Assembly: GCA_019232795.1 (NCBI GenBank)
Contig: JAFANH010000071.1
Location: 1-64,000 of the forward strand
DNA length: 64,000 bases
Reading direction: 5' to 3'
Origin: Burkholderiaceae bacterium
GTDB lineage: Bacteria; Pseudomonadota; Gammaproteobacteria; Burkholderiales; Burkholderiaceae_D
Made by a program: the position numbers and the translations under genes. Of the stretch, positions 1 to 64,000 are shown in pieces. How positions within the stretch are numbered: the stretch's first letter is position 1; each line of letters opens with the position of its first letter. The notes under the pieces were generated by a model. The model did not search any database and was not told the origin of the DNA. It was given only the letters and a program-made list of their open reading frames with translations.

Positions 1-13
1 AGCTAAGTCCATG

Positions 14-19
14 TATAAT
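14..19 (+). promoter_or_regulatory. Possible -10 element of the rplU promoter
   Basis: A perfect TATAAT lies about 100 bases before rplU. The matching -35 would fall before the window, so the promoter cannot be confirmed. A 5-bp hairpin (GGCCC at 49-53 with GGGCC at 58-62) lies in the presumed untranslated leader. Confidence 0.4.
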
Positions 20-118
20 TTGAAGTTTTCCCGATTCCTGTTTCGCTTGGCCCGAATGGGCCGGTAGCTGGCATGGGGCAAAAAATATTTCTTAATTTCT
101 CAATTGATGAGGTTTCAC

Positions 119-430
119 ATGTACGCGGTCATAAAAACCGGCGGCAAACAATACAAAGTTGCTGCTGGCGAAAAACTCAAAGTAGAACAGATACCGGCAG
201 ACATTGGTTCCGAAATCACCTTGGATCAAGTGCTCGCATTGGGCGCAGGCGATACCATCAAATTTGGTGCGCCGCTGGTTGAAGGTGCCAAGGTACTGGC
301 TACGGTTGTTGCTCACGGTCGTCACGACAAGGTCAAGATCTTCAAGATGCGTCGTCGTAAGCATTATCAGAAGCGTCAAGGCCATCGCCAAAACTACACC
401 GAATTGCAAATCGTTTCGATCAACGGTTAA
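119..430 (+). CDS. rplU: 50S ribosomal protein L21
   Basis: L21 is a small protein of the large ribosomal subunit that binds 23S rRNA. The product starts [14 protein letters not shown], the conserved L21 N-terminus, and keeps the basic C-terminal segment rich in [14 protein letters not shown]. Its 103 residues are the normal family length. An in-frame upstream start at 104 is possible, but the ATG at 119 gives the canonical N-terminus and follows a purine-rich GATGAGG. It forms the usual rplU-rpmA pair, with L27 52 bases downstream. Confidence 0.97.
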
Positions 431-482
431 TCCCTCATCGGCTTAACTACGACGAACTAACCGGATACCAAGGAGCTCTTAA

Positions 483-740
483 ATGGCACACAAAAAAGGC
501 GGCGGCACTACGCGCAACGGTCGTGATTCAGAATCGAAACGACTGGGAGTGAAAGTTTACGGCGGCCAGGCGATCAACGCCGGCGGCATCATCGTACGTC
601 AACGCGGCACGAAAGTGCACCCGGGCGAAAACGTCGGCATGGGCAAGGATCACACCCTGTTCGCGCTGATCGACGGCAAGGTACAGTTCACCGTCAAGGG
701 CGCATCGCAGAACCATTACGCGATGGTCGTTCCTGCGTAA
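483..740 (+). CDS. rpmA: 50S ribosomal protein L27
   Basis: L27 sits near the peptidyl-transferase centre of the 50S subunit and its N-terminal tail reaches the tRNA ends. The product begins [19 protein letters not shown], which is diagnostic, and has the normal length of 85 residues. There is no Firmicutes-type N-terminal extension that would need cleavage. The start is preceded by a strong ribosome binding site, AAGGAG, 8 bases before the ATG. It is cotranscribed with rplU and followed by a strong terminator. Confidence 0.97.
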
Positions 741-800
741 TTGACGCAGCGAGCAGACACCGACGTAAAGCTGTACGATAGGCGCAAGCCTGTATTTCAA

Positions 801-832
801 AGGCTCTGCCTCATGAGGTAGAGCCTTTTTAT
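801..832 (+). terminator. Rho-independent terminator after rpmA
   Basis: AGGCTCT, one mismatched base, then CCTC pairs with GAGG and AGAGCCT across a two-base AT loop (801-826). A TTTTT run follows directly. It separates the ribosomal protein pair from obgE, which therefore needs read-through or its own promoter. Confidence 0.85.
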
Positions 833-862
833 TTTTATACCTGACAACAAAGATAGCTGTAA

Positions 863-1984
<1,122 letters not shown>

Positions 1985-1998
1985 GGTGACCGGCTAAG

Positions 1999-3120
1999 GT
2001 GAACAAGTCCGTCATCCAGAAGTCGAAACGGCTGGTCGTCAAGGTCGGCTCCTCGCTGGTCACGAATGACGGCAAGGGACTGGACCACGCAGCCATCGCC
2101 AAGTGGGCGCAACAGATTGCCGAATTGCGCAAGGCCGGCAAACAAGTGGTGCTGGTCAGCTCGGGCGCCATCGCAGAGGGCATGCAGCGCCTAGGTTTCG
2201 ACAAGCGTCCGACCGGCGTGCACGAGCTGCAGGCTTGCGCCGCGGTCGGGCAAATGGGTTTGGCGCAAATCTATGAAACCAGCTTCAGCGTGCACGGCTT
2301 GCACACGGCGCAAGTGCTGCTGACCCATGCCGACCTGGCCGACCGCGAGCGCTACCTGAATGCGCGTACCACGCTGTTCACGCTGCTGGGCCTGGGCGTG
2401 GTGCCCATCATCAATGAAAACGACACCGTCGTCACCGACGAAATCAAGTTCGGCGACAACGACACCCTGGGCGCTCTGGTGGCCAACTTGCTCGATGCCG
2501 ACGCCCTGGTCATCCTGACCGATCAGCGTGGCTTGTACAGCGCCGATCCGCGCTCCAACCCCGATGCCCAATTCGTGCACGAAGCCAAGGCCGGCGACGC
2601 GGCGCTGGAAGCTATGGCCGGAGGCGCCGGCACCAGCATCGGGCGGGGCGGCATGCTGACCAAGATACTGGCGGCCAAACGCGCCGCCAACTCGGGCGCC
2701 CATACCGTGATCGCCTGGGGGCGCGAAGACCAGGTGCTGACGCGCTTGGCCGGAGGCGAAGCCATCGGTACCCAGTTGACTGCGCAAACCGCGCAACTGA
2801 CGGCGCGCAAGCAATGGATGGCCGATCACCTGCAAACCGCCGGCAAGGTGGTGCTCGATGCGGGGGCCGTGCAAAAGCTGACGGCGGAGGGAAAATCCTT
2901 ATTGCCCATCGGCGTGGTGGCGGTGGCCGGCGATTTCGGCCGCGGCGACGTCATCACCTGCATCGACGAAACCGGGCGCGCCATTGCGCGCGGCATCACC
3001 AACTACGCCAGTTCGGAAGCGCGCCGCATCATGCGCCGGCCGTCGGCGGAAATCGCCGCCATCCTCGGGTTCGTGGAAGAACCCGAGCTGATACACCGCG
3101 ACAACCTAGTTCTGCTGTAA
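1999..3120 (+). CDS. proB: Glutamate 5-kinase
   Basis: It phosphorylates L-glutamate to gamma-glutamyl phosphate, the first and feedback-controlled step of proline synthesis. The 373-residue product has an N-terminal amino-acid kinase domain ([10 protein letters not shown] at the start, later NENDTV and FGDNDTLGA) and a C-terminal PUA domain from about residue 280. The start is GTG at 1999, preceded by CTAAGGT. It lies 14 bases after obgE and is probably cotranscribed. proA is not adjacent; the next gene is convergent. Confidence 0.96.
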
Positions 3121-3150
3121 CAGCCCCGTGTCGAGGTCGGCATGGGCGGG

Positions 3151-3753
3151 CTACTTGTGAGCCTGCGGCTCGCCGCCATCGGCCGGGTCGGCCGGCATGG
3201 CCGGTTCGGCACCGTTATGGCGTCCGGCATGCGATTGCCGCAGATAGCGGGCATTCTGCCGTCCGGTATTGGGGGGCGAGCGGCGCGTCAGGAAACGTGA
3301 TAATTCTTGCAATGCCTGTTGATAGACATCGCGCTTGAACTCGATCACGACGTCCAGCGGCACCCAATAGTCATGCCAGCGCCAGGCGTCGAATTCGGGA
3401 TGGTCGGTAATGCGCAGGTTGACGTCGCAATCGCGCCCGACCATGCGCAGCAGAAACCAGATCTGTTTCTGACCCCGGTAATGGCCGCGGATTTCGCGCT
3501 TGATGAACTTGTCCGGCACTTCATAGCGCAACCAGTCGCGCGTACGGCCGATGATCTTGACGTGTTCCGCGCGCAGGCCGACTTCTTCCTCCAGCTCGCG
3601 ATACATCGCCTGTTCCGGCGTCTCGCCGAATTTGATGCCGCCTTGCGGGAATTGCCACGAATGCTCGCGCACCCGCTTGCCCCACCATACCTCATTCTGG
3701 GCGTTGAGCAGAATGATGCCGACGTTCGGGCGAAAGCCTTCACGGTCCAGCAT
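3151..3753 (-). CDS. rppH: RNA pyrophosphohydrolase (Nudix hydrolase)
   Basis: It removes pyrophosphate from the 5' end of triphosphorylated mRNA and so triggers RNase E decay. The Nudix box spans about residues 38-60: [13 protein letters not shown] followed by RELEEEVGL. The ATG at 3753 ([12 protein letters not shown]) has GAGGTG a few bases upstream; an in-frame TTG twelve bases earlier overlaps that site and is unlikely. At 200 residues it is slightly longer than the E. coli enzyme because of a low-complexity polar tail after about residue 150. It is divergent from proS, the common betaproteobacterial arrangement. Confidence 0.95.
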
Positions 3754-3953
3754 GTTGCACCTCAAAACTTTCTGCGGCTAGGCGCCCCTCTTATATTGTT
3801 CGGCACAGGTACGGCTATGCGCTCCGCCGCCGTCCGGGAACGGCGCGAAGCGGGGTGCTGCCATCATTTGTGCGAAGAGTGGGTGCATCAGCCAGCTAAT
3901 CCTTTAAAATTGAGTTGATTATAACCCTCTATTTTTAAAAAGAATTCACCGTT

Positions 3954-5687
3954 ATGCGCGCATCCCGATTTTTTATTGCAACCCTCAAGGAAGCCCCTTC
4001 CGACGCCGAAATCGTCAGCCATAAACTGATGCTGCGGGCGGGCATGATCAAGCGGCTGGGCTCGGGAATTTACACCTACATGCCCATGGGTTTGCGCGTG
4101 ATCCGCAAGGTGGAAGCCATTGTGCGCGAGGAAATGAACCGCGCCGGCGCGGTCGAACTGCTGATGCCGCTGGTGCAGCCGGCCGAGCTGTGGCAGGAAA
4201 CCGGGCGCTGGGACAAGATGGGGCCGGAGCTGATGCGAGTGAAAGACCGCCATGGACGTGACTTTGCCATCCAGCCGACGTCCGAGGAAGTGATCACCGA
4301 CGTGGTGCGCACTGAAATCAAATCCTACCGCCAGCTGCCGATCAACTTCTACCATATCCAGACCAAGTTCCGCGACGAGCGCCGTCCGCGCTTCGGTCTC
4401 ATGCGCGGCCGTGAATTCACCATGAAGGATGCCTATTCCTTCGACCGCGACGTGGCCGGCATGCAGCAGTCATACAAAATCATGTATGACGCCTATGTCA
4501 GCATCTTCAACCGCTTCGGCCTGCAATTCCGTGCCGTGGCGGCCGACAACGGCGCCATCGGCGGTTCCGGCTCGCACGAATTCCATGTCATCGCCGACAC
4601 CGGCGAAGATGCGCTCGTGTATTGTCCCGCTTCCGACTACGCTGCCAACATCGAAGCGGCCGAAGCCTTGGCGCCCGCAGCACCGCGCGCCACCGCCACG
4701 CAGGAACTGGTCAAGACTGCCACGCCGGGCAAGGAAAAATGCGAAGACGTCGCGGCCTTCCTCAAGCTCGATCTCAAACAAACCGTCAAATCGATCGTAT
4801 TGACGGTCGACAAGGAAGTCGACGGTAAACAGGAGAAAGAAGTCTGGCTGCTATTGCTGCGCGGCGACCACGAACTCAACGAAGTCAAGGCCGCCAAAGT
4901 GCCGGGCTTGGGCGACTTCCGCTTTGCCAGCGAAGCCGAGATCGTCGAATACTTTGGCACCACGCCCGGTTATCTGGGACCGATCGGTACCAAGAAGCCG
5001 GTCAGGCTGGTGGCTGACCGTACCGTGGCCCAGATGGGCGACTTCGTCTGCGGCGCCAATGAGGCCGGCTACCACTACACCGGCACCAACTGGGCGCGCG
5101 ACCTGCCCGAACCCATCGTGGCCGACTTGCGCAACGTTGTGCCTGGCGATGCATCGCCAGACGGCAAAGGCGTGCTGGCCATTCAGCGCGGCATCGAGGT
5201 CGGCCACGTATTCCAGCTCGGCACACGCTATTCGAACGACATGCAAGCCACCTATCTCGACGAAAGCGGCAAGCCGCAATTGCTGCAGATGGGCTGCTAC
5301 GGCATCGGCATCACACGCATCCTCGGCGCAGCCATCGAACAGAATTTCGACGACAAGGGCATCGTCTGGCCGGCCGCCATCGCGCCTTTCGAGGTCGTGC
5401 TCTGCCCCATGGGTTACGACCGCAGCGAGATGGTCAAGAACGCCACCGACAGCCTGTATGCCACCTTGGTGGAAGCCGGCGTCGACGTCGTACTCGACGA
5501 CCGCGGCGAGCGTCCCGGCGCAATGTTCGCTGATTGGGAATTGATCGGCGTGCCGCACCGTGTCGTGGTCGGCGAGCGGGGCCTGAAAGAAGGCAAGCTC
5601 GAATACCAGGGCCGGCGCGACACCGCGGCAACCGCCGTCGCCGCCGACGAGATGCCGGCATTTATCCGGGACAAGCTGGCGGCCTGA
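3954..5687 (+). CDS. proS: Prolyl-tRNA synthetase, bacterial type
   Basis: A class II aminoacyl-tRNA synthetase that charges tRNA-Pro in the cytoplasm. The 577-residue protein shows the bacterial architecture: class II core with motif 2 at about 136-160 ([18 protein letters not shown]), an inserted editing (INS/YbaK-like) domain at roughly 225-400 that clears Ala-tRNA-Pro, then motif 3 ([13 protein letters not shown]) and an anticodon-binding domain. The length matches the E. coli enzyme (572). It starts at an ATG 200 bases from the divergent rppH start. An AT-rich stretch with a TATAAC at 3920-3925 is a possible promoter. Confidence 0.97.
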
Positions 5688-5724
5688 GCCGGCATGGGCG
5701 GTACGGTGCAATGAGGGACACGGC

Positions 5725-6339
5725 ATGAAGGGCAGCGTGGCCCTGCGCCGTTGGCCCTTGCTGCTGGCGGCGTGGTGCCTGGCTAGCGTTGCCTGGGCCG
5801 GCAACCAGAAAGAAGAAGCGCTGGCCGATTCGGTACGCACGGCGCTGTCGCAAGCCATTAGCGACCCGCGTCCGCCGCAGCCGCACTTTGCCGACATCAA
5901 GGCGCGTATCCGCTACCTGTATTGGCGCGGCGAAATGTCGGAGCGGCTCAAACCCAAGCTGCCGGACGCCCAGATGCGGCGTGAATTCCTCAATACGGTC
6001 TGGTACGAGGCCACACGCGCTGGCCTCGATACGCAATTGGTATTGGGCTTGATCCAGGTCGAATCGGCATTTCACAGCTACGCCCTGTCCAACATGGGCG
6101 CGCGCGGCTATATGCAGGTGATGCCGTTCTGGACGCGCCTGGTCGGCGATGGCGATGCCAAGAAACTGTTCGGCATGCAAGCCAACCTGCGCTATGGCTG
6201 TTCCATCCTGCGCATGTACATCGACCAGGAGGACGGTAACCTGTTCCTTGCACTGGGCCGCTACAACGGCAGCCGCGGACAGCGCGAGTACCCGGAGGCG
6301 GTGCTCAATGTATCAAAACGATGGGAATACAAAGACTAA
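5725..6339 (+). CDS. Lytic transglycosylase, SLT domain
   Basis: Probably a periplasmic lytic transglycosylase that cleaves the MurNAc-GlcNAc bond of peptidoglycan with 1,6-anhydro product formation. Residues 1-25 form a signal peptide ending AWA. The SLT domain shows LIQVESAFH with the catalytic Glu at 113, GARGYMQVMP at 125-134 and GRYNGSRG near the end. It has 204 residues with no extra cell-wall binding domain. It lies 38 bases after proS in the same orientation and ends at a bidirectional terminator. Confidence 0.88.
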   Translation: MKGSVALRRWPLLLAAWCLASVAWAGNQKEEALADSVRTALSQAISDPRPPQPHFADIKARIRYLYWRGEMSERLKPKLPDAQMRREFLNTVWYEATRAGLDTQLVLGLIQVESAFHSYALSNMGARGYMQVMPFWTRLVGDGDAKKLFGMQANLRYGCSILRMYIDQEDGNLFLALGRYNGSRGQREYPEAVLNVSKRWEYKD

Positions 6340-6363
6340 GGCGCTGCAGAAAGCCGGAATGGA

Positions 6364-6400
6364 AACAAAAACGCCCGCGCGATGCGGGCGTTTTTGTTTG
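6364..6400. terminator. Bidirectional rho-independent terminator
   Basis: AACAAAAACGCCCGC pairs with GCGGGCGTTTTTGTT across a short loop. An A-run on the left and a T-run on the right make it work in both directions. It separates the rightward transglycosylase from the leftward SWIB gene. Confidence 0.9.
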
Positions 6401-6415
6401 GTACCTGGAAGAAGC

Positions 6416-6964
6416 TTACTTCAAGTGGTCGGAGATGAGTTTGGTCATCTCGAACATCGACACTTGCTTCTTGCCACCAAAGACAGCTTTCAGCTTATCG
6501 TCTGCATCGATCATGCGCTTGTTCAGCTCATTCTGCAGTTTGAACTTCTTGATGTATTCCCAGATCTTCTTGGTCACTTCCGTGCGCGGCATCGGAGCGG
6601 CGCCGATCACTGCTGCCAATACTGCCGACGGCGTCATCGCTTTCATGAACGCTGCATTCGGCTTGCGCGGCTTGGCCGGGGCCTTCTTCGCTGCCGGCTT
6701 CTTCGCAGCTACTTTCTTGGCTGCTGCCGGTTTTGCGGCGGCCTTCTTGGCTACCGGCTTGGCGGCTGCCTTCTTGGCTGCGGGCTTGGCTGCTGCCTTC
6801 TTGGCTGCAGGCTTAGCGGCGGGCTTCTTGGCTGCTGCTGCGGGTTTCTTCGCTGCGGGCTTCTTGGCTGCTGCTGCGGGTTTCTTTGCTGCGGGCTTCT
6901 TGGCTGCTGCTGCGGGTTTCTTTGCAGCGGGCTTCTTTGCTGCTGGTTTCTTGGCTGTTGCCAT
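6416..6964 (-). CDS. SWIB/MDM2-domain protein with histone H1-like tail
   Basis: A predicted DNA-associated protein. With the start at 6964 it has 182 residues. Residues 1-100 are almost only Ala, Lys and Pro in [11 protein letters not shown] units, like a histone H1 tail. Residues 103-182 form a SWIB/MDM2 domain (NAAFMKAMTPS, EVTKKIWEYIKKFKLQ, KKQVSMFEMTKLISDHLK). The start is fixed by a perfect AAGGAGG eight bases before the ATG. SWIB domains are best known from eukaryotic SWI/SNF complexes and chlamydiae; similar tailed proteins occur in other betaproteobacteria. A nucleoid role is inference from the basic tail. Confidence 0.85.
   Translation of the reverse strand: MATAKKPAAKKPAAKKPAAAAKKPAAKKPAAAAKKPAAKKPAAAAKKPAAKPAAKKAAAKPAAKKAAAKPVAKKAAAKPAAAKKVAAKKPAAKKAPAKPRKPNAAFMKAMTPSAVLAAVIGAAPMPRTEVTKKIWEYIKKFKLQNELNKRMIDADDKLKAVFGGKKQVSMFEMTKLISDHLK
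6819..6926 (-). repeat. Three tandem 36-bp repeats inside the SWIB gene
   Basis: Units begin at 6819, 6855 and 6891, each opening GCGGGCTTCTTGGCTGCTGC on the plus strand. Each unit codes for 12 residues of the Ala/Lys/Pro tail. The near identity at DNA level suggests recent duplication or gene conversion and predicts length variation between strains. Confidence 0.85.
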
Positions 6965-7374
6965 CTTCAAGCCTCCTTCACAAATGTGTTGGGAAATTGC
7001 GTCATTCACGCACCGCTAATAGTGGTGTGGTTTCCTCTAGGATGCAAGTGTTTTTTTCGAGAAGTCGAAAGAATTTGTGGGGCAAGCGCCACTACTGCGT
7101 AGAGGGAGCGGCGCTATTTTTCGCAGCTATTCCCCTCTTGGCCTGCTGATGAGGCCGTGCTTGCAGCTGCGGCGGACCCCATTTTCTCCTCTGGAGCAGC
7201 GCAAAAAAACGAGGGCGAAGCGCAATCTGCCTTGCTTGCCAGGCCGGCGCTTTACCTTCCGGTTAGTGGATGTCCGAGAGCGGAGAGGCGTGTAAAGAGA
7301 ATGTAAAAATTGCCGACGCATCACACAAGGACAGGCCCCGTGCGGGTGCCCGGCAGGCTGCTACAGAGGGAAAA
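6965..7374. other. Non-coding stretch between the SWIB gene and ffh
   Basis: About 410 bases without a convincing gene. It must hold the leftward SWIB promoter, but no clear -35/-10 pair is visible. A weak branched hairpin (AGCGCC 7085-7090 with GGCGCT 7110-7115, followed by ATTTTT) is present on the plus strand. Short frames here look random. Confidence 0.5.
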
Positions 7375-8742
7375 TCAGCGCATGCCGGGCATCAGGCCCT
7401 TCATGCTGCGCATCATTTTCAACATGCCGCCACCCTTGAGCTTCTTCATCATGGCCTGCATTTGCTCGAATTGCGCCAGCATGCGGTTGACCTCCTGCAC
7501 CTGGACCCCGGCTCCTGCAGCGATGCGGCGTTTGCGCGAAGCCTTGATCAGCTCCGGCTTGCTGCGTTCGGACGGCGTCATCGAATTGATGATGCCCTCC
7601 ATGCGGCGAACCTGCTTGTCCGCCTGGTCCATGTTGGCGCCGCCGGCCGCCATCTGGAACTGGGCCGGCAGCTTGTCCAGCAGGCTGGACATGCCGCCCA
7701 TCTTCTTCATTTGCCCCAACTGGCTCTTGAAATCGTTCAGATCGAACTTGCCGCCCACCTTGATTTTCTGGGCCAGATCCTGGGCAGCTGCCACGTCCAC
7801 GCCCTTGCGCGCTTCCTCGACCAGGGCCAGGATGTCGCCCATGCCGAGTACGCGGTCGGCCATGCGGTAGGGGTCGAATGGCTCCAGGCCGTCCAGCTTT
7901 TCCGCCACGCCGGTGAACTTGATGGGCTTGCCGGTGATATGGCGCACCGACAGCGCCGCACCGCCGCGCGCATCACCGTCGAGCTTGGTCAATACCACGC
8001 CGGTCAGCGGCAGCGCATCGTTGAAGGCCTTGGCGGTATTGACCGCGTCCTGGCCGAGCATGGCGTCGACCACGAACAGTGTTTCGATCGGCTTGACCGC
8101 CGCGTGCAGGGCAGCGATTTCCTGCATCATCGCCTCATCGATGCCGAGCCGGCCGGCGGTATCGACGATCAGCACGTCGTGATAGTGCTTGCGGGCGAAA
8201 TCGAGCGCTGCCAGCGCGATGTCGACCGGCTTGTCGGTCGGCTGCGAGGGGAAGAAGTCGGCGCCCACCTGCTCGGATACAGTCTGCAATTGCGCAATGG
8301 CCGCCGGCCGGTAGACGTCGGCCGAAACGGTCAACACCTTTTTCTTCTTTTGCTCGCGCAGGTATTTGGCCAGCTTGCCGACCGTGGTGGTCTTGCCGGC
8401 GCCCTGCAAGCCGGCCATCAGGATCACCGCCGGCGGCTGGGTGGCGAAACTCAACTGGGAGGCTTCCGCACCGAGATCGGCGCCCATCAGCGAAGCCAGC
8501 TCGCGCTGCACCACGCCCACCAGAGCCTGGCCCGGCGTCAGCGACCCGATCACCTCTTCGCCCATGGCCTTTTCCTTGACGCGGGCGATGAATTCGCGCA
8601 CTGCCGGCAAGGCAACGTCGGCCTCAAGCAGAGCCAGGCGCACTTCGCGCAGCATCTCGCTGGTATTCGATTCAGTCAGGCGCGCCTCGCCGCGCATGGT
8701 TTTGACGACTTTGGCAAGGCGTTGGGTGAGATTGTCTAGCAT
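7375..8742 (-). CDS. ffh: Signal recognition particle protein Ffh
   Basis: The SRP GTPase binds signal sequences of nascent membrane proteins together with 4.5S RNA and docks to FtsY. The 455 residues comprise an N domain (1-90), a G domain with GLQGAGKTTT at 111-120, DTAGR and TKLDGDARGG, and a methionine-rich M domain from about 330 ending KKLKGGGMLKMMRSMKGL. The length is typical. It is transcribed leftward and is divergent from the CcsA-like gene with 147 bases between the start codons. Confidence 0.98.
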   Translation of the reverse strand: MLDNLTQRLAKVVKTMRGEARLTESNTSEMLREVRLALLEADVALPAVREFIARVKEKAMGEEVIGSLTPGQALVGVVQRELASLMGADLGAEASQLSFATQPPAVILMAGLQGAGKTTTVGKLAKYLREQKKKKVLTVSADVYRPAAIAQLQTVSEQVGADFFPSQPTDKPVDIALAALDFARKHYHDVLIVDTAGRLGIDEAMMQEIAALHAAVKPIETLFVVDAMLGQDAVNTAKAFNDALPLTGVVLTKLDGDARGGAALSVRHITGKPIKFTGVAEKLDGLEPFDPYRMADRVLGMGDILALVEEARKGVDVAAAQDLAQKIKVGGKFDLNDFKSQLGQMKKMGGMSSLLDKLPAQFQMAAGGANMDQADKQVRRMEGIINSMTPSERSKPELIKASRKRRIAAGAGVQVQEVNRMLAQFEQMQAMMKKLKGGGMLKMMRSMKGLMPGMR

Positions 8743-8872
8743 GGGGTGTATTCAGAAAAAATGAAGGCAAACTGCGGCCGAAGTCCGTTCAGCGCCCGGG
8801 CGCTGCATCAAGTCGTCATTTTAACCGATAGCGTCCGGCCCTCCCGTCCGAAGGGGGATCGTGCGCCCCGCT

Positions 8873-8881
8873 TGGTATACA
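8873..8881 (+). promoter_or_regulatory. Possible extended -10 box before the CcsA-like gene
   Basis: TGGTATACA fits the extended -10 pattern TGnTATAMT. It ends 8 bases before the chosen ATG at 8890, so transcription would begin almost at the start codon. No good -35 is visible. Confidence 0.3.
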
Positions 8882-8889
8882 CTTGTCGG

Positions 8890-9699
8890 ATGCACATATT
8901 TTTTCTCGGTTTGGCTGCCGCCTGTTACCTGATTGCCACCTTTTTGCCTTCGCGTTTCCGGACGACGACCTCATTGACGGTTGTGGCGGGCTGGCTGTTG
9001 CACGCGGCCGCCCTGAGCGGGGAAATCGATGCCAACGGCGCGCTACGCGTCGGCTTCGCCGTAATGCTGTCGGTCACGCTATGGGTATCGGTGGCTGCCT
9101 ACTGGCTGGAAAACCGCAATTTCGCCCTCGACAGCCTGCGCGTGCTGGTGCTGCCCTGTGCCGCGGTGGCGGTGGTGCTGCCGGCCTTGTTTCCCGGTCA
9201 ACTGGCTTCGCTGGAACAGAAATCGCCGCTGTTTTCCTGGCATGTCGCCATTGCCATGCTTGCCTACAGCACCTTGACCATCGCCGCGTTTCACGCCGTG
9301 CTGATGGCCCTGCAGGAATCGCGTCTGCATATTCGCCATGGCGAAGCGCAAGGCGGCTGGTTCGGCGCCGCCATCGATCGCCTGCCCGCCTTGTTGACCA
9401 TGGAGAAGCTGCTGTTCCGTATGGTGGCCTTCGGGTTTGTGCTGCTTTCCCTGACGGTGGCGTCAGGCGTGATTTTTTCGGAACAATTGTTCGGCCAAGC
9501 CTTCAAATGGGATCACAAGACCGTGTTTACCATGATGTCCTGGGCACTGTTCGGCGCCTTGCTGGCCGGACGTCAATGGCGTGGCTGGCGCGGCAAAATG
9601 GCGCTGCGTTTTTTCCTGAGCGGATTTGTGGCCTTGTTGCTCGGTTACGTGGGCAGCCGTTTCGTGTTTGAAGTCGTATTGCATCGGACGTTTTTATGA
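8890..9699 (+). CDS. CcsA/YpjD-like inner membrane protein (cytochrome c assembly family)
   Basis: A polytopic membrane protein of the cytochrome c assembly / HemX-YpjD family, with about eight hydrophobic segments over 269 residues. Family members bind or pass heme. Conserved histidines are visible in SWHVAIAMLAYST and KWDHKTVFTMMSW. The start at 8890 is chosen because the in-frame sequence upstream is polar and lacks family similarity. This gene commonly sits divergent from ffh in betaproteobacteria. The substrate is not clear from sequence; the E. coli relative YpjD is linked to metal resistance. It overlaps the next gene by four bases. Confidence 0.8.
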   Translation: MHIFFLGLAAACYLIATFLPSRFRTTTSLTVVAGWLLHAAALSGEIDANGALRVGFAVMLSVTLWVSVAAYWLENRNFALDSLRVLVLPCAAVAVVLPALFPGQLASLEQKSPLFSWHVAIAMLAYSTLTIAAFHAVLMALQESRLHIRHGEAQGGWFGAAIDRLPALLTMEKLLFRMVAFGFVLLSLTVASGVIFSEQLFGQAFKWDHKTVFTMMSWALFGALLAGRQWRGWRGKMALRFFLSGFVALLLGYVGSRFVFEVVLHRTFL

Positions 9700-9953
9700 G
9701 ATTTTTGATATGGCTGGTCGTCGGTTTTGCGGTGGTGACCTGGTTCATGCGGCTCAAGGCCCATGTGGTCAATAGCGCGCGCCACGGAAGCGAAGGCGCA
9801 AACCGCAAGCCGAGGTCGGCAGTTCCCGTGGCCGAGGCCATGCTGCAATGCGCCCATTGCGGCGTCCACTTCCCGGCCTCGGAGGCATTTGTCGATCCCG
9901 ATGGCGCGGCCTATTGCAGCGAAGATCATCGCGCCCAACGCACGCTGCGTTGA
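9696..9953 (+). CDS. Small membrane-anchored zinc-ribbon-like protein (PP0621 family)
   Basis: A protein of 85 residues with one N-terminal hydrophobic segment (about 3-20) and a small cytoplasmic domain with a probable metal site: C52 and C55 (QCAHCG), C74 and H78 (YCSEDH). This pattern fits the PP0621 family of unknown function. Its start overlaps the stop of the CcsA-like gene (ATGA), implying translational coupling, and pilS follows 29 bases later. No function is assigned. Confidence 0.75.
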   Translation: MRFLIWLVVGFAVVTWFMRLKAHVVNSARHGSEGANRKPRSAVPVAEAMLQCAHCGVHFPASEAFVDPDGAAYCSEDHRAQRTLR

Positions 9954-9982
9954 CGGCAAGCCTGTGAGCATTGCGACGGCCG

Positions 9983-11674
9983 ATGCATAAACCCAATCTC
10001 CGTGAAAGTTTCTGGCGCTCGCTGCTGACTTTCGACATCACGCGCGTGCTGATCGCCGTGGTGCTGCTGGTTTATCTGATTGCCAATAAAAAGAGCGGCG
10101 TCAGCGATGCCGAGCAATGGGTCAACTGGCAGATTTGCGTGGTCTACCTGGCGTTGGCCATGTTGTTTGCCGTCTTCGCCGTCTATTATCGTGGCCGCTT
10201 TGTACTGCAGAGCCTGTTGCAGATCACGGTTGACGTGCTGGCGATTTCGCTACTGTACGTCGCCGCCGGCGGTACCCGCAGCGGCCTGGCGATCCTGTAT
10301 TTGTTTCCGCTGGCAGGCGGCGCGGTCCTGCTGCCCGAGGTATGGGCTCTGTTTTTCGCCGCCGCGGTCACTTTGTTCCTGCTCGGCGAAAGCGGTTACC
10401 GGATTTTCGTTTTGCTGGCCGATGGCTCGTTTTCTCAGGCCGGACTATACGGCGCAGCTTTTTTTTCCTCGGTTTTCCTGGTTAACCGGCTGGCGGCGCG
10501 TTTGATCAACCAGGAAGACCTGGCGCTCGAGCGCGGCAAGGCCTTGCAGATGCAAGAGTCCATCAACCGCATGGTGATTGCCGACATGGGCGACGGCATT
10601 CTGGTGGTCGGGCGCGACGGCACCGTGCAAATCGGCAACCCTGCAGCCGAACGCATGCTCGGCATGACCATTCCGGCGGCCGGACCGCATTTTCGCTTGG
10701 CCGATGTGCCCGTCCTGGTACCGATTGCCGATGCCTTTTTTGAATGGATGAGCAAAACCGCCGAGCAGAGATTGACCGAGGCAGCCGCTTTTATCGTGAT
10801 CAGGCCGGGCGAGGATGCCAGCCTGGGTGCCCCGAGCGGCGCCGGTGTCCTGTGGGGCTGGCGGCGCGAACCTTCGGTGCACCTGAAACTGCGCTTTGCC
10901 GCCGTGCCCGCCATGGACATGGAGGGCGAGCGCACCGTTATTTTCCTGCAGGACGTCACCGAAATAGAAAACCGGGCACAGCAGCTGAAGCTGGCCTCGA
11001 TGGGGCGCCTGACGGCCAGCATCGCCCACGAAGTGCGCAATCCGCTGTCGGCCATTTCCTACGCGGCTTCGCTGCTGTCCGAGGATATGGCCGATGCAAC
11101 GCCGCGCCGTTTGCTGAATATAATTGGCGACAACGTCACGCGGCTGAACCGCATGATCGAGGACATCCTGAAGCTGTCGCGGCGCGCCCAGTCGCACAAT
11201 GAGCCGCTGGCGCTGACGAGCTTTTTTCAGGATATCCAGGCCGAACTGCAGGAAACACGCGTGTTGCCCGACAGCGTGCTGCGCCTGTCCGAAATGGATG
11301 GCCAGTGCGTGCGCTTCGATCCTTTGCACCTGCGAGAAGTCATGATGAATCTGTTGACCAATGCGGTACGCTACGCCAGCGGCCGGCCGGGCAGTATCCG
11401 CGTCCATCCCGTCTTTGACGGCACTCGCCTGGAGCTGCACGTTCAAGACGATGGGCCGGCGATTTCGCCGGAAGTGCGCGCCCACTTGTTCGAACCGTTC
11501 TATACGACATCGAGCAAGGGAACCGGCCTGGGCCTGTACGTGGCGCGTGAGCTATGCCTGAATAACGGCGCCATGCTCGATTACGAGTACCGGCTGGAGC
11601 GGTCGGAAGAGGGGGTGGACGAGGCGCGCGGACGCTTTGTTATTACCTTTGCGGCCGCAGAGCAATCCACATGA
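9983..11674 (+). CDS. pilS: Sensor histidine kinase PilS
   Basis: The membrane kinase of the PilSR system, which controls pilin transcription with sigma-54. About six transmembrane helices cover residues 15-175. A PAS-like region follows (MVIADMGDGILVVGRDG), then the H box SIAHEVRNPLSAI with the phosphorylated His at 349, the N box NLLTNAVRYA and the G box GTGLGLYVA. A TTG at 9971 is an alternative start; the ATG at 9983 is preferred. The stop codon touches an inverted-repeat element that separates it from pilR. Confidence 0.93.
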   Translation: MHKPNLRESFWRSLLTFDITRVLIAVVLLVYLIANKKSGVSDAEQWVNWQICVVYLALAMLFAVFAVYYRGRFVLQSLLQITVDVLAISLLYVAAGGTRSGLAILYLFPLAGGAVLLPEVWALFFAAAVTLFLLGESGYRIFVLLADGSFSQAGLYGAAFFSSVFLVNRLAARLINQEDLALERGKALQMQESINRMVIADMGDGILVVGRDGTVQIGNPAAERMLGMTIPAAGPHFRLADVPVLVPIADAFFEWMSKTAEQRLTEAAAFIVIRPGEDASLGAPSGAGVLWGWRREPSVHLKLRFAAVPAMDMEGERTVIFLQDVTEIENRAQQLKLASMGRLTASIAHEVRNPLSAISYAASLLSEDMADATPRRLLNIIGDNVTRLNRMIEDILKLSRRAQSHNEPLALTSFFQDIQAELQETRVLPDSVLRLSEMDGQCVRFDPLHLREVMMNLLTNAVRYASGRPGSIRVHPVFDGTRLELHVQDDGPAISPEVRAHLFEPFYTTSSKGTGLGLYVARELCLNNGAMLDYEYRLERSEEGVDEARGRFVITFAAAEQST

Positions 11675-11867
11675 AGCTGCTGAAAAATTACCGTGGCGTT
11701 TTTGCAGGGGGCGGCCATCCGCATCCTTGCCGCCCTTGCAGGGCGCATTTGCGCTTGCAAGCGCAAATCGTTCCGCAGGCACGCGGCACGCCGCGCGAAT
11801 TCCCTGCTACACCAGTTCGTACTGTCTGCGTCGCTGCGCCTAGCCACACTAATTTTTCAACAGCTTC
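11673..11867. mobile_element. MITE-like inverted-repeat element between pilS and pilR
   Basis: Terminal inverted repeats of about 24 bp bound this 195-bp segment. The left arm (11673-11696) and the reverse complement of the right arm (11844-11867) share GAAGCTG, then TGAAAAATTA, then GTGG, with three mismatches. The inside codes for nothing convincing and holds a perfect 22-bp palindrome (11747-11768). Such small non-autonomous repeats are common between genes in betaproteobacteria. No transposase or clear target duplication is visible, so mobility is inference. Confidence 0.6.
11747..11768. repeat. Perfect 22-bp palindrome inside the element
   Basis: ATTTGCGCTTG is followed directly by its exact reverse complement CAAGCGCAAAT, so RNA or single-stranded DNA would form a cruciform or hairpin at the centre of the element. 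Confidence 0.85.
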
Positions 11868-11876
11868 TAAATATAT

Positions 11877-13331
11877 ATGAGTTCTCCCCGCATCCTGGTG
11901 GTCGACGACGAGCCCGATCTGCGCGAGCTGCTGGAAATTACGCTCGTCAAGATGGGCCTGGACGTTGATAGCGCCGATTCGCTCGCCGGCGCGCGCCGCC
12001 ACTTGGCCGGCGACGACTATGCCTTGGTATTGACTGACATGCGGCTGCCGGACGGCTTGGGAATCGACCTGGTGCGCGAAGTCGCCGCCGAGCGCAAGCA
12101 TACGCCCATCGCCGTGTTGACGGCCTTCGGCAGCGCCGATAACGCCGTAGCCGCGCTCAAGGCCGGTGCATTCGACTACCTGTCCAAGCCGGTCGGCCTC
12201 GATCAGTTGCGCACGATGGTGCAGTCGGCCCTGCGTATCAGCCGTCCCGATGCAGTCAGCCTGACTGAAGCCGATGCACAGTCGCAAACGGCCCTGCGAC
12301 TGTTGGGACGTTCTGCCGCCATGCAGGAATTGCGTGCCCAGATCGTTCGCCTGGCGCGCAGCATGGCGCCCATTGCCATCAGCGGCGAGTCCGGCAGCGG
12401 CAAGGAACTGGCGGCGCGCGACATCCATGCCCAGAGCGCGCGCGCGGACAAGCCTTTCGTTGCGGTCAATTGCGGCGCCATTCCCGAAACCTTGATGGAA
12501 GCTGAATTCTTCGGCTACCGCAAGGGTGCGTTCACCGGCGCCACCGAAGAGCGCGACGGCTTTTTTCAGGCTGCTAATGGCGGAACCCTCATGCTGGACG
12601 AAGTGGCCGACTTGCCGCTGGCCATGCAAGTCAAGCTGTTGCGCGCAATACAAGAACGGCGCGTGCGCAAGATCGGAGCCACGGCTGAAGAATTGGTGGA
12701 CGTGCGCTTGATCAGTGCTACCCACCAGGAATTGGCGGCTTGCGTGGAACGCGGCGTGTTCCGCCAGGACCTATACTATCGCCTTAACGTGATCGAATTG
12801 CGCCTGCCGCCTCTGCGCGAACGCAGCGACGACATTGGCTTGCTGGCCGAGCAGATCCTGCGGCGCTTGTGCACCGACCGTCCGGCAACGCTGGCGCCGG
12901 AAGCTTTGCAGGCTCTGCAAGCCTATGCTTTCCCCGGGAACGTGCGGGAACTTGAAAATATACTGGAGCGCGCTGTCGCTTTTGCCAACAACGGCGTTAT
13001 CCAGGTCGACGACTTGGCGCTGAAAGGCGTCGCACCAGTCCAGCCGGCACCACCGGCCCAGGCAGTCGCGGAACTGCCGGAATCGGCGAAAATGGAGGCT
13101 GCGGCCCTTGCTGCTGCTCCCGCGCAAACTGCGCCCGCAGCGATGATCGGTTTACCTGGACTGCCCTGCTCGCTGCCGGATCACCTCGATCAGGTTGAGC
13201 GCGAGATCATCCGGTGTGCCTTGGCAAAAACCCATTTCAACCGCACCCAGGCGGCCGACTTGCTGGGCATCAGCTTCCGCCAATTGCGTTACCGTATGCA
13301 ACGCCTCGATATTCACGAGCCGGAGACATGA
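11877..13331 (+). CDS. pilR: Sigma-54-dependent response regulator PilR
   Basis: The activator partner of PilS, expected to drive pilA transcription with RpoN. The 484 residues hold a receiver domain with phospho-acceptor D54 (LTDMRLPDG), an AAA+ domain with Walker A GESGSGKE at 170-177 and the sigma-54 contact loop GAFTGA at 217-222, and a Fis-type helix-turn-helix at the end (NRTQAADLLGISFRQLRYR). The start lacks a clear Shine-Dalgarno sequence (AATATAT precedes it), perhaps because of the element inserted just upstream. Confidence 0.95.
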   Translation: MSSPRILVVDDEPDLRELLEITLVKMGLDVDSADSLAGARRHLAGDDYALVLTDMRLPDGLGIDLVREVAAERKHTPIAVLTAFGSADNAVAALKAGAFDYLSKPVGLDQLRTMVQSALRISRPDAVSLTEADAQSQTALRLLGRSAAMQELRAQIVRLARSMAPIAISGESGSGKELAARDIHAQSARADKPFVAVNCGAIPETLMEAEFFGYRKGAFTGATEERDGFFQAANGGTLMLDEVADLPLAMQVKLLRAIQERRVRKIGATAEELVDVRLISATHQELAACVERGVFRQDLYYRLNVIELRLPPLRERSDDIGLLAEQILRRLCTDRPATLAPEALQALQAYAFPGNVRELENILERAVAFANNGVIQVDDLALKGVAPVQPAPPAQAVAELPESAKMEAAALAAAPAQTAPAAMIGLPGLPCSLPDHLDQVEREIIRCALAKTHFNRTQAADLLGISFRQLRYRMQRLDIHEPET

Positions 13332-13966
13332 TGTTGACCACGAACCCGGCTGCCGGGGCGGTTGCGACGCTGGAATTTGATGCCGAAGGCTGGTGTGCGC
13401 AAGCCGTGCGCGAGCCTTCGCCCAACTGCGATGCGCGCCCCGACCCGTCCGACATCGGCCTGCTGGTGATCCATTACATCAGCCTGCCGCCAGGCCGCTT
13501 CGGCGGACCCTATATCGCCGATTTGTTCTGTAACCGGCTCGATATCGATGCCGACCCCAGCTTTGTCGATTTGCGCGAGCTGCGCGTGTCTTCCCATTTC
13601 TTGATCGGCCGCGACGGTGCGTTGACCCAATTCGTTTCGGCCAAGGCCCGGGCCTGGCACGCCGGACTTTCCAGTTTTGCCGGCCGCTCTGCCTGTAACG
13701 ATTTTTCCATCGGCATCGAGCTGGAAGGGGATGGGAATACTCCTTTCGACGAACGCCAGTACCGGACCTTGCTGGCGCTGACCCTGGCGCTGCAGGCAGC
13801 CTATCCCTTGGCCGACGTGGCCGGCCACGAGCATATCGCCCCCGGCCGCAAGACTGATCCCGGCCCATATTTCGATTGGCAGCGCTACCGCGCTGCGCTC
13901 GCCCAACAGGCCATGCCGGCGCCCAACGGCCATGCGCTGCGCTTTCCCTTTTTATTAGAAAGCTGA
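13328..13966 (+). CDS. ampD: 1,6-anhydro-N-acetylmuramyl-L-alanine amidase AmpD
   Basis: A cytoplasmic zinc amidase that removes the stem peptide from anhydro-muropeptides during cell-wall recycling and so lowers the inducer of AmpC-type regulators. The 212 residues match the family. The zinc ligands are H49 (VIHYISLPPG), H167 (AGHEHIAPGRKTDPG) and D177. The chosen ATG at 13328 overlaps the pilR stop; the extra in-frame sequence upstream lies inside pilR and is rejected. An ATG three bases later is equally possible. Confidence 0.93.
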   Translation: MMLTTNPAAGAVATLEFDAEGWCAQAVREPSPNCDARPDPSDIGLLVIHYISLPPGRFGGPYIADLFCNRLDIDADPSFVDLRELRVSSHFLIGRDGALTQFVSAKARAWHAGLSSFAGRSACNDFSIGIELEGDGNTPFDERQYRTLLALTLALQAAYPLADVAGHEHIAPGRKTDPGPYFDWQRYRAALAQQAMPAPNGHALRFPFLLES

Positions 13967-14007
13967 GTTGAAATGTCAATCGTCCGGCAGAAAAAAATTC
14001 TGTTGTT

Positions 14008-14038
14008 TTGACAAAAAAACTTATTGCGATTCCATAAA
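14008..14038 (+). promoter_or_regulatory. nrdAB promoter
   Basis: A perfect -35 TTGACA at 14008-14013 is followed, after 19 bases, by a CATAAA at 14033-14038 within TCCATAAATC. The spacing is long but the A/T-rich setting and the NrdR boxes directly downstream support it. Confidence 0.6.
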
Positions 14039-14042
14039 TCAG

Positions 14043-14058
14043 GCACTAGAATTAGTGC
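14043..14058. promoter_or_regulatory. NrdR box 1
   Basis: GCACTAGAATTAGTGC is a 16-bp palindrome close to the NrdR consensus ACACWATATATWGTGT. It lies immediately after the -10 element, where bound NrdR would block transcription. It is thirty bases, about three helix turns, from box 2. Confidence 0.75.
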
Positions 14059-14072
14059 AAATCACAGCTTCA

Positions 14073-14088
14073 ACACTATATATAGTGT
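14073..14088. promoter_or_regulatory. NrdR box 2
   Basis: ACACTATATATAGTGT matches the NrdR consensus at nearly every position and is a perfect palindrome. Two boxes about 30-32 bp apart are the usual arrangement for this nucleotide-sensing repressor of ribonucleotide reductase genes. Confidence 0.9.
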
Positions 14089-14330
14089 TATTTTGTGATT
14101 GTCCTTTTTGGGGCTGGTCAGGGTGTTCCTCAACGTAATGCGGTAAAGACGGGGCCTGTGAGCAGACCCTCCATATATAGAAGTGCAGCCAGGTTGTCCG
14201 CGCAGAAATGCAAGGGCAGGCCCGACTCACGGCAGTAGAAAAGTAGTGAACATCGTGGCAGCACCGTGTTCTAACAATAAACATGTGACAGCTCAGCTGT
14301 CCAGCTTGATCGCCTTGGAGGATTAGCGCA

Positions 14331-17288
14331 ATGCACTCTACTCAAGAACTATCCGTCAAATCCCCCACAGATTTCGGCATGGCAGCCACACTCGCCAATC
14401 CCGCAGCGCCCACCGGCACCAGTGCACCGGCTTTGGCCGACTACCGCATCATTCGCCGTAACGGCGCCGTGGTCGGCTTTGAACCGTCGAAAATTTCGAT
14501 CGCCGTGACCAAGGCCTTCCTGGCAGTCAATGGCGGGCAGGGCGCGGCTTCGGCCCGCGTGCGCGAACTGGTCGAACAATTGACCGCGAACGTGGTGAAC
14601 GCCCTGGTGCGCCGCCAGCCGGCCGGCGGCACCTTTCATATAGAAGACGTGCAAGACCAGGTCGAACTGGCCTTGATGCGCTCGGGCGAACACGATGTGG
14701 CACGCGCCTACGTGCTGTACCGCGCCAAGCGCATGGAAGAGCGTGCCCAGCAGCGCACCGCCAAAACCGATAGCGCCGCGCCGCAATTGCATGTCGTGGT
14801 CGATGGCCAGAGCGTTCCGCTCGACATGGAGCAAGTGCGCGGCCTGATCATGGCGGCCTGCATCGGCCTGGAAAAGCATGTCGACGCCGAAGCCATCCTG
14901 GGTGAAACCGTCAAGAACCTGTATGACGGCGTGCCGGTCGAAGAACTGCACAAGTCCGCCATCCTGGCCGCTCGCGCCCTGATGGAAAAAGATCCGGCCT
15001 ATAGCCAGGTCACCGCACGCTTGCTGATGCACACCATCCGCAAGGAAGTGTTCGGCCGCGAAGTGGCCCAGCAAGATGCGCAGACGCATTACATCGACTA
15101 TTTCCCGAAATTCATCAAGAAGGGCATCGAAGCCGAGTTGCTCGACGCCAAATTGATGCAGTTCGACCTGAACAAGCTGTCCAATGCCCTGGTGCCCGAG
15201 CGCGACCTGCAGTTCGGCTACCTTGGTCTGCAAACGCTGTACGACCGCTATTTCCTGCACGTGCGCGGCACCCGCATCGAAATGCCGCAGGCTTTCTACA
15301 TGCGCGTTGCCATGGGCCTGGCCCTGAACGAGATCGACCGCGAAGCACGCGCCATCGAGTTCTACAACCTGCTGTCGACCTTCGATTTCATGAGCTCGAC
15401 GCCCACGCTGTTCAATTCCGGCACGCAGCGTTCGCAGCTCTCCTCGTGCTATCTGACCACGGTGGCCGACGATCTCGACGGCATCTACGAAGCGATCAAG
15501 GAAAACGCCTTGCTGGCCAAGTACGCCGGCGGCCTGGGCAACGACTGGACGCCGGTGCGTTCGCTGGGCGCCCACATCAAGGGCACCAATGGCAAATCGC
15601 AGGGCGTGGTGCCGTTCCTGAAAGTGGTCAACGACACCGCCGTGGCAGTCAACCAGGGCGGCAAGCGCAAAGGTGCGGTGTGTGCCTACCTGGAAACCTG
15701 GCACATGGACATCGAGGAATTCCTCGACCTGCGCAAAAACACTGGTGACGACCGCCGCCGTACGCACGACATGAACACCGCGAACTGGATTCCCGACCTG
15801 TTCATGAAGCGCGTCATGGAAAAGGGCGAATGGACGCTGTTTTCGCCGTCCGACACACCCGACCTGCACGACAAGTTCGGCCGCGCCTTCGAAGAAGCCT
15901 ATACCGGCTATGAAGCCAAGGCGGCGCGCGGCGAGTTGCGCCTGTTCAAGAAGATTGCGGCGCTCGACCTGTGGCGCAAGATGCTGTCGATGCTGTTTGA
16001 AACCGGCCACCCTTGGATCACGTTCAAGGACCCGTGCAATGTCCGTTCGCCGCAGCAGCACGTCGGCGTCGTGCACAGCTCCAACCTGTGCACCGAGATT
16101 ACGCTCAATACCAATGAATCCGAAATCGCCGTCTGCAACCTCGGCTCGGTCAATCTGCCGGCCCATATGAAGGATGGCAAGCTCGACCACGCCAAGCTGC
16201 AAAAGACCGTGCGCACGGCCATGCGCATGCTCGACAACGTGATCGACATCAATTATTACGCCGTCAAGAAGGCGCGCGACTCCAACCTGCGCCATCGCCC
16301 GGTCGGTCTCGGCATCATGGGTTTCCAGGACTGCCTGCACGTCACGCGCACGCCTTATGCGTCGATGGAGGCGGTCGAATTCGCCGACCGTTCGATGGAG
16401 GCGGTCTGCTATTACGCCTACATGGCTTCGACCGAATTGGCTGAAGAACGCGGCCGCTACAGTTCCTACCGCGGTTCGCTGTGGGACCGCGGTATCCTGC
16501 CGCAGGATACGCTGGGCCTGCTGGAACAGGAGCGCGGCGGCTATCTCGAGGCCGACCGTTCCGAAACCATGGATTGGTCCGCTCTGCGCGCCCGCATCAA
16601 GGAACACGGCATGCGCAACTCGAATTGCGTCGCCATCGCTCCGACCGCCACGATTTCCAACATCATCGGCGTGTCGGCCTGCATCGAGCCGACCTACCAG
16701 AACCTGTACGTCAAGTCGAACCTGTCGGGCGAGTTCACCGAAATCAACGAATACCTGGTACGCGACCTGAAGGCACGCGGCCTGTGGGACGAAGTCATGA
16801 TTTCCGACCTCAAGTATTTCGACGGCAGCCTGGCCAAGATCGACCGCATCCCGCAAGACTTGCGCGACCTGTACGCCACCGCCTTCGAAGTCGAACCGAG
16901 CTGGCTGGTGGAAGCCGCTTCGCGCCGCCAGAAATGGATCGACCAGGCCCAATCGCTCAACATCTATATGGCCGGCGCCTCGGGCAAAAAACTGGACGAG
17001 ACCTACAAGCTGGCCTGGCTGCGCGGCTTGAAGACCACTTATTACCTGCGCACCATCGGCGCCACCCATACCGAGAAGTCGACCTCGAAGGCCGGCGCGC
17101 TCAACGCGGTTTCGGCCGATGGCGGTCTCGGCGGCGGTACGGCGGCAAGCGCGGGAACGTTTGCCGCGGGTCCGGCAGCGTCGCCTGCGGCGGTATCGGC
17201 TGCGGCCATCCCGACCGACGTCGCCGGTCCGGCGTGCATGCTGCGTCCCGGCGATCCAGGGTTCGAAGAGTGCGAGGCTTGCCAGTAA
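14331..17288 (+). CDS. nrdA: Ribonucleoside-diphosphate reductase, class I, alpha subunit
   Basis: The catalytic subunit that reduces ribonucleotides to deoxyribonucleotides. The 985 residues include an ATP-cone at about 38-135 and a second cone-like segment at about 153-240, as in Pseudomonas NrdA. The reductase core has the cysteine of SSCYLT, the thiyl-radical site NLCTE and its partner in EIAVCNLGSVNL. The C-terminal shuttle cysteines are in EECEACQ, reached by an Ala/Gly-rich linker of about 60 residues. A strong GGAGG precedes the start. nrdB follows after 143 bases, and both are probably repressed by NrdR. Confidence 0.96.
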   Translation: MHSTQELSVKSPTDFGMAATLANPAAPTGTSAPALADYRIIRRNGAVVGFEPSKISIAVTKAFLAVNGGQGAASARVRELVEQLTANVVNALVRRQPAGGTFHIEDVQDQVELALMRSGEHDVARAYVLYRAKRMEERAQQRTAKTDSAAPQLHVVVDGQSVPLDMEQVRGLIMAACIGLEKHVDAEAILGETVKNLYDGVPVEELHKSAILAARALMEKDPAYSQVTARLLMHTIRKEVFGREVAQQDAQTHYIDYFPKFIKKGIEAELLDAKLMQFDLNKLSNALVPERDLQFGYLGLQTLYDRYFLHVRGTRIEMPQAFYMRVAMGLALNEIDREARAIEFYNLLSTFDFMSSTPTLFNSGTQRSQLSSCYLTTVADDLDGIYEAIKENALLAKYAGGLGNDWTPVRSLGAHIKGTNGKSQGVVPFLKVVNDTAVAVNQGGKRKGAVCAYLETWHMDIEEFLDLRKNTGDDRRRTHDMNTANWIPDLFMKRVMEKGEWTLFSPSDTPDLHDKFGRAFEEAYTGYEAKAARGELRLFKKIAALDLWRKMLSMLFETGHPWITFKDPCNVRSPQQHVGVVHSSNLCTEITLNTNESEIAVCNLGSVNLPAHMKDGKLDHAKLQKTVRTAMRMLDNVIDINYYAVKKARDSNLRHRPVGLGIMGFQDCLHVTRTPYASMEAVEFADRSMEAVCYYAYMASTELAEERGRYSSYRGSLWDRGILPQDTLGLLEQERGGYLEADRSETMDWSALRARIKEHGMRNSNCVAIAPTATISNIIGVSACIEPTYQNLYVKSNLSGEFTEINEYLVRDLKARGLWDEVMISDLKYFDGSLAKIDRIPQDLRDLYATAFEVEPSWLVEAASRRQKWIDQAQSLNIYMAGASGKKLDETYKLAWLRGLKTTYYLRTIGATHTEKSTSKAGALNAVSADGGLGGGTAASAGTFAAGPAASPAAVSAAAIPTDVAGPACMLRPGDPGFEECEACQ

Positions 17289-17431
17289 GCCCGGCACGAA
17301 TCGATATGGCTGACCTTAGTTGCTGAAATTACGCAGAATTGAACTAATATTAATCAAGGCGCCGCCGCCATCCGCAGAGGTTTGCAAGAACTGCCGATTG
17401 CGACGGAGCCTGCCAGAATAGGATAATCACT

Positions 17432-18625
17432 ATGCTAAGTTGGGATGAAGACCGTACTCCTCCAGCCAATCCGGCACGCAATCCGCAATTTTCACCGGAA
17501 CCGGCTTTGGCTCCCGTGCAGCCGCAAGCGCAACTGAGCCCGCAAATGAGTAATGTCGCTTTCGATCCCGCCCTGGTCGCCAAGCCGGATGCCGCCGCCA
17601 ATTCGGGACGCCGCGTCAATGCGGCCGACAAGCGCATCATCAACGGCCAGACCGACGTCAACCAACTGGTGCCGTTCAAGTACAAGTGGGCCTGGGACAA
17701 ATACCTGGCCGGTTGCGCCAACCACTGGATGCCGCAGGAAATCAACATGCAGCGCGACATCGAGCTGTGGAAGAATCCTAACGGCCTGACCGAGGATGAA
17801 CGCCGCCTGGTCAAACGCAATCTCGGCTTCTTCGTTACGGCCGACTCGCTGGCAGCCAACAATATCGTGCTTGGCACCTATCGCCATATCACGGCCCCCG
17901 AATGCCGCCAGTACCTGCTGCGTCAAGCTTTCGAAGAGGCGATCCACACTCACGCCTACCAATACATCGTCGAATCGCTGGGCCTCGACGAAGGCGAGAT
18001 TTTCAACGCCTACCATGAGGTTGCCTCGATCCGCGACAAGGACGAATTCCTGATCCCGTTCATCGATACGCTGACCAACCCCGACTTCAAGACCGGTACC
18101 ACGCTCAGCGATCAGCAATTGCTGAAGTCCCTGATCGTTTTCGCCTGCCTGATGGAAGGCTTGTTCTTCTATGTCGGCTTCACCCAGATTCTCGCGCTGG
18201 GCCGCCAGAACAAGATGATGGGCGCTGCCGAACAATACCAATACATCTTGCGCGACGAGTCGATGCACTGCAATTTCGGCATCGATTTGATCAACTCGAT
18301 CAAGATGGAGAACCCGCATTTGTGGACCGCAGAGTTCCGCGAAGAGATTAAATCGTTGTTTTTACGTGCGGTAGAGTTGGAATATCGTTACGCAGAGGAT
18401 ACAATGCCGCGTGGAGTGCTCGGTTTGAATGCGCCGATGTTCAAAGGCTATCTGCGATTCATCGCAAATCGCCGTGCGCAGCAGATTGGTCTTGACCCGA
18501 TGTTCGCACAGGAAGAGAATCCCTTCCCATGGATGAGCGAAATGATCGATCTGAAAAAAGAGCGCAACTTCTTCGAGACGCGCGTGATCGAGTACCAAAC
18601 CGGTGGCGCGCTCAACTGGGAGTAA
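17432..18625 (+). CDS. nrdB: Ribonucleoside-diphosphate reductase, class I, beta subunit
   Basis: The small subunit that carries the di-iron centre and generates the radical used by NrdA. The 397-residue protein has the helical R2 core with iron-ligand motifs [11 protein letters not shown] and DESMHCNFG. The first 60 residues are a polar, proline-rich extension before the core. The start ATG follows AGGATAATC. The 143-base gap after nrdA contains TAATAT at 17345-17350, which could be a secondary promoter, but evidence for it is weak. Confidence 0.96.
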
Positions 18626-18645
18626 AGCGCTCATCGGGCAGTAAC

Positions 18646-18672
18646 CCGGCTTGCCAAGGGTTGGCGAGCCGG
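18646..18672 (+). other. Strong hairpin downstream of nrdB
   Basis: CCGGCTTGCCAA pairs with TTGGCGAGCCGG across a GGG loop; 11 of 12 pairs are Watson-Crick and one is G-T. TAAAAATGG follows instead of a T-run, so it looks more like an mRNA 3'-end stabiliser than a classical terminator. Confidence 0.6.
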
Positions 18673-18803
18673 TAAAAATGGCAGGACGCAGTCAACAACA
18701 ACCGTAAAAAGAGTAAGGGGCTGGGACTGCAAAACAGAAGGGCTTCAACCAAATTTAATGGACAGTAGACGACAGAATCGATCTGACCTGTTTGCATCTT
18801 TCA

Positions 18804-18903
18804 TTCCGACTGTGTCGGAAAAGGCGGCCTTTTCCTCGAAAAATGGCCTTGTTATATTGAAACAGTATTCCCACGCCGGCGTTATTGCTGGCGTTTTTTT
18901 TGG
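18804..18903 (+). ncRNA. Candidate small RNA or structured 3' end with terminator
   Basis: Three successive hairpins: TTCCGAC/GTCGGAA at 18804-18820, GGCCTTTT/AAATGGCC at about 18826-18848, and ACGCCGGC/GCTGGCGT at 18873-18894 followed by a run of Ts. The last is a good rho-independent terminator. It could end the nrd transcript or an independent small RNA starting near 18750; no promoter was recognised, so the 5' end is arbitrary. Confidence 0.35.
18873..18901 (+). terminator. Rho-independent terminator
   Basis: ACGCCGGC pairs with GCTGGCGT (one G-T pair) across GTTATT, followed by a run of eight Ts. It is the only canonical terminator between nrdB and the histone-like gene. Confidence 0.75.
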
Positions 18904-19108
18904 TCGCGGCTCAGGCATTTTGCCGAGCTGACCAATTGGCTGAAGCGCTGCATTGGTGAGGGAATGCAGCAGTTCAGCTGGTGCCGAATTCATTAGCGCA
19001 AACAGAAACATGCTTGTGCCGATGAATAATCCGCCTGGAACATCGCGATGAACCAGGAGGGTTTCAACTTAGTAGCTTGATTTTTTCCATCACGTGAAGG
19101 AGAAACAA

Positions 19109-19765
19109 ATGGCAACAACTGCAAAGAAACCGGCGGCTAAGAAGCCTGCCGCCAAGAAACCTGCGGCCAAGAAGCCTGCTGCAGCCAAGAAGCCCGCCGC
19201 TGCAAAAAAGCCGGCTGCCAAGAAGGCCGTCGCTAAAAAGCCGGTAGCCAAGAAGGCCGTCGCTGCCAAGAAGCCGGCAGCCAAGAAGGCCGTCGCTAAA
19301 AAGCCGGTAGCCAAGAAGGCAGTCGCCGCCAAGAAGCCGGTAGCGAAGAAAGCCGTCGCTAAAAAGCCGGTAGCCAAGAAGGCCGTCGCCAAAAAGCCGG
19401 TAGCGAAGAAAGCCGTCGCTAAAAAGCCGGTAGCCAAGAAAGCTGCAGCTGCCAAGAAGCCGGCAGCCAAGAAAGCCGTTGCTAAAAAGCCGGCTGCCAA
19501 GAAGGCTGTAGCGAAGAAGCCGGCTGCCAAGAAGGCTGCTGCCAAGAAGCCGGCTGCCAAAAAGCCTGCTGCTAAAAAGCCGGCTGCCAAGAAGGCCGCT
19601 GCCAAGCCTGCTGCGAAAGCCAAGCCTGCGGCCAAAAAGCCTGCTGCTAAAAAGGCTGCGCCGAAGAAAGCTGCCGCCAAGCCTGCCGCTGCTGCAGCCC
19701 CGGCTGTGAAGACGGTCTTGAATCCGGTCGCTGCCTGGCCGTTCCCGACCGGCACACGCCCGTAA
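19109..19765 (+). CDS. Histone H1-like Ala/Lys/Pro-rich DNA-binding protein
   Basis: A highly basic 218-residue protein made almost wholly of [14 protein letters not shown]-type units, resembling the C-terminal tail of eukaryotic H1 and bacterial H1-like proteins such as Bordetella BpH1 and chlamydial Hc2. It is expected to bind DNA non-specifically in the nucleoid. The last 20 residues break the pattern ([16 protein letters not shown]), a tail I recognise from betaproteobacterial members. GAAGGAG precedes the ATG at 19109. Long internal DNA repeats make its length likely to vary. It is a second gene of this style, 12 kb from the SWIB protein. Confidence 0.9.
19216..19620 (+). repeat. Direct repeats inside the histone-like gene
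   Basis: The 20-mer GTCGCTAAAAAGCCGGTAGC occurs exactly at 19229, 19292, 19355 and 19415, a period of 63, 63 and 60 bases, embedded in shorter AAGCCGGCTGCCAAG-type repeats. This allows slippage and recombination in steps of 20 or 21 codons. Confidence 0.9.
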
Positions 19766-19815
19766 TGTAGTCGTTTGGTCCAAGCTAGCTTGGAAGCCTG
19801 ATTGAGTTCGGGCAC

Positions 19816-19858
19816 AATGCCCGTTGTGTGATCCAGGTCGCACAGCGGGCATTTTTTT
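19816..19858 (+). terminator. Rho-independent terminator after the histone-like gene
   Basis: AATGCCCG then TGTG pairs with CACA then CGGGCATT, with a T-run completing it. Its T-run lies directly against the GGAG ribosome binding site of the next gene, so that gene needs read-through or an RNA start close by. Confidence 0.88.
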
Positions 19859-19867
19859 GGAGAACAC

Positions 19868-20407
19868 GTGTTATTCAGCATCCTGTCCCTGCTCATCGAT
19901 ACCGTGGCCGGCATACTCGGCGGCCTCCTGCTATTGCGTTTCTGGATGCAGGCGGTGCGCATACGTCCGCCGATGTCGGTGGCGCAATTTACGTTCCAGT
20001 TGACCGATTGGCTGGTCAAGCCCTTGCGCCGTGTTTTGCCCGGTGTGGGCGGCTACGATTGGGCCAGTCTGGTGGGAGCCGTGTTCGTGGTGGTCATTTC
20101 GATGACCATCGATGTCGCAATGGTCGGCAGCTTTTCCCCCAGGCTGATCCTGGTGCTGTCCCTGTTGCGTCTGATGCAGTGGATTTTCTATGGCTTGACC
20201 GGCCTGATACTGATCGGCGTCGTATTCAGCTGGGTCAATCCCTATGCGCCGATGGCGCCCTTCGTGCAAGCCTTGACCGACCCCATGTTACGGCCCTTGC
20301 GCCGTTTCATTCCCCTGATCGGCAGCATAGACGTGACGCCCATGGTGGCCCTGATCCTGCTGCAGATCGCACTCAAACTGATCGACATGTTCATCCTGCA
20401 GCTTTGA
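19868..20407 (+). CDS. YggT family membrane protein
   Basis: An inner membrane protein of 179 residues with two YGGT repeats, each of paired helices separated by a short loop ([12 protein letters not shown] in the first, [12 protein letters not shown] in the second). Family members are linked to osmotic tolerance and cell shape, but the molecular role is not known. The start is GTG, with GGAG five bases upstream. It is followed by yggU, the usual partner, after 21 bases. Confidence 0.9.
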
Positions 20408-20428
20408 GCTGCAACCGGACATATAACT

Positions 20429-20734
20429 GTGGACAAGCCATGCTGTAGCCAATTACCGGGCGGCGTGCGGCTGGCAGTGCAGATTACGCCGAATGCGCGG
20501 AAGAACGAAGTGCTCGGTGTGCATGACGGCGCCTTGAAAATCAAACTGCAGGCGCAGCCTATCGAAGGCAAGGCCAACGAAGCCTTGCTGCGCTTTATCG
20601 CCGACCGGCTGGGCCTGCCGCTGCGGGCAATCGCCATCGTGCGTGGACATCAGAGCCGCAGCAAGCTGCTCGAAATATCGAGCGCCGGGTTGACGGTAGA
20701 GGCGGTAAGCTCCGCCCTGCTAAGGCTACACTGA
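20429..20734 (+). CDS. YggU/DUF167 family protein
   Basis: A small cytoplasmic protein of 101 residues with the family core GVRLAVQITPNARKNEV, LKIKLQAQPIEGKANEAL and RGHQSRSKLLEI. Function is unknown. The start is GTG at 20429. The stop and the last three residues (RLH) come from the terminal repeat of the adjacent inverted-repeat element, so the original C-terminus may have been altered by its insertion. Confidence 0.88.
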   Translation: MDKPCCSQLPGGVRLAVQITPNARKNEVLGVHDGALKIKLQAQPIEGKANEALLRFIADRLGLPLRAIAIVRGHQSRSKLLEISSAGLTVEAVSSALLRLH

Positions 20735-20911
20735 GCAAGTCCCATGCGCCCGGATGGCCGTCCCACGCATCGCCGTTTCGGGCGGCTTGCGGCGTTGCAA
20801 ATCCTCGCCATAGCACCCACTATGGCTGCGGTTAGCCGGGGCGGCCATCCGCTTGCAATCCATCCCGAACCGACGCGCGCAGCATCATGGGACTTACTCA
20901 GCGTAGCCTTA
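20721..20911. mobile_element. MITE-like inverted-repeat element between yggU and the sugar kinase
   Basis: A 191-bp segment bounded by 26-bp inverted repeats with 24 matches: 20721-20746 starts TAAGGCTACACTGAG, and the complement of 20886-20911 starts TAAGGCTACGCTGAG. Inside lies a second inverted pair (CGGATGGCCGTCCC at 20751-20764, GGGGCGGCCATCCG at 20838-20851) and a central hairpin GCCATAG/CTATGGC at 20807-20826. No gene is inside. The ends carry stop codons used by both flanking genes. The RNA form could act as a bidirectional terminator. Confidence 0.65.
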
Positions 20912-21844
20912 ACTAAAGGCGTAACCGAAAGCCTGTTGGAAGCGTTGCGCGATCTCGTCACGTGAGGGGCGGTGATTTTGCGCGCCCTGGTGCTCGATCT
21001 TGAGGGCGCCCATCAGGCTCGCCAGACGCCCGGTGGTCGGCCAATCGAGCCCCTTGCTCAAGCCATACAGGATGCCGGCGCGGAAGGCATCGCCGCAACC
21101 GGTCGGGTCGACGGCATGGGCAACCGGCACCGCCGGGATGTCGTGCCGTTGGCCGCCGGCGTAGATTTCGGAGCCGGCTTCGCCGCGCGTGACGATCAGG
21201 GCCTGCACTTGGGCGGCAATCTGTTCCAGCGTCAGGCCGGTGCGCTCGGTCAGCAGTTCAGCTTCGTAATCATTGACAGCGACATAGCTGGCCAGGTCGA
21301 TGAAGTGTTTCAATTCCGCGCCGTCGAACATAGGCAGGCCCTGGCCCGGATCGAAGATGAAAGGAATGCTCAAGTCGGCGCAATCGCGCGCATGCTGCAA
21401 CATGCCGTCGCGGCCGTCGGGAGCGACGATGGCGAACTTGACCGGGCCGGCGTCGGCCACCAGGTTGCGATGCGAGGCCGTCATCGCCCCCGGATGAAAA
21501 GCCGTAATCTGATTGCCGTCCGCGTCGGTCGTGATGAAAGCTTGTGCCGTGAACGCATCCGCGACGGTCTTGATGCAACGCTCGCTGATACCCAAGGTGC
21601 GCAGGCGGTCGAGATAGGGGGGGCTGTCTTGTCCAACCGTGGCCATGATGAGCGGATCGCCGCCGAGCAAATGCAGGTTGTAGGCGATGTTGCCGGCGCA
21701 GCCGCCGTATTCGCGCCGCATGCCCGGCACCAGGAAGGCGACATTGATCTTGTGCAAGTGATCGGCCAGCAGGGCCTCGGAGAAGCGCCCTCCGAAGGAC
21801 ATGATGGTGTCGTAGGCGATCGAGCCGCAAATGAGAGAGGTCAT
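20909..21844 (-). CDS. PfkB family carbohydrate/nucleoside kinase
   Basis: A cytoplasmic kinase of the ribokinase superfamily, 311 residues. It has the N-terminal glycine motif YGGCAGNIAYNL and the C-terminal signature DPTGCGDAFRAGILYG with the catalytic Asp. The pattern resembles bacterial adenosine kinase-like members, but the substrate cannot be fixed from sequence. The stop codon TAA lies at the outer edge of the adjacent inverted-repeat element. It reads leftward, 27 bases after the zinc-ribbon protein gene. Confidence 0.88.
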   Translation of the reverse strand: MTSLICGSIAYDTIMSFGGRFSEALLADHLHKINVAFLVPGMRREYGGCAGNIAYNLHLLGGDPLIMATVGQDSPPYLDRLRTLGISERCIKTVADAFTAQAFITTDADGNQITAFHPGAMTASHRNLVADAGPVKFAIVAPDGRDGMLQHARDCADLSIPFIFDPGQGLPMFDGAELKHFIDLASYVAVNDYEAELLTERTGLTLEQIAAQVQALIVTRGEAGSEIYAGGQRHDIPAVPVAHAVDPTGCGDAFRAGILYGLSKGLDWPTTGRLASLMGALKIEHQGAQNHRPSRDEIAQRFQQAFGYAFS

Positions 21845-21871
21845 GGTATTTGGGGTGATGGGTATTGGAGA

Positions 21872-23062
21872 TCAGGGATAGAACACGCCGACGCGGTATC
21901 CGGCTGGTTTGACATCCTGGAAGCCGACGTAGATCTTGACGAACTGTTCCGAATTGGCCGGCAGGCCTTGTGCAGCGGCATGCGCATCGGCCATATAGTC
22001 GCGGGGCGCGAATACTCGCCGCGCCAGCAAAGTTCCGTCGCTATCGTTGAGTGTCAGCTCGACGTGCGGCCATGCCTGAGCGGTGCCGCCGATATTGCGC
22101 AGGGTCAGCGACAATTCGGAGCTGTCCTTATTGCCACTCAGCGTTTCCAGGGCATGCGATTCGATGGAAATGTTTTCGATTTGCATCGGCAACTCGATTT
22201 GGCAATGCAAGAGCCTGCACGCGGCCATCAGTGCGTGTTTGGATTGGGGCAAGCGTACCGCGATTTGTTCGCGGAAAGCGAATACGCACTGGCCCAGGGC
22301 GCCGAACAGCAACAGCAATACCGTCGCGATCGCCGCCACGCGCAATATCTGGCTGCGCTGCTGCTTGCGCCGCCCCTGTTTGACGAAATCCGGCTCTTCT
22401 TCCGGTGCGGCTTCCCGCTCGTGACTGGGTTCGGTGGTTTCGGACGGTGATGCATTCGGCGATGGCGTATCGGGGCGGCGCTTTTTCTTCTTGTTGCGCG
22501 TCGGCACAGGTACTTCTGGGGCTTCGGTCTCCGCCTCCGGCGGGACCTCGGCAGTGGCTGCCAATTCGGCTTCCATTTGTTCGATTTCTGCGAGAAACGG
22601 CTCGGCCGGCACAGCTTCGATCGTGTAGGTCTCGTCCGCAGAAAGCGCCGCCGGCAAGGGTTCCAGCGACACTGGTTCGCCCGCCCCCGGCTTCGATGCC
22701 GAGTGCGTTTTGGGAGTCTCGACGAAATCAACAGCCTCTATCGTTTCCAGCCGGTCGGATGCTGCGCCGGCCGTATCGGCGGCAGTTTCCAGTGGTGCCG
22801 TGGCTCCGAAGTGGAAGTCGGGGTAGGCAAAATCGAGAGTGGTCGACGTGTTCTGCGCACCGCCCGTCTCCGCATCGCCGACTGTCGGCGCGGCCGGGTG
22901 ATGCGGCGGCTCAGCTATCTCGTCATCCGACAGCAAGTGCTCGATGCCGTTAAAAATTTCACGGCAGGCGCCACAACGGACCAAGCCCGCGCGCAACTTT
23001 AATTGATCCTGGGCGACACGAAACGTCGTCTTGCAGTGCGGACATTGCGTGGCCAGGCTCAT
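21872..23062 (-). CDS. Zinc-ribbon membrane protein with DUF3426
   Basis: A 396-residue protein with an N-terminal MJ0042-type zinc ribbon (C7, C10, C30, C33), a long acidic, Pro/Glu-rich linker (about 45-230), a single membrane helix at about 239-263 and a C-terminal DUF3426 domain (about 270-396) predicted to be periplasmic. Function is unknown; this family often follows prmA in betaproteobacteria, as here with a 28-base gap. Confidence 0.85.
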   Translation of the reverse strand: MSLATQCPHCKTTFRVAQDQLKLRAGLVRCGACREIFNGIEHLLSDDEIAEPPHHPAAPTVGDAETGGAQNTSTTLDFAYPDFHFGATAPLETAADTAGAASDRLETIEAVDFVETPKTHSASKPGAGEPVSLEPLPAALSADETYTIEAVPAEPFLAEIEQMEAELAATAEVPPEAETEAPEVPVPTRNKKKKRRPDTPSPNASPSETTEPSHEREAAPEEEPDFVKQGRRKQQRSQILRVAAIATVLLLLFGALGQCVFAFREQIAVRLPQSKHALMAACRLLHCQIELPMQIENISIESHALETLSGNKDSSELSLTLRNIGGTAQAWPHVELTLNDSDGTLLARRVFAPRDYMADAHAAAQGLPANSEQFVKIYVGFQDVKPAGYRVGVFYP

Positions 23063-23090
23063 GGCAGCACGTGGTGGCGGTTAGCGCCGG

Positions 23091-23996
23091 CTAGCGGCGC
23101 TGCCCCGAAAGCGCGACCCAGCCGTCGCGTTCGGCCCATACGCCAAGTTGTGCATAAGGAGCGTAGGCAGCAGCAACTTCTTCGGCCTGGCGGGCCAATA
23201 CGCCGGACAGCACCAGCGAGCCGCCCGGTGCAACCAATTGCGACAGCATGGGCGCCATCAATTTCAAGGGGCCGGACAGGATGTTGGCAACCACCACATC
23301 GTAAGGATGGCTGCGGCCCTCGAAATCCTCGGGCAGGAAATAGGCGATATCGCAGCGGTTGCGCAGCGCATTGTCGCGCGCCGAGATGATCGCTTGCGGG
23401 TCGATGTCGACGCCGGCGACTTCGCGTGCCCCAAGCTTTTCTGCCACCATGGCCAGGATCCCGGAACCGCAGCCGTAGTCGAGCACACTCCTGTTCGCAG
23501 GGGCATGGGCTTCCAGCCACTCCATGCACAAGCGGGTGGTCGGGTGGCTGCCGGTGCCGAAGGCCAGGCCCGGATCGAGTTCCAGGATCAGGGCATTCGG
23601 GTCGGGGGCCTGATGCCAGCTCGGCACCACCCAGATGTTTTTTCCTACGTGGATAGGTTCGAATTGCGACTGCGTCAGACGCACCCAGTCCTGATCGGCA
23701 ACCTGCCTGAGCGTAAACACGGGTGGCTGGGCGCCATGCATGCCGGCAGTCTGCATGGCATCGCTGACGATGGCGGCATGGTCGGCTTCGGCCTCGGTCA
23801 GGGCCACCACGCGACTGCGCTCCCATGCAGCCTCGGGTGGCTCCATACCCGGCTCGCCGAAAAGCGGTTGTTCCGCATCCGTACCGAAATCGGCGTCTTC
23901 CACTGAGACCGACAGTGCGCCGGCCTCCATCAAGGCATCGGAAAACGCTTCCGCGTGATCGCGCGCGACATCAATGACGATTTCAATCCAGGCCAT
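23091..23996 (-). CDS. prmA: Ribosomal protein L11 methyltransferase
   Basis: It trimethylates ribosomal protein L11 using S-adenosylmethionine. The 301 residues contain the N-terminal substrate-recognition domain and the methyltransferase core with [15 protein letters not shown], the SAM-binding [16 protein letters not shown] and the post-I segment GVDIDPQAI. The length is normal. It lies 14 bases downstream of accC in the same leftward run. Confidence 0.96.
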
Positions 23997-24010
23997 GCCA
24001 ATATTTTAGG

Positions 24011-25393
24011 CTATCGTTTGACAGTCTTTTGCGGATCTTTCGGCAAGTCCGGCTTTTCCGCCAGCTTTTGCTCGAGATAATGGATGTTGGTGCCGCCTTC
24101 GATGAAGCGAGCGTCGACCATCAGCTCGCGATGCAAAGGAATATTGGTCAGGATGCCCTCAACCACCATTTCCGACAGGGCGATCTGCATGCGGCGAATC
24201 GCCTGTTCGCGCGTCGGACCGTAGGCGATCACCTTGCCGACCATGGAGTCGTAGTTGGGCGGCACGAAATAGCCGGCGTAGGCATGCGAATCGACGCGAA
24301 TGCCGGGGCCTCCCGGTGCATGCCAGGTGGCGATCCGGCCCGGAGAGGGCACGAACTTGAACGGATCCTCGGCGTTGATGCGGCATTCGATGGCATGGCC
24401 CTTGATCTCGATGTCGCGCTGGCGGAACGACAGCTTCTCGCCGGCCGCGATACGGATCTGCTCCTGCACGATATCGACGCCGGTGATCATTTCCGTCACC
24501 GGGTGTTCGACCTGGACGCGGGTATTCATCTCGATGAAATAGAACTCGCCGGCTTCATACAGGAATTCGAAGGTGCCCGCGCCGCGATAACCCATCTTGC
24601 GGCAGGCTTCGGCACAGCGTTCGCCGATGCGCTCGATCAGTTTGCGCGCAATGCCGGGAGCCGGCGCTTCCTCGATCACTTTCTGGTGGCGGCGCTGCAT
24701 CGAGCAGTCGCGTTCGCCCAGCCAGACGGCGTTCTTGTGTTCGTCGGACAAGATCTGGATCTCCACGTGACGCGGATTTTCCAGGAATTTCTCCATATAC
24801 ACTTCCGGATTGCCGAATGCAGCACCGGCTTCGGTCTTGGTCATGGTGACGGCATTGATTAGCGCCGCCTCGGTATGCACCACGCGCATGCCGCGTCCGC
24901 CGCCGCCGCCGGCAGCCTTGATGATGACCGGATAGCCGACCTTGCGCGCAATCTGCACGATTTCCTTGGGGTCGTCCGGCAGCGCGCCTTCCGAACCCGG
25001 CACGCAGGGCACGCCGGCCTTGATCATGGCTTGTTTGGCCGACACCTTATCGCCCATCATGCGGATCGATTCCGGGCGCGGGCCGATGAACACGAAGCCG
25101 GATTGCTCGACGCGCTCGGCGAAGTCGGCATTTTCCGACAAGAAGCCGTAGCCGGGATGGATGGCCTGTGCATCGGTCACTTCGGCCGCGCTGATGATGG
25201 CCGGCATATTCAAATAACTGAGCGCCGACGGTGCCGGGCCGATGCAGACCGACTCGTCGGCCAGCTTGACGTACTTGGCATCGCGGTCTGCCTCGGAATG
25301 GACGACCACGGTCTTGATGCCCATTTCGCGGCAGGCACGCTGAATGCGCAGCGCAATTTCTCCGCGATTGGCAATGAGGATTTTTTCAAACAT
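24011..25393 (-). CDS. accC: Acetyl-CoA carboxylase, biotin carboxylase subunit
   Basis: It carboxylates the biotin on AccB with ATP and bicarbonate, the first half-reaction of fatty acid synthesis. The ATG at 25393 ([18 protein letters not shown]) gives 460 residues; an in-frame ATG 24 codons upstream would add a tail foreign to the family. It shows the ATP-grasp fold with [10 protein letters not shown], the lid and the catalytic [14 protein letters not shown] segment. It is paired with accB, 102 bases upstream in the transcript. Confidence 0.97.
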
Positions 25394-25495
25394 AGGAGTG
25401 CTTGGCGACTTTATCAGGGGGCGGGCGGTTGGAACCGGCCCGCTGTCGGGCGCTTCAGTAGACATGGTAGTGGGCGCCCGGGTTCTGCATACCGA

Positions 25496-25972
25496 TCAGC
25501 CGACGATAAACAAGGGCTGGCCGAATTCGACCGGTTGGCCGTTTTCCACCAGGATTTGCTTGATGGTGCCGGAAATTTCGGAATCGACTTCGTTGAGCAA
25601 TTTCATCGCTTCGATGATGCACAGCGTGTCGCCTTCCTTGACGCTGGAGCCGATTTCCACGAACGCCGGTGATCCGGGCGACGAGGCGCGGTAAAAAGTT
25701 CCCACCATTGGCGACTTGATAACGTTGCCCTCTGCAGCGGCAGGCGCTTCCGCGGCTGCCGGGGCCGCAGCAACCGCGGCGGCGCCGCCGGCAGCGGGAG
25801 CAGCGTATTGGACCGCCGGTTGTGCGGTGGGATGCATCATGACCATCTGATTTTGCGGTGCCGGACCGGATTTGACGATACGCACCTTGCTTTCGCCTTC
25901 AGTCACTTCGAGTTCGGCGATATCCGACTCTGCAACCAGGTCGATCAGAGTCTTGAGTTTTCTTAGATCCAT
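25496..25972 (-). CDS. accB: Biotin carboxyl carrier protein of acetyl-CoA carboxylase
   Basis: It carries biotin between AccC and the carboxyltransferase. The 158 residues comprise an N-terminal helical segment (1-35), an Ala/Pro-rich flexible linker (about 45-82) and a C-terminal biotinyl domain with EAMKLLNEV and the biotinylated Lys at 124. It is the first gene of accBC; a TATAAT lies in front of it. Confidence 0.97.
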
Positions 25973-26029
25973 GTGAAATCCCTAGAAATGGTATTTTTGT
26001 GGCATGTCCGCAGACAAGCTAGGTCGGCA

Positions 26030-26051
26030 ATTATAAGCTAAATTATTAGCT
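26030..26051 (-). promoter_or_regulatory. accBC promoter -10 and adjoining inverted repeat
   Basis: On the minus strand a perfect TATAAT (26030-26035) lies 58 bases before the accB start. Directly upstream, covering the spacer, is an inverted repeat (AGCTAA at 26036-26041, TTAGCT at 26046-26051). No good -35 is present, suggesting an operator or activator-dependent promoter. Confidence 0.45.
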
Positions 26052-26073
26052 AATTGCGCGGAGATGGAAGAAA

Positions 26074-26511
26074 TTAGAGCTTTTTCAAGCAGAAATCGAT
26101 GGCGGCTCGATAGCCCTCGCCACCCAGGCCGCAAATGACCCCCACCGCAATGGCCGACAAATAGGAGTGGTGTCGAAACGCTTCGCGTTGATGTACGTTC
26201 GACAAATGCACCTCAATGAAGGGGATGGCGACCGCCGCCAAGGCATCGCGCAAGGGCACGCTGGTGTGGGTCAATCCCCCCGGGTTGATCACGATGGCAT
26301 CTATAGCCTCTTGGCGGGCTTGGTGAATGCGATCGATCAGGGCGCCTTCATGGTTGCTTTGAAAGCAATTCAAACTGGCTCCCGCTGTCGAGGCCTGCAT
26401 CTTCGCAGCTTCTTCGATTTCGGTCAATGTTTGCGCGCCATAAATGCCAGGTTCGCGCGTGCCGAGCAGGTTCAGATTCGGGCCATTCAGCAGCAGAATA
26501 TTCTTTGCCAT
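26074..26511 (-). CDS. aroQ: 3-dehydroquinate dehydratase, type II
   Basis: It converts 3-dehydroquinate to 3-dehydroshikimate in aromatic amino acid synthesis. The 145-residue type II enzyme shows [19 protein letters not shown] with the catalytic Tyr, [13 protein letters not shown], the [17 protein letters not shown] segment and [17 protein letters not shown]. It commonly sits upstream of accBC; a separate -10 exists between them, so cotranscription may be partial. Confidence 0.97.
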
Positions 26512-26600
26512 GAAGATGCATTCTCAATTAACGAGGATGCGCGCATTTTGCCGCCAAATGGCGCAGATTGGCAAGAGCAACCAGCACTTCCCGAGGCTGC

Positions 26601-27182
26601 TTATTCTTCGCCGGTGGCCGTTTTGGTCACGGGATGCGCCGGATCGACCCTGCCGGTCGACTCGAGCGCCGCGACGTCACGCTGGATTTCATTCATGTCC
26701 AGGCGGCTGAGATAAGTCTTCTTGATTTGGCCATCGGTACCGACCAGAACGGTGAATGGCAGCCCGCCGGCCGCGTCGCCCATCTGGCGTAGCAAGCTGG
26801 AGCCACCCATGCCGGCTACGTAAAGCGGATAACTGATTTTGTACTTGTCCGCGAATTGCGCGATGTTTTTTGCAGAATCGATGCCAATCCCGATAAGCTG
26901 TGCATTGCCCAGCTGGTGGCCGGATTGTAATGCAGACAATTCCGGCATTTCCTGCACGCAGGGCACACACCACGTGGCCCAGAAATTCACGACCAGGGTT
27001 TTCCCTTTCCATTGGGAGAGTGCCTGATTCTTGTTGTTCATATCGGGCAAGACCAGGCCGAACAGTCCCTGCTCGGGTCGGCTTGGCGAGCTTTCGGGAT
27101 GCAGATGGTGGTTGGCCACATACAGGCCCAAGCCGGTTGCGGCAAAAGCAACGATCGCGATCAGCAGAAAATTTCGTTTCAT
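26601..27182 (-). CDS. TlpA-like thiol-disulfide oxidoreductase
   Basis: A membrane-anchored periplasmic thioredoxin-fold protein of 193 residues. Residues 5-22 are a signal anchor. The redox site is WCVPC with C72 and C75 in VNFWATWCVPCVQEMP, and the cis-proline loop is GGLPFTVLV. It probably reduces periplasmic disulfides, for example in cytochrome c maturation; the partner is not identifiable here. Its start overlaps the stop of the upstream gene by a few bases (ATGA). Confidence 0.88.
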   Translation of the reverse strand: MKRNFLLIAIVAFAATGLGLYVANHHLHPESSPSRPEQGLFGLVLPDMNNKNQALSQWKGKTLVVNFWATWCVPCVQEMPELSALQSGHQLGNAQLIGIGIDSAKNIAQFADKYKISYPLYVAGMGGSSLLRQMGDAAGGLPFTVLVGTDGQIKKTYLSRLDMNEIQRDVAALESTGRVDPAHPVTKTATGEE

Positions 27183-27793
27183 TGTTGTTCCAGGATTAAT
27201 TTCTGTACTGCTTCCAGGTTGGCGCGTTCCGGCGGGCCCCCGGCGCGCCCAGTGGACTTGGGAAGTGCACGCAAATCGCCGACTTCATAAATACTCAAAT
27301 GCACACCTTCGTTGCGCCACAGGAAGCTCAGCATTTCGACATATTTGTTGCGCTCACCCACATGCGGGGTTTCGGATACCTCGAAGTCCACGCCCTTATT
27401 CAGCAGGAAGATTTCCACGTCCTTGGCGCTGTCGGCAAACAGCTGCAGGTGAATGTCGGAATGCTCGCCGGCCGTGCCGTTCAATACCGCCCCGGTCAGA
27501 TAGGGCGAAAATTGCGTCAGTTGTTCCATCAATTTCAAGGCGACGGTTCGCAGGTGCAGCAGGCGTGCCGGCTGACTGTCGCTCAGGAACAGGGCATTGT
27601 AAATGCGCACCTCATCTTCGATCTGGGCGTTGTCCGGCAAAAGGTCGCTGCCGGCTTTGGCATCGCCCAATATCTGCTTGGCTGCCTTGCGCTTGGCAGT
27701 GCCGTAATCGGTGCCGTCTTCGGCGATCATGCGCGCCGCGGCCGCCGCGATTTCCGCGCGCAGGGTTTCGACGCTGGATTGACAAACTGCCAT
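27179..27793 (-). CDS. Conserved hypothetical protein, nucleotidyltransferase-like
   Basis: A soluble protein of 204 residues with no signal peptide. The segment LTGAVLNGTAGEHSDIHLQLFADSAKDVEIFLL recalls the G[TS]-x-DxD core of Pol-beta nucleotidyltransferases, but the match is distant. I recall this family next to mpl in betaproteobacteria, where it has sometimes been labelled a ligase only because of its neighbour. The ATG at 27793 is preferred to one 27 codons upstream, which overlaps the divergent mpl promoter region. Function unknown. Confidence 0.75.
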   Translation of the reverse strand: MAVCQSSVETLRAEIAAAAARMIAEDGTDYGTAKRKAAKQILGDAKAGSDLLPDNAQIEDEVRIYNALFLSDSQPARLLHLRTVALKLMEQLTQFSPYLTGAVLNGTAGEHSDIHLQLFADSAKDVEIFLLNKGVDFEVSETPHVGERNKYVEMLSFLWRNEGVHLSIYEVGDLRALPKSTGRAGGPPERANLEAVQKLILEQQ

Positions 27794-27873
27794 GGAGTAT
27801 TCCTGGGTGTCCGATGCGAGGGAAAGCAGTGTGGGTCGGTTAGAATCTCGGTATTCAATCTTCAAATTGTACA

Positions 27874-29241
27874 ATGCATATCCATATCCTCGGTATCTGC
27901 GGCACCTTCATGGGTGGCCTTGCGGTGCTGGCCAAAGAAGCTGGGCATACCGTCACCGGTTGCGACGCCAACGTCTATCCGCCGATGAGCACCCAGCTCG
28001 AAGCGCAAGGCATCAAGCTGATCGAAGGCTTTCATCCGTCGCAGATCGATTTGCGGCCTGACTTGTTCGTCATTGGCAATGTCGTCTCGCGCGGCAATCC
28101 CTTGATGGAGGAAATCCTCAACCGCAATCTGCCTTACGTGTCCGGGCCGCAATGGATGGGCGAGCACATCCTGCGCGACAAATGGGTACTGGCCGTGGCC
28201 GGCACGCACGGCAAGACCACGACCTCGTCCATGCTGGCCTGGATCCTGCAGGACGCGGGTTACGAGCCGGGCTTCCTGATCGGCGGCGTACCATTCAACT
28301 TTGGCATTTCTGCACGCTTGGCGGGCGCGACCGATTCGGCTTTTTTCGTAATTGAGGCCGACGAATACGACACCGCGTTTTTCGACAAGCGCAGCAAGTT
28401 CGTTCACTACCGTGCCAAGACCGCGATCCTCAACAATCTCGAATACGACCATGCCGACATCTTTCCCGACCTGGCGGCGATCGAGACGCAATTTCATCAC
28501 CTGGTGCGCACGGTGCCCGGCGCCGGCAAGCTGATCGTCAACCGCCAGCCCTCTTTGCAGCGCGTGATCGAGCGCGGCTGCTGGAGCGGCATCGAATGGT
28601 TCGGCGCCGATGCTCAGTGGTCCTTGAAAAGCGGCGCCAATGGAGATGCGCAAGTCTGGTTCGACGGCAAGCATCAGGGCAACATAGCCTGGGAGCTGAG
28701 TGGCGAACATAATCTGCTGAACGGCGTTGCCGCCATCGCCGCGGCGCGCCATGTCGGCGTGACGCCGGAACGTGCGCTGGCCGCCTTGCAAAAATTTGGC
28801 AACGTCAAGCGCCGCATGGAGGTGCTCGGTGTGGTCAAGGGCGTGACGGTGTACGACGACTTTGCCCACCACCCGACTGCGGTTGCCATGACCATAGACG
28901 GTTTGCGCAGGAAAGTCGGCGGCGCGCGCATTTTGGCGGTGCTCGAACCGCGATCGAATACCATGAAGCTCGGTACCATGAAAGAAGCGCTGCCCGGCAG
29001 CCTGGAACAGGCCGATCTGGTATTTGGTTACGGAGCGAGATCGGGCAAGGATGCGCTCGGCTGGGATCTCGCAGAAGCCCTGCGACCGCTGGGCGGCAAG
29101 GCCAGCGCTTTTGACGACCTGGGGGCATTGGTGCAGGCGATAGTGGCCGCCGCGCAACCCGGCGATCACGTGCTGGTGATGAGCAATGGCGGCTTTGGGG
29201 GTGTACATGGGAAAATCCTGGAAGCGTTGAAGGGAGCATAA
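27874..29241 (+). CDS. mpl: UDP-N-acetylmuramate:tripeptide ligase Mpl
   Basis: It reattaches the recycled tripeptide L-Ala-gamma-D-Glu-meso-DAP to UDP-MurNAc, feeding cell-wall synthesis. The 455 residues show the Mur ligase fold: N-terminal MHIHILGICGTFMGG, the ATP site AGTHGKTTTSSM at about 109-120, the central EADEYDTAFFDKRSKFVHY and the C-terminal VYDDFAHHPTA. It differs from MurC by the N-terminal motif. With AmpD it completes a recycling set in this window. Confidence 0.95.
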   Translation: MHIHILGICGTFMGGLAVLAKEAGHTVTGCDANVYPPMSTQLEAQGIKLIEGFHPSQIDLRPDLFVIGNVVSRGNPLMEEILNRNLPYVSGPQWMGEHILRDKWVLAVAGTHGKTTTSSMLAWILQDAGYEPGFLIGGVPFNFGISARLAGATDSAFFVIEADEYDTAFFDKRSKFVHYRAKTAILNNLEYDHADIFPDLAAIETQFHHLVRTVPGAGKLIVNRQPSLQRVIERGCWSGIEWFGADAQWSLKSGANGDAQVWFDGKHQGNIAWELSGEHNLLNGVAAIAAARHVGVTPERALAALQKFGNVKRRMEVLGVVKGVTVYDDFAHHPTAVAMTIDGLRRKVGGARILAVLEPRSNTMKLGTMKEALPGSLEQADLVFGYGARSGKDALGWDLAEALRPLGGKASAFDDLGALVQAIVAAAQPGDHVLVMSNGGFGGVHGKILEALKGA

Positions 29242-29246
29242 GCCTG

Positions 29247-29822
29247 ATGATTCTCTATCTGCACGGTTTTCGTTCTTCCCCGCAATCGTCCAAGGCGCGC
29301 TTGCTTGGCGACCGCATGCAAGCCTTGGGACTCGGCGAGCAATATCTTTGCCCGCAATTGCCGGCATCGCCGCGTCTGGCGGTCGATTTGGCGCGGGACT
29401 TGATGCGGCCCCATAGTCCGGAACAGACGACCTTGATCGGATCTTCGCTCGGCGGCTTTTACGCCTGTTGGCTGGCCGAACAGACCGGTTGCCCAGCGGT
29501 GCTGTTGAACCCTGCCGTCAAGACGCCGCTGGACCTCGAGCAATACGTCGGCGTCAGCACGAATTACCACAACGATGAAGTGTTCGAATTCAAGTGCGAA
29601 TACGTCGACGAATTGAAGGCCTATACGGTCGAGGCGGTCACCAGGCCGGAACGTTATTTCCTGATCGCCGCCACCGGCGACGAAGTCCTCGATTGGCGCG
29701 ACATGACTGCCCATTACGCCGGCGCGCGCCAGCGTGTGATCCAGGGCAGCGACCACGGCATTGCCGAATTTGCCGACTATGCCGACGAAGTGTTGGCGTT
29801 TTGTGGCGTTAAAACCAAGTAA
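29247..29822 (+). CDS. YqiA-like esterase
   Basis: A small alpha/beta-hydrolase of 191 residues. It has YLHGFRSSPQSSKA near the N-terminus, the nucleophile Ser67 in GSSLGG and a His in GSDHGIAEF. E. coli YqiA is an esterase for palmitoyl-CoA and p-nitrophenyl esters; the physiological substrate is unknown. It starts five bases after mpl and ends three bases before the ribonuclease gene, so the three are an operon. Confidence 0.9.
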   Translation: MILYLHGFRSSPQSSKARLLGDRMQALGLGEQYLCPQLPASPRLAVDLARDLMRPHSPEQTTLIGSSLGGFYACWLAEQTGCPAVLLNPAVKTPLDLEQYVGVSTNYHNDEVFEFKCEYVDELKAYTVEAVTRPERYFLIAATGDEVLDWRDMTAHYAGARQRVIQGSDHGIAEFADYADEVLAFCGVKTK

Positions 29823-29825
29823 TCC

Positions 29826-31895
29826 ATGAATCTGTTTTTTGAAGAATCCGGCGATTTCAAGGCCGGCGCCGTACTCTCCCAACAGGGCGAGGCTTACCAG
29901 GTCGAGCTGCCGAGCGGCAAGCGCACCAAGGTCAAGGCCAAGGATGTGCTGCTGCAATTTGCGGCCCCCGCCCCGGCCACTCTGCTGGTCGAGGCACAGG
30001 GTGCGGCCGAAGAGATCGATCTCGACTTCCTGTGGGAAGTGGCAGGACAGGAGGAATTCGGTTTCGCCGAGCTGGGCGCCGAATACTTCGGCCATGCGCC
30101 GAAGCCGGCGGAGGCAGCCGGCTTGCTGTTCAGGTTGCATGCGGCCCCCATCTATTTCCACAAGAAAGGCCGCGGCCGCTACAAGGCAGCGCCGGAAGCT
30201 TCCCTGAAGGCGGCGCTGGCCGGTATCGAAAAAAAGAAGCAGCAAGCCTTGGTCCAGGCGCAGTACGTGGAAGAGCTCAAGGCCAACCGCCTGCCCGAAG
30301 TGATGCGGCCGCTGGCTCTGCAATTGCTGTTCAAGCCCGACAAGAACGGCATCGAATACAAGGCCCTGGAAGCCGCTTGCCGCGAATTGCAGACCACGCC
30401 GCAAAACCTGTTGCTGGCGGTGGGCGGCGTGGCGTCGCCGCATGCCCTGCACATGTCGAAGTTCCTGTTCGAATATTTCCCGAAAGGGACGGGTTTCCCG
30501 GCCGTGCCGGTGCCGGTAGTGCGCGAGTTGCCGGTTGCCGCCGTGCGGGCGTTCTCCATTGACGACGTCACCACCACGGAAATCGACGACGCGTTTTCGG
30601 TTCAGAAACTGGCTGACGGCAAACTCAGGGTTGGTATACATATTGCGGCGCCTGGCCTGGGTATTGTGCGTGGCGATGCCTTTGACGCGATTGCGCGTCA
30701 GCGCATGTCGACCGTGTATATGCCGGGCGACAAGATCACCATGCTGCCGGACGCGCTGGTCGAGACGTTTACGCTGGCCGAAGGCAAGACCTGTCCGGCC
30801 GTCTCGCTGTACGCGACGCTCGACCCGGCCGACTGGTCGGTGCTGACCACGGAAACCCGGGCCGAGGCAGTGCCGATTGCCAGCAATTTGCGCCATAACG
30901 ACCTCGATGCCTTGGTGACGGAAGACAATCTGGCCATTGGCGCCGGCGAGTACACGCACAAGGACGAGATCGCCATGCTGTGGCAATGGGCGCGCGCGCT
31001 GGAACAGGCACGTATGGCCAAGCGCGAGGGGTTCGGTCTGAAACCCGAGCAGGCGAATCGCGTCGACTTCAATTTCTATGTCGAAGACGGGCAGGTGTCG
31101 ATTGTGCGTCGCAAGCGCGGTGCGCCGCTGGACAAGATCGTTGCCGAACTGATGATTTTCGCCAACAGCACCTGGGGCAAGCTGATGCACGAACATGGCG
31201 TGCCCGGCATCTACCGCGCCCAGGGCGGCGGCCGCGGACCGGGCGGCTATGCTGCGCGCATGCAGGTGCGCATGCTGACCCACGCGGCGCCACACCAGGG
31301 CCTGGGGGTCGACCAATATGCTTGGAGTACCTCACCGCTGCGCCGCTACACCGACCTGGTCAACCAATGGCAAATTCTGGCATGCGTCGAACACGGCGTC
31401 ACCGCACCGCTGGTTGCGCCGTTCAAACCGCGTGACGCCGACTTGTTTGCCATCGTGTCCGCTTTCGACGCGGCCTATGGCGCCTATGCCGACTTTCAAT
31501 CGAACATGGAGCGTTACTGGTGCCTGCGCTGGCTGGAGCAGGAAAAGGCGCGCCAGGTCGAGGCCGTGGTGCTCAAGGACGAAGTGTTGCGTCTGGTCGA
31601 CATCCCCTTGATCATCAGACTGCCGGGCATGCCGCAAGTCGCGCGCGGTACCATGGTCAAGCTGGATTTGCTGCGCTGGAACGAGGTCGACCTTGGCATC
31701 GAGGCGCGTCTGCTGGAAATTGAAGTGGACAAGGCGATCGAACCGCTGGACGAGCAACTGGACGAATCGCTGGACGATGGGCTCGAAGAACTGGAAGGGG
31801 CTGAAGCCGTGTCTTTGGAAGGTGAAGACGGAGCGGAGGTGGCCGGGCTGCCGCCCGCCGCGGAAGCAAATGCTGTGTCCGAAGCGGCACCATAA
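29826..31895 (+). CDS. RNB-family exoribonuclease (RNase II/R type)
   Basis: A 3'-5' exoribonuclease of 689 residues with an RNB catalytic domain from about residue 240. The metal site reads D246, E252, D254 and D255 (SIDDVTTTEIDDAFS); the second position is Glu where E. coli RNase II has Asp. Later motifs are HEHGVPGIYRAQ and STSPLRRYTDLVNQWQ. The N-terminal 230 residues do not look like the usual tandem cold-shock domains, and the C-terminus is an acidic tail. This fits a subgroup distinct from E. coli RNase II and R. Confidence 0.88.
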   Translation: MNLFFEESGDFKAGAVLSQQGEAYQVELPSGKRTKVKAKDVLLQFAAPAPATLLVEAQGAAEEIDLDFLWEVAGQEEFGFAELGAEYFGHAPKPAEAAGLLFRLHAAPIYFHKKGRGRYKAAPEASLKAALAGIEKKKQQALVQAQYVEELKANRLPEVMRPLALQLLFKPDKNGIEYKALEAACRELQTTPQNLLLAVGGVASPHALHMSKFLFEYFPKGTGFPAVPVPVVRELPVAAVRAFSIDDVTTTEIDDAFSVQKLADGKLRVGIHIAAPGLGIVRGDAFDAIARQRMSTVYMPGDKITMLPDALVETFTLAEGKTCPAVSLYATLDPADWSVLTTETRAEAVPIASNLRHNDLDALVTEDNLAIGAGEYTHKDEIAMLWQWARALEQARMAKREGFGLKPEQANRVDFNFYVEDGQVSIVRRKRGAPLDKIVAELMIFANSTWGKLMHEHGVPGIYRAQGGGRGPGGYAARMQVRMLTHAAPHQGLGVDQYAWSTSPLRRYTDLVNQWQILACVEHGVTAPLVAPFKPRDADLFAIVSAFDAAYGAYADFQSNMERYWCLRWLEQEKARQVEAVVLKDEVLRLVDIPLIIRLPGMPQVARGTMVKLDLLRWNEVDLGIEARLLEIEVDKAIEPLDEQLDESLDDGLEELEGAEAVSLEGEDGAEVAGLPPAAEANAVSEAAP

Positions 31896-31953
31896 GCCAT
31901 TGTTTGATGGACATTGTCCGGCTTTCCCGTAAAATTCCAGCATGTAAACCTGC

Positions 31954-32856
31954 TTGCCTACGCATTTGTTGAAGATCGCCCGCCAAAACCTCACCCTGTC
32001 GTATGCGATAGCCTTTTCCGTACTGGCGCATGGGGCCTTGCTGGCGGTTCGCATTGTGGCGCCCGACGCCCTGCGCTTCAAGCCCACCGACCCTGGCCTG
32101 GAAGTGATCCTGGTCAACGCCAAGCACGACAAAAAGCCTTTCAAGGCTGAAGCGCTGGCGCAGGCCAATCTCGACGGCGGCGGCAACGCCGACGCCGGGC
32201 GGTCCGAGTCGCCATTGCCCGACTTGCGTAAGCTGGAAGACGGCGACAGCGTCAAAGCGACGCAGCGGCGCATCGCCGAATTGGAGGAAATGCAGAACCG
32301 CATGCTGGCGCAAGCCACGGCAAAGACGCCGCTGACGGTTCCGCCCCCTACCGACAAACTGCACGATCAGGCGCGCCCCAATAGCGTCGAGGTGACCGAG
32401 AGCAGCAAGGCGCTGGCGCGCTTGCAGGCGGAAATTTCGAAGAATGTGAAGGACTACAACAAGCGTCCGCGCAAAACCGAGATTACGCCCAGCACCCGCG
32501 AGGTCGGCTATGCCCTGTATTACAAGGCGATGCAGACCCGCATCGAAACCGTCGGCACCCTGAGCTTCCCTCAGCACGACGGCAAGAAATTGTATGGCGA
32601 ACTGCTGGTTTCGATTCCCGTATTTCAGGACGGCAGCATCTATGAAAAAGAGGGCGGGCCGCATGTCGAACACAGTTCCGGCGACAGCCATCTGGACAAG
32701 GCTGCGCTGCGTATCGTCAGAAAGGCTGCGCCATTCGGGCGCTTCCCGAAGAACATGCGCTCGTCCGATCGCGACGACGTATGGGAAGTGATCGCCACCT
32801 TCCGCTTTACGCATGAAGAAGGCCTGGAAATCGAATTGCGCGGGGGCAGCACCTGA
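31954..32856 (+). CDS. TonB-like protein
   Basis: A probable inner-membrane anchored energy transducer of 300 residues. One membrane helix lies at about 15-35, a helical charged linker at 90-150, and a TonB-type C-terminal domain at about 200-295 ([34 protein letters not shown]). No exbB/exbD or receptor genes are nearby. The start appears to be TTG at 31954; no ATG fits. It overlaps aroE by one base. Which outer-membrane receptor it serves is unknown. Confidence 0.78.
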
Positions 32857-33692
32857 TGACGAAACAGGACTTGATAATAACTGACCGCTACGTCGTGGTC
32901 GGCAATCCTATTGCGCACAGCAAGTCGCCCTTCATCCACGCCATGTTCGCTGCCCAGACCGGGCAGAGCCTGGTCTACGAGCGTCTGCTGGCGCCGCTCG
33001 ACGGTTTTGCCGCCACCGTGCGCGAATTCGCCGTGCAAGGCGGCAAGGGCTTCAATGTCACGCTGCCGTTCAAACTGGAAGCTTGTGCGCTGGCCGATGA
33101 ATTGACCGAACGCGCGCGCATCGCCGGCGCTGTCAATACCGTCAAAATCATGGAAGGGCGGCTGCTGGGTGACAACACCGACGGTGTCGGCCTGGTAAGC
33201 GATATCGAACGCAACGCCGGCGTGACGCTGCAAGGCAAGAAAATTCTGCTGCTCGGGGCCGGCGGCGCGGCACGCGGCGCTATCCTGCCGCTGCTGCAGA
33301 AGCGGCCGGCTGACCTGGTCATCGCCAACCGCACCGCGGCCAAGGCGGCAGAATTGGCAGCCGAACTGGCGCCGTGGGGCAATATTACGGCCTGCGCACT
33401 CGACGTCTTGCCGGACGGTTTCGACGTCGTCATCAATGCCACCGCTGCCAGCCTGCATGACGATCTGCCTGCCGCTTCTCCCACGATTTTCGGCAAACAC
33501 ACGCTGGCCTACGACATGATGTACGGCAGCCAGCCGACCGTTTTCATGCGCTGGGCCGCGCAGCACGGCGCGACAGTGCGCGACGGCCTCGGCATGCTGG
33601 TCGAACAGGCGGCCGAGGCGTTTACCCTGTGGCGCGGCGTGCGTCCCGATACGGCGCCGGTCTTCGTTGCACTACGCGCGAGCATGGCATGA
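32856..33692 (+). CDS. aroE: Shikimate dehydrogenase
   Basis: It reduces 3-dehydroshikimate to shikimate with NADPH. The 278 residues have [10 protein letters not shown] at 17-26, the catalytic Lys73 in [10 protein letters not shown] and Asp109 in DNTDGVG, and the nucleotide-binding GAGGAARG. The length is standard. The stop overlaps the start of mtgA. Confidence 0.96.
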
Positions 33693-34405
33693 AAAAAGCG
33701 AATCGCTTACGCAAGCTGTTGTGGTGGGTCGTCGTCACGCCAATTGCCTTGCTGCTTTTGCTGCAACTGTATTTCTTTACGCAGATCTGGTGGTGGGTGG
33801 ACCACAATCCCGAATCGACCAGCTTCATGCGCCAGCAACTGGCTGTACTGCGCGAAAAGAACCCGCACGCGCAGTTGCAGCATAAGTGGGTGCCCTACGA
33901 GCGTATCTCCAATAACTTGAAGCGCGCCATCATCGCCTCTGAAGATTCGAATTTCGCCGAACACGACGGCGTCGATTGGGAAGCCCTGCAGAAGGCTTAC
34001 AAGAAAAATACGCGCAAGGGCAAGGTGGTGGCCGGCGGTTCCACCATCACCCAGCAGCTCGCCAAAAACCTGTTCCTGTCCGGCCAGCGCAGCTATGTGC
34101 GCAAGGCGCAGGAATTCGTGATTACGTACATGCTCGAATTCTGGATGGACAAGGAAAGGATTTTCGAAATCTATCTGAATGTTGTCGAATGGGGCAATGG
34201 CGTGTTTGGTGCCGAAGCAGCTTCCGAACATTACTACGGTATTTCCGCCGCCAATCTCGATTCGGCACAGGCGGCAAGGCTCGCGGTGATGTTGCCGGAT
34301 CCGCGCCTGTATGACAGGATACGCAATTCCGCCTATCTGGCCAGGCGCAGCGAACTGATCATGCGCCGCATGGTGGCGGCCGATTTACCCGATGACGACA
34401 ATTGA
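33689..34405 (+). CDS. mtgA: Monofunctional peptidoglycan glycosyltransferase
   Basis: It polymerises lipid II into glycan strands without a transpeptidase domain. The 238 residues carry a membrane anchor at 10-33 and the GT51 motifs: [11 protein letters not shown] with catalytic Glu85, [29 protein letters not shown] and [14 protein letters not shown]. The ATG at 33689 overlaps the aroE stop; an in-frame upstream start inside aroE is rejected. aroE-mtgA is a common betaproteobacterial pair. Confidence 0.95.
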
Positions 34406-34423
34406 ATGCCAAAAGGTCCCAAC

Positions 34424-34849
34424 ATGAATTACCGGCAACGCGGTGCGCTGAGCCTGCTCTGGTGTGCAGTGATCGCGGCTATTGTCGCCGCTGTCGCGAT
34501 GGTGGTGCTGTTTTCCATGGGGTCGGGACGCAACCTGCTTGCCGAGGGAACGGCCTATCTGCAGCATAGCGCAGCGGGGCAGGCGGCCGACCGCGCACAA
34601 GCCGCTGCCGCCGCCTTGCAAGGGCAAAACAACAAGGGCGGCGATGGCGCCGTGCGCAAATGCACGATCAACGGCCAGGTCGTTTATTCCAACGTCGATT
34701 GCCGCAAGGACGACCCCACCAGCAAGGTCGTCGAAATGCACGACACCAAGGGCATAGAGGCACCCAAGGCCCCGCCAAAATCGACAGAAGCGGCCGCTTC
34801 AGCCGACAGCCTGCAGCAAAAGGCAATCGATAAAGCGGTTGATAATTAA
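34424..34849 (+). CDS. Membrane-anchored protein with DUF4124-like segment
   Basis: A 141-residue protein with an N-terminal membrane helix (about 10-31), an Ala/Gln-rich linker and a short KCTINGQVVYSNVDC motif resembling DUF4124, where two cysteines probably pair in the periplasm. Function is unknown. It lies 18 bases after mtgA in the same direction and converges on hemL with 21 bases between stops. Confidence 0.65.
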   Translation: MNYRQRGALSLLWCAVIAAIVAAVAMVVLFSMGSGRNLLAEGTAYLQHSAAGQAADRAQAAAAALQGQNNKGGDGAVRKCTINGQVVYSNVDCRKDDPTSKVVEMHDTKGIEAPKAPPKSTEAAASADSLQQKAIDKAVDN

Positions 34850-34870
34850 GTCGGCGCTGAACGCGCAGTC

Positions 34871-36151
34871 TTAAACCTTCTTGAACGCGATACGCGCTGC
34901 GGCCAAGGTTTCCTCGATGGCGGAGTCGTCATGCTGCGCCGACACGAAGCCGGCTTCGAAGGCCGACGGCGCGAGGTAGACGCCGAGCTCCAGCATGGCG
35001 TGGAAGAAGGCGTTGAATTGCGCCTTGTCGCAAGTCATCATTTCAGCATAGGTTTTGGGAATTTGCGGCGCGAAATACAGCCCGAACATGCCGCCCACGG
35101 AGTCGGCGCAAAAGGCGACTCCGGCGGCCTGCGCTGCTGCGCTCAGGCCTTTGACCAGCTTGGCGGTCTGCGCGCCCAATGCTTCATAGAAGCCGGGGGC
35201 CTGGACCAGCTTCAAGGTGCTGAGTCCGGCGGCGACGGCGACCGGATTGCCGGATAGCGTACCGGCCTGATACACGCCACCCAGCGGCGCCAGATGCTTC
35301 ATGACGTCGGCGCGGCCGCCGAACGCGGCCACAGGCAGACCGCCGCCGATGACTTTTCCCAAAACCGTCAGGTCGGGCTTGACGCCGTACAGTGCCTGCG
35401 CGCCGCCGAGCGCAACACGGAAGCCGCACATGACCTCGTCGAAGATCAGCAGCGCGCCGTGGCGCGAGCACAGACGGCGCATGGTCTGCAGGAATTCCTT
35501 GGTTGCCGGCAGCAAATTCATATTGCCGGCCACCGGTTCGACGATCACGCACGCGATCTGCTCGCCTTTGGCCTTGAAGACTTCTTCCAACTGCTGCGGA
35601 TTGTTGTAGTTGAGCACCAGCGTATGCTTGGCGAAATCTTCCGGCACGCCGCCCGAAGTCGGATTGCCGAAGGTCAGCAAGCCGCTGCCGGCCTTGACCA
35701 GCAGGGAGTCGGCGTGGCCGTGGTAGCAGCCTTCGAATTTGATAATGGTGTCGCGGCCGGTGGCGCCGCGCGCCAGGCGCAACGCACTCATGGCGGCTTC
35801 GGTGCCGCTCGAAACCAGGCGCACCTGTTCGATAGACGGCACCAGTTTGCAGATTTCCTCCGCCATCTCGATTTCGGCCTCGGTCGGTGCGCCGAAACTG
35901 AGTCCGCGCGCTGCAGCCTCTTGGACTGCTGCAATCACTTGCGGATGCGCATGGCCGACGATGGCTGGGCCCCAGGAACCGATGTAGTCGATGTAGCGTT
36001 TGCCGTCGGCGTCCCAGAAATGCGGGCCGAGCGCGCGCGTGATGAAGCGGGGCGTGCCGCCCACCGAGCGGAAGGCGCGCACAGGGGAATTGACGCCGCC
36101 GGGGGTCGACAATTGGGCGCGGGCAAACAGGGTTTCGTTTTGGGAAGTCAT
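34871..36151 (-). CDS. hemL: Glutamate-1-semialdehyde 2,1-aminomutase
   Basis: A PLP enzyme that makes 5-aminolevulinate, the heme precursor, by the C5 route. The 426 residues contain [10 protein letters not shown], the [13 protein letters not shown] segment and the PLP-binding Lys in [16 protein letters not shown]. The length is typical. It lies downstream of thiD in the leftward transcript; the 66-base gap contains short tandem repeats. Confidence 0.97.
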
Positions 36152-36162
36152 GCGGGGATCGG

Positions 36163-36200
36163 AATAAATGCGAAATAAATAAATGCGAAATAAATACGAA
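36163..36200. repeat. Short tandem repeat between thiD and hemL
   Basis: The 15-base unit AATAAATGCGAAATA occurs twice in tandem (36163-36177, 36178-36192), followed by a partial third copy. It is A/T-rich against a GC-rich background and sits just upstream of the hemL start, where unit number could change spacing. Confidence 0.85.
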
Positions 36201-36217
36201 CAGATTCGGAAGGGCGA

Positions 36218-37090
36218 TCACTGGCCGGCGGCTTCACCGTCTTGTTCGGGATTGCGCTCGGCGTCTTGTTCTTCCTCCGAGGACTCGCGTGCCCAGAAAT
36301 AGCGGTCAGGCACCAGTTTTCCCATGCCCAGGCGCTGCGCGTTGGCAATCGCGGCAATCGTGAATTCCTGAGCTTCCAGCACAGCTTCCGGCACGTCGCG
36401 GCCGTTGGCCAGCATGGCGGCAATGGTGGCCGAGAGGGTGGTGCCGGCGCCGGCAAAGGAGCCGGACAGGCGTTGCCAGTTGTCGTGCCGTATGACGCCG
36501 GACTCATTGAACAGGGTATTGGCGACATCCTGCACACCGCAAGGCGTGCCGGTGATGAACAGGTACTCGCAACCCATTTCGATAACGCGGATCGCGTCTA
36601 CGCTCATCATGTCTTCGCTGGACGGTTCGCGCCAGGTCTCGGCCAGGCGTCCCAGTTCCACCGCCGAAGCCAGCAGCAGCGTGGTTTGCGGTACCAGCAG
36701 TTCGCGCGTGGCGACCAGAATATCTTCGTGATCCTGTTCCTGATCGGGCATGCCGGAAACGAAAGGGTCGAGAATCAGCGGAATATCAGGGTAATCGGAG
36801 ACGATCTCGGCGATGACCGAAATGTTTTCGACGCTGCCGACCGCCCCGATCTTGAAGGCCGCTACCGGCATGTCTTCCAATACCACGCGCGCCTGATCCG
36901 CGACCCAGTCGGCATCGATCACTTGCAAATCTTCGACGCGCGCGGTGTCGCCGATCAAAATGCCCGTCACAACGGCAAGGCCGTGACAGCCCATTGCGGC
37001 AAACGATGACAGGTCGGCCTGGATGCCGACGGCGCCCACCGGGTCAGTGACGCCGAACGTTAAAATCAGCGGGGAAGTTTGGTTTTGCAC
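36218..37090 (-). CDS. thiD: Hydroxymethylpyrimidine/phosphomethylpyrimidine kinase
   Basis: It phosphorylates HMP and HMP-phosphate in thiamine synthesis. The 290-residue ribokinase-fold protein shows LTFGVTDPVGAVGIQADL at the N-terminus and FAGAGTTLSATIAAMLANG as the anion-hole/catalytic signature; the usual Asp is replaced in SFAGAGTT by Ala-Gly context, as happens in some members. The start is GTG at 37090. It is divergent from rubredoxin with 53 bases between. The C-terminal tail is acidic and polar. Confidence 0.85.
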   Translation of the reverse strand: MQNQTSPLILTFGVTDPVGAVGIQADLSSFAAMGCHGLAVVTGILIGDTARVEDLQVIDADWVADQARVVLEDMPVAAFKIGAVGSVENISVIAEIVSDYPDIPLILDPFVSGMPDQEQDHEDILVATRELLVPQTTLLLASAVELGRLAETWREPSSEDMMSVDAIRVIEMGCEYLFITGTPCGVQDVANTLFNESGVIRHDNWQRLSGSFAGAGTTLSATIAAMLANGRDVPEAVLEAQEFTIAAIANAQRLGMGKLVPDRYFWARESSEEEQDAERNPEQDGEAAGQ

Positions 37091-37143
37091 GGCGGGTGGA
37101 TTAAGATATATGACTTTGCATTTTACTTGAAGGACTTAGTGTC

Positions 37144-37335
37144 GTGAGCACCAACGAATCAAACGAAGAATTCAAAACCTGGATGTGCCTGATCTGCGGC
37201 TGGATCTATGATGAGGCTGCCGGATTGCCGGAAGAAGGAATTGCGGCCGGTACGCGTTGGGCCGATGTGCCGATGAATTGGACTTGCCCCGAGTGCGGCG
37301 CGCGCAAGGAAGACTTTGAGATGGTGACCATCTAA
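37144..37335 (+). CDS. Rubredoxin
   Basis: A 63-residue iron-binding electron carrier. The four cysteine ligands are in MCLICGW and TCPECGA. Typical aromatic residues of the fold are present (WIYDEAAG, WADVPMNWTC). The GTG start is preceded by AAGGACTTA. The order hemL-thiD, rubredoxin, pilG is shared with pseudomonads and other betaproteobacteria. The electron partner is not visible here. Confidence 0.94.
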   Translation: MSTNESNEEFKTWMCLICGWIYDEAAGLPEEGIAAGTRWADVPMNWTCPECGARKEDFEMVTI

Positions 37336-37466
37336 CAATATCGCATGACGCGCGTGAGATTGCGTGCGGACCGGTGCAAACAGGTGTGCGGGCGGGGCGA
37401 GTGTGCTATTTTTTCTACTAGAGACTCGCTTATGCTGATGCTAGGCTGCAAGTGGGAGTAAAAATA

Positions 37467-37496
37467 TTGCTTTGTGTCACTATTCCGCTTTAGTAT
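37467..37496 (+). promoter_or_regulatory. Possible promoter of the pil chemosensory operon
   Basis: TTGCTT at 37467-37472 and TAGTAT at 37491-37496, 18 bases apart, lie 29 bases before the pilG start. The match is moderate. Confidence 0.4.
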
Positions 37497-37524
37497 GGGG
37501 GCTTGGTTTAATCGAGATGACGTT

Positions 37525-37926
37525 ATGACAACATCAACGGAGAAAACCGGTCTGAAGATCATGGTGATCGACGATAGCAGCACGATTCGCCGCTCCGCGG
37601 AAATTTTTCTCGGACAGGCCGGCTATCAAGTGGTGTTGGCAGATGACGGGTTCGATGCCTTGGCAAAAATGAACGATCATCGCCCGGCGCTGATATTCTG
37701 CGACATCCTGATGCCGCGTCTCGACGGTTACCAGACCTGTGCGCTGATCAAGAAAAGCGCCAAGTTCCATACCACGCCGGTCGTCATGCTTTCTTCGAAA
37801 GACGGTTTGTTCGATCGGGCGCGCGGGGCCATGGTCGGATCCGATGCTTATCTGACCAAGCCTTTTACGAAGGACAGTCTGCTTAAAACCGTGCGCGAAC
37901 ATACGGCGCATGATTCCGCCAAGTAA
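37525..37926 (+). CDS. pilG: Twitching motility response regulator PilG
   Basis: A single-domain CheY-like receiver of 133 residues with phospho-acceptor D60 (IFCDILMPRLDG), acidic pocket VIDDSS and conserved Lys in LTKPF. In Pseudomonas PilG promotes pilus extension and cAMP production. The ATG at 37525 is preferred; the upstream in-frame start would add a foreign tail and overlap the promoter. pilH follows after 19 bases. Confidence 0.93.
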   Translation: MTTSTEKTGLKIMVIDDSSTIRRSAEIFLGQAGYQVVLADDGFDALAKMNDHRPALIFCDILMPRLDGYQTCALIKKSAKFHTTPVVMLSSKDGLFDRARGAMVGSDAYLTKPFTKDSLLKTVREHTAHDSAK

Positions 37927-37945
37927 ATTGAAGTGAAGGCTTAAG

Positions 37946-38311
37946 ATGGCAATCCAGAAAATTCTGATCGTTGACGACTCTCCCACGGAACGATATTTTT
38001 TGACCGATATCCTGGTCAAGAACGGGTTTTCCGTGTCGACTGCCGAAAATGGCGAAGACGCCCTGCTGAAAATCAAGGCGGACAAACCGCAATTGATTTT
38101 GATGGATGTCGTGATGCCTGGGCAGAACGGTTTCCAGGTCACGCGTGCCATTACGCGCGACCCGGCGATGCAGGACGTGCCGGTGATCATTTGCACCAGC
38201 AAGGGCCAGGAAACGGATCGTATCTGGGGACTGCGGCAAGGTGCGCGCGACTACATCGTCAAACCGATCGATCCGCGCGAACTGTTGAGCAAAATTGCCG
38301 CGCTCGGGTAA
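37946..38311 (+). CDS. pilH: Twitching motility response regulator PilH
   Basis: A single-domain receiver of 121 residues with D54 in LILMDVVMPGQNG and IVDDSPTE at the N-terminus. In the Chp system PilH acts with or against PilG, as a phosphate sink or retraction regulator. It lies between pilG and pilI, nine bases before the latter. Confidence 0.94.
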   Translation: MAIQKILIVDDSPTERYFLTDILVKNGFSVSTAENGEDALLKIKADKPQLILMDVVMPGQNGFQVTRAITRDPAMQDVPVIICTSKGQETDRIWGLRQGARDYIVKPIDPRELLSKIAALG

Positions 38312-38320
38312 GCTCGACAG

Positions 38321-38899
38321 ATGACCCAGCCCATCTCGGATCTGCAGTCACCGCCTGGCAAGCCCGATGCGGCAAACCGCCGCACGCGCCTGCGCGAGTT
38401 CCAGACGCAATTGGTGGAGCGCATGCAGGCGGCGCGCGCCGGCGACACCGGACGCGTCAGCCAGCTCGGGGTGTTGATCGGCGAGCGGCGCTGGCTGCTC
38501 AATCTGCAGGAGGCTGGGGAAATCGTGTCGGTGGGGGGCATCAGCCAAGTGCCGCTGACGCATGACTGGTATCTCGGTTTGTCCAATATACGCGGCAATC
38601 TGATCAGCGTGATCGATTTTGCGCGCTTTCAGGGCGGGCCGGCCACTGCGATCGACAAGGAAAGCCGTATTGTCGCCTTTGCCCCGGCACTCGCGTTCAA
38701 TTGCGGTTTGCTGGTGACGCGGGTGTTGGGACTGCGTAATATCGCCGACATGCAAATCGAGAACGATGGCGGCAGTGACGATTTCGTCCCTGCGCACTGG
38801 GCCAGCCGCCGCTATGTCGATCGCGACGCGCAAGTCTGGAACGAATTGAATTTATCCCAGGTGGTGCAGGATCCCATGTTCCTGCAGGTAGGCCTGTAG
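38321..38899 (+). CDS. pilI: CheW-like adaptor PilI
   Basis: It couples the PilJ receptor to the PilL/ChpA kinase. The 192-residue protein has a polar N-terminal extension (1-45) and a CheW domain (RWLLNLQEAGEIVSVGGI, YLGLSNIRGNLISVIDF). The first ATG is used; no strong ribosome binding site precedes it, so coupling to pilH is likely. Confidence 0.92.
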   Translation: MTQPISDLQSPPGKPDAANRRTRLREFQTQLVERMQAARAGDTGRVSQLGVLIGERRWLLNLQEAGEIVSVGGISQVPLTHDWYLGLSNIRGNLISVIDFARFQGGPATAIDKESRIVAFAPALAFNCGLLVTRVLGLRNIADMQIENDGGSDDFVPAHWASRRYVDRDAQVWNELNLSQVVQDPMFLQVGL

Positions 38900-38966
38900 A
38901 TCGCCCGTCGGGCACCTGGTTGAAGAAGTATCGCTATAGCTGCAATTGGAATGAGGAGACTCGGTA

Positions 38967-41237
38967 ATGGCGTTTAGACTATCGTTCGCTTCCTGGGGAA
39001 AAAACGGCGACAAAGACGGGGCGCCGCGCTCGGGCCGGCATCACGATCCGGATGCCACCGGGCAATTCGCAGTCACCGGAACCGAGCAGCGCAGCAATCC
39101 AAATATGACAATGATAGGCGAGGCCTTGCAAAAGGCCGGTGAAGGTCGTTTGCCGCTGATCGGCAATCGGCCTTTGCAGCAGCAGGTGCGTATTCTGCTC
39201 ATTGCGCTGGGCTTTTCGCTGGCCTTGGGCCTGTTGTTCGTCTTCCTCAATGCGCGGCACTCGACCCTGAGTTCGACGCAGACCCAAATCGCCGGTGACG
39301 CGCTGATGCACTCGCAGCGCATCGGTAAGGCGACGCCGAACGCGATTCAGGGCAATGTCGAAGCGTTCCGGCAATTGCAGGAAAGCCGCGCCGAGCTGAG
39401 CAAAGACTTGCAGGTATTGGCCGAGGGCGGCGACTACCAGGGCACGAATATCAGCCCGGTCGGCTCGGCCATGGCCGCGACCTTGGGCGAGGCGCAAAAG
39501 GATTGGACGCATTCCGACAAGGCGGCGGCCGATATCCTCGGTTTGAAGAAGGAATTGACTGGTTTCGGCGCAACGCTGCAAAAACTGAACTCGCTGTCGC
39601 CTTCCTTGCTGGAATTGACCGAACAGATCGCCAATTTAAAGGTGCAAGGCCAGGCGACCTCTGCGGAAATTTCCGCGGCAGGGCGCCTGGAAATGTTGAC
39701 GCAGCGCCTCGATCGGAGCGCCAGCGAATTCATGACTGCGGAAGGCGTCAACCCGGAAACCGCCTTCCTGCTCGGCAAGGATACCAATACCTTCCGCGAA
39801 TACATCGACGGCTTCCTTAACGGCAGCGACAGCCTGCATTTGCCTGCCACCAAGGATAAGGACGCGCGTGCGCGCCTGACCGAGTTGCAGACCCTGTTCG
39901 GCGACTATCAGCAATCGGTGCAGTCCATTCTCGGCAATCTGCAAAACTTCATTACAGCCAAGCAGGCCGAAGTGACGATTTCCGCGGAAAACGAAAAACT
40001 GCGGAACAGTCTTTCGGCGCTGCAGAAATCTTACCGCGACGAACAGGACTCCTACAGCCCGATTTTCTGGCTGATGATCCTGTGCGCCATTCTGGCCCTG
40101 ATGGCCGCTGCCGGCGTCGCCCTGGTATTCCTGCAAGATGGCCGCAATCGCGCGAAGGAAGCTGAGTTGCGCCGCCAGGAAGCGGAACTGCGCCGCCAGG
40201 AGGCGCAGCAGCACGAGGAAGAAGCGAAAAACGCCAACGACCAGAATCAGGCCGCTATTTTGCGATTGATGAATGAATTGCAGGAAGTGGCGGATGGTGA
40301 CTTGACGGTGCAGGCGACGGTGTCGGAAGACATTACCGGTGCGATCGCCGACTCAGTCAACTATACGGTGGAGGAGTTGCGCGGACTGGTGGAGCGCGTC
40401 ACGACCACAGCCTCGCTGGTGACCTCGGCATCGAATCAGGCGCAGAATATTTCGAACGAACTGCTGAGCGCTTCGCAAAAGCAGACGCGGGAAATCCAGG
40501 AGACCGGCCAGGCGGTGCTGGAAATGGCGGCGCAGATTACCGACGTATCCAAATCGGCCAACGAATCGGCCGAAGTGGCGCGCCAATCGGTGTCGGCCGC
40601 CGAGCAAGGCTCGAAGGCAGTTGAAAATGCCATCAAGGGCATGAATGAAATCCGCGAGCAGATTCAGGAAACATCCAAGCGCATCAAGCGTCTCGGTGAA
40701 TCGTCGCAGGAAATTGGCGAAATCACCGAACTGATTTCCGATATTACCGAACAGACCAACGTGCTGGCACTGAACGCCGCCATCCAGGCCGCGTCGGCGG
40801 GCGAGGCCGGACGCGGCTTCTCGGTGGTGGCGGAAGAGGTGCAGCGGCTGGCGGAGCGCTCCGGCGAAGCGACCAAGCAGATCGGTGCGCTGGTCCGCAC
40901 GATTCAAACCGATACCCACGACGCGGTCGCCGCTATGGAAAAGTCGACCCAGGGTGTGGTTGAAGGGGCCAAGCTTTCGGACGCCGCGGGCTCCGCCCTG
41001 CTGGACATCCAGCGGGTTTCGAACCGCCTGGCGGAACTGATCCGGAATATTTCCTCGGCAACCGAATTGCAGGCGACGTCGGCAACCGGCGTGGCCCAGA
41101 GTATCCAGAATATTTTGACCGTCACCGAGCAGACCAAGGAAGGTACGCAGCAGACGGCACATTCGATCCGCGAATTGTCGAAGCTGGCGGAGGAATTGAA
41201 GAACTCGGTATCGCGTTTCCGTGTGAGAGCCGCCTGA
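38967..41237 (+). CDS. pilJ: Methyl-accepting chemotaxis protein PilJ
   Basis: The receptor of the Chp system, 756 residues. TM1 at about 72-92 and TM2 at about 365-390 enclose a large periplasmic PilJ-type sensor region. A HAMP-like linker follows, then a signalling domain with the tip [36 protein letters not shown] precedes the ATG. In Pseudomonas PilJ senses surface contact through pilin. No methyltransferase (pilK) gene is next to it. Confidence 0.95.
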
Positions 41238-41256
41238 GCCGCCATCTGACAGCCCA

Positions 41257-44200
41257 ATGACCAACTCTGTGCTCAATCCTTCCGAAGGGCTGCCGGTCGA
41301 TACCGGGCCGCTGTCATGGGTGATAGGCGAAATCCGCGAAGCCCTGACGCGCTCCAAAGAGGCAGTGCATGAGGCGCTGACCCTGGATGCAGAGGTCCGT
41401 TCGACAGCCTTGCGCCATGCCAAGACCCATTTGCATCAGGCCCATGGAGCACTGCAGATCGTCGATATCGATGGGGTTGCGCTGCTCACCGAGGCGGCCG
41501 AGAACCTGTTCGACAAGCTCGAAGCCGGAACTGTTCAGCTGTCCGCAGAAGTGGCGGACGCCATCGTTCAAGCCTATCAGGCCTTGCTGGAGTATTTTGA
41601 GGAATTATTGTCCCGCGCGGGGCATCAGCCGGTGCGCCTGTTCCCGTATTACCGCACTCTGCTTGAAGTGCAGGGGGCCGAACGCATTCATCCGTCCGAC
41701 CTGTTTTATCCCAATTTGGCCAACCGGCCGCAGTTGCCGGCGATCGTGCCGCCGATTGATGCGCTCGACTACCCGGCATTGCGCAAGCGCTTCGAGCGCG
41801 CCTTGCTGCCCTTCATCAAGAGTGCCGAACCGGCCGCCATTGCGGCACAGGCCGCCGAGATGGGCAAGCTGGTGACCGAAGTTGAGCAGGCGCAGGGGAA
41901 TCAGCAGTCACGCGTCTTCTGGTGGGTATTAAGGTGTTTTGTCGAAGGTGTCGCCGCCGGCGAGATCAAGGCCGATCGCTTCGTCAAGCAATTGTTCGGC
42001 CTGATCAACCTGCAGATCAGGCGCCTCTCCGAAGGTTCGCCCAGCATTGCCGAGCGCCTGTTGCGCGACGCGCTGTTTTTCATCGCCTGCGCGGAAAATC
42101 CCTCTCCCAATTTGCAGCAGGTGCGCCTCGCCTATCAATTGGATGGCTTGGTGCCGTCGGACTTCGAAAGCCGGCGCTACGGCCAGATCGATGCGAGCGC
42201 GCTGGCGGCCGCGAAAGATCGCTTGGCCCAGGCCAAGAATGCCTGGAACCGGGTGGCGAGCGGTGATGCCGGTGCCGGCGCCCAATTCGAAGCCGAACTG
42301 CATAAACTCGCAGAAGCCGGCGCGCGTCTGCAATCGCCGCCTCTGCTGAAATTCCTGAGCGAGATCGGCGGCATCGCACACCATGTCTCGGATGGAAAGT
42401 TCGCCGAAAAGCTGGGGCTGGAAATGGCCACCAGCTTGTTGTTCGTCGAATATGCACTGAATCATATCGGCCGTTTGCCCGACAATTTCGCGGAACGCGC
42501 CGATGCGATGACGGCGCGCCTGTTGTCGGTCATATCCGGCCAGGCGCCGACTGAGTCGGTGCAATGGCTGGACGATATGTCGCGCGAGGCGCAGCAGCGC
42601 CAGACCATGCAGGTATTGGTCAACGAATTGCAGACCAGTTTGCGGCAAGTCGAGAAGACGCTCGATGAATATTTCAATAATCCCGCCGAGCGCGCTGCGC
42701 TGACGCAAATCGAGGCGACGTTGCATCAGATTGGTGGCGCGCTTGCCATCCTCGACCAGGAAGATGCGGTGTTGGCGGTGCAGCATACGCAAGCAGCGGT
42801 CAAGCGCTTTGGTGAAAGCGATGGCGTGCCCGATGTGGCGGAATTCCAGCAAGTCGCACGCAATGTCGGCGCCTTGAGCTTTTTCATCGAGACGCTGCAA
42901 CTGCAATCGGATGGCGCCAAGAAACGTTTTACATTCGACAGCGCTACCGGCGTGTTCCGTGCCAACCTGGTTGAGCCGCAGGGCGCAACGGGTGTCGAAG
43001 TTGATTTGACCGCCGCTTCTGCAACGGCGGCTGCCGCCACGGCCTCGTCTGCGCCTGCCGAAGCCGATTTGACTACGGTCGAAGACGAGCTTGTGCGGCA
43101 TCAACAGCAATCGGTAGAGCTGGCATTGTCACTGACCGAGGAACCCGATAACCCGGTCTTGCAGGAACGACTCAAGGAGTCGCTGGAACAGGTCCGCCGC
43201 GACGCTACCCTGATCGACGATGCTGACGCCAATGACCGCGCCCAGGCTGCCATCAAGATGCTGGGCGAGTTGCACGATGCCCCGACTCAGGAAGTATTGG
43301 CCGAAATCGCTTCCGCTGCAGCGCCTGCAGCGATTGGTGCGGCCGCTGCCGAGGCGGCACTGCCGATGTCGCCGGCGGCGCCCGAGACTGACGAAGAGAT
43401 CGACGCCGAATTGCTCGAAATCTTCCTGACCGAGGCGGTGGAAGTGCTGGCCAGCGTGCGCGAAACTGTGCCGCTGTCGCGCAACGAGCCCCACAACCAG
43501 GACCACTTGACCACCTTGCGCCGTTCCTTCCATACACTCAAGGGTAGCGGCCGCATGGTGGGCCTGATGACGTTCGGCGAGGCGGCTTGGGGTATCGAAC
43601 AGGTGTTGAATCTGCGTCTGTCCGAGACCCGTCCGGGCGATGCCGATCTGTATGCCCTGCTGGACAAGGCGGCAGACCTGTTGGGAGCGTGGGTCAACGA
43701 TTTGCAGATAGCCGGAAAATCGTCGCGGACACCGCATGCCCTGGTGGAGGCTGCGGAACGGGTCAAGGCCGGAGGCGCATTTTCTTACGACGGTCCGCCA
43801 GAGGAATCGTTCGTTGCAGTGCAATCCGCAGTGACCGAACCGGAGCTTGTGGCAACCCCTGTGCTGGAACCGGAACCGCAGCAGGCGGCGTTGGCGGAAG
43901 CGGAAGCTTCCGCGCCTGTCCAAGCGGCCGAACCTATGGCCGAAGCTGTTGCCGACCTTGGAGTACCGGATCTGGAGGAATTGTCGCTCTCCATCCCGAC
44001 GCTGGACGAAATGCAGGCCGAGGAGCATTTTGCGGAAATGCCGGCGGCGCAAGCCGGTCTTCCCGAAATTGCCGAAGTCATCGATTTCCCGACCGCGGCT
44101 GCGCCTGTCGCACCGGACGATAGCGTCAAGCGCATCGGCGACCTGGAAATCAGCGTACCCCTGCACAATATCTATTTGGCCGAAACTGACGAGTTGGTGC

Positions 44201-47200
44201 GCCTTTTGTCGCAGGACGTTTCCGAGTGGCGCCATGAGCCGGAGCGATTGGTCAATATTCAGGCCGTGCATGCCGCGCATTCGCTGGCCGGAAGTTCGGC
44301 AACGGTGGGCTTTGCGCCTTTGCATGAAGTGGCGCATGCGCTCGAATTGGCGCTGCAATACCTGGCGCGCCGGCCGGCGCATCTCGCTGCAGGGGAATTC
44401 GATATCCTCGAACAGGCAGTCGAGCGCATACGCTTCATGCTGCAGATGTTTGCACTCGGCGAAATGCCCGACCGCGAGCAGACGCAGGTCGATGCCCTGG
44501 AACGCTTGCCGTCCGTGATTGAGGAGCGCCTGCGCCTGGAGCAGGAAATGGCCGCGCAGCGCGAACAGGCTGCCGCCGCCGAAGCTGGCGCGCCATCCAG
44601 GCGGGACCAATCGGGCCAATCGGAATATTTTGATCTGGGCCAGGAAGACACCGCAGCGGCGCCCGTGCTGGACCTTGCGCCCGCTCAACACGACGCCAGT
44701 CTCCCGCTGGAAAAAATGGAGATCGCGCACGCCGCCGAACTGCCGTTTGCGGAACCGGTGTTGACCACGCAGAGCAATGTGGCGCTTGATCCCGCTTTGG
44801 CATCCTTGCTCAAGGATGAACTCGACCCTGACCTGTTGCCGGTCTTCCTCGAGGAAGGGCGCGACATGTTGCCGCAGATGGGGCATGAATTGCGTTCATG
44901 GCAGGATAATCCGGGCGATGCGGCGCCGCCGCAGGCGATCCTGCGCCTGCTGCACACCCTGAAGGGCAGCGCCCGCATGGCAGGCGCCATGGGGCTGGGG
45001 CAGCATTGGCACGAGATGGAGACGCGCATCGAGCATTTGGCGCATTCCGGAAGGGCCGGCGGCGGCGATCTCGACGAAATTGTCGGCCGCTACGACCACG
45101 GCCTGCAAATGTTCGAGGACTTGCAAAATCCGCAGGCTGCAGCAGCCAGGGCGGCTGAAATGGCGCAAGCGCCGGTTGTGGCGTCACAGGCGGTTGCGCT
45201 CGAGATCATGGAAACGCCGAGTGCGGGAGCGCCAATCGCGACCGGCGCCGTGGAATCGGCTCCGGTGCGGGCGCCGCTTGCGCCGGTGGCTGCAGCGGTC
45301 GGGAAGCCGGCTGCGCCGCTGGTGCGCGTGCGCGCCGACCTGCTCGACCGCATGGTGAACCAGGCGGGTGAGGTGTCGATCGCGCGTTCGCGGCTGGAGA
45401 CCGAAGTCGGCGCCTTGCGGCAGTCGCTGGGCGAGATGACAGACAACGTGGCGCGCCTGCGCGACCAGTTGCGCGAAATCGAAATGCAGGCCGAGACGCA
45501 AATCACCTCGCGCATGGGACAGAGCGCCGACCGCGAGTTCGATCCGCTTGAATTCGACCGGTTTACGCGCTTGCAGGAATTGACGCGCATGATGGCCGAG
45601 AGCGTGGCCGACGTCAGTTCGGTACAGCAAAACCTGGCACGTACGGTGGATAACGCCAGCGCCGACTTGACCTCCCAAGGGCGCCTGACGCGCGAACTGC
45701 AGCAAGACCTGATGCGCGTGCGCATGGTGCAATTCGCCAGTATCGCCGAACGCTTGTACCGTGTGACGCGCCAGGCTTCGAAGGAAGTCGACAAGCGCGT
45801 CAATCTCGACATTCGCGGCAGTGCTGTCGAAATCGACCGCAGCGTGCTGGAAAAGATGGCGGGCCCCTTCGAGCACCTGCTGCGCAATGCCATCGTGCAC
45901 GGCATCGAGGGGCGCGAGCAGCGCCTGGCCAGCGGGAAAAACGAAGTTGGCGAGCTGCTGGTCGAAATCCGGCAGGAGGGCAATGAAGTCGCCATCCAGT
46001 TTTCCGATGACGGCCGCGGGCTCAATCTCGCCGGCATACGCGACAAGGCGCGCAAGGTCGGCTTGCTGGCGGCCGATGAGGATGTGTCCGATACCGAAGC
46101 GACAGATTTGATTTTCCATCCCGGTTTTTCGACAGCCGAACAGGTCACCGAGCTGGCTGGGCGCGGCGTGGGTATGGACGTGGTGCGCTCCGAGGCGGCG
46201 GCCCTGGGCGGCCGCGTTTCCGTGGTTTCTGAAGTCGGCAAGGGTGCGCATTTCACGATCCGCCTGCCCTTGACGCTGGCGGTTACCCAGGTCGTCATCC
46301 TGACCACGGGCGGCAAGACTTACGCGGTGCCGTCGGTATTGGTTGAACAAGTATTGCAGTTGAAAGCTCACCCGCTGGCCAGCGCCTACAACGATGGTGC
46401 AGTATCGTGGCAGGGACAGCGTGTGCCTTTGTATTATTTGTCGGCCTTGCTGGGCGACCGCGAGGCGGCGCCGCTGACGCAGCAATATTCGCCTATCCTG
46501 GTCTTGCGCAGCGGCGGCGAGCGCGTCGCCATCCACGTCGACGAGATCGTCGGCAACCGCGAAGTGGTGGTCAAGAACATCGGCCCGCAGTTGTCGCGCA
46601 TGATAGGGATAGCAGGGGCCACAGTGCTGGGTTCGGGCGATATCGTGCTGATTCTCAATCCGGTGCCGTTGGCGCAGCGCTTGACCCACGAGATGGGCCG
46701 GGCGCCGCGCTTGAGCGCCGGCCACGGTTTTGATCATGCGGCCGGCACCGCGCCGGCTGATTTGCGTGGCGATGTCTTGCACGAAGCCGTTGGCGCGGTG
46801 GCGGAAATGGGAGGGCCTGCGCTGGCCGAGCCGGTGCAGGGTCTGCGCACCCACCGTATCGTCATGGTGGTCGACGACTCGCTGACGGTGCGCCGCGTGA
46901 CGCAGAGGCTGCTGGCGCGCGAAGGCTACCAAGTGGTGCTGGCCAAGGACGGGGTGGATGCCCTGGAGCAGTTGCAGGCTGTGACGCCGGACGTCATGCT
47001 GGTCGATATCGAGATGCCGCGCATGGACGGATTCGACCTGACCCGCAACGTGCGCGATAGCGAACGCACCCGCCACATTCCCATCATCATGATCACCTCG
47101 CGGACGGCCAGCAAGCACCGGAACTACGCAATGGAACTCGGCGTCAACGAATATCTGGGCAAGCCATATCAGGAAGAGACTTTGCTGAAGTCGATTGCGG

Positions 47201-47226
47201 GCTATATCGAATCGCGCGCGGCATAA
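41257..47226 (+). CDS. pilL: Hybrid histidine kinase PilL/ChpA
   Basis: The central CheA-like kinase of the Chp system, 1989 residues. Phosphotransfer (Hpt) histidines are visible at 759 (HTLKGSGRMVG) and 1233 (HTLKGSARMAG), with a degenerate site at 1008 (HSLAGSSATVG) and an Hpt-like N-terminal module (HQAHGALQIVD). The ATPase has HLLRNAIVHGIEGR near 1539 and GRGVGMDVV near 1634, then a CheW domain, and a receiver with D1917 (LVDIEMPRMDG). Pro/Ala/Glu-rich linkers join the modules. Pseudomonas ChpA is longer (about 2470), with more Hpt domains. Confidence 0.95.
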   Translation: MTNSVLNPSEGLPVDTGPLSWVIGEIREALTRSKEAVHEALTLDAEVRSTALRHAKTHLHQAHGALQIVDIDGVALLTEAAENLFDKLEAGTVQLSAEVADAIVQAYQALLEYFEELLSRAGHQPVRLFPYYRTLLEVQGAERIHPSDLFYPNLANRPQLPAIVPPIDALDYPALRKRFERALLPFIKSAEPAAIAAQAAEMGKLVTEVEQAQGNQQSRVFWWVLRCFVEGVAAGEIKADRFVKQLFGLINLQIRRLSEGSPSIAERLLRDALFFIACAENPSPNLQQVRLAYQLDGLVPSDFESRRYGQIDASALAAAKDRLAQAKNAWNRVASGDAGAGAQFEAELHKLAEAGARLQSPPLLKFLSEIGGIAHHVSDGKFAEKLGLEMATSLLFVEYALNHIGRLPDNFAERADAMTARLLSVISGQAPTESVQWLDDMSREAQQRQTMQVLVNELQTSLRQVEKTLDEYFNNPAERAALTQIEATLHQIGGALAILDQEDAVLAVQHTQAAVKRFGESDGVPDVAEFQQVARNVGALSFFIETLQLQSDGAKKRFTFDSATGVFRANLVEPQGATGVEVDLTAASATAAAATASSAPAEADLTTVEDELVRHQQQSVELALSLTEEPDNPVLQERLKESLEQVRRDATLIDDADANDRAQAAIKMLGELHDAPTQEVLAEIASAAAPAAIGAAAAEAALPMSPAAPETDEEIDAELLEIFLTEAVEVLASVRETVPLSRNEPHNQDHLTTLRRSFHTLKGSGRMVGLMTFGEAAWGIEQVLNLRLSETRPGDADLYALLDKAADLLGAWVNDLQIAGKSSRTPHALVEAAERVKAGGAFSYDGPPEESFVAVQSAVTEPELVATPVLEPEPQQAALAEAEASAPVQAAEPMAEAVADLGVPDLEELSLSIPTLDEMQAEEHFAEMPAAQAGLPEIAEVIDFPTAAAPVAPDDSVKRIGDLEISVPLHNIYLAETDELVRLLSQDVSEWRHEPERLVNIQAVHAAHSLAGSSATVGFAPLHEVAHALELALQYLARRPAHLAAGEFDILEQAVERIRFMLQMFALGEMPDREQTQVDALERLPSVIEERLRLEQEMAAQREQAAAAEAGAPSRRDQSGQSEYFDLGQEDTAAAPVLDLAPAQHDASLPLEKMEIAHAAELPFAEPVLTTQSNVALDPALASLLKDELDPDLLPVFLEEGRDMLPQMGHELRSWQDNPGDAAPPQAILRLLHTLKGSARMAGAMGLGQHWHEMETRIEHLAHSGRAGGGDLDEIVGRYDHGLQMFEDLQNPQAAAARAAEMAQAPVVASQAVALEIMETPSAGAPIATGAVESAPVRAPLAPVAAAVGKPAAPLVRVRADLLDRMVNQAGEVSIARSRLETEVGALRQSLGEMTDNVARLRDQLREIEMQAETQITSRMGQSADREFDPLEFDRFTRLQELTRMMAESVADVSSVQQNLARTVDNASADLTSQGRLTRELQQDLMRVRMVQFASIAERLYRVTRQASKEVDKRVNLDIRGSAVEIDRSVLEKMAGPFEHLLRNAIVHGIEGREQRLASGKNEVGELLVEIRQEGNEVAIQFSDDGRGLNLAGIRDKARKVGLLAADEDVSDTEATDLIFHPGFSTAEQVTELAGRGVGMDVVRSEAAALGGRVSVVSEVGKGAHFTIRLPLTLAVTQVVILTTGGKTYAVPSVLVEQVLQLKAHPLASAYNDGAVSWQGQRVPLYYLSALLGDREAAPLTQQYSPILVLRSGGERVAIHVDEIVGNREVVVKNIGPQLSRMIGIAGATVLGSGDIVLILNPVPLAQRLTHEMGRAPRLSAGHGFDHAAGTAPADLRGDVLHEAVGAVAEMGGPALAEPVQGLRTHRIVMVVDDSLTVRRVTQRLLAREGYQVVLAKDGVDALEQLQAVTPDVMLVDIEMPRMDGFDLTRNVRDSERTRHIPIIMITSRTASKHRNYAMELGVNEYLGKPYQEETLLKSIAGYIESRAA

Positions 47227-47263
47227 GCTACCGGCGGGCGACGCGTCGCCCGTAGCTTTGTTG
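47225..47263 (+). terminator. Hairpin terminator after pilL
   Basis: AAGCTA pairs with TAGCTT around an inner perfect 18-bp palindrome CGGGCGACGCGTCGCCCG (47235-47252), followed by TTGTTG. The T-run is short, but the stem is very stable and begins at the stop codon. Confidence 0.65.
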
Positions 47264-47307
47264 CTTGGAAGTATCTTGCCTTGGATACATTGAGGATTTA
47301 TCAAAAC

Positions 47308-47316
47308 TGCTAAAAT
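47308..47316 (+). promoter_or_regulatory. Possible extended -10 box before yqgE
   Basis: TGCTAAAAT matches the extended -10 pattern. It ends six bases before the ATG at 47323, so the transcript would start at or near that ATG. TTGAGG at 47290-47295 is a poorly spaced -35 (15 bases). Confidence 0.35.
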
Positions 47317-47322
47317 GCAGTC

Positions 47323-48006
47323 ATGGTGAAGTCAAGCAAACCGCAAAAGTCTCCTTCCTCGCCTGGAACCTCGCAGGAAACCTCCGGTTTTTCAAAATCT
47401 TCCGCGGAAACCTCCGCTGCGGCCGCGCCATCGGCGTCGGAATTGAATTTGTCCAATCATTTTCTGATCGCCATGCCCTCGATGCTCGACCCTATCTTCG
47501 GTGGCAGCGTGGTCTACCTGTGCGAACACAATGCGGGCGGCGCCTTGGGCGTGATCATCAACAAGCCGACCGATATGACCGTCGACGTGCTGCTCGATCG
47601 CATAGACCTGGTGCAGGAGGGCGAGTCCGATACGGCGCCGCTCGATCGCAAGCTGGTGATGTTCGGTGGTCCGGTCCAGGTCGAGCGCGGTTTTGTGCTG
47701 CATGCGCCGATGGCGCAGTTCTCTTCCATGATGACGGTCAGCGACGACATCGTGCTCACGACTTCCAAGGATGTGCTGGAGGCGGTCGCGCACGGTTCGG
47801 GACCGACCCGCCTCTTGGTCAGCCTGGGTTGTTCCGGCTGGAGCGCCGGCCAGCTCGAACAGGAGATTGCGCGCAATGGCTGGCTGACAGTGCGCGCTGA
47901 TCCGCGTATCGTGTTCGATTTGCCGATCGAGGAACGCTTCGACGCCGCCATGCGCCTGCTTGGCATCGATCCCTATATGCTGGCCGGCGAAGCCGGACAC
48001 GCATAG
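47323..48006 (+). CDS. YqgE/AlgH family protein
   Basis: A cytoplasmic protein of the YqgE/AlgH family, function unknown although linked to alginate regulation in Pseudomonas. The core starts at LNLSNHFLIAMPSMLDPIFGGSVVYLCEH and continues with GALGVIINKPT. As written, the 227 residues include 40 extra Ser/Pro/Ala-rich N-terminal residues; a TTG at 47443 would give the usual length. It is coupled to ruvX, nine bases on, as in most proteobacteria. Confidence 0.88.
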   Translation: MVKSSKPQKSPSSPGTSQETSGFSKSSAETSAAAAPSASELNLSNHFLIAMPSMLDPIFGGSVVYLCEHNAGGALGVIINKPTDMTVDVLLDRIDLVQEGESDTAPLDRKLVMFGGPVQVERGFVLHAPMAQFSSMMTVSDDIVLTTSKDVLEAVAHGSGPTRLLVSLGCSGWSAGQLEQEIARNGWLTVRADPRIVFDLPIEERFDAAMRLLGIDPYMLAGEAGHA

Positions 48007-48017
48007 TTCCATTCTTG

Positions 48018-48407
48018 ATGGAGACTTTGCTGGCCTTTGATTTCGGCCTCAAGCGCATCGGCGTCGCAGTGGGCAACACGCTCATCCGGCAAGCGCAGCC
48101 GCTGGCAGTCATTGAGCAGGCAACCAACGACGGTAAATTCGCGGCGATCGAAGCCTTGATCGAGGAATGGCGCCCGTCTTGCTGCGTCGTCGGTTTGCCG
48201 CGTCATCCGGATGGCGCAGAACATGAAATGACGGTTCGCTGCCGCCGCTTCGCCAACCAATTGCACGGCCGTTTCGGCGTCGCTACCGCGCTGGTCGACG
48301 AGCGCTATTCGTCGGCCGTTCTATCCCAGGTACGCGGCGAAGTGATCGACGCGCAGGCCGCCGCCGTTATCTTGCAGCAGTACTTCGACGAGGCAGCTGC
48401 AACGTAA
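48018..48407 (+). CDS. ruvX: Holliday junction resolvase-like RuvX (YqgF)
   Basis: An RNase H-fold nuclease of 129 residues implicated in 16S rRNA 5'-end maturation and annotated as a putative Holliday junction resolvase. Motifs are LAFDFGLKRIGVAVGN with the catalytic Asp, VVGLPRHPDG and LVDERYSSAVL. The ATG at 48018 is preferred to the in-frame TTG just before it. It follows yqgE and precedes plsC. Confidence 0.93.
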   Translation: METLLAFDFGLKRIGVAVGNTLIRQAQPLAVIEQATNDGKFAAIEALIEEWRPSCCVVGLPRHPDGAEHEMTVRCRRFANQLHGRFGVATALVDERYSSAVLSQVRGEVIDAQAAAVILQQYFDEAAAT

Positions 48408-48436
48408 TTCGCACCATCATTGATACCGATAACACT

Positions 48437-49171
48437 ATGCTGGCTTTCCGTCTGTTGCGCGTAATTCTGCATTTGCTTGCGGGATTGGCCATTTGCGCGT
48501 GCATTTTCCCTTTTATCGATGAGACTGGGCGCAGACGCCATATTCAACGCTGGTCGGCACAATTGCTGCGTCACTGCCGGGTGCGTGTCGAGGTTGAGTA
48601 TTGCGGACCTCAAACCGAGGGCGTGCCGGCGCTACTGGTTGCTAACCACATATCCTGGCTCGATATTTTCGTCATCAACTCGATGACTCCGCACCGCTTC
48701 GTCGCCAAGTCGGACATACGCAATTGGCCGCTGATCGGCTGGCTGTGCGCGCGTACCGGCACCATCTTTATCGCGCGCGGCCGCTTGCGCGACGTGCGCA
48801 GGATTTTCGAGGACCTGGTCGCCAGCATACGCGGCAACGAGCACGTCGCGTTCTTTCCCGAGGGGACGACGGCGGGGCAAGGGGCATTGCTGCCTTTCCA
48901 TGCAAACCTGTTTGAAGCGGCGCTCGATGCCAAGGCAGCCATCCTGCCATGTGCGCTGCGTTATCTGGACGCCGGCGGCGAGCTGCACCCTGCGGTGGAT
49001 TTCGTCGGGGACATGAGCTTTGCGGAAAGCCTGCTTGCCATCTTGCGCGGCAGCGACATTACCGCATATCTGAAGGTGTTGCCCCTGATCGACACGGCCG
49101 GGGCGCACCGGCGCGAGCTGGCCGATGCCAGCCGGGCGGTGATTGCCGCCGCTCTGGGCATCCCGGATTGA
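48437..49171 (+). CDS. plsC: 1-acyl-sn-glycerol-3-phosphate acyltransferase
   Basis: It acylates lysophosphatidate to phosphatidate in phospholipid synthesis. The 244 residues have an N-terminal hydrophobic stretch (5-28), the catalytic HX4D motif NHISWLD with H71 and D76, the FIARGR segment and the glycerol-phosphate binding FPEGTTAGQG. It follows ruvX. In several relatives pyrR-pyrB-pyrC lie between these genes; here they do not. It could instead be an OlsA/lyso-ornithine lipid acyltransferase, which sequence alone cannot exclude. Confidence 0.85.
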   Translation: MLAFRLLRVILHLLAGLAICACIFPFIDETGRRRHIQRWSAQLLRHCRVRVEVEYCGPQTEGVPALLVANHISWLDIFVINSMTPHRFVAKSDIRNWPLIGWLCARTGTIFIARGRLRDVRRIFEDLVASIRGNEHVAFFPEGTTAGQGALLPFHANLFEAALDAKAAILPCALRYLDAGGELHPAVDFVGDMSFAESLLAILRGSDITAYLKVLPLIDTAGAHRRELADASRAVIAAALGIPD

Positions 49172-49175
49172 CGAT

Positions 49176-50003
49176 TTATTTCTTGATGCCGGGCTGCTGA
49201 TGTTGCGGGCAGCCGACTTGAAACACCGTGCGGTCCTGTAGGCGCACGGCAGTCAGTTTTCCTCCCCAGACACAACCGGTGTCGAGGCCGACCAGGTTGT
49301 CGCGCATCAGCAGGCCCAGGGTGGACCAATGGCCGAACACCACCGGGGTGCCGGCCGTGCGGCGCTCCGAGAGCTCGAACCAAGGCAGGCAATCGGCCGG
49401 GGCCGCCGCAATATTTTCCGAACTGCTGAAATCCATGCTGCCGTCTGCGCGGCAATAGCGTATGCGTGTCAAAGCGTTCACGATGCAGCGCAGCCTGTCC
49501 ACGCCATGCAGTGCATTATCCCAGCGGGCCGGGGAATTGCCGTACATGTGATGCAGGAATTCCTGCCAGGCCGGACCGCGCAAGGCGTCGGAAACTTCCT
49601 GCGCCAAGGCCAGGGTCTGCGCGACATCCCATTGCGGCAATACACCGGCATGCACGAGCAAGTGGCCGTTTTCAAACAAGGCCAACGGCTGTTGGCGCAA
49701 CCAGGTGAGCAGCTCTTCCCTGTCCGGCGCCTGCAAAATTTCGGCTATGGTGTCGGACTTGCCAGGCAGGCGGACGCCATTGGCGACGGCCAGCAAATGC
49801 AAATCGTGATTTCCCAACAACACTTTTGCACGTTCGCCCAGGCTGCGGACAAAACGCAGGGTGTCGAGCGAGCGCGGGCCGCGGTTGATCAAATCACCGA
49901 CAAAGATATAACGCGGATCGGGTCCGGCGGACGACAATTGTTCCAAGAGCCGCTGGACTTGATCCAGGCAGCCTTGCGCATCGCCTATTGCGTAAATGCT
50001 CAT
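49176..50003 (-). CDS. apaH: Symmetrical bis(5'-nucleosyl)-tetraphosphatase ApaH
   Basis: It hydrolyses Ap4A to two ADP and can remove Np4 caps from RNA. The 275 residues show the metallophosphatase motifs [20 protein letters not shown] and [11 protein letters not shown] near the N-terminus. The ATG at 50003 gives the canonical [12 protein letters not shown] start; a longer in-frame start is rejected. It converges on plsC with four bases between the stop codons. Confidence 0.95.
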
Positions 50004-50219
50004 GGATGTAGTTTTCGATTCGGGTTGCCGGGAACGCCGGTCGGCGCGGCGCGCGGGAATGATGTTTCCAAAATAGAACAAATATTAACAATGAATTACA
50101 GTAATTCTCTTGAATACCTGTTGTAATCGTAGGTTCATGCGAATTTATCAAGTGTAGTCACGTAAAATAGCGGAAAAGCAGGGAATGCTGATTTTTGGCT
50201 GTCCAGAAGGGGTTAACGG
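50004..50219. promoter_or_regulatory. Intergenic region before the rhamnose locus
   Basis: An A/T-rich 216-base gap between divergent apaH and rfbB. It contains an odd palindrome GAATTACAGTAATTC at 50093-50107 and a TAAAAT at 50163-50168 that could be a -10, but no convincing -35. It is the likely control region of the polysaccharide locus. I see no JUMPstart/ops element. Confidence 0.4.
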
Positions 50220-51314
50220 ATGATATTAGTGACGGGAGGAGCTGGTTTTATCGGCTCGAATTTCGTTCTCGATTGGCTGGCGCAATCCAATGAGCCTGTC
50301 GTCAATGTCGACAAGCTGACCTACGCCGGCAATTTGAATAATTTGCTTGCCCTGCAAGGGCGACCCGAGCATATCTTCGTTCGGGTCGATATCCGCGACA
50401 CGGCTGGCATAGAGGCATTGCTGAATACCCATAAGCCGCGCGCGATTGTGCACTTTGCCGCGGAAAGCCATGTGGACCGTTCGATACACGGCCCCGGTGA
50501 ATTCATCTCGACCAACATCAACGGCACTTTCAGCATGCTGGAAGCGGCCCGCGCGTACTGGACTGGTTTGCCGGAGGCGGAATGTGCCGGCTTCCGTTTC
50601 CTGCATGTTTCCACCGACGAAGTGTTCGGCTCTCTAGGCGACGCCGACCCGGCATTTTCAGAGACCACAGCCTACGCGCCGAACAGCCCTTACTCGGCTT
50701 CGAAGGCTGCTGCCGATCACTTGGTGCGTTCTTATCACCACACTTATGGCTTGCCGACCCTGACGACCAATTGTTCGAACAACTATGGTCCCTACCACTT
50801 TCCGGAAAAGCTGATTCCCTTGATGATCGCCAACGCCCTGGCAGGCAAGGCCTTGCCAGTCTACGGTGACGGGAAAAACGTGCGTGATTGGCTGTATGTG
50901 AGTGATCACTGTGCCGCTATTCGGCAAGTTTTGCAGAAAGGCCGCTGCGGGGAAACCTACAATATCGGCGGCTGGAATGAGAAAACCAATCTTGAGGTTG
51001 TTCACACTCTGTGCGCGATACTCGATGAATTGAAACCGAATGCCGGTCATGCCAGCTACCGCGAACAAATCCATTTTGTGACCGATCGACCGGGCCATGA
51101 CCGCCGCTATGCAATCGACGCCCGCAAGATCGAGCGCGAACTCGGCTGGAAACCGGTCGAAACTTTCGAGAGCGGCATCAAGAAGACAGTGCAATGGTAT
51201 CTCGACAACCAAACCTGGGTTGCTGAAGTGCAGTCCGGGGCGTATCAGAACTGGGTCGAGAAGAACTACAACCAGCGCGATACCGCGGTTACGACGCAGG
51301 ATGGCAAGCCATGA
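50220..51314 (+). CDS. rfbB: dTDP-glucose 4,6-dehydratase
   Basis: The second step of dTDP-L-rhamnose synthesis. An extended SDR enzyme of 364 residues with the NAD site [16 protein letters not shown], the STDEVFG segment and the catalytic [11 protein letters not shown]. It is the first gene of rfbBACD; its stop overlaps the rfbA start by four bases. Confidence 0.97.
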
Positions 51315-52198
51315 CCGAGAAACGTAAAGGCATTATTTTGGCTGGTGGTTCGGGTACCCGGCTGTATCCGATCACGACGTCGACCTCCAAGCAGTTGCTG
51401 CCGGTGTACGACAAGCCGATGATTTACTATCCCCTGACCACGCTGATGCTGGCAGGCATGCGCGATATCCTGCTGATATCGACGCCGCAAGACACACCGC
51501 GCTTTCGAGAACTGCTCGGCGACGGCAATCAATGGGGCATCAATATCAGCTATGCGGTGCAACCTTCGCCCGATGGCTTGGCCCAAGCCTTCATCATCGG
51601 GCGTGAATTCGTCGGACAAGACCCGTCGGTGTTGATTCTGGGCGACAACATCTATTACGGCCACGAATTCGACGCGCAGTTGAACACCGCTGCGCGCCGG
51701 GTTGACGGTGCTACCGTGTTTGCGTATCACGTGCACGATCCTGAGCGTTATGGCGTGGTGGAGTTCGACGGCCAGCGGCGCGCCATCAGCATCGTGGAGA
51801 AACCGACCCAGCCGAAATCGAATTACGCAGTGACCGGCCTGTATTTCTACGACAACCAGGTATGCGATATTGCGGCCGAAATGAAACCGTCGGCGCGCGG
51901 CGAGCTCGAGATTACCGACGTCAATCGAATTTACCTCGAGCGCGGTCAACTCAACGTGGAAGTCATGGGACGCGGCATGGCATGGCTCGACACCGGCACA
52001 CATGAGTCGCTGCTGGATGCCTCGCAATTCGTGGCCACCCTGGAGAAACGGCAGGGACTGAAAGTGGCTTGCCCCGAGGAGATTGCATTTCGCAAGGGCT
52101 ACATCGATGCGGCACAGCTTGAGAAATTGGCGGATCCGCTCAAGAAAAATGCGTATGGCCGTTATCTGATGCAAATTTTGGCAGGAAAAGTGTATTGA
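51311..52198 (+). CDS. rfbA: Glucose-1-phosphate thymidylyltransferase
   Basis: It makes dTDP-glucose from dTTP and glucose-1-phosphate, the first and feedback-inhibited step of the pathway. The 295 residues contain the nucleotidyltransferase signature [24 protein letters not shown], and GDNIYYGH. The length is typical. It is translationally coupled to rfbB. Confidence 0.97.
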
Positions 52199-52200
52199 CT

Positions 52201-52752
52201 ATGAAGGCGGTCCAAACTGCTATTGACGGCGTTGTGATTCTCGAACCCAAGGTTTTCGGCGACGACCGCGGCTTCTTTTACGAGAGCTATAACGAGAGGC
52301 GTTTTGTGGAGCTGGCCGGACTGGCTGCCGCACCGCGCTTTGTGCAGGATAATCATTCGAAATCGGCGAAGAACGTGTTGCGCGGACTGCACTACCAGAT
52401 CCGGCAAGCTCAGGGAAAGCTGGTGCGCGTCGTCGCCGGCGAAGTGTTCGACGTGGTGGTCGATATCCGCCGCAGCTCGCCGACCTTCGGCCGGTCGGTC
52501 GGCGTCACGCTTTCGGCTGCGAACCAAAGGCAGCTGTGGGTGCCGGCGGGTTTCGCACATGGTTTCGTGGTGACCAGCGAATCCGCGGAATTCCTGTATA
52601 AGACCACCGATTACTGGGCCCCGGAACACGAGCGCTGCATACTCTGGAACGACCCGGCGCTCGGCATCGAGTGGCCCGTCGACGGAGAGCCGGTATTGTC
52701 CGACAAGGATCGCCAGGGCAAACTGTTGAGCGAAGCCGAGGTGTTCGAGTGA
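52201..52752 (+). CDS. rfbC: dTDP-4-dehydrorhamnose 3,5-epimerase
   Basis: It epimerises the 4-keto sugar at C3 and C5. The 183-residue cupin shows the FGDDRGFFYESYNERRF segment, LRGLHYQI with the catalytic His, and VPAGFAHGFVV. The ATG at 52201 is chosen, two bases after the rfbA stop. Confidence 0.97.
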   Translation: MKAVQTAIDGVVILEPKVFGDDRGFFYESYNERRFVELAGLAAAPRFVQDNHSKSAKNVLRGLHYQIRQAQGKLVRVVAGEVFDVVVDIRRSSPTFGRSVGVTLSAANQRQLWVPAGFAHGFVVTSESAEFLYKTTDYWAPEHERCILWNDPALGIEWPVDGEPVLSDKDRQGKLLSEAEVFE

Positions 52753-53633
52753 AGATCTTGCTCACGGGCAGGACCGGGCAGGTCGGCTATCAGCTCGAGC
52801 GCAGCTTGCAGGGCATGGGTGAGGTGGTTGCAGTCAATTCCGCCCAGATGAATCTGGCCGAGCCGGCACAGATACGCGAAGTCATACGGTCGGTGCGGCC
52901 CAACTTGATTGTCAATCCCGCTGCCTATACGGCGGTGGATCTGGCCGAACGCGAGACCGATCTGGCCATGCGTATCAACGGCGAGGCACCGGGTGTGATG
53001 GCGGAAGAGGCGCGCCGACTGGGAGCGGCGCTGATTCATTACTCGACCGACTACGTATTCGACGGCAGCAAGGAGCAAGCCTACACGGAGAGCGACCTCC
53101 CCAATCCGCTCAACGTGTATGGACGCAGCAAGCTTGCAGGGGAGCAGGCGATTCAAGCCGCCGGTATACCGCATCTTATTTTGCGTACCAGTTGGGTGTA
53201 CGGCATGCTCGGCAAGAATTTCCTGTTGACAGTGATGCGGCTGGCCGCAGAACGTGATGAGTTGCGCATCGTCGACGATCAGTATGGAGCGCCGACCTGG
53301 AGCCGCACGATCGCCGACACCACCGCACATATCGTTGCCAGGTTGCAAGCAGGAACCGGCGCCGCGCAGGGTTTGGCGGGCGAAGCGTGGGAAAAGCATG
53401 CCGGCATCTATCACTTGACGGCGCAGGGAAGCACGACCTGGTGCGGCTTCACCAAGGCTATCCTGGCCCATGCGTCGATCACGAAGAAGCCGATCGTGAC
53501 GCCGATCAAAACCGAGGATTATCCCGTGCCGGCACGCCGACCGAAAAATTCCCGACTTTCCTGCCAACGCTTGATGGATACGTTTTGCCGTTTGCCGGAG
53601 TGGGATAAGGCGCTGGAACTTTGTCAAGGATGA
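52749..53633 (+). CDS. rfbD: dTDP-4-dehydrorhamnose reductase
   Basis: The last step, giving dTDP-L-rhamnose. The 294-residue SDR enzyme begins VKILLTGRTGQVGYQLERSL and has the catalytic NVYGRSKLAGEQAI and RTSWVYG. The start is GTG at 52749 overlapping the rfbC stop; a longer in-frame reading inside rfbC is not credible. Confidence 0.95.
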   Translation: MKILLTGRTGQVGYQLERSLQGMGEVVAVNSAQMNLAEPAQIREVIRSVRPNLIVNPAAYTAVDLAERETDLAMRINGEAPGVMAEEARRLGAALIHYSTDYVFDGSKEQAYTESDLPNPLNVYGRSKLAGEQAIQAAGIPHLILRTSWVYGMLGKNFLLTVMRLAAERDELRIVDDQYGAPTWSRTIADTTAHIVARLQAGTGAAQGLAGEAWEKHAGIYHLTAQGSTTWCGFTKAILAHASITKKPIVTPIKTEDYPVPARRPKNSRLSCQRLMDTFCRLPEWDKALELCQG

Positions 53634-53734
53634 TGTTTCCTGCGTGCATGTGGGATCTTGCAGGCAAAGGATATAGAGAGCACACAAGAGAGCGTATATT
53701 GCGTTCTAACCTAAATAAATTGTAATAATTACCG

Positions 53735-57184
<3,450 letters not shown>

Positions 57185-57193
57185 AAGTGGAAT

Positions 57194-58429
57194 GTGACTG
57201 TCGACCTGAGCTATCGCGATACGATCCTGCATAAAGACACGGCAGAGACCCTGCCTTTGGGCAAGGAGGCGACACCGCATGCCGTCGCGGCCATGCGCGT
57301 CGCCATCAACGGCATGGCCCTGATGTCTCCGCTGACCGGCATTGGACAGTATACGTTCAACCTGGTACGTGAAATGCAGGCCATGCGGCTCGCGCCTTGG
57401 CTGTTTTACGCCACCGATTGGCGCCAGGACCTGCGTCCGCCAGTGCTGCCTGGAATAGACATCGCCAAGAACACGATCAAACGTTTGATTCCGCGCGCCT
57501 ATGTCGTACAGCGCCTCTTCCTCCAGCAGTTTTTCTTGCGCGGCGCCCGGCGGCACGACATCCAGTTGTATCACGAGCCGAATTTCATGTCCTACCGCTT
57601 TGGCGGCCCGACCGTGGTGACCGTACACGATCTCGCGTGGTTGCGGTTCCCGGAAACCCAGCCGGCCGATCGCGTGCGGGAAATGAACCGCATCATGCCC
57701 GAGACCGTAAAGAGGGCGGCGCACATCATGGTTCCCTCGGAATTTGTTCGCGGCGAAGTGATAGACCATTACGGCTTGCGTCCCGACCAAGTAACGGCAA
57801 GCCTGCTCGGTGTCGCGCCCGCATTCCGGCCGATGAGCGCCGAACAATGCGCGCAGACGCTCATGCGTTACGATTTGCAGCACGGTCAATATATGCTGGC
57901 GGTCGCGACACTCGAACCGAGAAAAAATCTGAACACCGTGCTGGCGGCATTTTCGCGGTTGCCGCAGGCGATTCGACAGCGCTATCCCTTGGTCATCGTT
58001 GGCATGCGCGGTTGGGGTCAGGGACTGTCGTCCGCAGGTTTGCCGCAAATGATCGCGAAGGGGGAAGTGCGCCTGACCGGCTACGTGCCGCAGGCGGATT
58101 TGCCCGGCCTCTATGCTGGCGCGCGTTTGTTTGCCTATCCTTCGCTGTATGAAGGGTTTGGCTTGCCGCCGCTCGAGGCAATGGCTTGCGGCGTTCCGGT
58201 CATTGTGTCGGATCGGGCTTCGCTGCCCGAGGTGGTCGGTGACGCCGGTGTGCTGACCGAAGCGCTCGACGATCAATCCATGACCCAGCATATGCTGGCG
58301 CTGGTCGAGAATGACGTGCTGCATAGACGGCTATCGATTGCCGGGGTGGAGCGGGCGCAGACCTTCACGTGGCGCCGCTGTGCCGAACGCACGCTGGAGG
58401 TGTATGCAAAAGTGCTGGCTGCAGTTTGA
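57194..58429 (+). CDS. Family 4 glycosyltransferase, WbpY-like
   Basis: A GT-B fold retaining glycosyltransferase that probably transfers D-rhamnose to a growing polysaccharide. The core begins [28 protein letters not shown], similar to Pseudomonas WbpY, and has the nucleotide-sugar [20 protein letters not shown] motif. A GTG at 57194 gives 411 residues; an ATG at 57293 would give 378 residues and fits the family better, but no strong ribosome binding site marks it. It follows rmd by nine bases. Confidence 0.82.
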
Positions 58430-58534
58430 TTTTCCGCGACGGCGCAATGTGGCAGATTGCTGCGGAGTTTGCGGCATCATATCCGGACTTTAGACGAGAG
58501 CGGTGAGATTCGTCACCGAGGGTAAATTATAAAA

Positions 58535-59656
58535 ATGCGGATATTGCACGTCTTTAAGACTTACTATCCCGATTCGGTAGGCGGCGTTGAGCAGGTTATT
58601 CGGCAACTGAGTGCCGGCACCACCAAGCTGGGCCTGAGCAACTGGATTTTCACGCTCAGCCGGCAGGCCAGTGTGATGCCTCTGCTGCACGACGGCGCCA
58701 CGACTATCGTGCGCGCGCAGACCGACGTGGAAATCGCCTCGACGCCGATGTCGTTTCGTGCAGGCTCGGTTTTTCGCGAACAGGTCAGACAGGCGGATCT
58801 GATCCACTATCATTTCCCTTGGCCGTTCGGCGATTTGCTGCATCTGTGTGCCGGGCGTTCAAAGCCGGCGATGCTGACCTATCACTCCGACATCGTGCGG
58901 CAGCGCACCTTGATGCATGTCTACAAGCCGATGCTGCATCGCTTCTTTTCCAATGTGCGTGCCATTGTGCCGACCTCGCCGAATTATTTACAGAGCAGCC
59001 CGATATTGCAGGAGTATCGTGACAAGACCACGATCATTCCCATCGGGCTGGATGAGGCCAGCTATCCGCAGCCGACTGCCGAGCGAACCGCGTACTGGCG
59101 ACAAGAGGTGGGCGAGGATTTCTTTTTGTTTGTCGGGGTTTTACGCTACTACAAGGGTCTGCATATCTTGTTGGACGCGTGCGTCAACAACAACAGCCGG
59201 GTGGTGATTGTCGGCGCCGGCCCCGTGGAAGAGGATCTCAAGCTGCAAGCCATGCAATTGGGGTTGACCAATGTCCACTTCCTGGGTGCGGTTTCGGACG
59301 AGGACAAGGTCACGCTGCTGAAGCTTTGCCGCGCCGTGGTGTTCCCTTCGCATCTGCGTGCCGAAGCCTTTGGCGTCACTCTGCTGGAGGGGGCGATGTA
59401 CGGGAAGCCGCTGATTTCTTCGGAGATCGGCACCGGCAGCAGCTATATCAATATCGACGGCGTAACCGGGATCGTGGTGCCGCCGCACGACCACTGCGCC
59501 TTGCGCGACGCCATGTTGCGTATCGGCTCCGACGCCGCCATGGCCGCCGAAATGGGACGGCAGGCGCGCGAGCGTTTCGATGAAATGTTTACGGCAGAAC
59601 AAATGGCGCGCTCCTACGTGGACTTGTACGGGCAGATACTAGGCGGAGAGGGATGA
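58535..59656 (+). CDS. Family 4 glycosyltransferase, WbpZ-like
   Basis: A GT-B glycosyltransferase of 373 residues. The N-terminus MRILHVFKTYYPDSVGGVEQVIRQL closely recalls WbpZ of the Pseudomonas A-band (D-rhamnan) locus, and the C-terminal donor site is EAFGVTLLEGAMYGKPLIS. It likely adds D-rhamnose or another first sugar to the lipid carrier. It overlaps the next gene by four bases. Confidence 0.82.
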   Translation: MRILHVFKTYYPDSVGGVEQVIRQLSAGTTKLGLSNWIFTLSRQASVMPLLHDGATTIVRAQTDVEIASTPMSFRAGSVFREQVRQADLIHYHFPWPFGDLLHLCAGRSKPAMLTYHSDIVRQRTLMHVYKPMLHRFFSNVRAIVPTSPNYLQSSPILQEYRDKTTIIPIGLDEASYPQPTAERTAYWRQEVGEDFFLFVGVLRYYKGLHILLDACVNNNSRVVIVGAGPVEEDLKLQAMQLGLTNVHFLGAVSDEDKVTLLKLCRAVVFPSHLRAEAFGVTLLEGAMYGKPLISSEIGTGSSYINIDGVTGIVVPPHDHCALRDAMLRIGSDAAMAAEMGRQARERFDEMFTAEQMARSYVDLYGQILGGEG

Positions 59657-60489
59657 TGCGCAGGAAAATACACGACACCTGGATGACTGAACTGACGAGC
59701 CCGGATGGCGCTACTGCTACCGTGGCCGATCACGGAGCGCATGTGTTGTCCTGGACGCCTGCACTGGGCGGTCCGGCGATGTTCCTGAGCGGACGTTCGC
59801 AATATGGGGACGGAGGCGCAATACGCGGTGGGGTGCCTATCATTTTCCCGCAGTTTGCCGAGCGCGGTCCGGGGCGCCACCATGGTTTTGCGCGCCGAGC
59901 AGGCTGGCGGCAGGATTTTGCCGGTGTTGAAAACGGGCGCGCGGTGGCGCGTTATCGCCTGCATGGCGACGACGTGGCTGTCCAGGACTGGCAACATGGC
60001 TTCGAGCTTGGCTTCGAATTGGCGTTTGCGGGACAGGACTTGCACATGACTTTCACGGTGCAAAATTGTGCTGACCATGCCTGGGAGTTTGGTGCGGCTC
60101 TGCACACCTATTTGCAGGTGGAGGACGTCGGACAAATCAGGCTGGGCGGCTTGCGCGGCAACGCCTATATCGACAAGACCAAAGCCATGGCGATGGCGAC
60201 CCAGGAGGACGAGTTGTTGGCCATACGCGGCGAGGTTGATCGCATTTATCTTGCGGTGCAGCAGCCGATTGTCGTCAGCGATGGCGGGCGGATTGTCACG
60301 GTGGAAAAGCACGGATTCGAAGATGTCGTGATCTGGAATCCCGGACCTGCTGCACAAATGGCCGATATGGATGAGGGAGGCTTTCGTTCTTTTGTCTGTG
60401 TCGAAGCCGGCGCGGTCGGGAAAAAGATCATGTTGCAGCCCGGCGAGCGGTGGAGCGGCAGTCAAAGTATTCGCGTCGGCCAATCATGA
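59653..60489 (+). CDS. D-hexose-6-phosphate mutarotase-like protein (YeaD family)
   Basis: An aldose-1-epimerase fold protein of 278 residues with GGVPIIFPQFAERGPGRHHGFAR and the HTYLQVEDV segment, typical of the YeaD/glucose-6-phosphate 1-epimerase family. It would interconvert sugar anomers. Its tight coupling to the glycosyltransferase and placement in the polysaccharide cluster are unusual for this normally housekeeping family; a role in sugar supply is inference. Confidence 0.8.
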   Translation: MMRRKIHDTWMTELTSPDGATATVADHGAHVLSWTPALGGPAMFLSGRSQYGDGGAIRGGVPIIFPQFAERGPGRHHGFARRAGWRQDFAGVENGRAVARYRLHGDDVAVQDWQHGFELGFELAFAGQDLHMTFTVQNCADHAWEFGAALHTYLQVEDVGQIRLGGLRGNAYIDKTKAMAMATQEDELLAIRGEVDRIYLAVQQPIVVSDGGRIVTVEKHGFEDVVIWNPGPAAQMADMDEGGFRSFVCVEAGAVGKKIMLQPGERWSGSQSIRVGQS

Positions 60490-60530
60490 GACGCGGGCTT
60501 GGCAACCGGCTGGCGATGTAGCGGATCCCG

Positions 60531-61994
60531 ATGAGCTTCCTGAGATTTTTCGTCTTCAACCTGCTCGGCCACGCCTTGCCGATTCTGATCGCGCTGGCGG
60601 CGGTACCGACCATTGCGCATCATGCGGGCGTGGATCGGCTGGGAGCGCTGGGTGTCGTGCTCGGCTTGATCGGCTATTTCGGGTTCCTCGATTTCGGGTT
60701 GAGCCGCGTCGTTACCCGACGGGTAGCGATCGCCCTGGAACAGGGCCGGATTGCGGAAGAATTGACGGAATTGCGCGGTTTCCTGTGGTGGTGGGCGGTG
60801 CCGATCCTGACTGCAATGACGCTCTTGCTGATAGGCTTGCGCTTCGTGTTGGGAAGCTTTCTCCCCGCAGGGCCGCTCGGCGAGGAGATGGCGCGCAGCT
60901 GGATCTGGATTGCGCTTTGCATCCCGGTGGCGCTGCTGACCAATTGGCTGCGCGGCGCACTGGAAGGTGAGCAGCGCTTTGCGCGGGTCAACCTGCTGCG
61001 CACGGTTTTTGGCGCATTGAATTTCGCCATACCTGCCCTGGTGTCGCTGGTCTGGCCGACCTTGGACGCCATGGTTGGCTTCATTGTGCTGGGGCGTTTC
61101 GTCGGCTTGCTCGCGCATGCCTGGGCCTGCGTGCAGGTGGAGCCCGGCGTGTTGTGGGGGCATGCGCCGCGTCAGGCGGGAAGCGGCAAGAAATTCTTCC
61201 AGGAGGGCGGCTGGATCACCGTATCGAATCTGGTTGCGCCGATGATGATGTTTGCCGACCGCTTCGTGCTTGCGGCGATGCTGCCGGCCACCGCAGTGGC
61301 TTGGTACGTCACTTCGCTCGACGTGATGATGCGGACCCAGATGGTGCCGGTGGCATTGGCCGGCGTCCTGTTCCCCAAATTCTCGGAGGCAACGCTATCG
61401 GTTTCCGCAGCCTCGATTTTCCATCTCTATCAACGCAGCATCCGTGTTATTTCTGCAATGATGCTGCCGCTCTGTACGGCAGCCGCCGTGCTTGGCTATG
61501 ACGGCTTGCGGATTTGGATGGGCGATACGTTTGCCTTCCACAGCTATCGGGTTGTGGAAATTATTGCAATCGGCATTTTCGTTTCGTCGATTGCGCAAAT
61601 GCCGTTTTCCTGGCTGCAGGGAGTGGGCCGCTCCTATCTGACTGCCCGTATCCATTTGTTTGAACTGCCGGTTTATGCGGCGGGCTTGTATTTTTCGATA
61701 AAACAAGATGGAATAGAAGGCGCGGCCTGGATGTGGACCCTGCGTGTGTCGCTTGATTGTCTCTTGATGCTGGCGTTGTCGGCCAAGAGCGGGCGGCGCA
61801 CGGCCTTGGCCATGGCGGGATCGGGCGCCTGCTTTATCTTGTGTGCGGGGTATCTGATCGGGCCGGAGCGGGACTGGCAGTGGCGTGTCGCCTGTGTGGC
61901 CATATTGTGTGCCGCTTCGCTGCTGTTGGCCTGGTATGCCCTGTTGAACCGGGAAGACCGAGGGGAGATTGGAAGATTGCGTCATGCGTATTAG
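60531..61994 (+). CDS. Polysaccharide flippase, Wzx/oligosaccharide transporter-like
   Basis: A polytopic membrane protein of 487 residues with about twelve to fourteen hydrophobic helices and the MATE/PST-type organisation (RFFVFNLLGHALPILIALAA at the start, VSNLVAPMMMFADRFVLAAML in the middle). It should flip lipid-linked oligosaccharide units across the inner membrane. Its presence suggests a Wzx-dependent route; an ABC exporter (wzm/wzt), expected for a D-rhamnan homopolymer, is not in the window. Confidence 0.82.
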   Translation: MSFLRFFVFNLLGHALPILIALAAVPTIAHHAGVDRLGALGVVLGLIGYFGFLDFGLSRVVTRRVAIALEQGRIAEELTELRGFLWWWAVPILTAMTLLLIGLRFVLGSFLPAGPLGEEMARSWIWIALCIPVALLTNWLRGALEGEQRFARVNLLRTVFGALNFAIPALVSLVWPTLDAMVGFIVLGRFVGLLAHAWACVQVEPGVLWGHAPRQAGSGKKFFQEGGWITVSNLVAPMMMFADRFVLAAMLPATAVAWYVTSLDVMMRTQMVPVALAGVLFPKFSEATLSVSAASIFHLYQRSIRVISAMMLPLCTAAAVLGYDGLRIWMGDTFAFHSYRVVEIIAIGIFVSSIAQMPFSWLQGVGRSYLTARIHLFELPVYAAGLYFSIKQDGIEGAAWMWTLRVSLDCLLMLALSAKSGRRTALAMAGSGACFILCAGYLIGPERDWQWRVACVAILCAASLLLAWYALLNREDRGEIGRLRHAY

Positions 61995-62817
61995 CTGCTC
62001 GATCGTCTGCTATCGCAATTCGCCGGCACAGGTGGAAAGGGCCCTGGCCAGCGTTACCTCGTCTTCTGCTGAGTTTGCCTTGTTCCTGGTCGACAATTCG
62101 GGGGACGACACGCTGGCCCCGGTGGCGCGGAAATTCGGCGCCACGTATATCCATTTGGCGCACAATCCCGGTTTTGGCGCGGCTCACAATGTCGCCATGC
62201 GCGAGGCGCTCGCACTTGGATGCGATTACCACCTGGTCATGAACCCGGACATCAGTTTTGGTGACAACGTCGTGCCTGCCCTGCTCGATTACATGGAACA
62301 GCATCGCGAGATCGGACTGGTCATGCCGAACGTGTTTTACCCGGATGGTCAGCAGCAATACCTGTGCAAGCTGCTGCCGAACCCCTTTGACTTGATGATG
62401 CGGCGCTTTTTCCCCGCTTTGTATCGCTTCAGCGGCAGGCTTGCCAACTATGAAATGCACCATAGCGGCTATGACAAGATCATGGACGTACCTGCGCTCT
62501 CGGGCTGTTTCATGCTGATACGCAGCGGAACCCTGCGCGAAGTCGGTAATTTCGATGAGCGGTTCTTCATGTACCTCGAAGACGTGGATTTGTCGCGCCG
62601 CATTGGGCGCCTTGCAAGAACCGTGTATTTCCCTCATGTGTCGGTTGTACATGACTACGGCAAGGGGTCCTACAAGAGCCTCAAGCTCTTGTATTATCAT
62701 TTGCGCTCGGCGGTTCAGTACTTCAATAAGTGGGGCTGGTTCTCCGATGTCGAGAAAAAAAGGGTCAATCGCATCGCGATCCAAAAACTACGTTCCATCA
62801 ACAGCACAAAAAAATGA
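61984..62817 (+). CDS. Family 2 glycosyltransferase, rhamnosyltransferase-like
   Basis: A GT-A inverting glycosyltransferase of 277 residues. It has MRISCSIVCYRNSPAQVERAL, the acidic metal-binding region in VMNPDISFG, and the base region SGCFMLIR and FDERFFMYLEDVDLSRRI. The pattern resembles WbbL/RfbF L-rhamnosyltransferases, so it may use the dTDP-L-rhamnose made upstream. The ATG at 61984 overlaps the flippase stop. Confidence 0.82.
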   Translation: MRISCSIVCYRNSPAQVERALASVTSSSAEFALFLVDNSGDDTLAPVARKFGATYIHLAHNPGFGAAHNVAMREALALGCDYHLVMNPDISFGDNVVPALLDYMEQHREIGLVMPNVFYPDGQQQYLCKLLPNPFDLMMRRFFPALYRFSGRLANYEMHHSGYDKIMDVPALSGCFMLIRSGTLREVGNFDERFFMYLEDVDLSRRIGRLARTVYFPHVSVVHDYGKGSYKSLKLLYYHLRSAVQYFNKWGWFSDVEKKRVNRIAIQKLRSINSTKK

Positions 62818-62873
62818 TGCCGGCGCACACCCGGCGCGCGGCGCGCGCTTGAAGCGCATGCCTTCCAGACAGC

Positions 62874-63968
62874 ATGAATTCCTTCTTCGTCAGCTTCCTG
62901 ATCTCCCTGTTATTGACTCTGGTCGCTATCCGGATCGCCAAACTGCACGAAGCGGCGCTGGATTCGCACGACGGTGTGCAGAAAGTTCATGCACACGTGG
63001 TGCCCCGGGTGGGTGGAATCGGCATCTTTCTGGCGGTGGTCGCGACCGGGGTGTTCACCATGTGGCGCGCGCCGGCGATCGGCGATGGCATCGTGCTGCT
63101 GCTGGCCTGTTCCACGGTCGCTTTTCTGGGCGGGATCGTCGAAGATTTCACCAAAAGCGTGAGTCCCGTCCGGCGTCTGACGCTGACCATGTGCGCGGCC
63201 GTGCTCGGCTACTGGCTGCTCGATGCGCGCATCGAGCATATCGACGGCATTTCCTCGCAAATCCTGGTGTTGGGCAGTATATGGCTGACGCTGCCGCTGA
63301 CGGTGCTGGCGGTGGCCGGCATAGCCAATGCGGTCAACATTATTGACGGCTTCAACGGCCTCGCCAGCGTCGTGACGATCTGCATGCTGCTGTCCCTGGG
63401 CTACGTCGCGCTGCAGGTGGGCGATATGTTCGTCATGGTGGCGGCCTTGATGGTGGCGGGCGCGACGACCGGGTTTTTGGCCTGGAATTATCCGGCCGGC
63501 CTGATCTTTCTCGGCGATGGCGGCGCCTATTTCCTCGGCTTCATGCTGGGTGAATTGTCGATCCTGCTGGTGATGCGCAACCCCCAGGTTTCGACCTGGT
63601 ACGCGATGCTGCTGCTGATTTACCCTGTGTTCGAAACTCTGTTTTCCATCTATCGGCGTATTTTTCTGCGCGGACGCTCCCCCGGCATGCCGGACGGCAT
63701 CCACCTGCATAGCCTGATTTTCCGGCGCTTGGTATTATGGGCGGCCGGACGGCATGACGCGCGCGCGCTGACGCGCAGCAATTCCATGACTTCGCCCTAT
63801 CTATGGCTGCTTTCGCTGATGGCGGTCATTCCGGCAACCTTGTTGTGGAAGCACAGCTTCGTCCTGATTTTGTTTTGCCTGTTGTTCGTGATTTCTTACG
63901 TTTGGCTGTACGCACGCATCGTCCGCTTCAAGTCTCCGCGCTGGATGATGCTGCCGCGAAAAAAATGA
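62874..63968 (+). CDS. Undecaprenyl-phosphate glycosyl-1-phosphate transferase, WecA/WbpL-like
   Basis: A membrane enzyme of 364 residues with about ten helices that transfers a HexNAc-1-phosphate to undecaprenyl phosphate and so starts glycan assembly. Conserved sites are KVHAHVVPRVGGIGIF, GIVEDFTKSVSPVRRL, AVNIIDGFNGLAS with the catalytic acid cluster, FLGDGGAYFLGF and the cytoplasmic GMPDGIHLHSLIFRR. Downstream genes lie beyond the window. Confidence 0.9.
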   Translation: MNSFFVSFLISLLLTLVAIRIAKLHEAALDSHDGVQKVHAHVVPRVGGIGIFLAVVATGVFTMWRAPAIGDGIVLLLACSTVAFLGGIVEDFTKSVSPVRRLTLTMCAAVLGYWLLDARIEHIDGISSQILVLGSIWLTLPLTVLAVAGIANAVNIIDGFNGLASVVTICMLLSLGYVALQVGDMFVMVAALMVAGATTGFLAWNYPAGLIFLGDGGAYFLGFMLGELSILLVMRNPQVSTWYAMLLLIYPVFETLFSIYRRIFLRGRSPGMPDGIHLHSLIFRRLVLWAAGRHDARALTRSNSMTSPYLWLLSLMAVIPATLLWKHSFVLILFCLLFVISYVWLYARIVRFKSPRWMMLPRKK

Positions 63969-64000
63969 TCCAATTTTGCGGTCGATCTGCAACCGATAGC

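Follow-up and report, generated by a model that had tools for sequence, protein, structure and literature searches.

A predicted miniature element with IS5-family ends at the stop codon of a kinase gene, and a hairpin core common to elements with other ends

Nonautonomous miniature elements (MITEs) are commonly presented as relics of a single insertion sequence. Short, noncoding, multicopy elements with terminal repeats are also known from Neisseria as Correia elements, and the folded attC sites of integrons carry R boxes (RYYYAAC and GTTRRRY). Correia elements are touched on in PMC4133298, which presents TIMEs as Tn3-derived miniature elements that make mosaic transposons, and REP sequences are given as 20 to 40 bp in PMC3733652. 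RU-1, a 127-bp enterobacterial repeat that is likewise short, noncoding, multicopy, and bounded by terminal repeats, has copies that form the C termini of genes (PMC2759123). Within the IS5 group, the target duplication is Py-T-A-Pu (YTAR), most often CTAG (PMC5493358; also PMC11677980). The YTAR duplication of IS5 and the C termini formed by RU-1 are thus already published (PMC5493358, PMC2759123). Among the literature matches listed, titles and abstract openings described neither the structured core reported below nor the landing of a MITE on stop codons (subscription papers and ISfinder lay outside the scope of this search). By word search of the text at hand, "stop codon" and "Burkholder" were absent from the review PMC10969869, and when oligomers of the core and its insert were searched as literature text, an 11-mer alone matched, in papers that were unrelated by title.

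Here, we examined a 191-bp, noncoding inverted-repeat element in a 64,000-nucleotide stretch of a Burkholderiaceae genome (the window). The features at this junction are as follows.

20429..20734, plus strand: yggU (DUF167), with its final three codons and TGA stop inside the element
20720..20723, plus strand: left 4-bp YTAR target copy, CTAA (the YTAR duplication was established on other copies)
20721..20746, plus strand: left terminal inverted repeat (TAAGGCTACACTGAGCAAGTCCCATG); the TAA in TAAGGCTACACTGAGCAAGTCCCATG is part of the target site
20787..20843, plus strand: structured core, a match of 45.8 bits to our covariance model R1, degraded relative to most copies
20838..20851, plus strand: GGGGCGGCCATCCG insert within the 3' portion of the core, present also in elements with other terminal repeats
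20886..20911, plus strand: right terminal inverted repeat
20909..20912, plus strand: right 4-bp target copy, TTAA, one base off the left copy; its minus strand is the kinase stop
20909..21844, minus strand: PfkB-family kinase, with its stop codon inside the target site

The element (20721 to 20911) resembles the IS5 group, as typified by Escherichia coli IS5, in having a partner insertion sequence of about 1.2 kb with a single DDE transposase and in its 4-bp YTAR duplication, but the window element holds the ends only and no transposase. In the amidase case of RU-1 (PMC2759123), insertion removed the normal stop and made the protein longer, whereas here the target itself holds the stop. Correia elements and RU-1 also differ from the window element in that its type of body is common to elements with different ends. 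TIMEs are likewise miniature elements, but they have Tn3-type ends rather than one body with many kinds of ends. REP sequences are palindromic and extragenic too, whereas the present elements are mostly 160 to 280 bp and have target duplications. The bulged hairpin of the core is reminiscent of integron attC sites, but an R-box pair was not evident by eye in the consensus.

The two 26-nt arms are complementary at 24 of 26 positions (92%), and the pair heads the list from a window scan for inverted repeats (arms of 18 nt or longer, no more than 300 nt apart). Rechecking the sequence confirmed the inverted repeat described in an earlier note on this DNA, as well as its placement of the end of yggU and the kinase stop within the arms: the TGA at 20732 to 20734 lies in the left arm, and the minus-strand TAA at 20911 to 20909 forms the outer edge of the right arm. 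The same note had treated the element as mobile, and its membership of a multicopy mobile family was borne out. Allowing up to three mismatches, the terminal inverted repeat (TIR) pattern matched the host genome 19 times, 9 on the forward and 10 on the reverse strand, and had no match in the reversed control, which is more than chance would give. We count 11 copies of the TIR family there, 8 of them two-ended and 3 one-ended. Across 294 genomes of the host's bacterial family, at up to two mismatches, 22 had TIR matches, the host included. Some of these matches pair up about 1,187 bp apart, as full-length insertion sequences in related genomes. Two of these (L169, 1,187 bp; L185, 1,186 bp) each encode a 323-amino-acid transposase, too large for a 191-bp element to encode, with DDE_Tnp_1 and DUF772 domains (PF01609/PF05598) and matches to the NCBIfam IS5 model NF033581 at E values of 3e-99 and 1.3e-104, respectively. 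Because its ends match those of insertion sequences of about 1,187 bp with such a transposase, sequence comparison identifies the window element as a MITE with IS5-family ends. No transposase of the L169/L185 type was matched in the host genome (87% complete) at an E value of 1e-10, so that present mobility of the element is no more than possible. At a further locus (L170:2016-3724), a 1,709-bp element with IS5 ends carries one entire transposase frame, on the minus strand, and on the plus strand an N-terminal fragment of a near-identical transposase, which suggests one insertion sequence nested within another.

The YTAR duplication was seen for MITE copies and full-length insertion sequences alike. 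Among 31 two-ended copies, 18 had an identical 4-bp YTAR at both sides (12 TTAA, 5 TTAG, and 1 CTAA) and 13 had no identical pair; the window copy, with CTAA and TTAA, differs at one base. The YTAR consensus equals its reverse complement and holds TAA or TAG on both strands, in one frame each. Because of this self-complementarity, TAA or TAG stands at each end of the element, reading inward. Insertion into a self-complementary target with a stop codon would be harmless for genes of either strand, and such a target may offer a simple reason for some mobile elements piling up at gene ends. In the mechanism that we propose, an IS5-family transposase acting in trans would move the MITE into YTAR. 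Where that target is a gene's own stop (NNY TAR), all codons and the stop would stay intact after insertion, so that insertions at stops would survive and those within genes would be purged.

At the yggU-kinase junction, the transposase would have struck the kinase stop (AG-T-TAR). On the opposite strand, YggU reads the same site in a different frame; it would have lost a 17-residue predicted tail that overlapped the kinase and gained a new end, RLH-stop, within the terminal repeat. The yggU (PF02594) frame now ends CTG CTA AGG CTA CAC TGA, with AGG, CTA, CAC, and TGA in the left arm. When we joined the flanks over one target copy, the kinase was unchanged at 311 amino acids (ending FGYAFS-stop), while YggU, now 101 amino acids, became 115 amino acids and overlapped the kinase. 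The kinase stop is best read as the target site, because the joined flanks keep the kinase unchanged. Named relatives of the kinase (top identity, 80%) suggest that the host belongs to the Oxalobacteraceae. From 80 fetched loci, 31 kinase relatives were examined, and 27 of these end at 310 or 311 amino acids; by eye, the terminal repeats were absent from up to 140 bases 3' of the stop in all 31. A congener (G001, locus L211) has no element at the junction, and there YggU overlaps the kinase, extending 12 residues beyond the common ALF and into it. The congener kinase ends FGYSL with the stop G-TAG, and the site, being preceded by G, is not YTAR. From these sequences, the element appears to have swapped the tail of YggU and parted two overlapping genes, with the kinase stop retained. 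The earlier note had proposed that the element supplies stops to both genes and had pointed to relatives without the element as the deciding comparison. On that comparison, the YggU half stands, since three codons and the TGA come from the element, and the kinase half falls: the kinase stop lies in the target site and persists in the joined flanks, and the lengths of the relatives further speak against the element as its source, which we rejected.

Copies often lie at gene ends, in keeping with the earlier note's placing of the element in or at the ends of both genes. For 7 of the 11 copies in the host genome, an ORF of 100 amino acids or longer terminates in frame at the edge TAA, and at one of them (L006), between convergent genes, the edge TAA serves as the stop on both sides. 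All eight genes at these stop-bearing ends have Pfam domains (amidase, pullulanase C-terminal domain, RdgC, GlnE, FAD-NAD(P)-binding, ABC transporter, lipid A acyltransferase, and PfkB kinase), and in each, the best domain match ends no more than two positions from the end of the profile, a comparison limited to the domain. Six of the eight ends are YTAR, the exceptions being GTAA (L004) and ATAA (L135). All eight ends stop on the target TAR; the repeat has a second frame with a stop, and YggU alone reads it. Scoring copies by an edge TAA or TAG and controls by YTAR sites, we found 20 of 51 copies of the TIR family on a stop, whereas of the YTAR sites in flanking sequence, 40 of 276 were (P = 1e-4); against YTAR sites in the window (24 of 102), the same 20 of 51 gave a borderline P value of 0.058, and the 7 of 11 copies in the host genome alone gave a P value of 0.009. 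At L169, the autonomous insertion sequence likewise occupies the stop codon of a gene, which encodes a P-type ATPase. Over all TIRs, 41 of 125 copies were on a stop, and 45 of 155 YTAR-edged ends were on a stop versus 140 of 1,243 control sites (P = 2e-8). For other TIRs, the corresponding numbers were 38 of 140 versus 140 of 1,243 (P = 2e-6). These counts over all and over other TIRs cover the 125 of 144 cores with a repeat score of at least 12 and accept a YTAR no more than 6 bp from where the repeat ends, which can give one end more than one chance; the family-A label follows a strict pattern, by which L177 is classed as other. This enrichment fits a YTAR target and the loss of gene-breaking insertions, their contributions taken together. 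The earlier note had suggested that an element with stops and a hairpin in its ends would land harmlessly. The outcome was right, but the YTAR target is the better reason.

The middle of the element matches elements with different ends, which define a core of about 57 nt. In a 24-sequence alignment, near-fixed GGCGTTGCAAATCCTCGC and TGCGGTTTGCGCCTTGC arms flank a variable hairpin tip. Covariance model R1 found the core in 75 of 250 Burkholderiales genomes (E ≤ 1e-3), with at least 22 copies in the richest genome. At E ≤ 1e-4, the model matched 38 genomes among 274 from the class (2 in the same order) and 20 among 249 from the phylum (10 outside the class, these being core matches alone). These E values are rough, and since no more than 20 to 22 candidates were scored per genome, true copy numbers may be higher. 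An inverted repeat of score 12 or more enclosed 125 of the 144 cores that we examined, versus 0 of 40 random placements (maximum score, 11). Some of the 144, at five mismatches (e.g., L013, L015, L235, and L296), look false and have low repeat scores. Seven loci with no core arm at up to five mismatches were skipped (L011, L017, L240, L248, L249, L319, and L320), some of them true but diverged. Two candidates (L024 and L039) had no core and no enclosing repeat and were excluded from the core alignments. YTAR bordered 152 of the 240 ends. The terminal repeats fell into 20 classes at looser cuts, and the host genome has 5 at a stricter cut; we give the number as about a dozen or more, rather than 20 or 28, because several small clusters (those of L178, L271, L283, L287, L303, and L324) look like misplaced ends.

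Identical hairpin tips occurred with different TIR classes (e.g., in genomes G361 and G364 and in G456 and G434). Mean core identity was 0.80 for different TIRs in the same genome, 0.81 for the same TIR in different genomes, 0.77 when both differed, and 0.93 when both were the same; the near equality by genome and by TIR class favors neither as what the core follows. At an E value of 0.01, the core was absent from the loci with full insertion sequences or transposases (L169, L170, L185, L329, L333, and L337) and from 126- to 128-bp MITEs with the same ends (L183, L197, L198, L203, and L204); two loci (L189 and L190) had weak core matches. In 9 of 100 loci examined, a second core faces the other way at a distance of about 106 bp, in elements of mostly about 270 bp. 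These double-core elements (L236, L252, L254, L256, L258, L259, L260, L265, and L269) have a GC-rich linker between the cores.

Among 107 distinct cores, 92.3% of cells pair, and 16 of 19 pairs in the whole structure change on both sides, including all 14 of helices 2 and 3. There were 314 covarying cells, compared with 85 for shuffled and no more than 57 for slid controls, in an alignment that was fitted to the structure and whose related copies are not independent; a 24-sequence MAFFT alignment gave 34 versus 9.7. Over the 107 cores, a GTT bulge is conserved at 98 to 99%, and an internal loop has T at 94% and C at 85% with a facing T at 96%. Stem cells were Watson-Crick in 1,843 of 2,028 cases and G-T in 29. 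G-T versus A-C cells numbered 29 versus 42 overall and 2 versus 15 in the distal stem, a difference whose sign depends on the strand and which comes from nonindependent copies. The core of the window element itself fits the model poorly, at 45.8 bits, and carries the GGGGCGGCCATCCG insert; folded as DNA with its surroundings, it was no better than shuffles (z = −0.5). As RNA, the element was more stable than dinucleotide shuffles on the two strands (z = −6.9 and −8.3).

We consider it highly probable that the window element is a MITE moved by an IS5-type transposase into a YTAR target bearing a stop, that the kinase stop was spared and the YggU tail swapped, and that the core is the hairpin body of many MITEs. 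The model of the earlier note, in which the element inserted in or near both genes, its ends gave both their new stops and C termini, and its folded RNA halts transcription from both sides, draws on the element-derived end of YggU and on the very stable RNA hairpin of both strands. We regard it as very improbable, given that the kinase has the length of 27 of the 31 relatives examined, that the eight other ends in the host genome stop on the target TAR while YggU alone uses the other repeat frame, and that no intrinsic terminator (a GC-rich stem followed by a T run) was found in the element. Two such sites between 20500 and 21100 fall outside it, and with the T run missing, an intrinsic (Rho-independent) terminator was rejected as its identity. 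An effect of the element on transcripts is possible because its RNA folds strongly. Alternatively, the element may be retained as a bidirectional terminator or 3'-end stabilizer, with convergent and 3' positions selected; many copies do adjoin gene 3' ends within 5 bp, and one-sided landings give a weak hint of core orientation bias, 25 along the landed gene versus 12 against (P = 0.047). This alternative seems unlikely to us. Counting copies with 500 bp on either side and genes called by an ORF heuristic, 117 core-bearing copies with called neighbors (3 undetermined copies lie outside this number) included 27 convergent, 66 tandem, and 24 divergent sites, versus 25, 103, and 31, respectively, among 159 other gene pairs of the same loci. 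Convergent gaps are thus without a clear excess (P = 0.16) and divergent gaps without a deficit (P = 0.88), so that we rejected a clear preference for convergent sites and, with it, set aside the earlier note's suggestions of such a preference and of transcription ending from both sides. In addition, the YTAR target accounts for the abutting positions, and in the core sense, G-T cells are not commoner than A-C cells, with a sign that flips for RNA of the opposite strand.

Within the reading of the element as a stop-landing MITE, the origin of the core can be viewed in two ways. The core may be an old MITE body that is not under selection and whose ends changed by drift or exchange, with the covariation produced by template-switch correction of quasi-palindromes, a repair process that can also produce covariation. 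The stem changes, mostly from Watson-Crick to Watson-Crick, agree with this view, as do the mean identities by genome and TIR, and we hold it to be plausible but short of probable. Against it, the unpaired bulge and loop bases are conserved over 107 cores from many TIR classes, and because of this conservation, pairing correction is insufficient as a cause. We infer that the core may be a hairpin recognized by something other than the transposase, and a body that has repeatedly gained new transposase ends and been kept for a function apart from end recognition. Tentatively, then, and at somewhat less than even likelihood, the core of about 57 nt could be a selected mobile body, a bulged hairpin (as DNA or RNA) bound by a putative factor of the host or element, which, in Burkholderiales and relatives, acquired ends of about a dozen or more kinds, most of them targeting YTAR, and spread without damage through its stop-bearing target. 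The miniature elements of this widespread group share one structured body and vary in their ends, which makes selection on a MITE body, and its binder, testable questions.

The 14-mer GGGGCGGCCATCCG, at up to one mismatch, is a small interspersed repeat. Besides 20838 to 20851 of the window, it was found at L003, L007:648, L010, L014, L015, L016 (twice), L017, L018, L025, L030, L039, and L137. In elements whose ends differ, it occupies one and the same position in the core, and it also occurs away from core elements. A second inverted-repeat element in the window (11673 to 11867) has 25-nt arms (GAAGCTGCTGAAAAATTACCGTGGC), different from those of the first, and carries GGGGCGGCCATCCG. Its middle looks core-like by eye, with no R1 match at an E value of 0.01. 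The one-ended copy at L137 is adjoined by sequence similar to this second element.

No Rfam family matched at gathering score anywhere in the window, and for the element, the top weak match was mir-278 (E = 0.064; 18.2 bits against a cutoff of 55). In seven other loci, the single gathering match (L176:2668-2730) lies outside the element, so a known Rfam RNA was rejected as the identity of the window element and of those in the seven loci. This match, about 540 bp from a MITE copy, is to RF02278, a toxic small RNA of Betaproteobacteria, and scores 52.3 bits (cutoff, 50). Upstream of the yggT-yggU pair, the window also has a 223-amino-acid ORF rich in Lys/Ala repeats (19094 to 19765), which we take to be histone H1-like.
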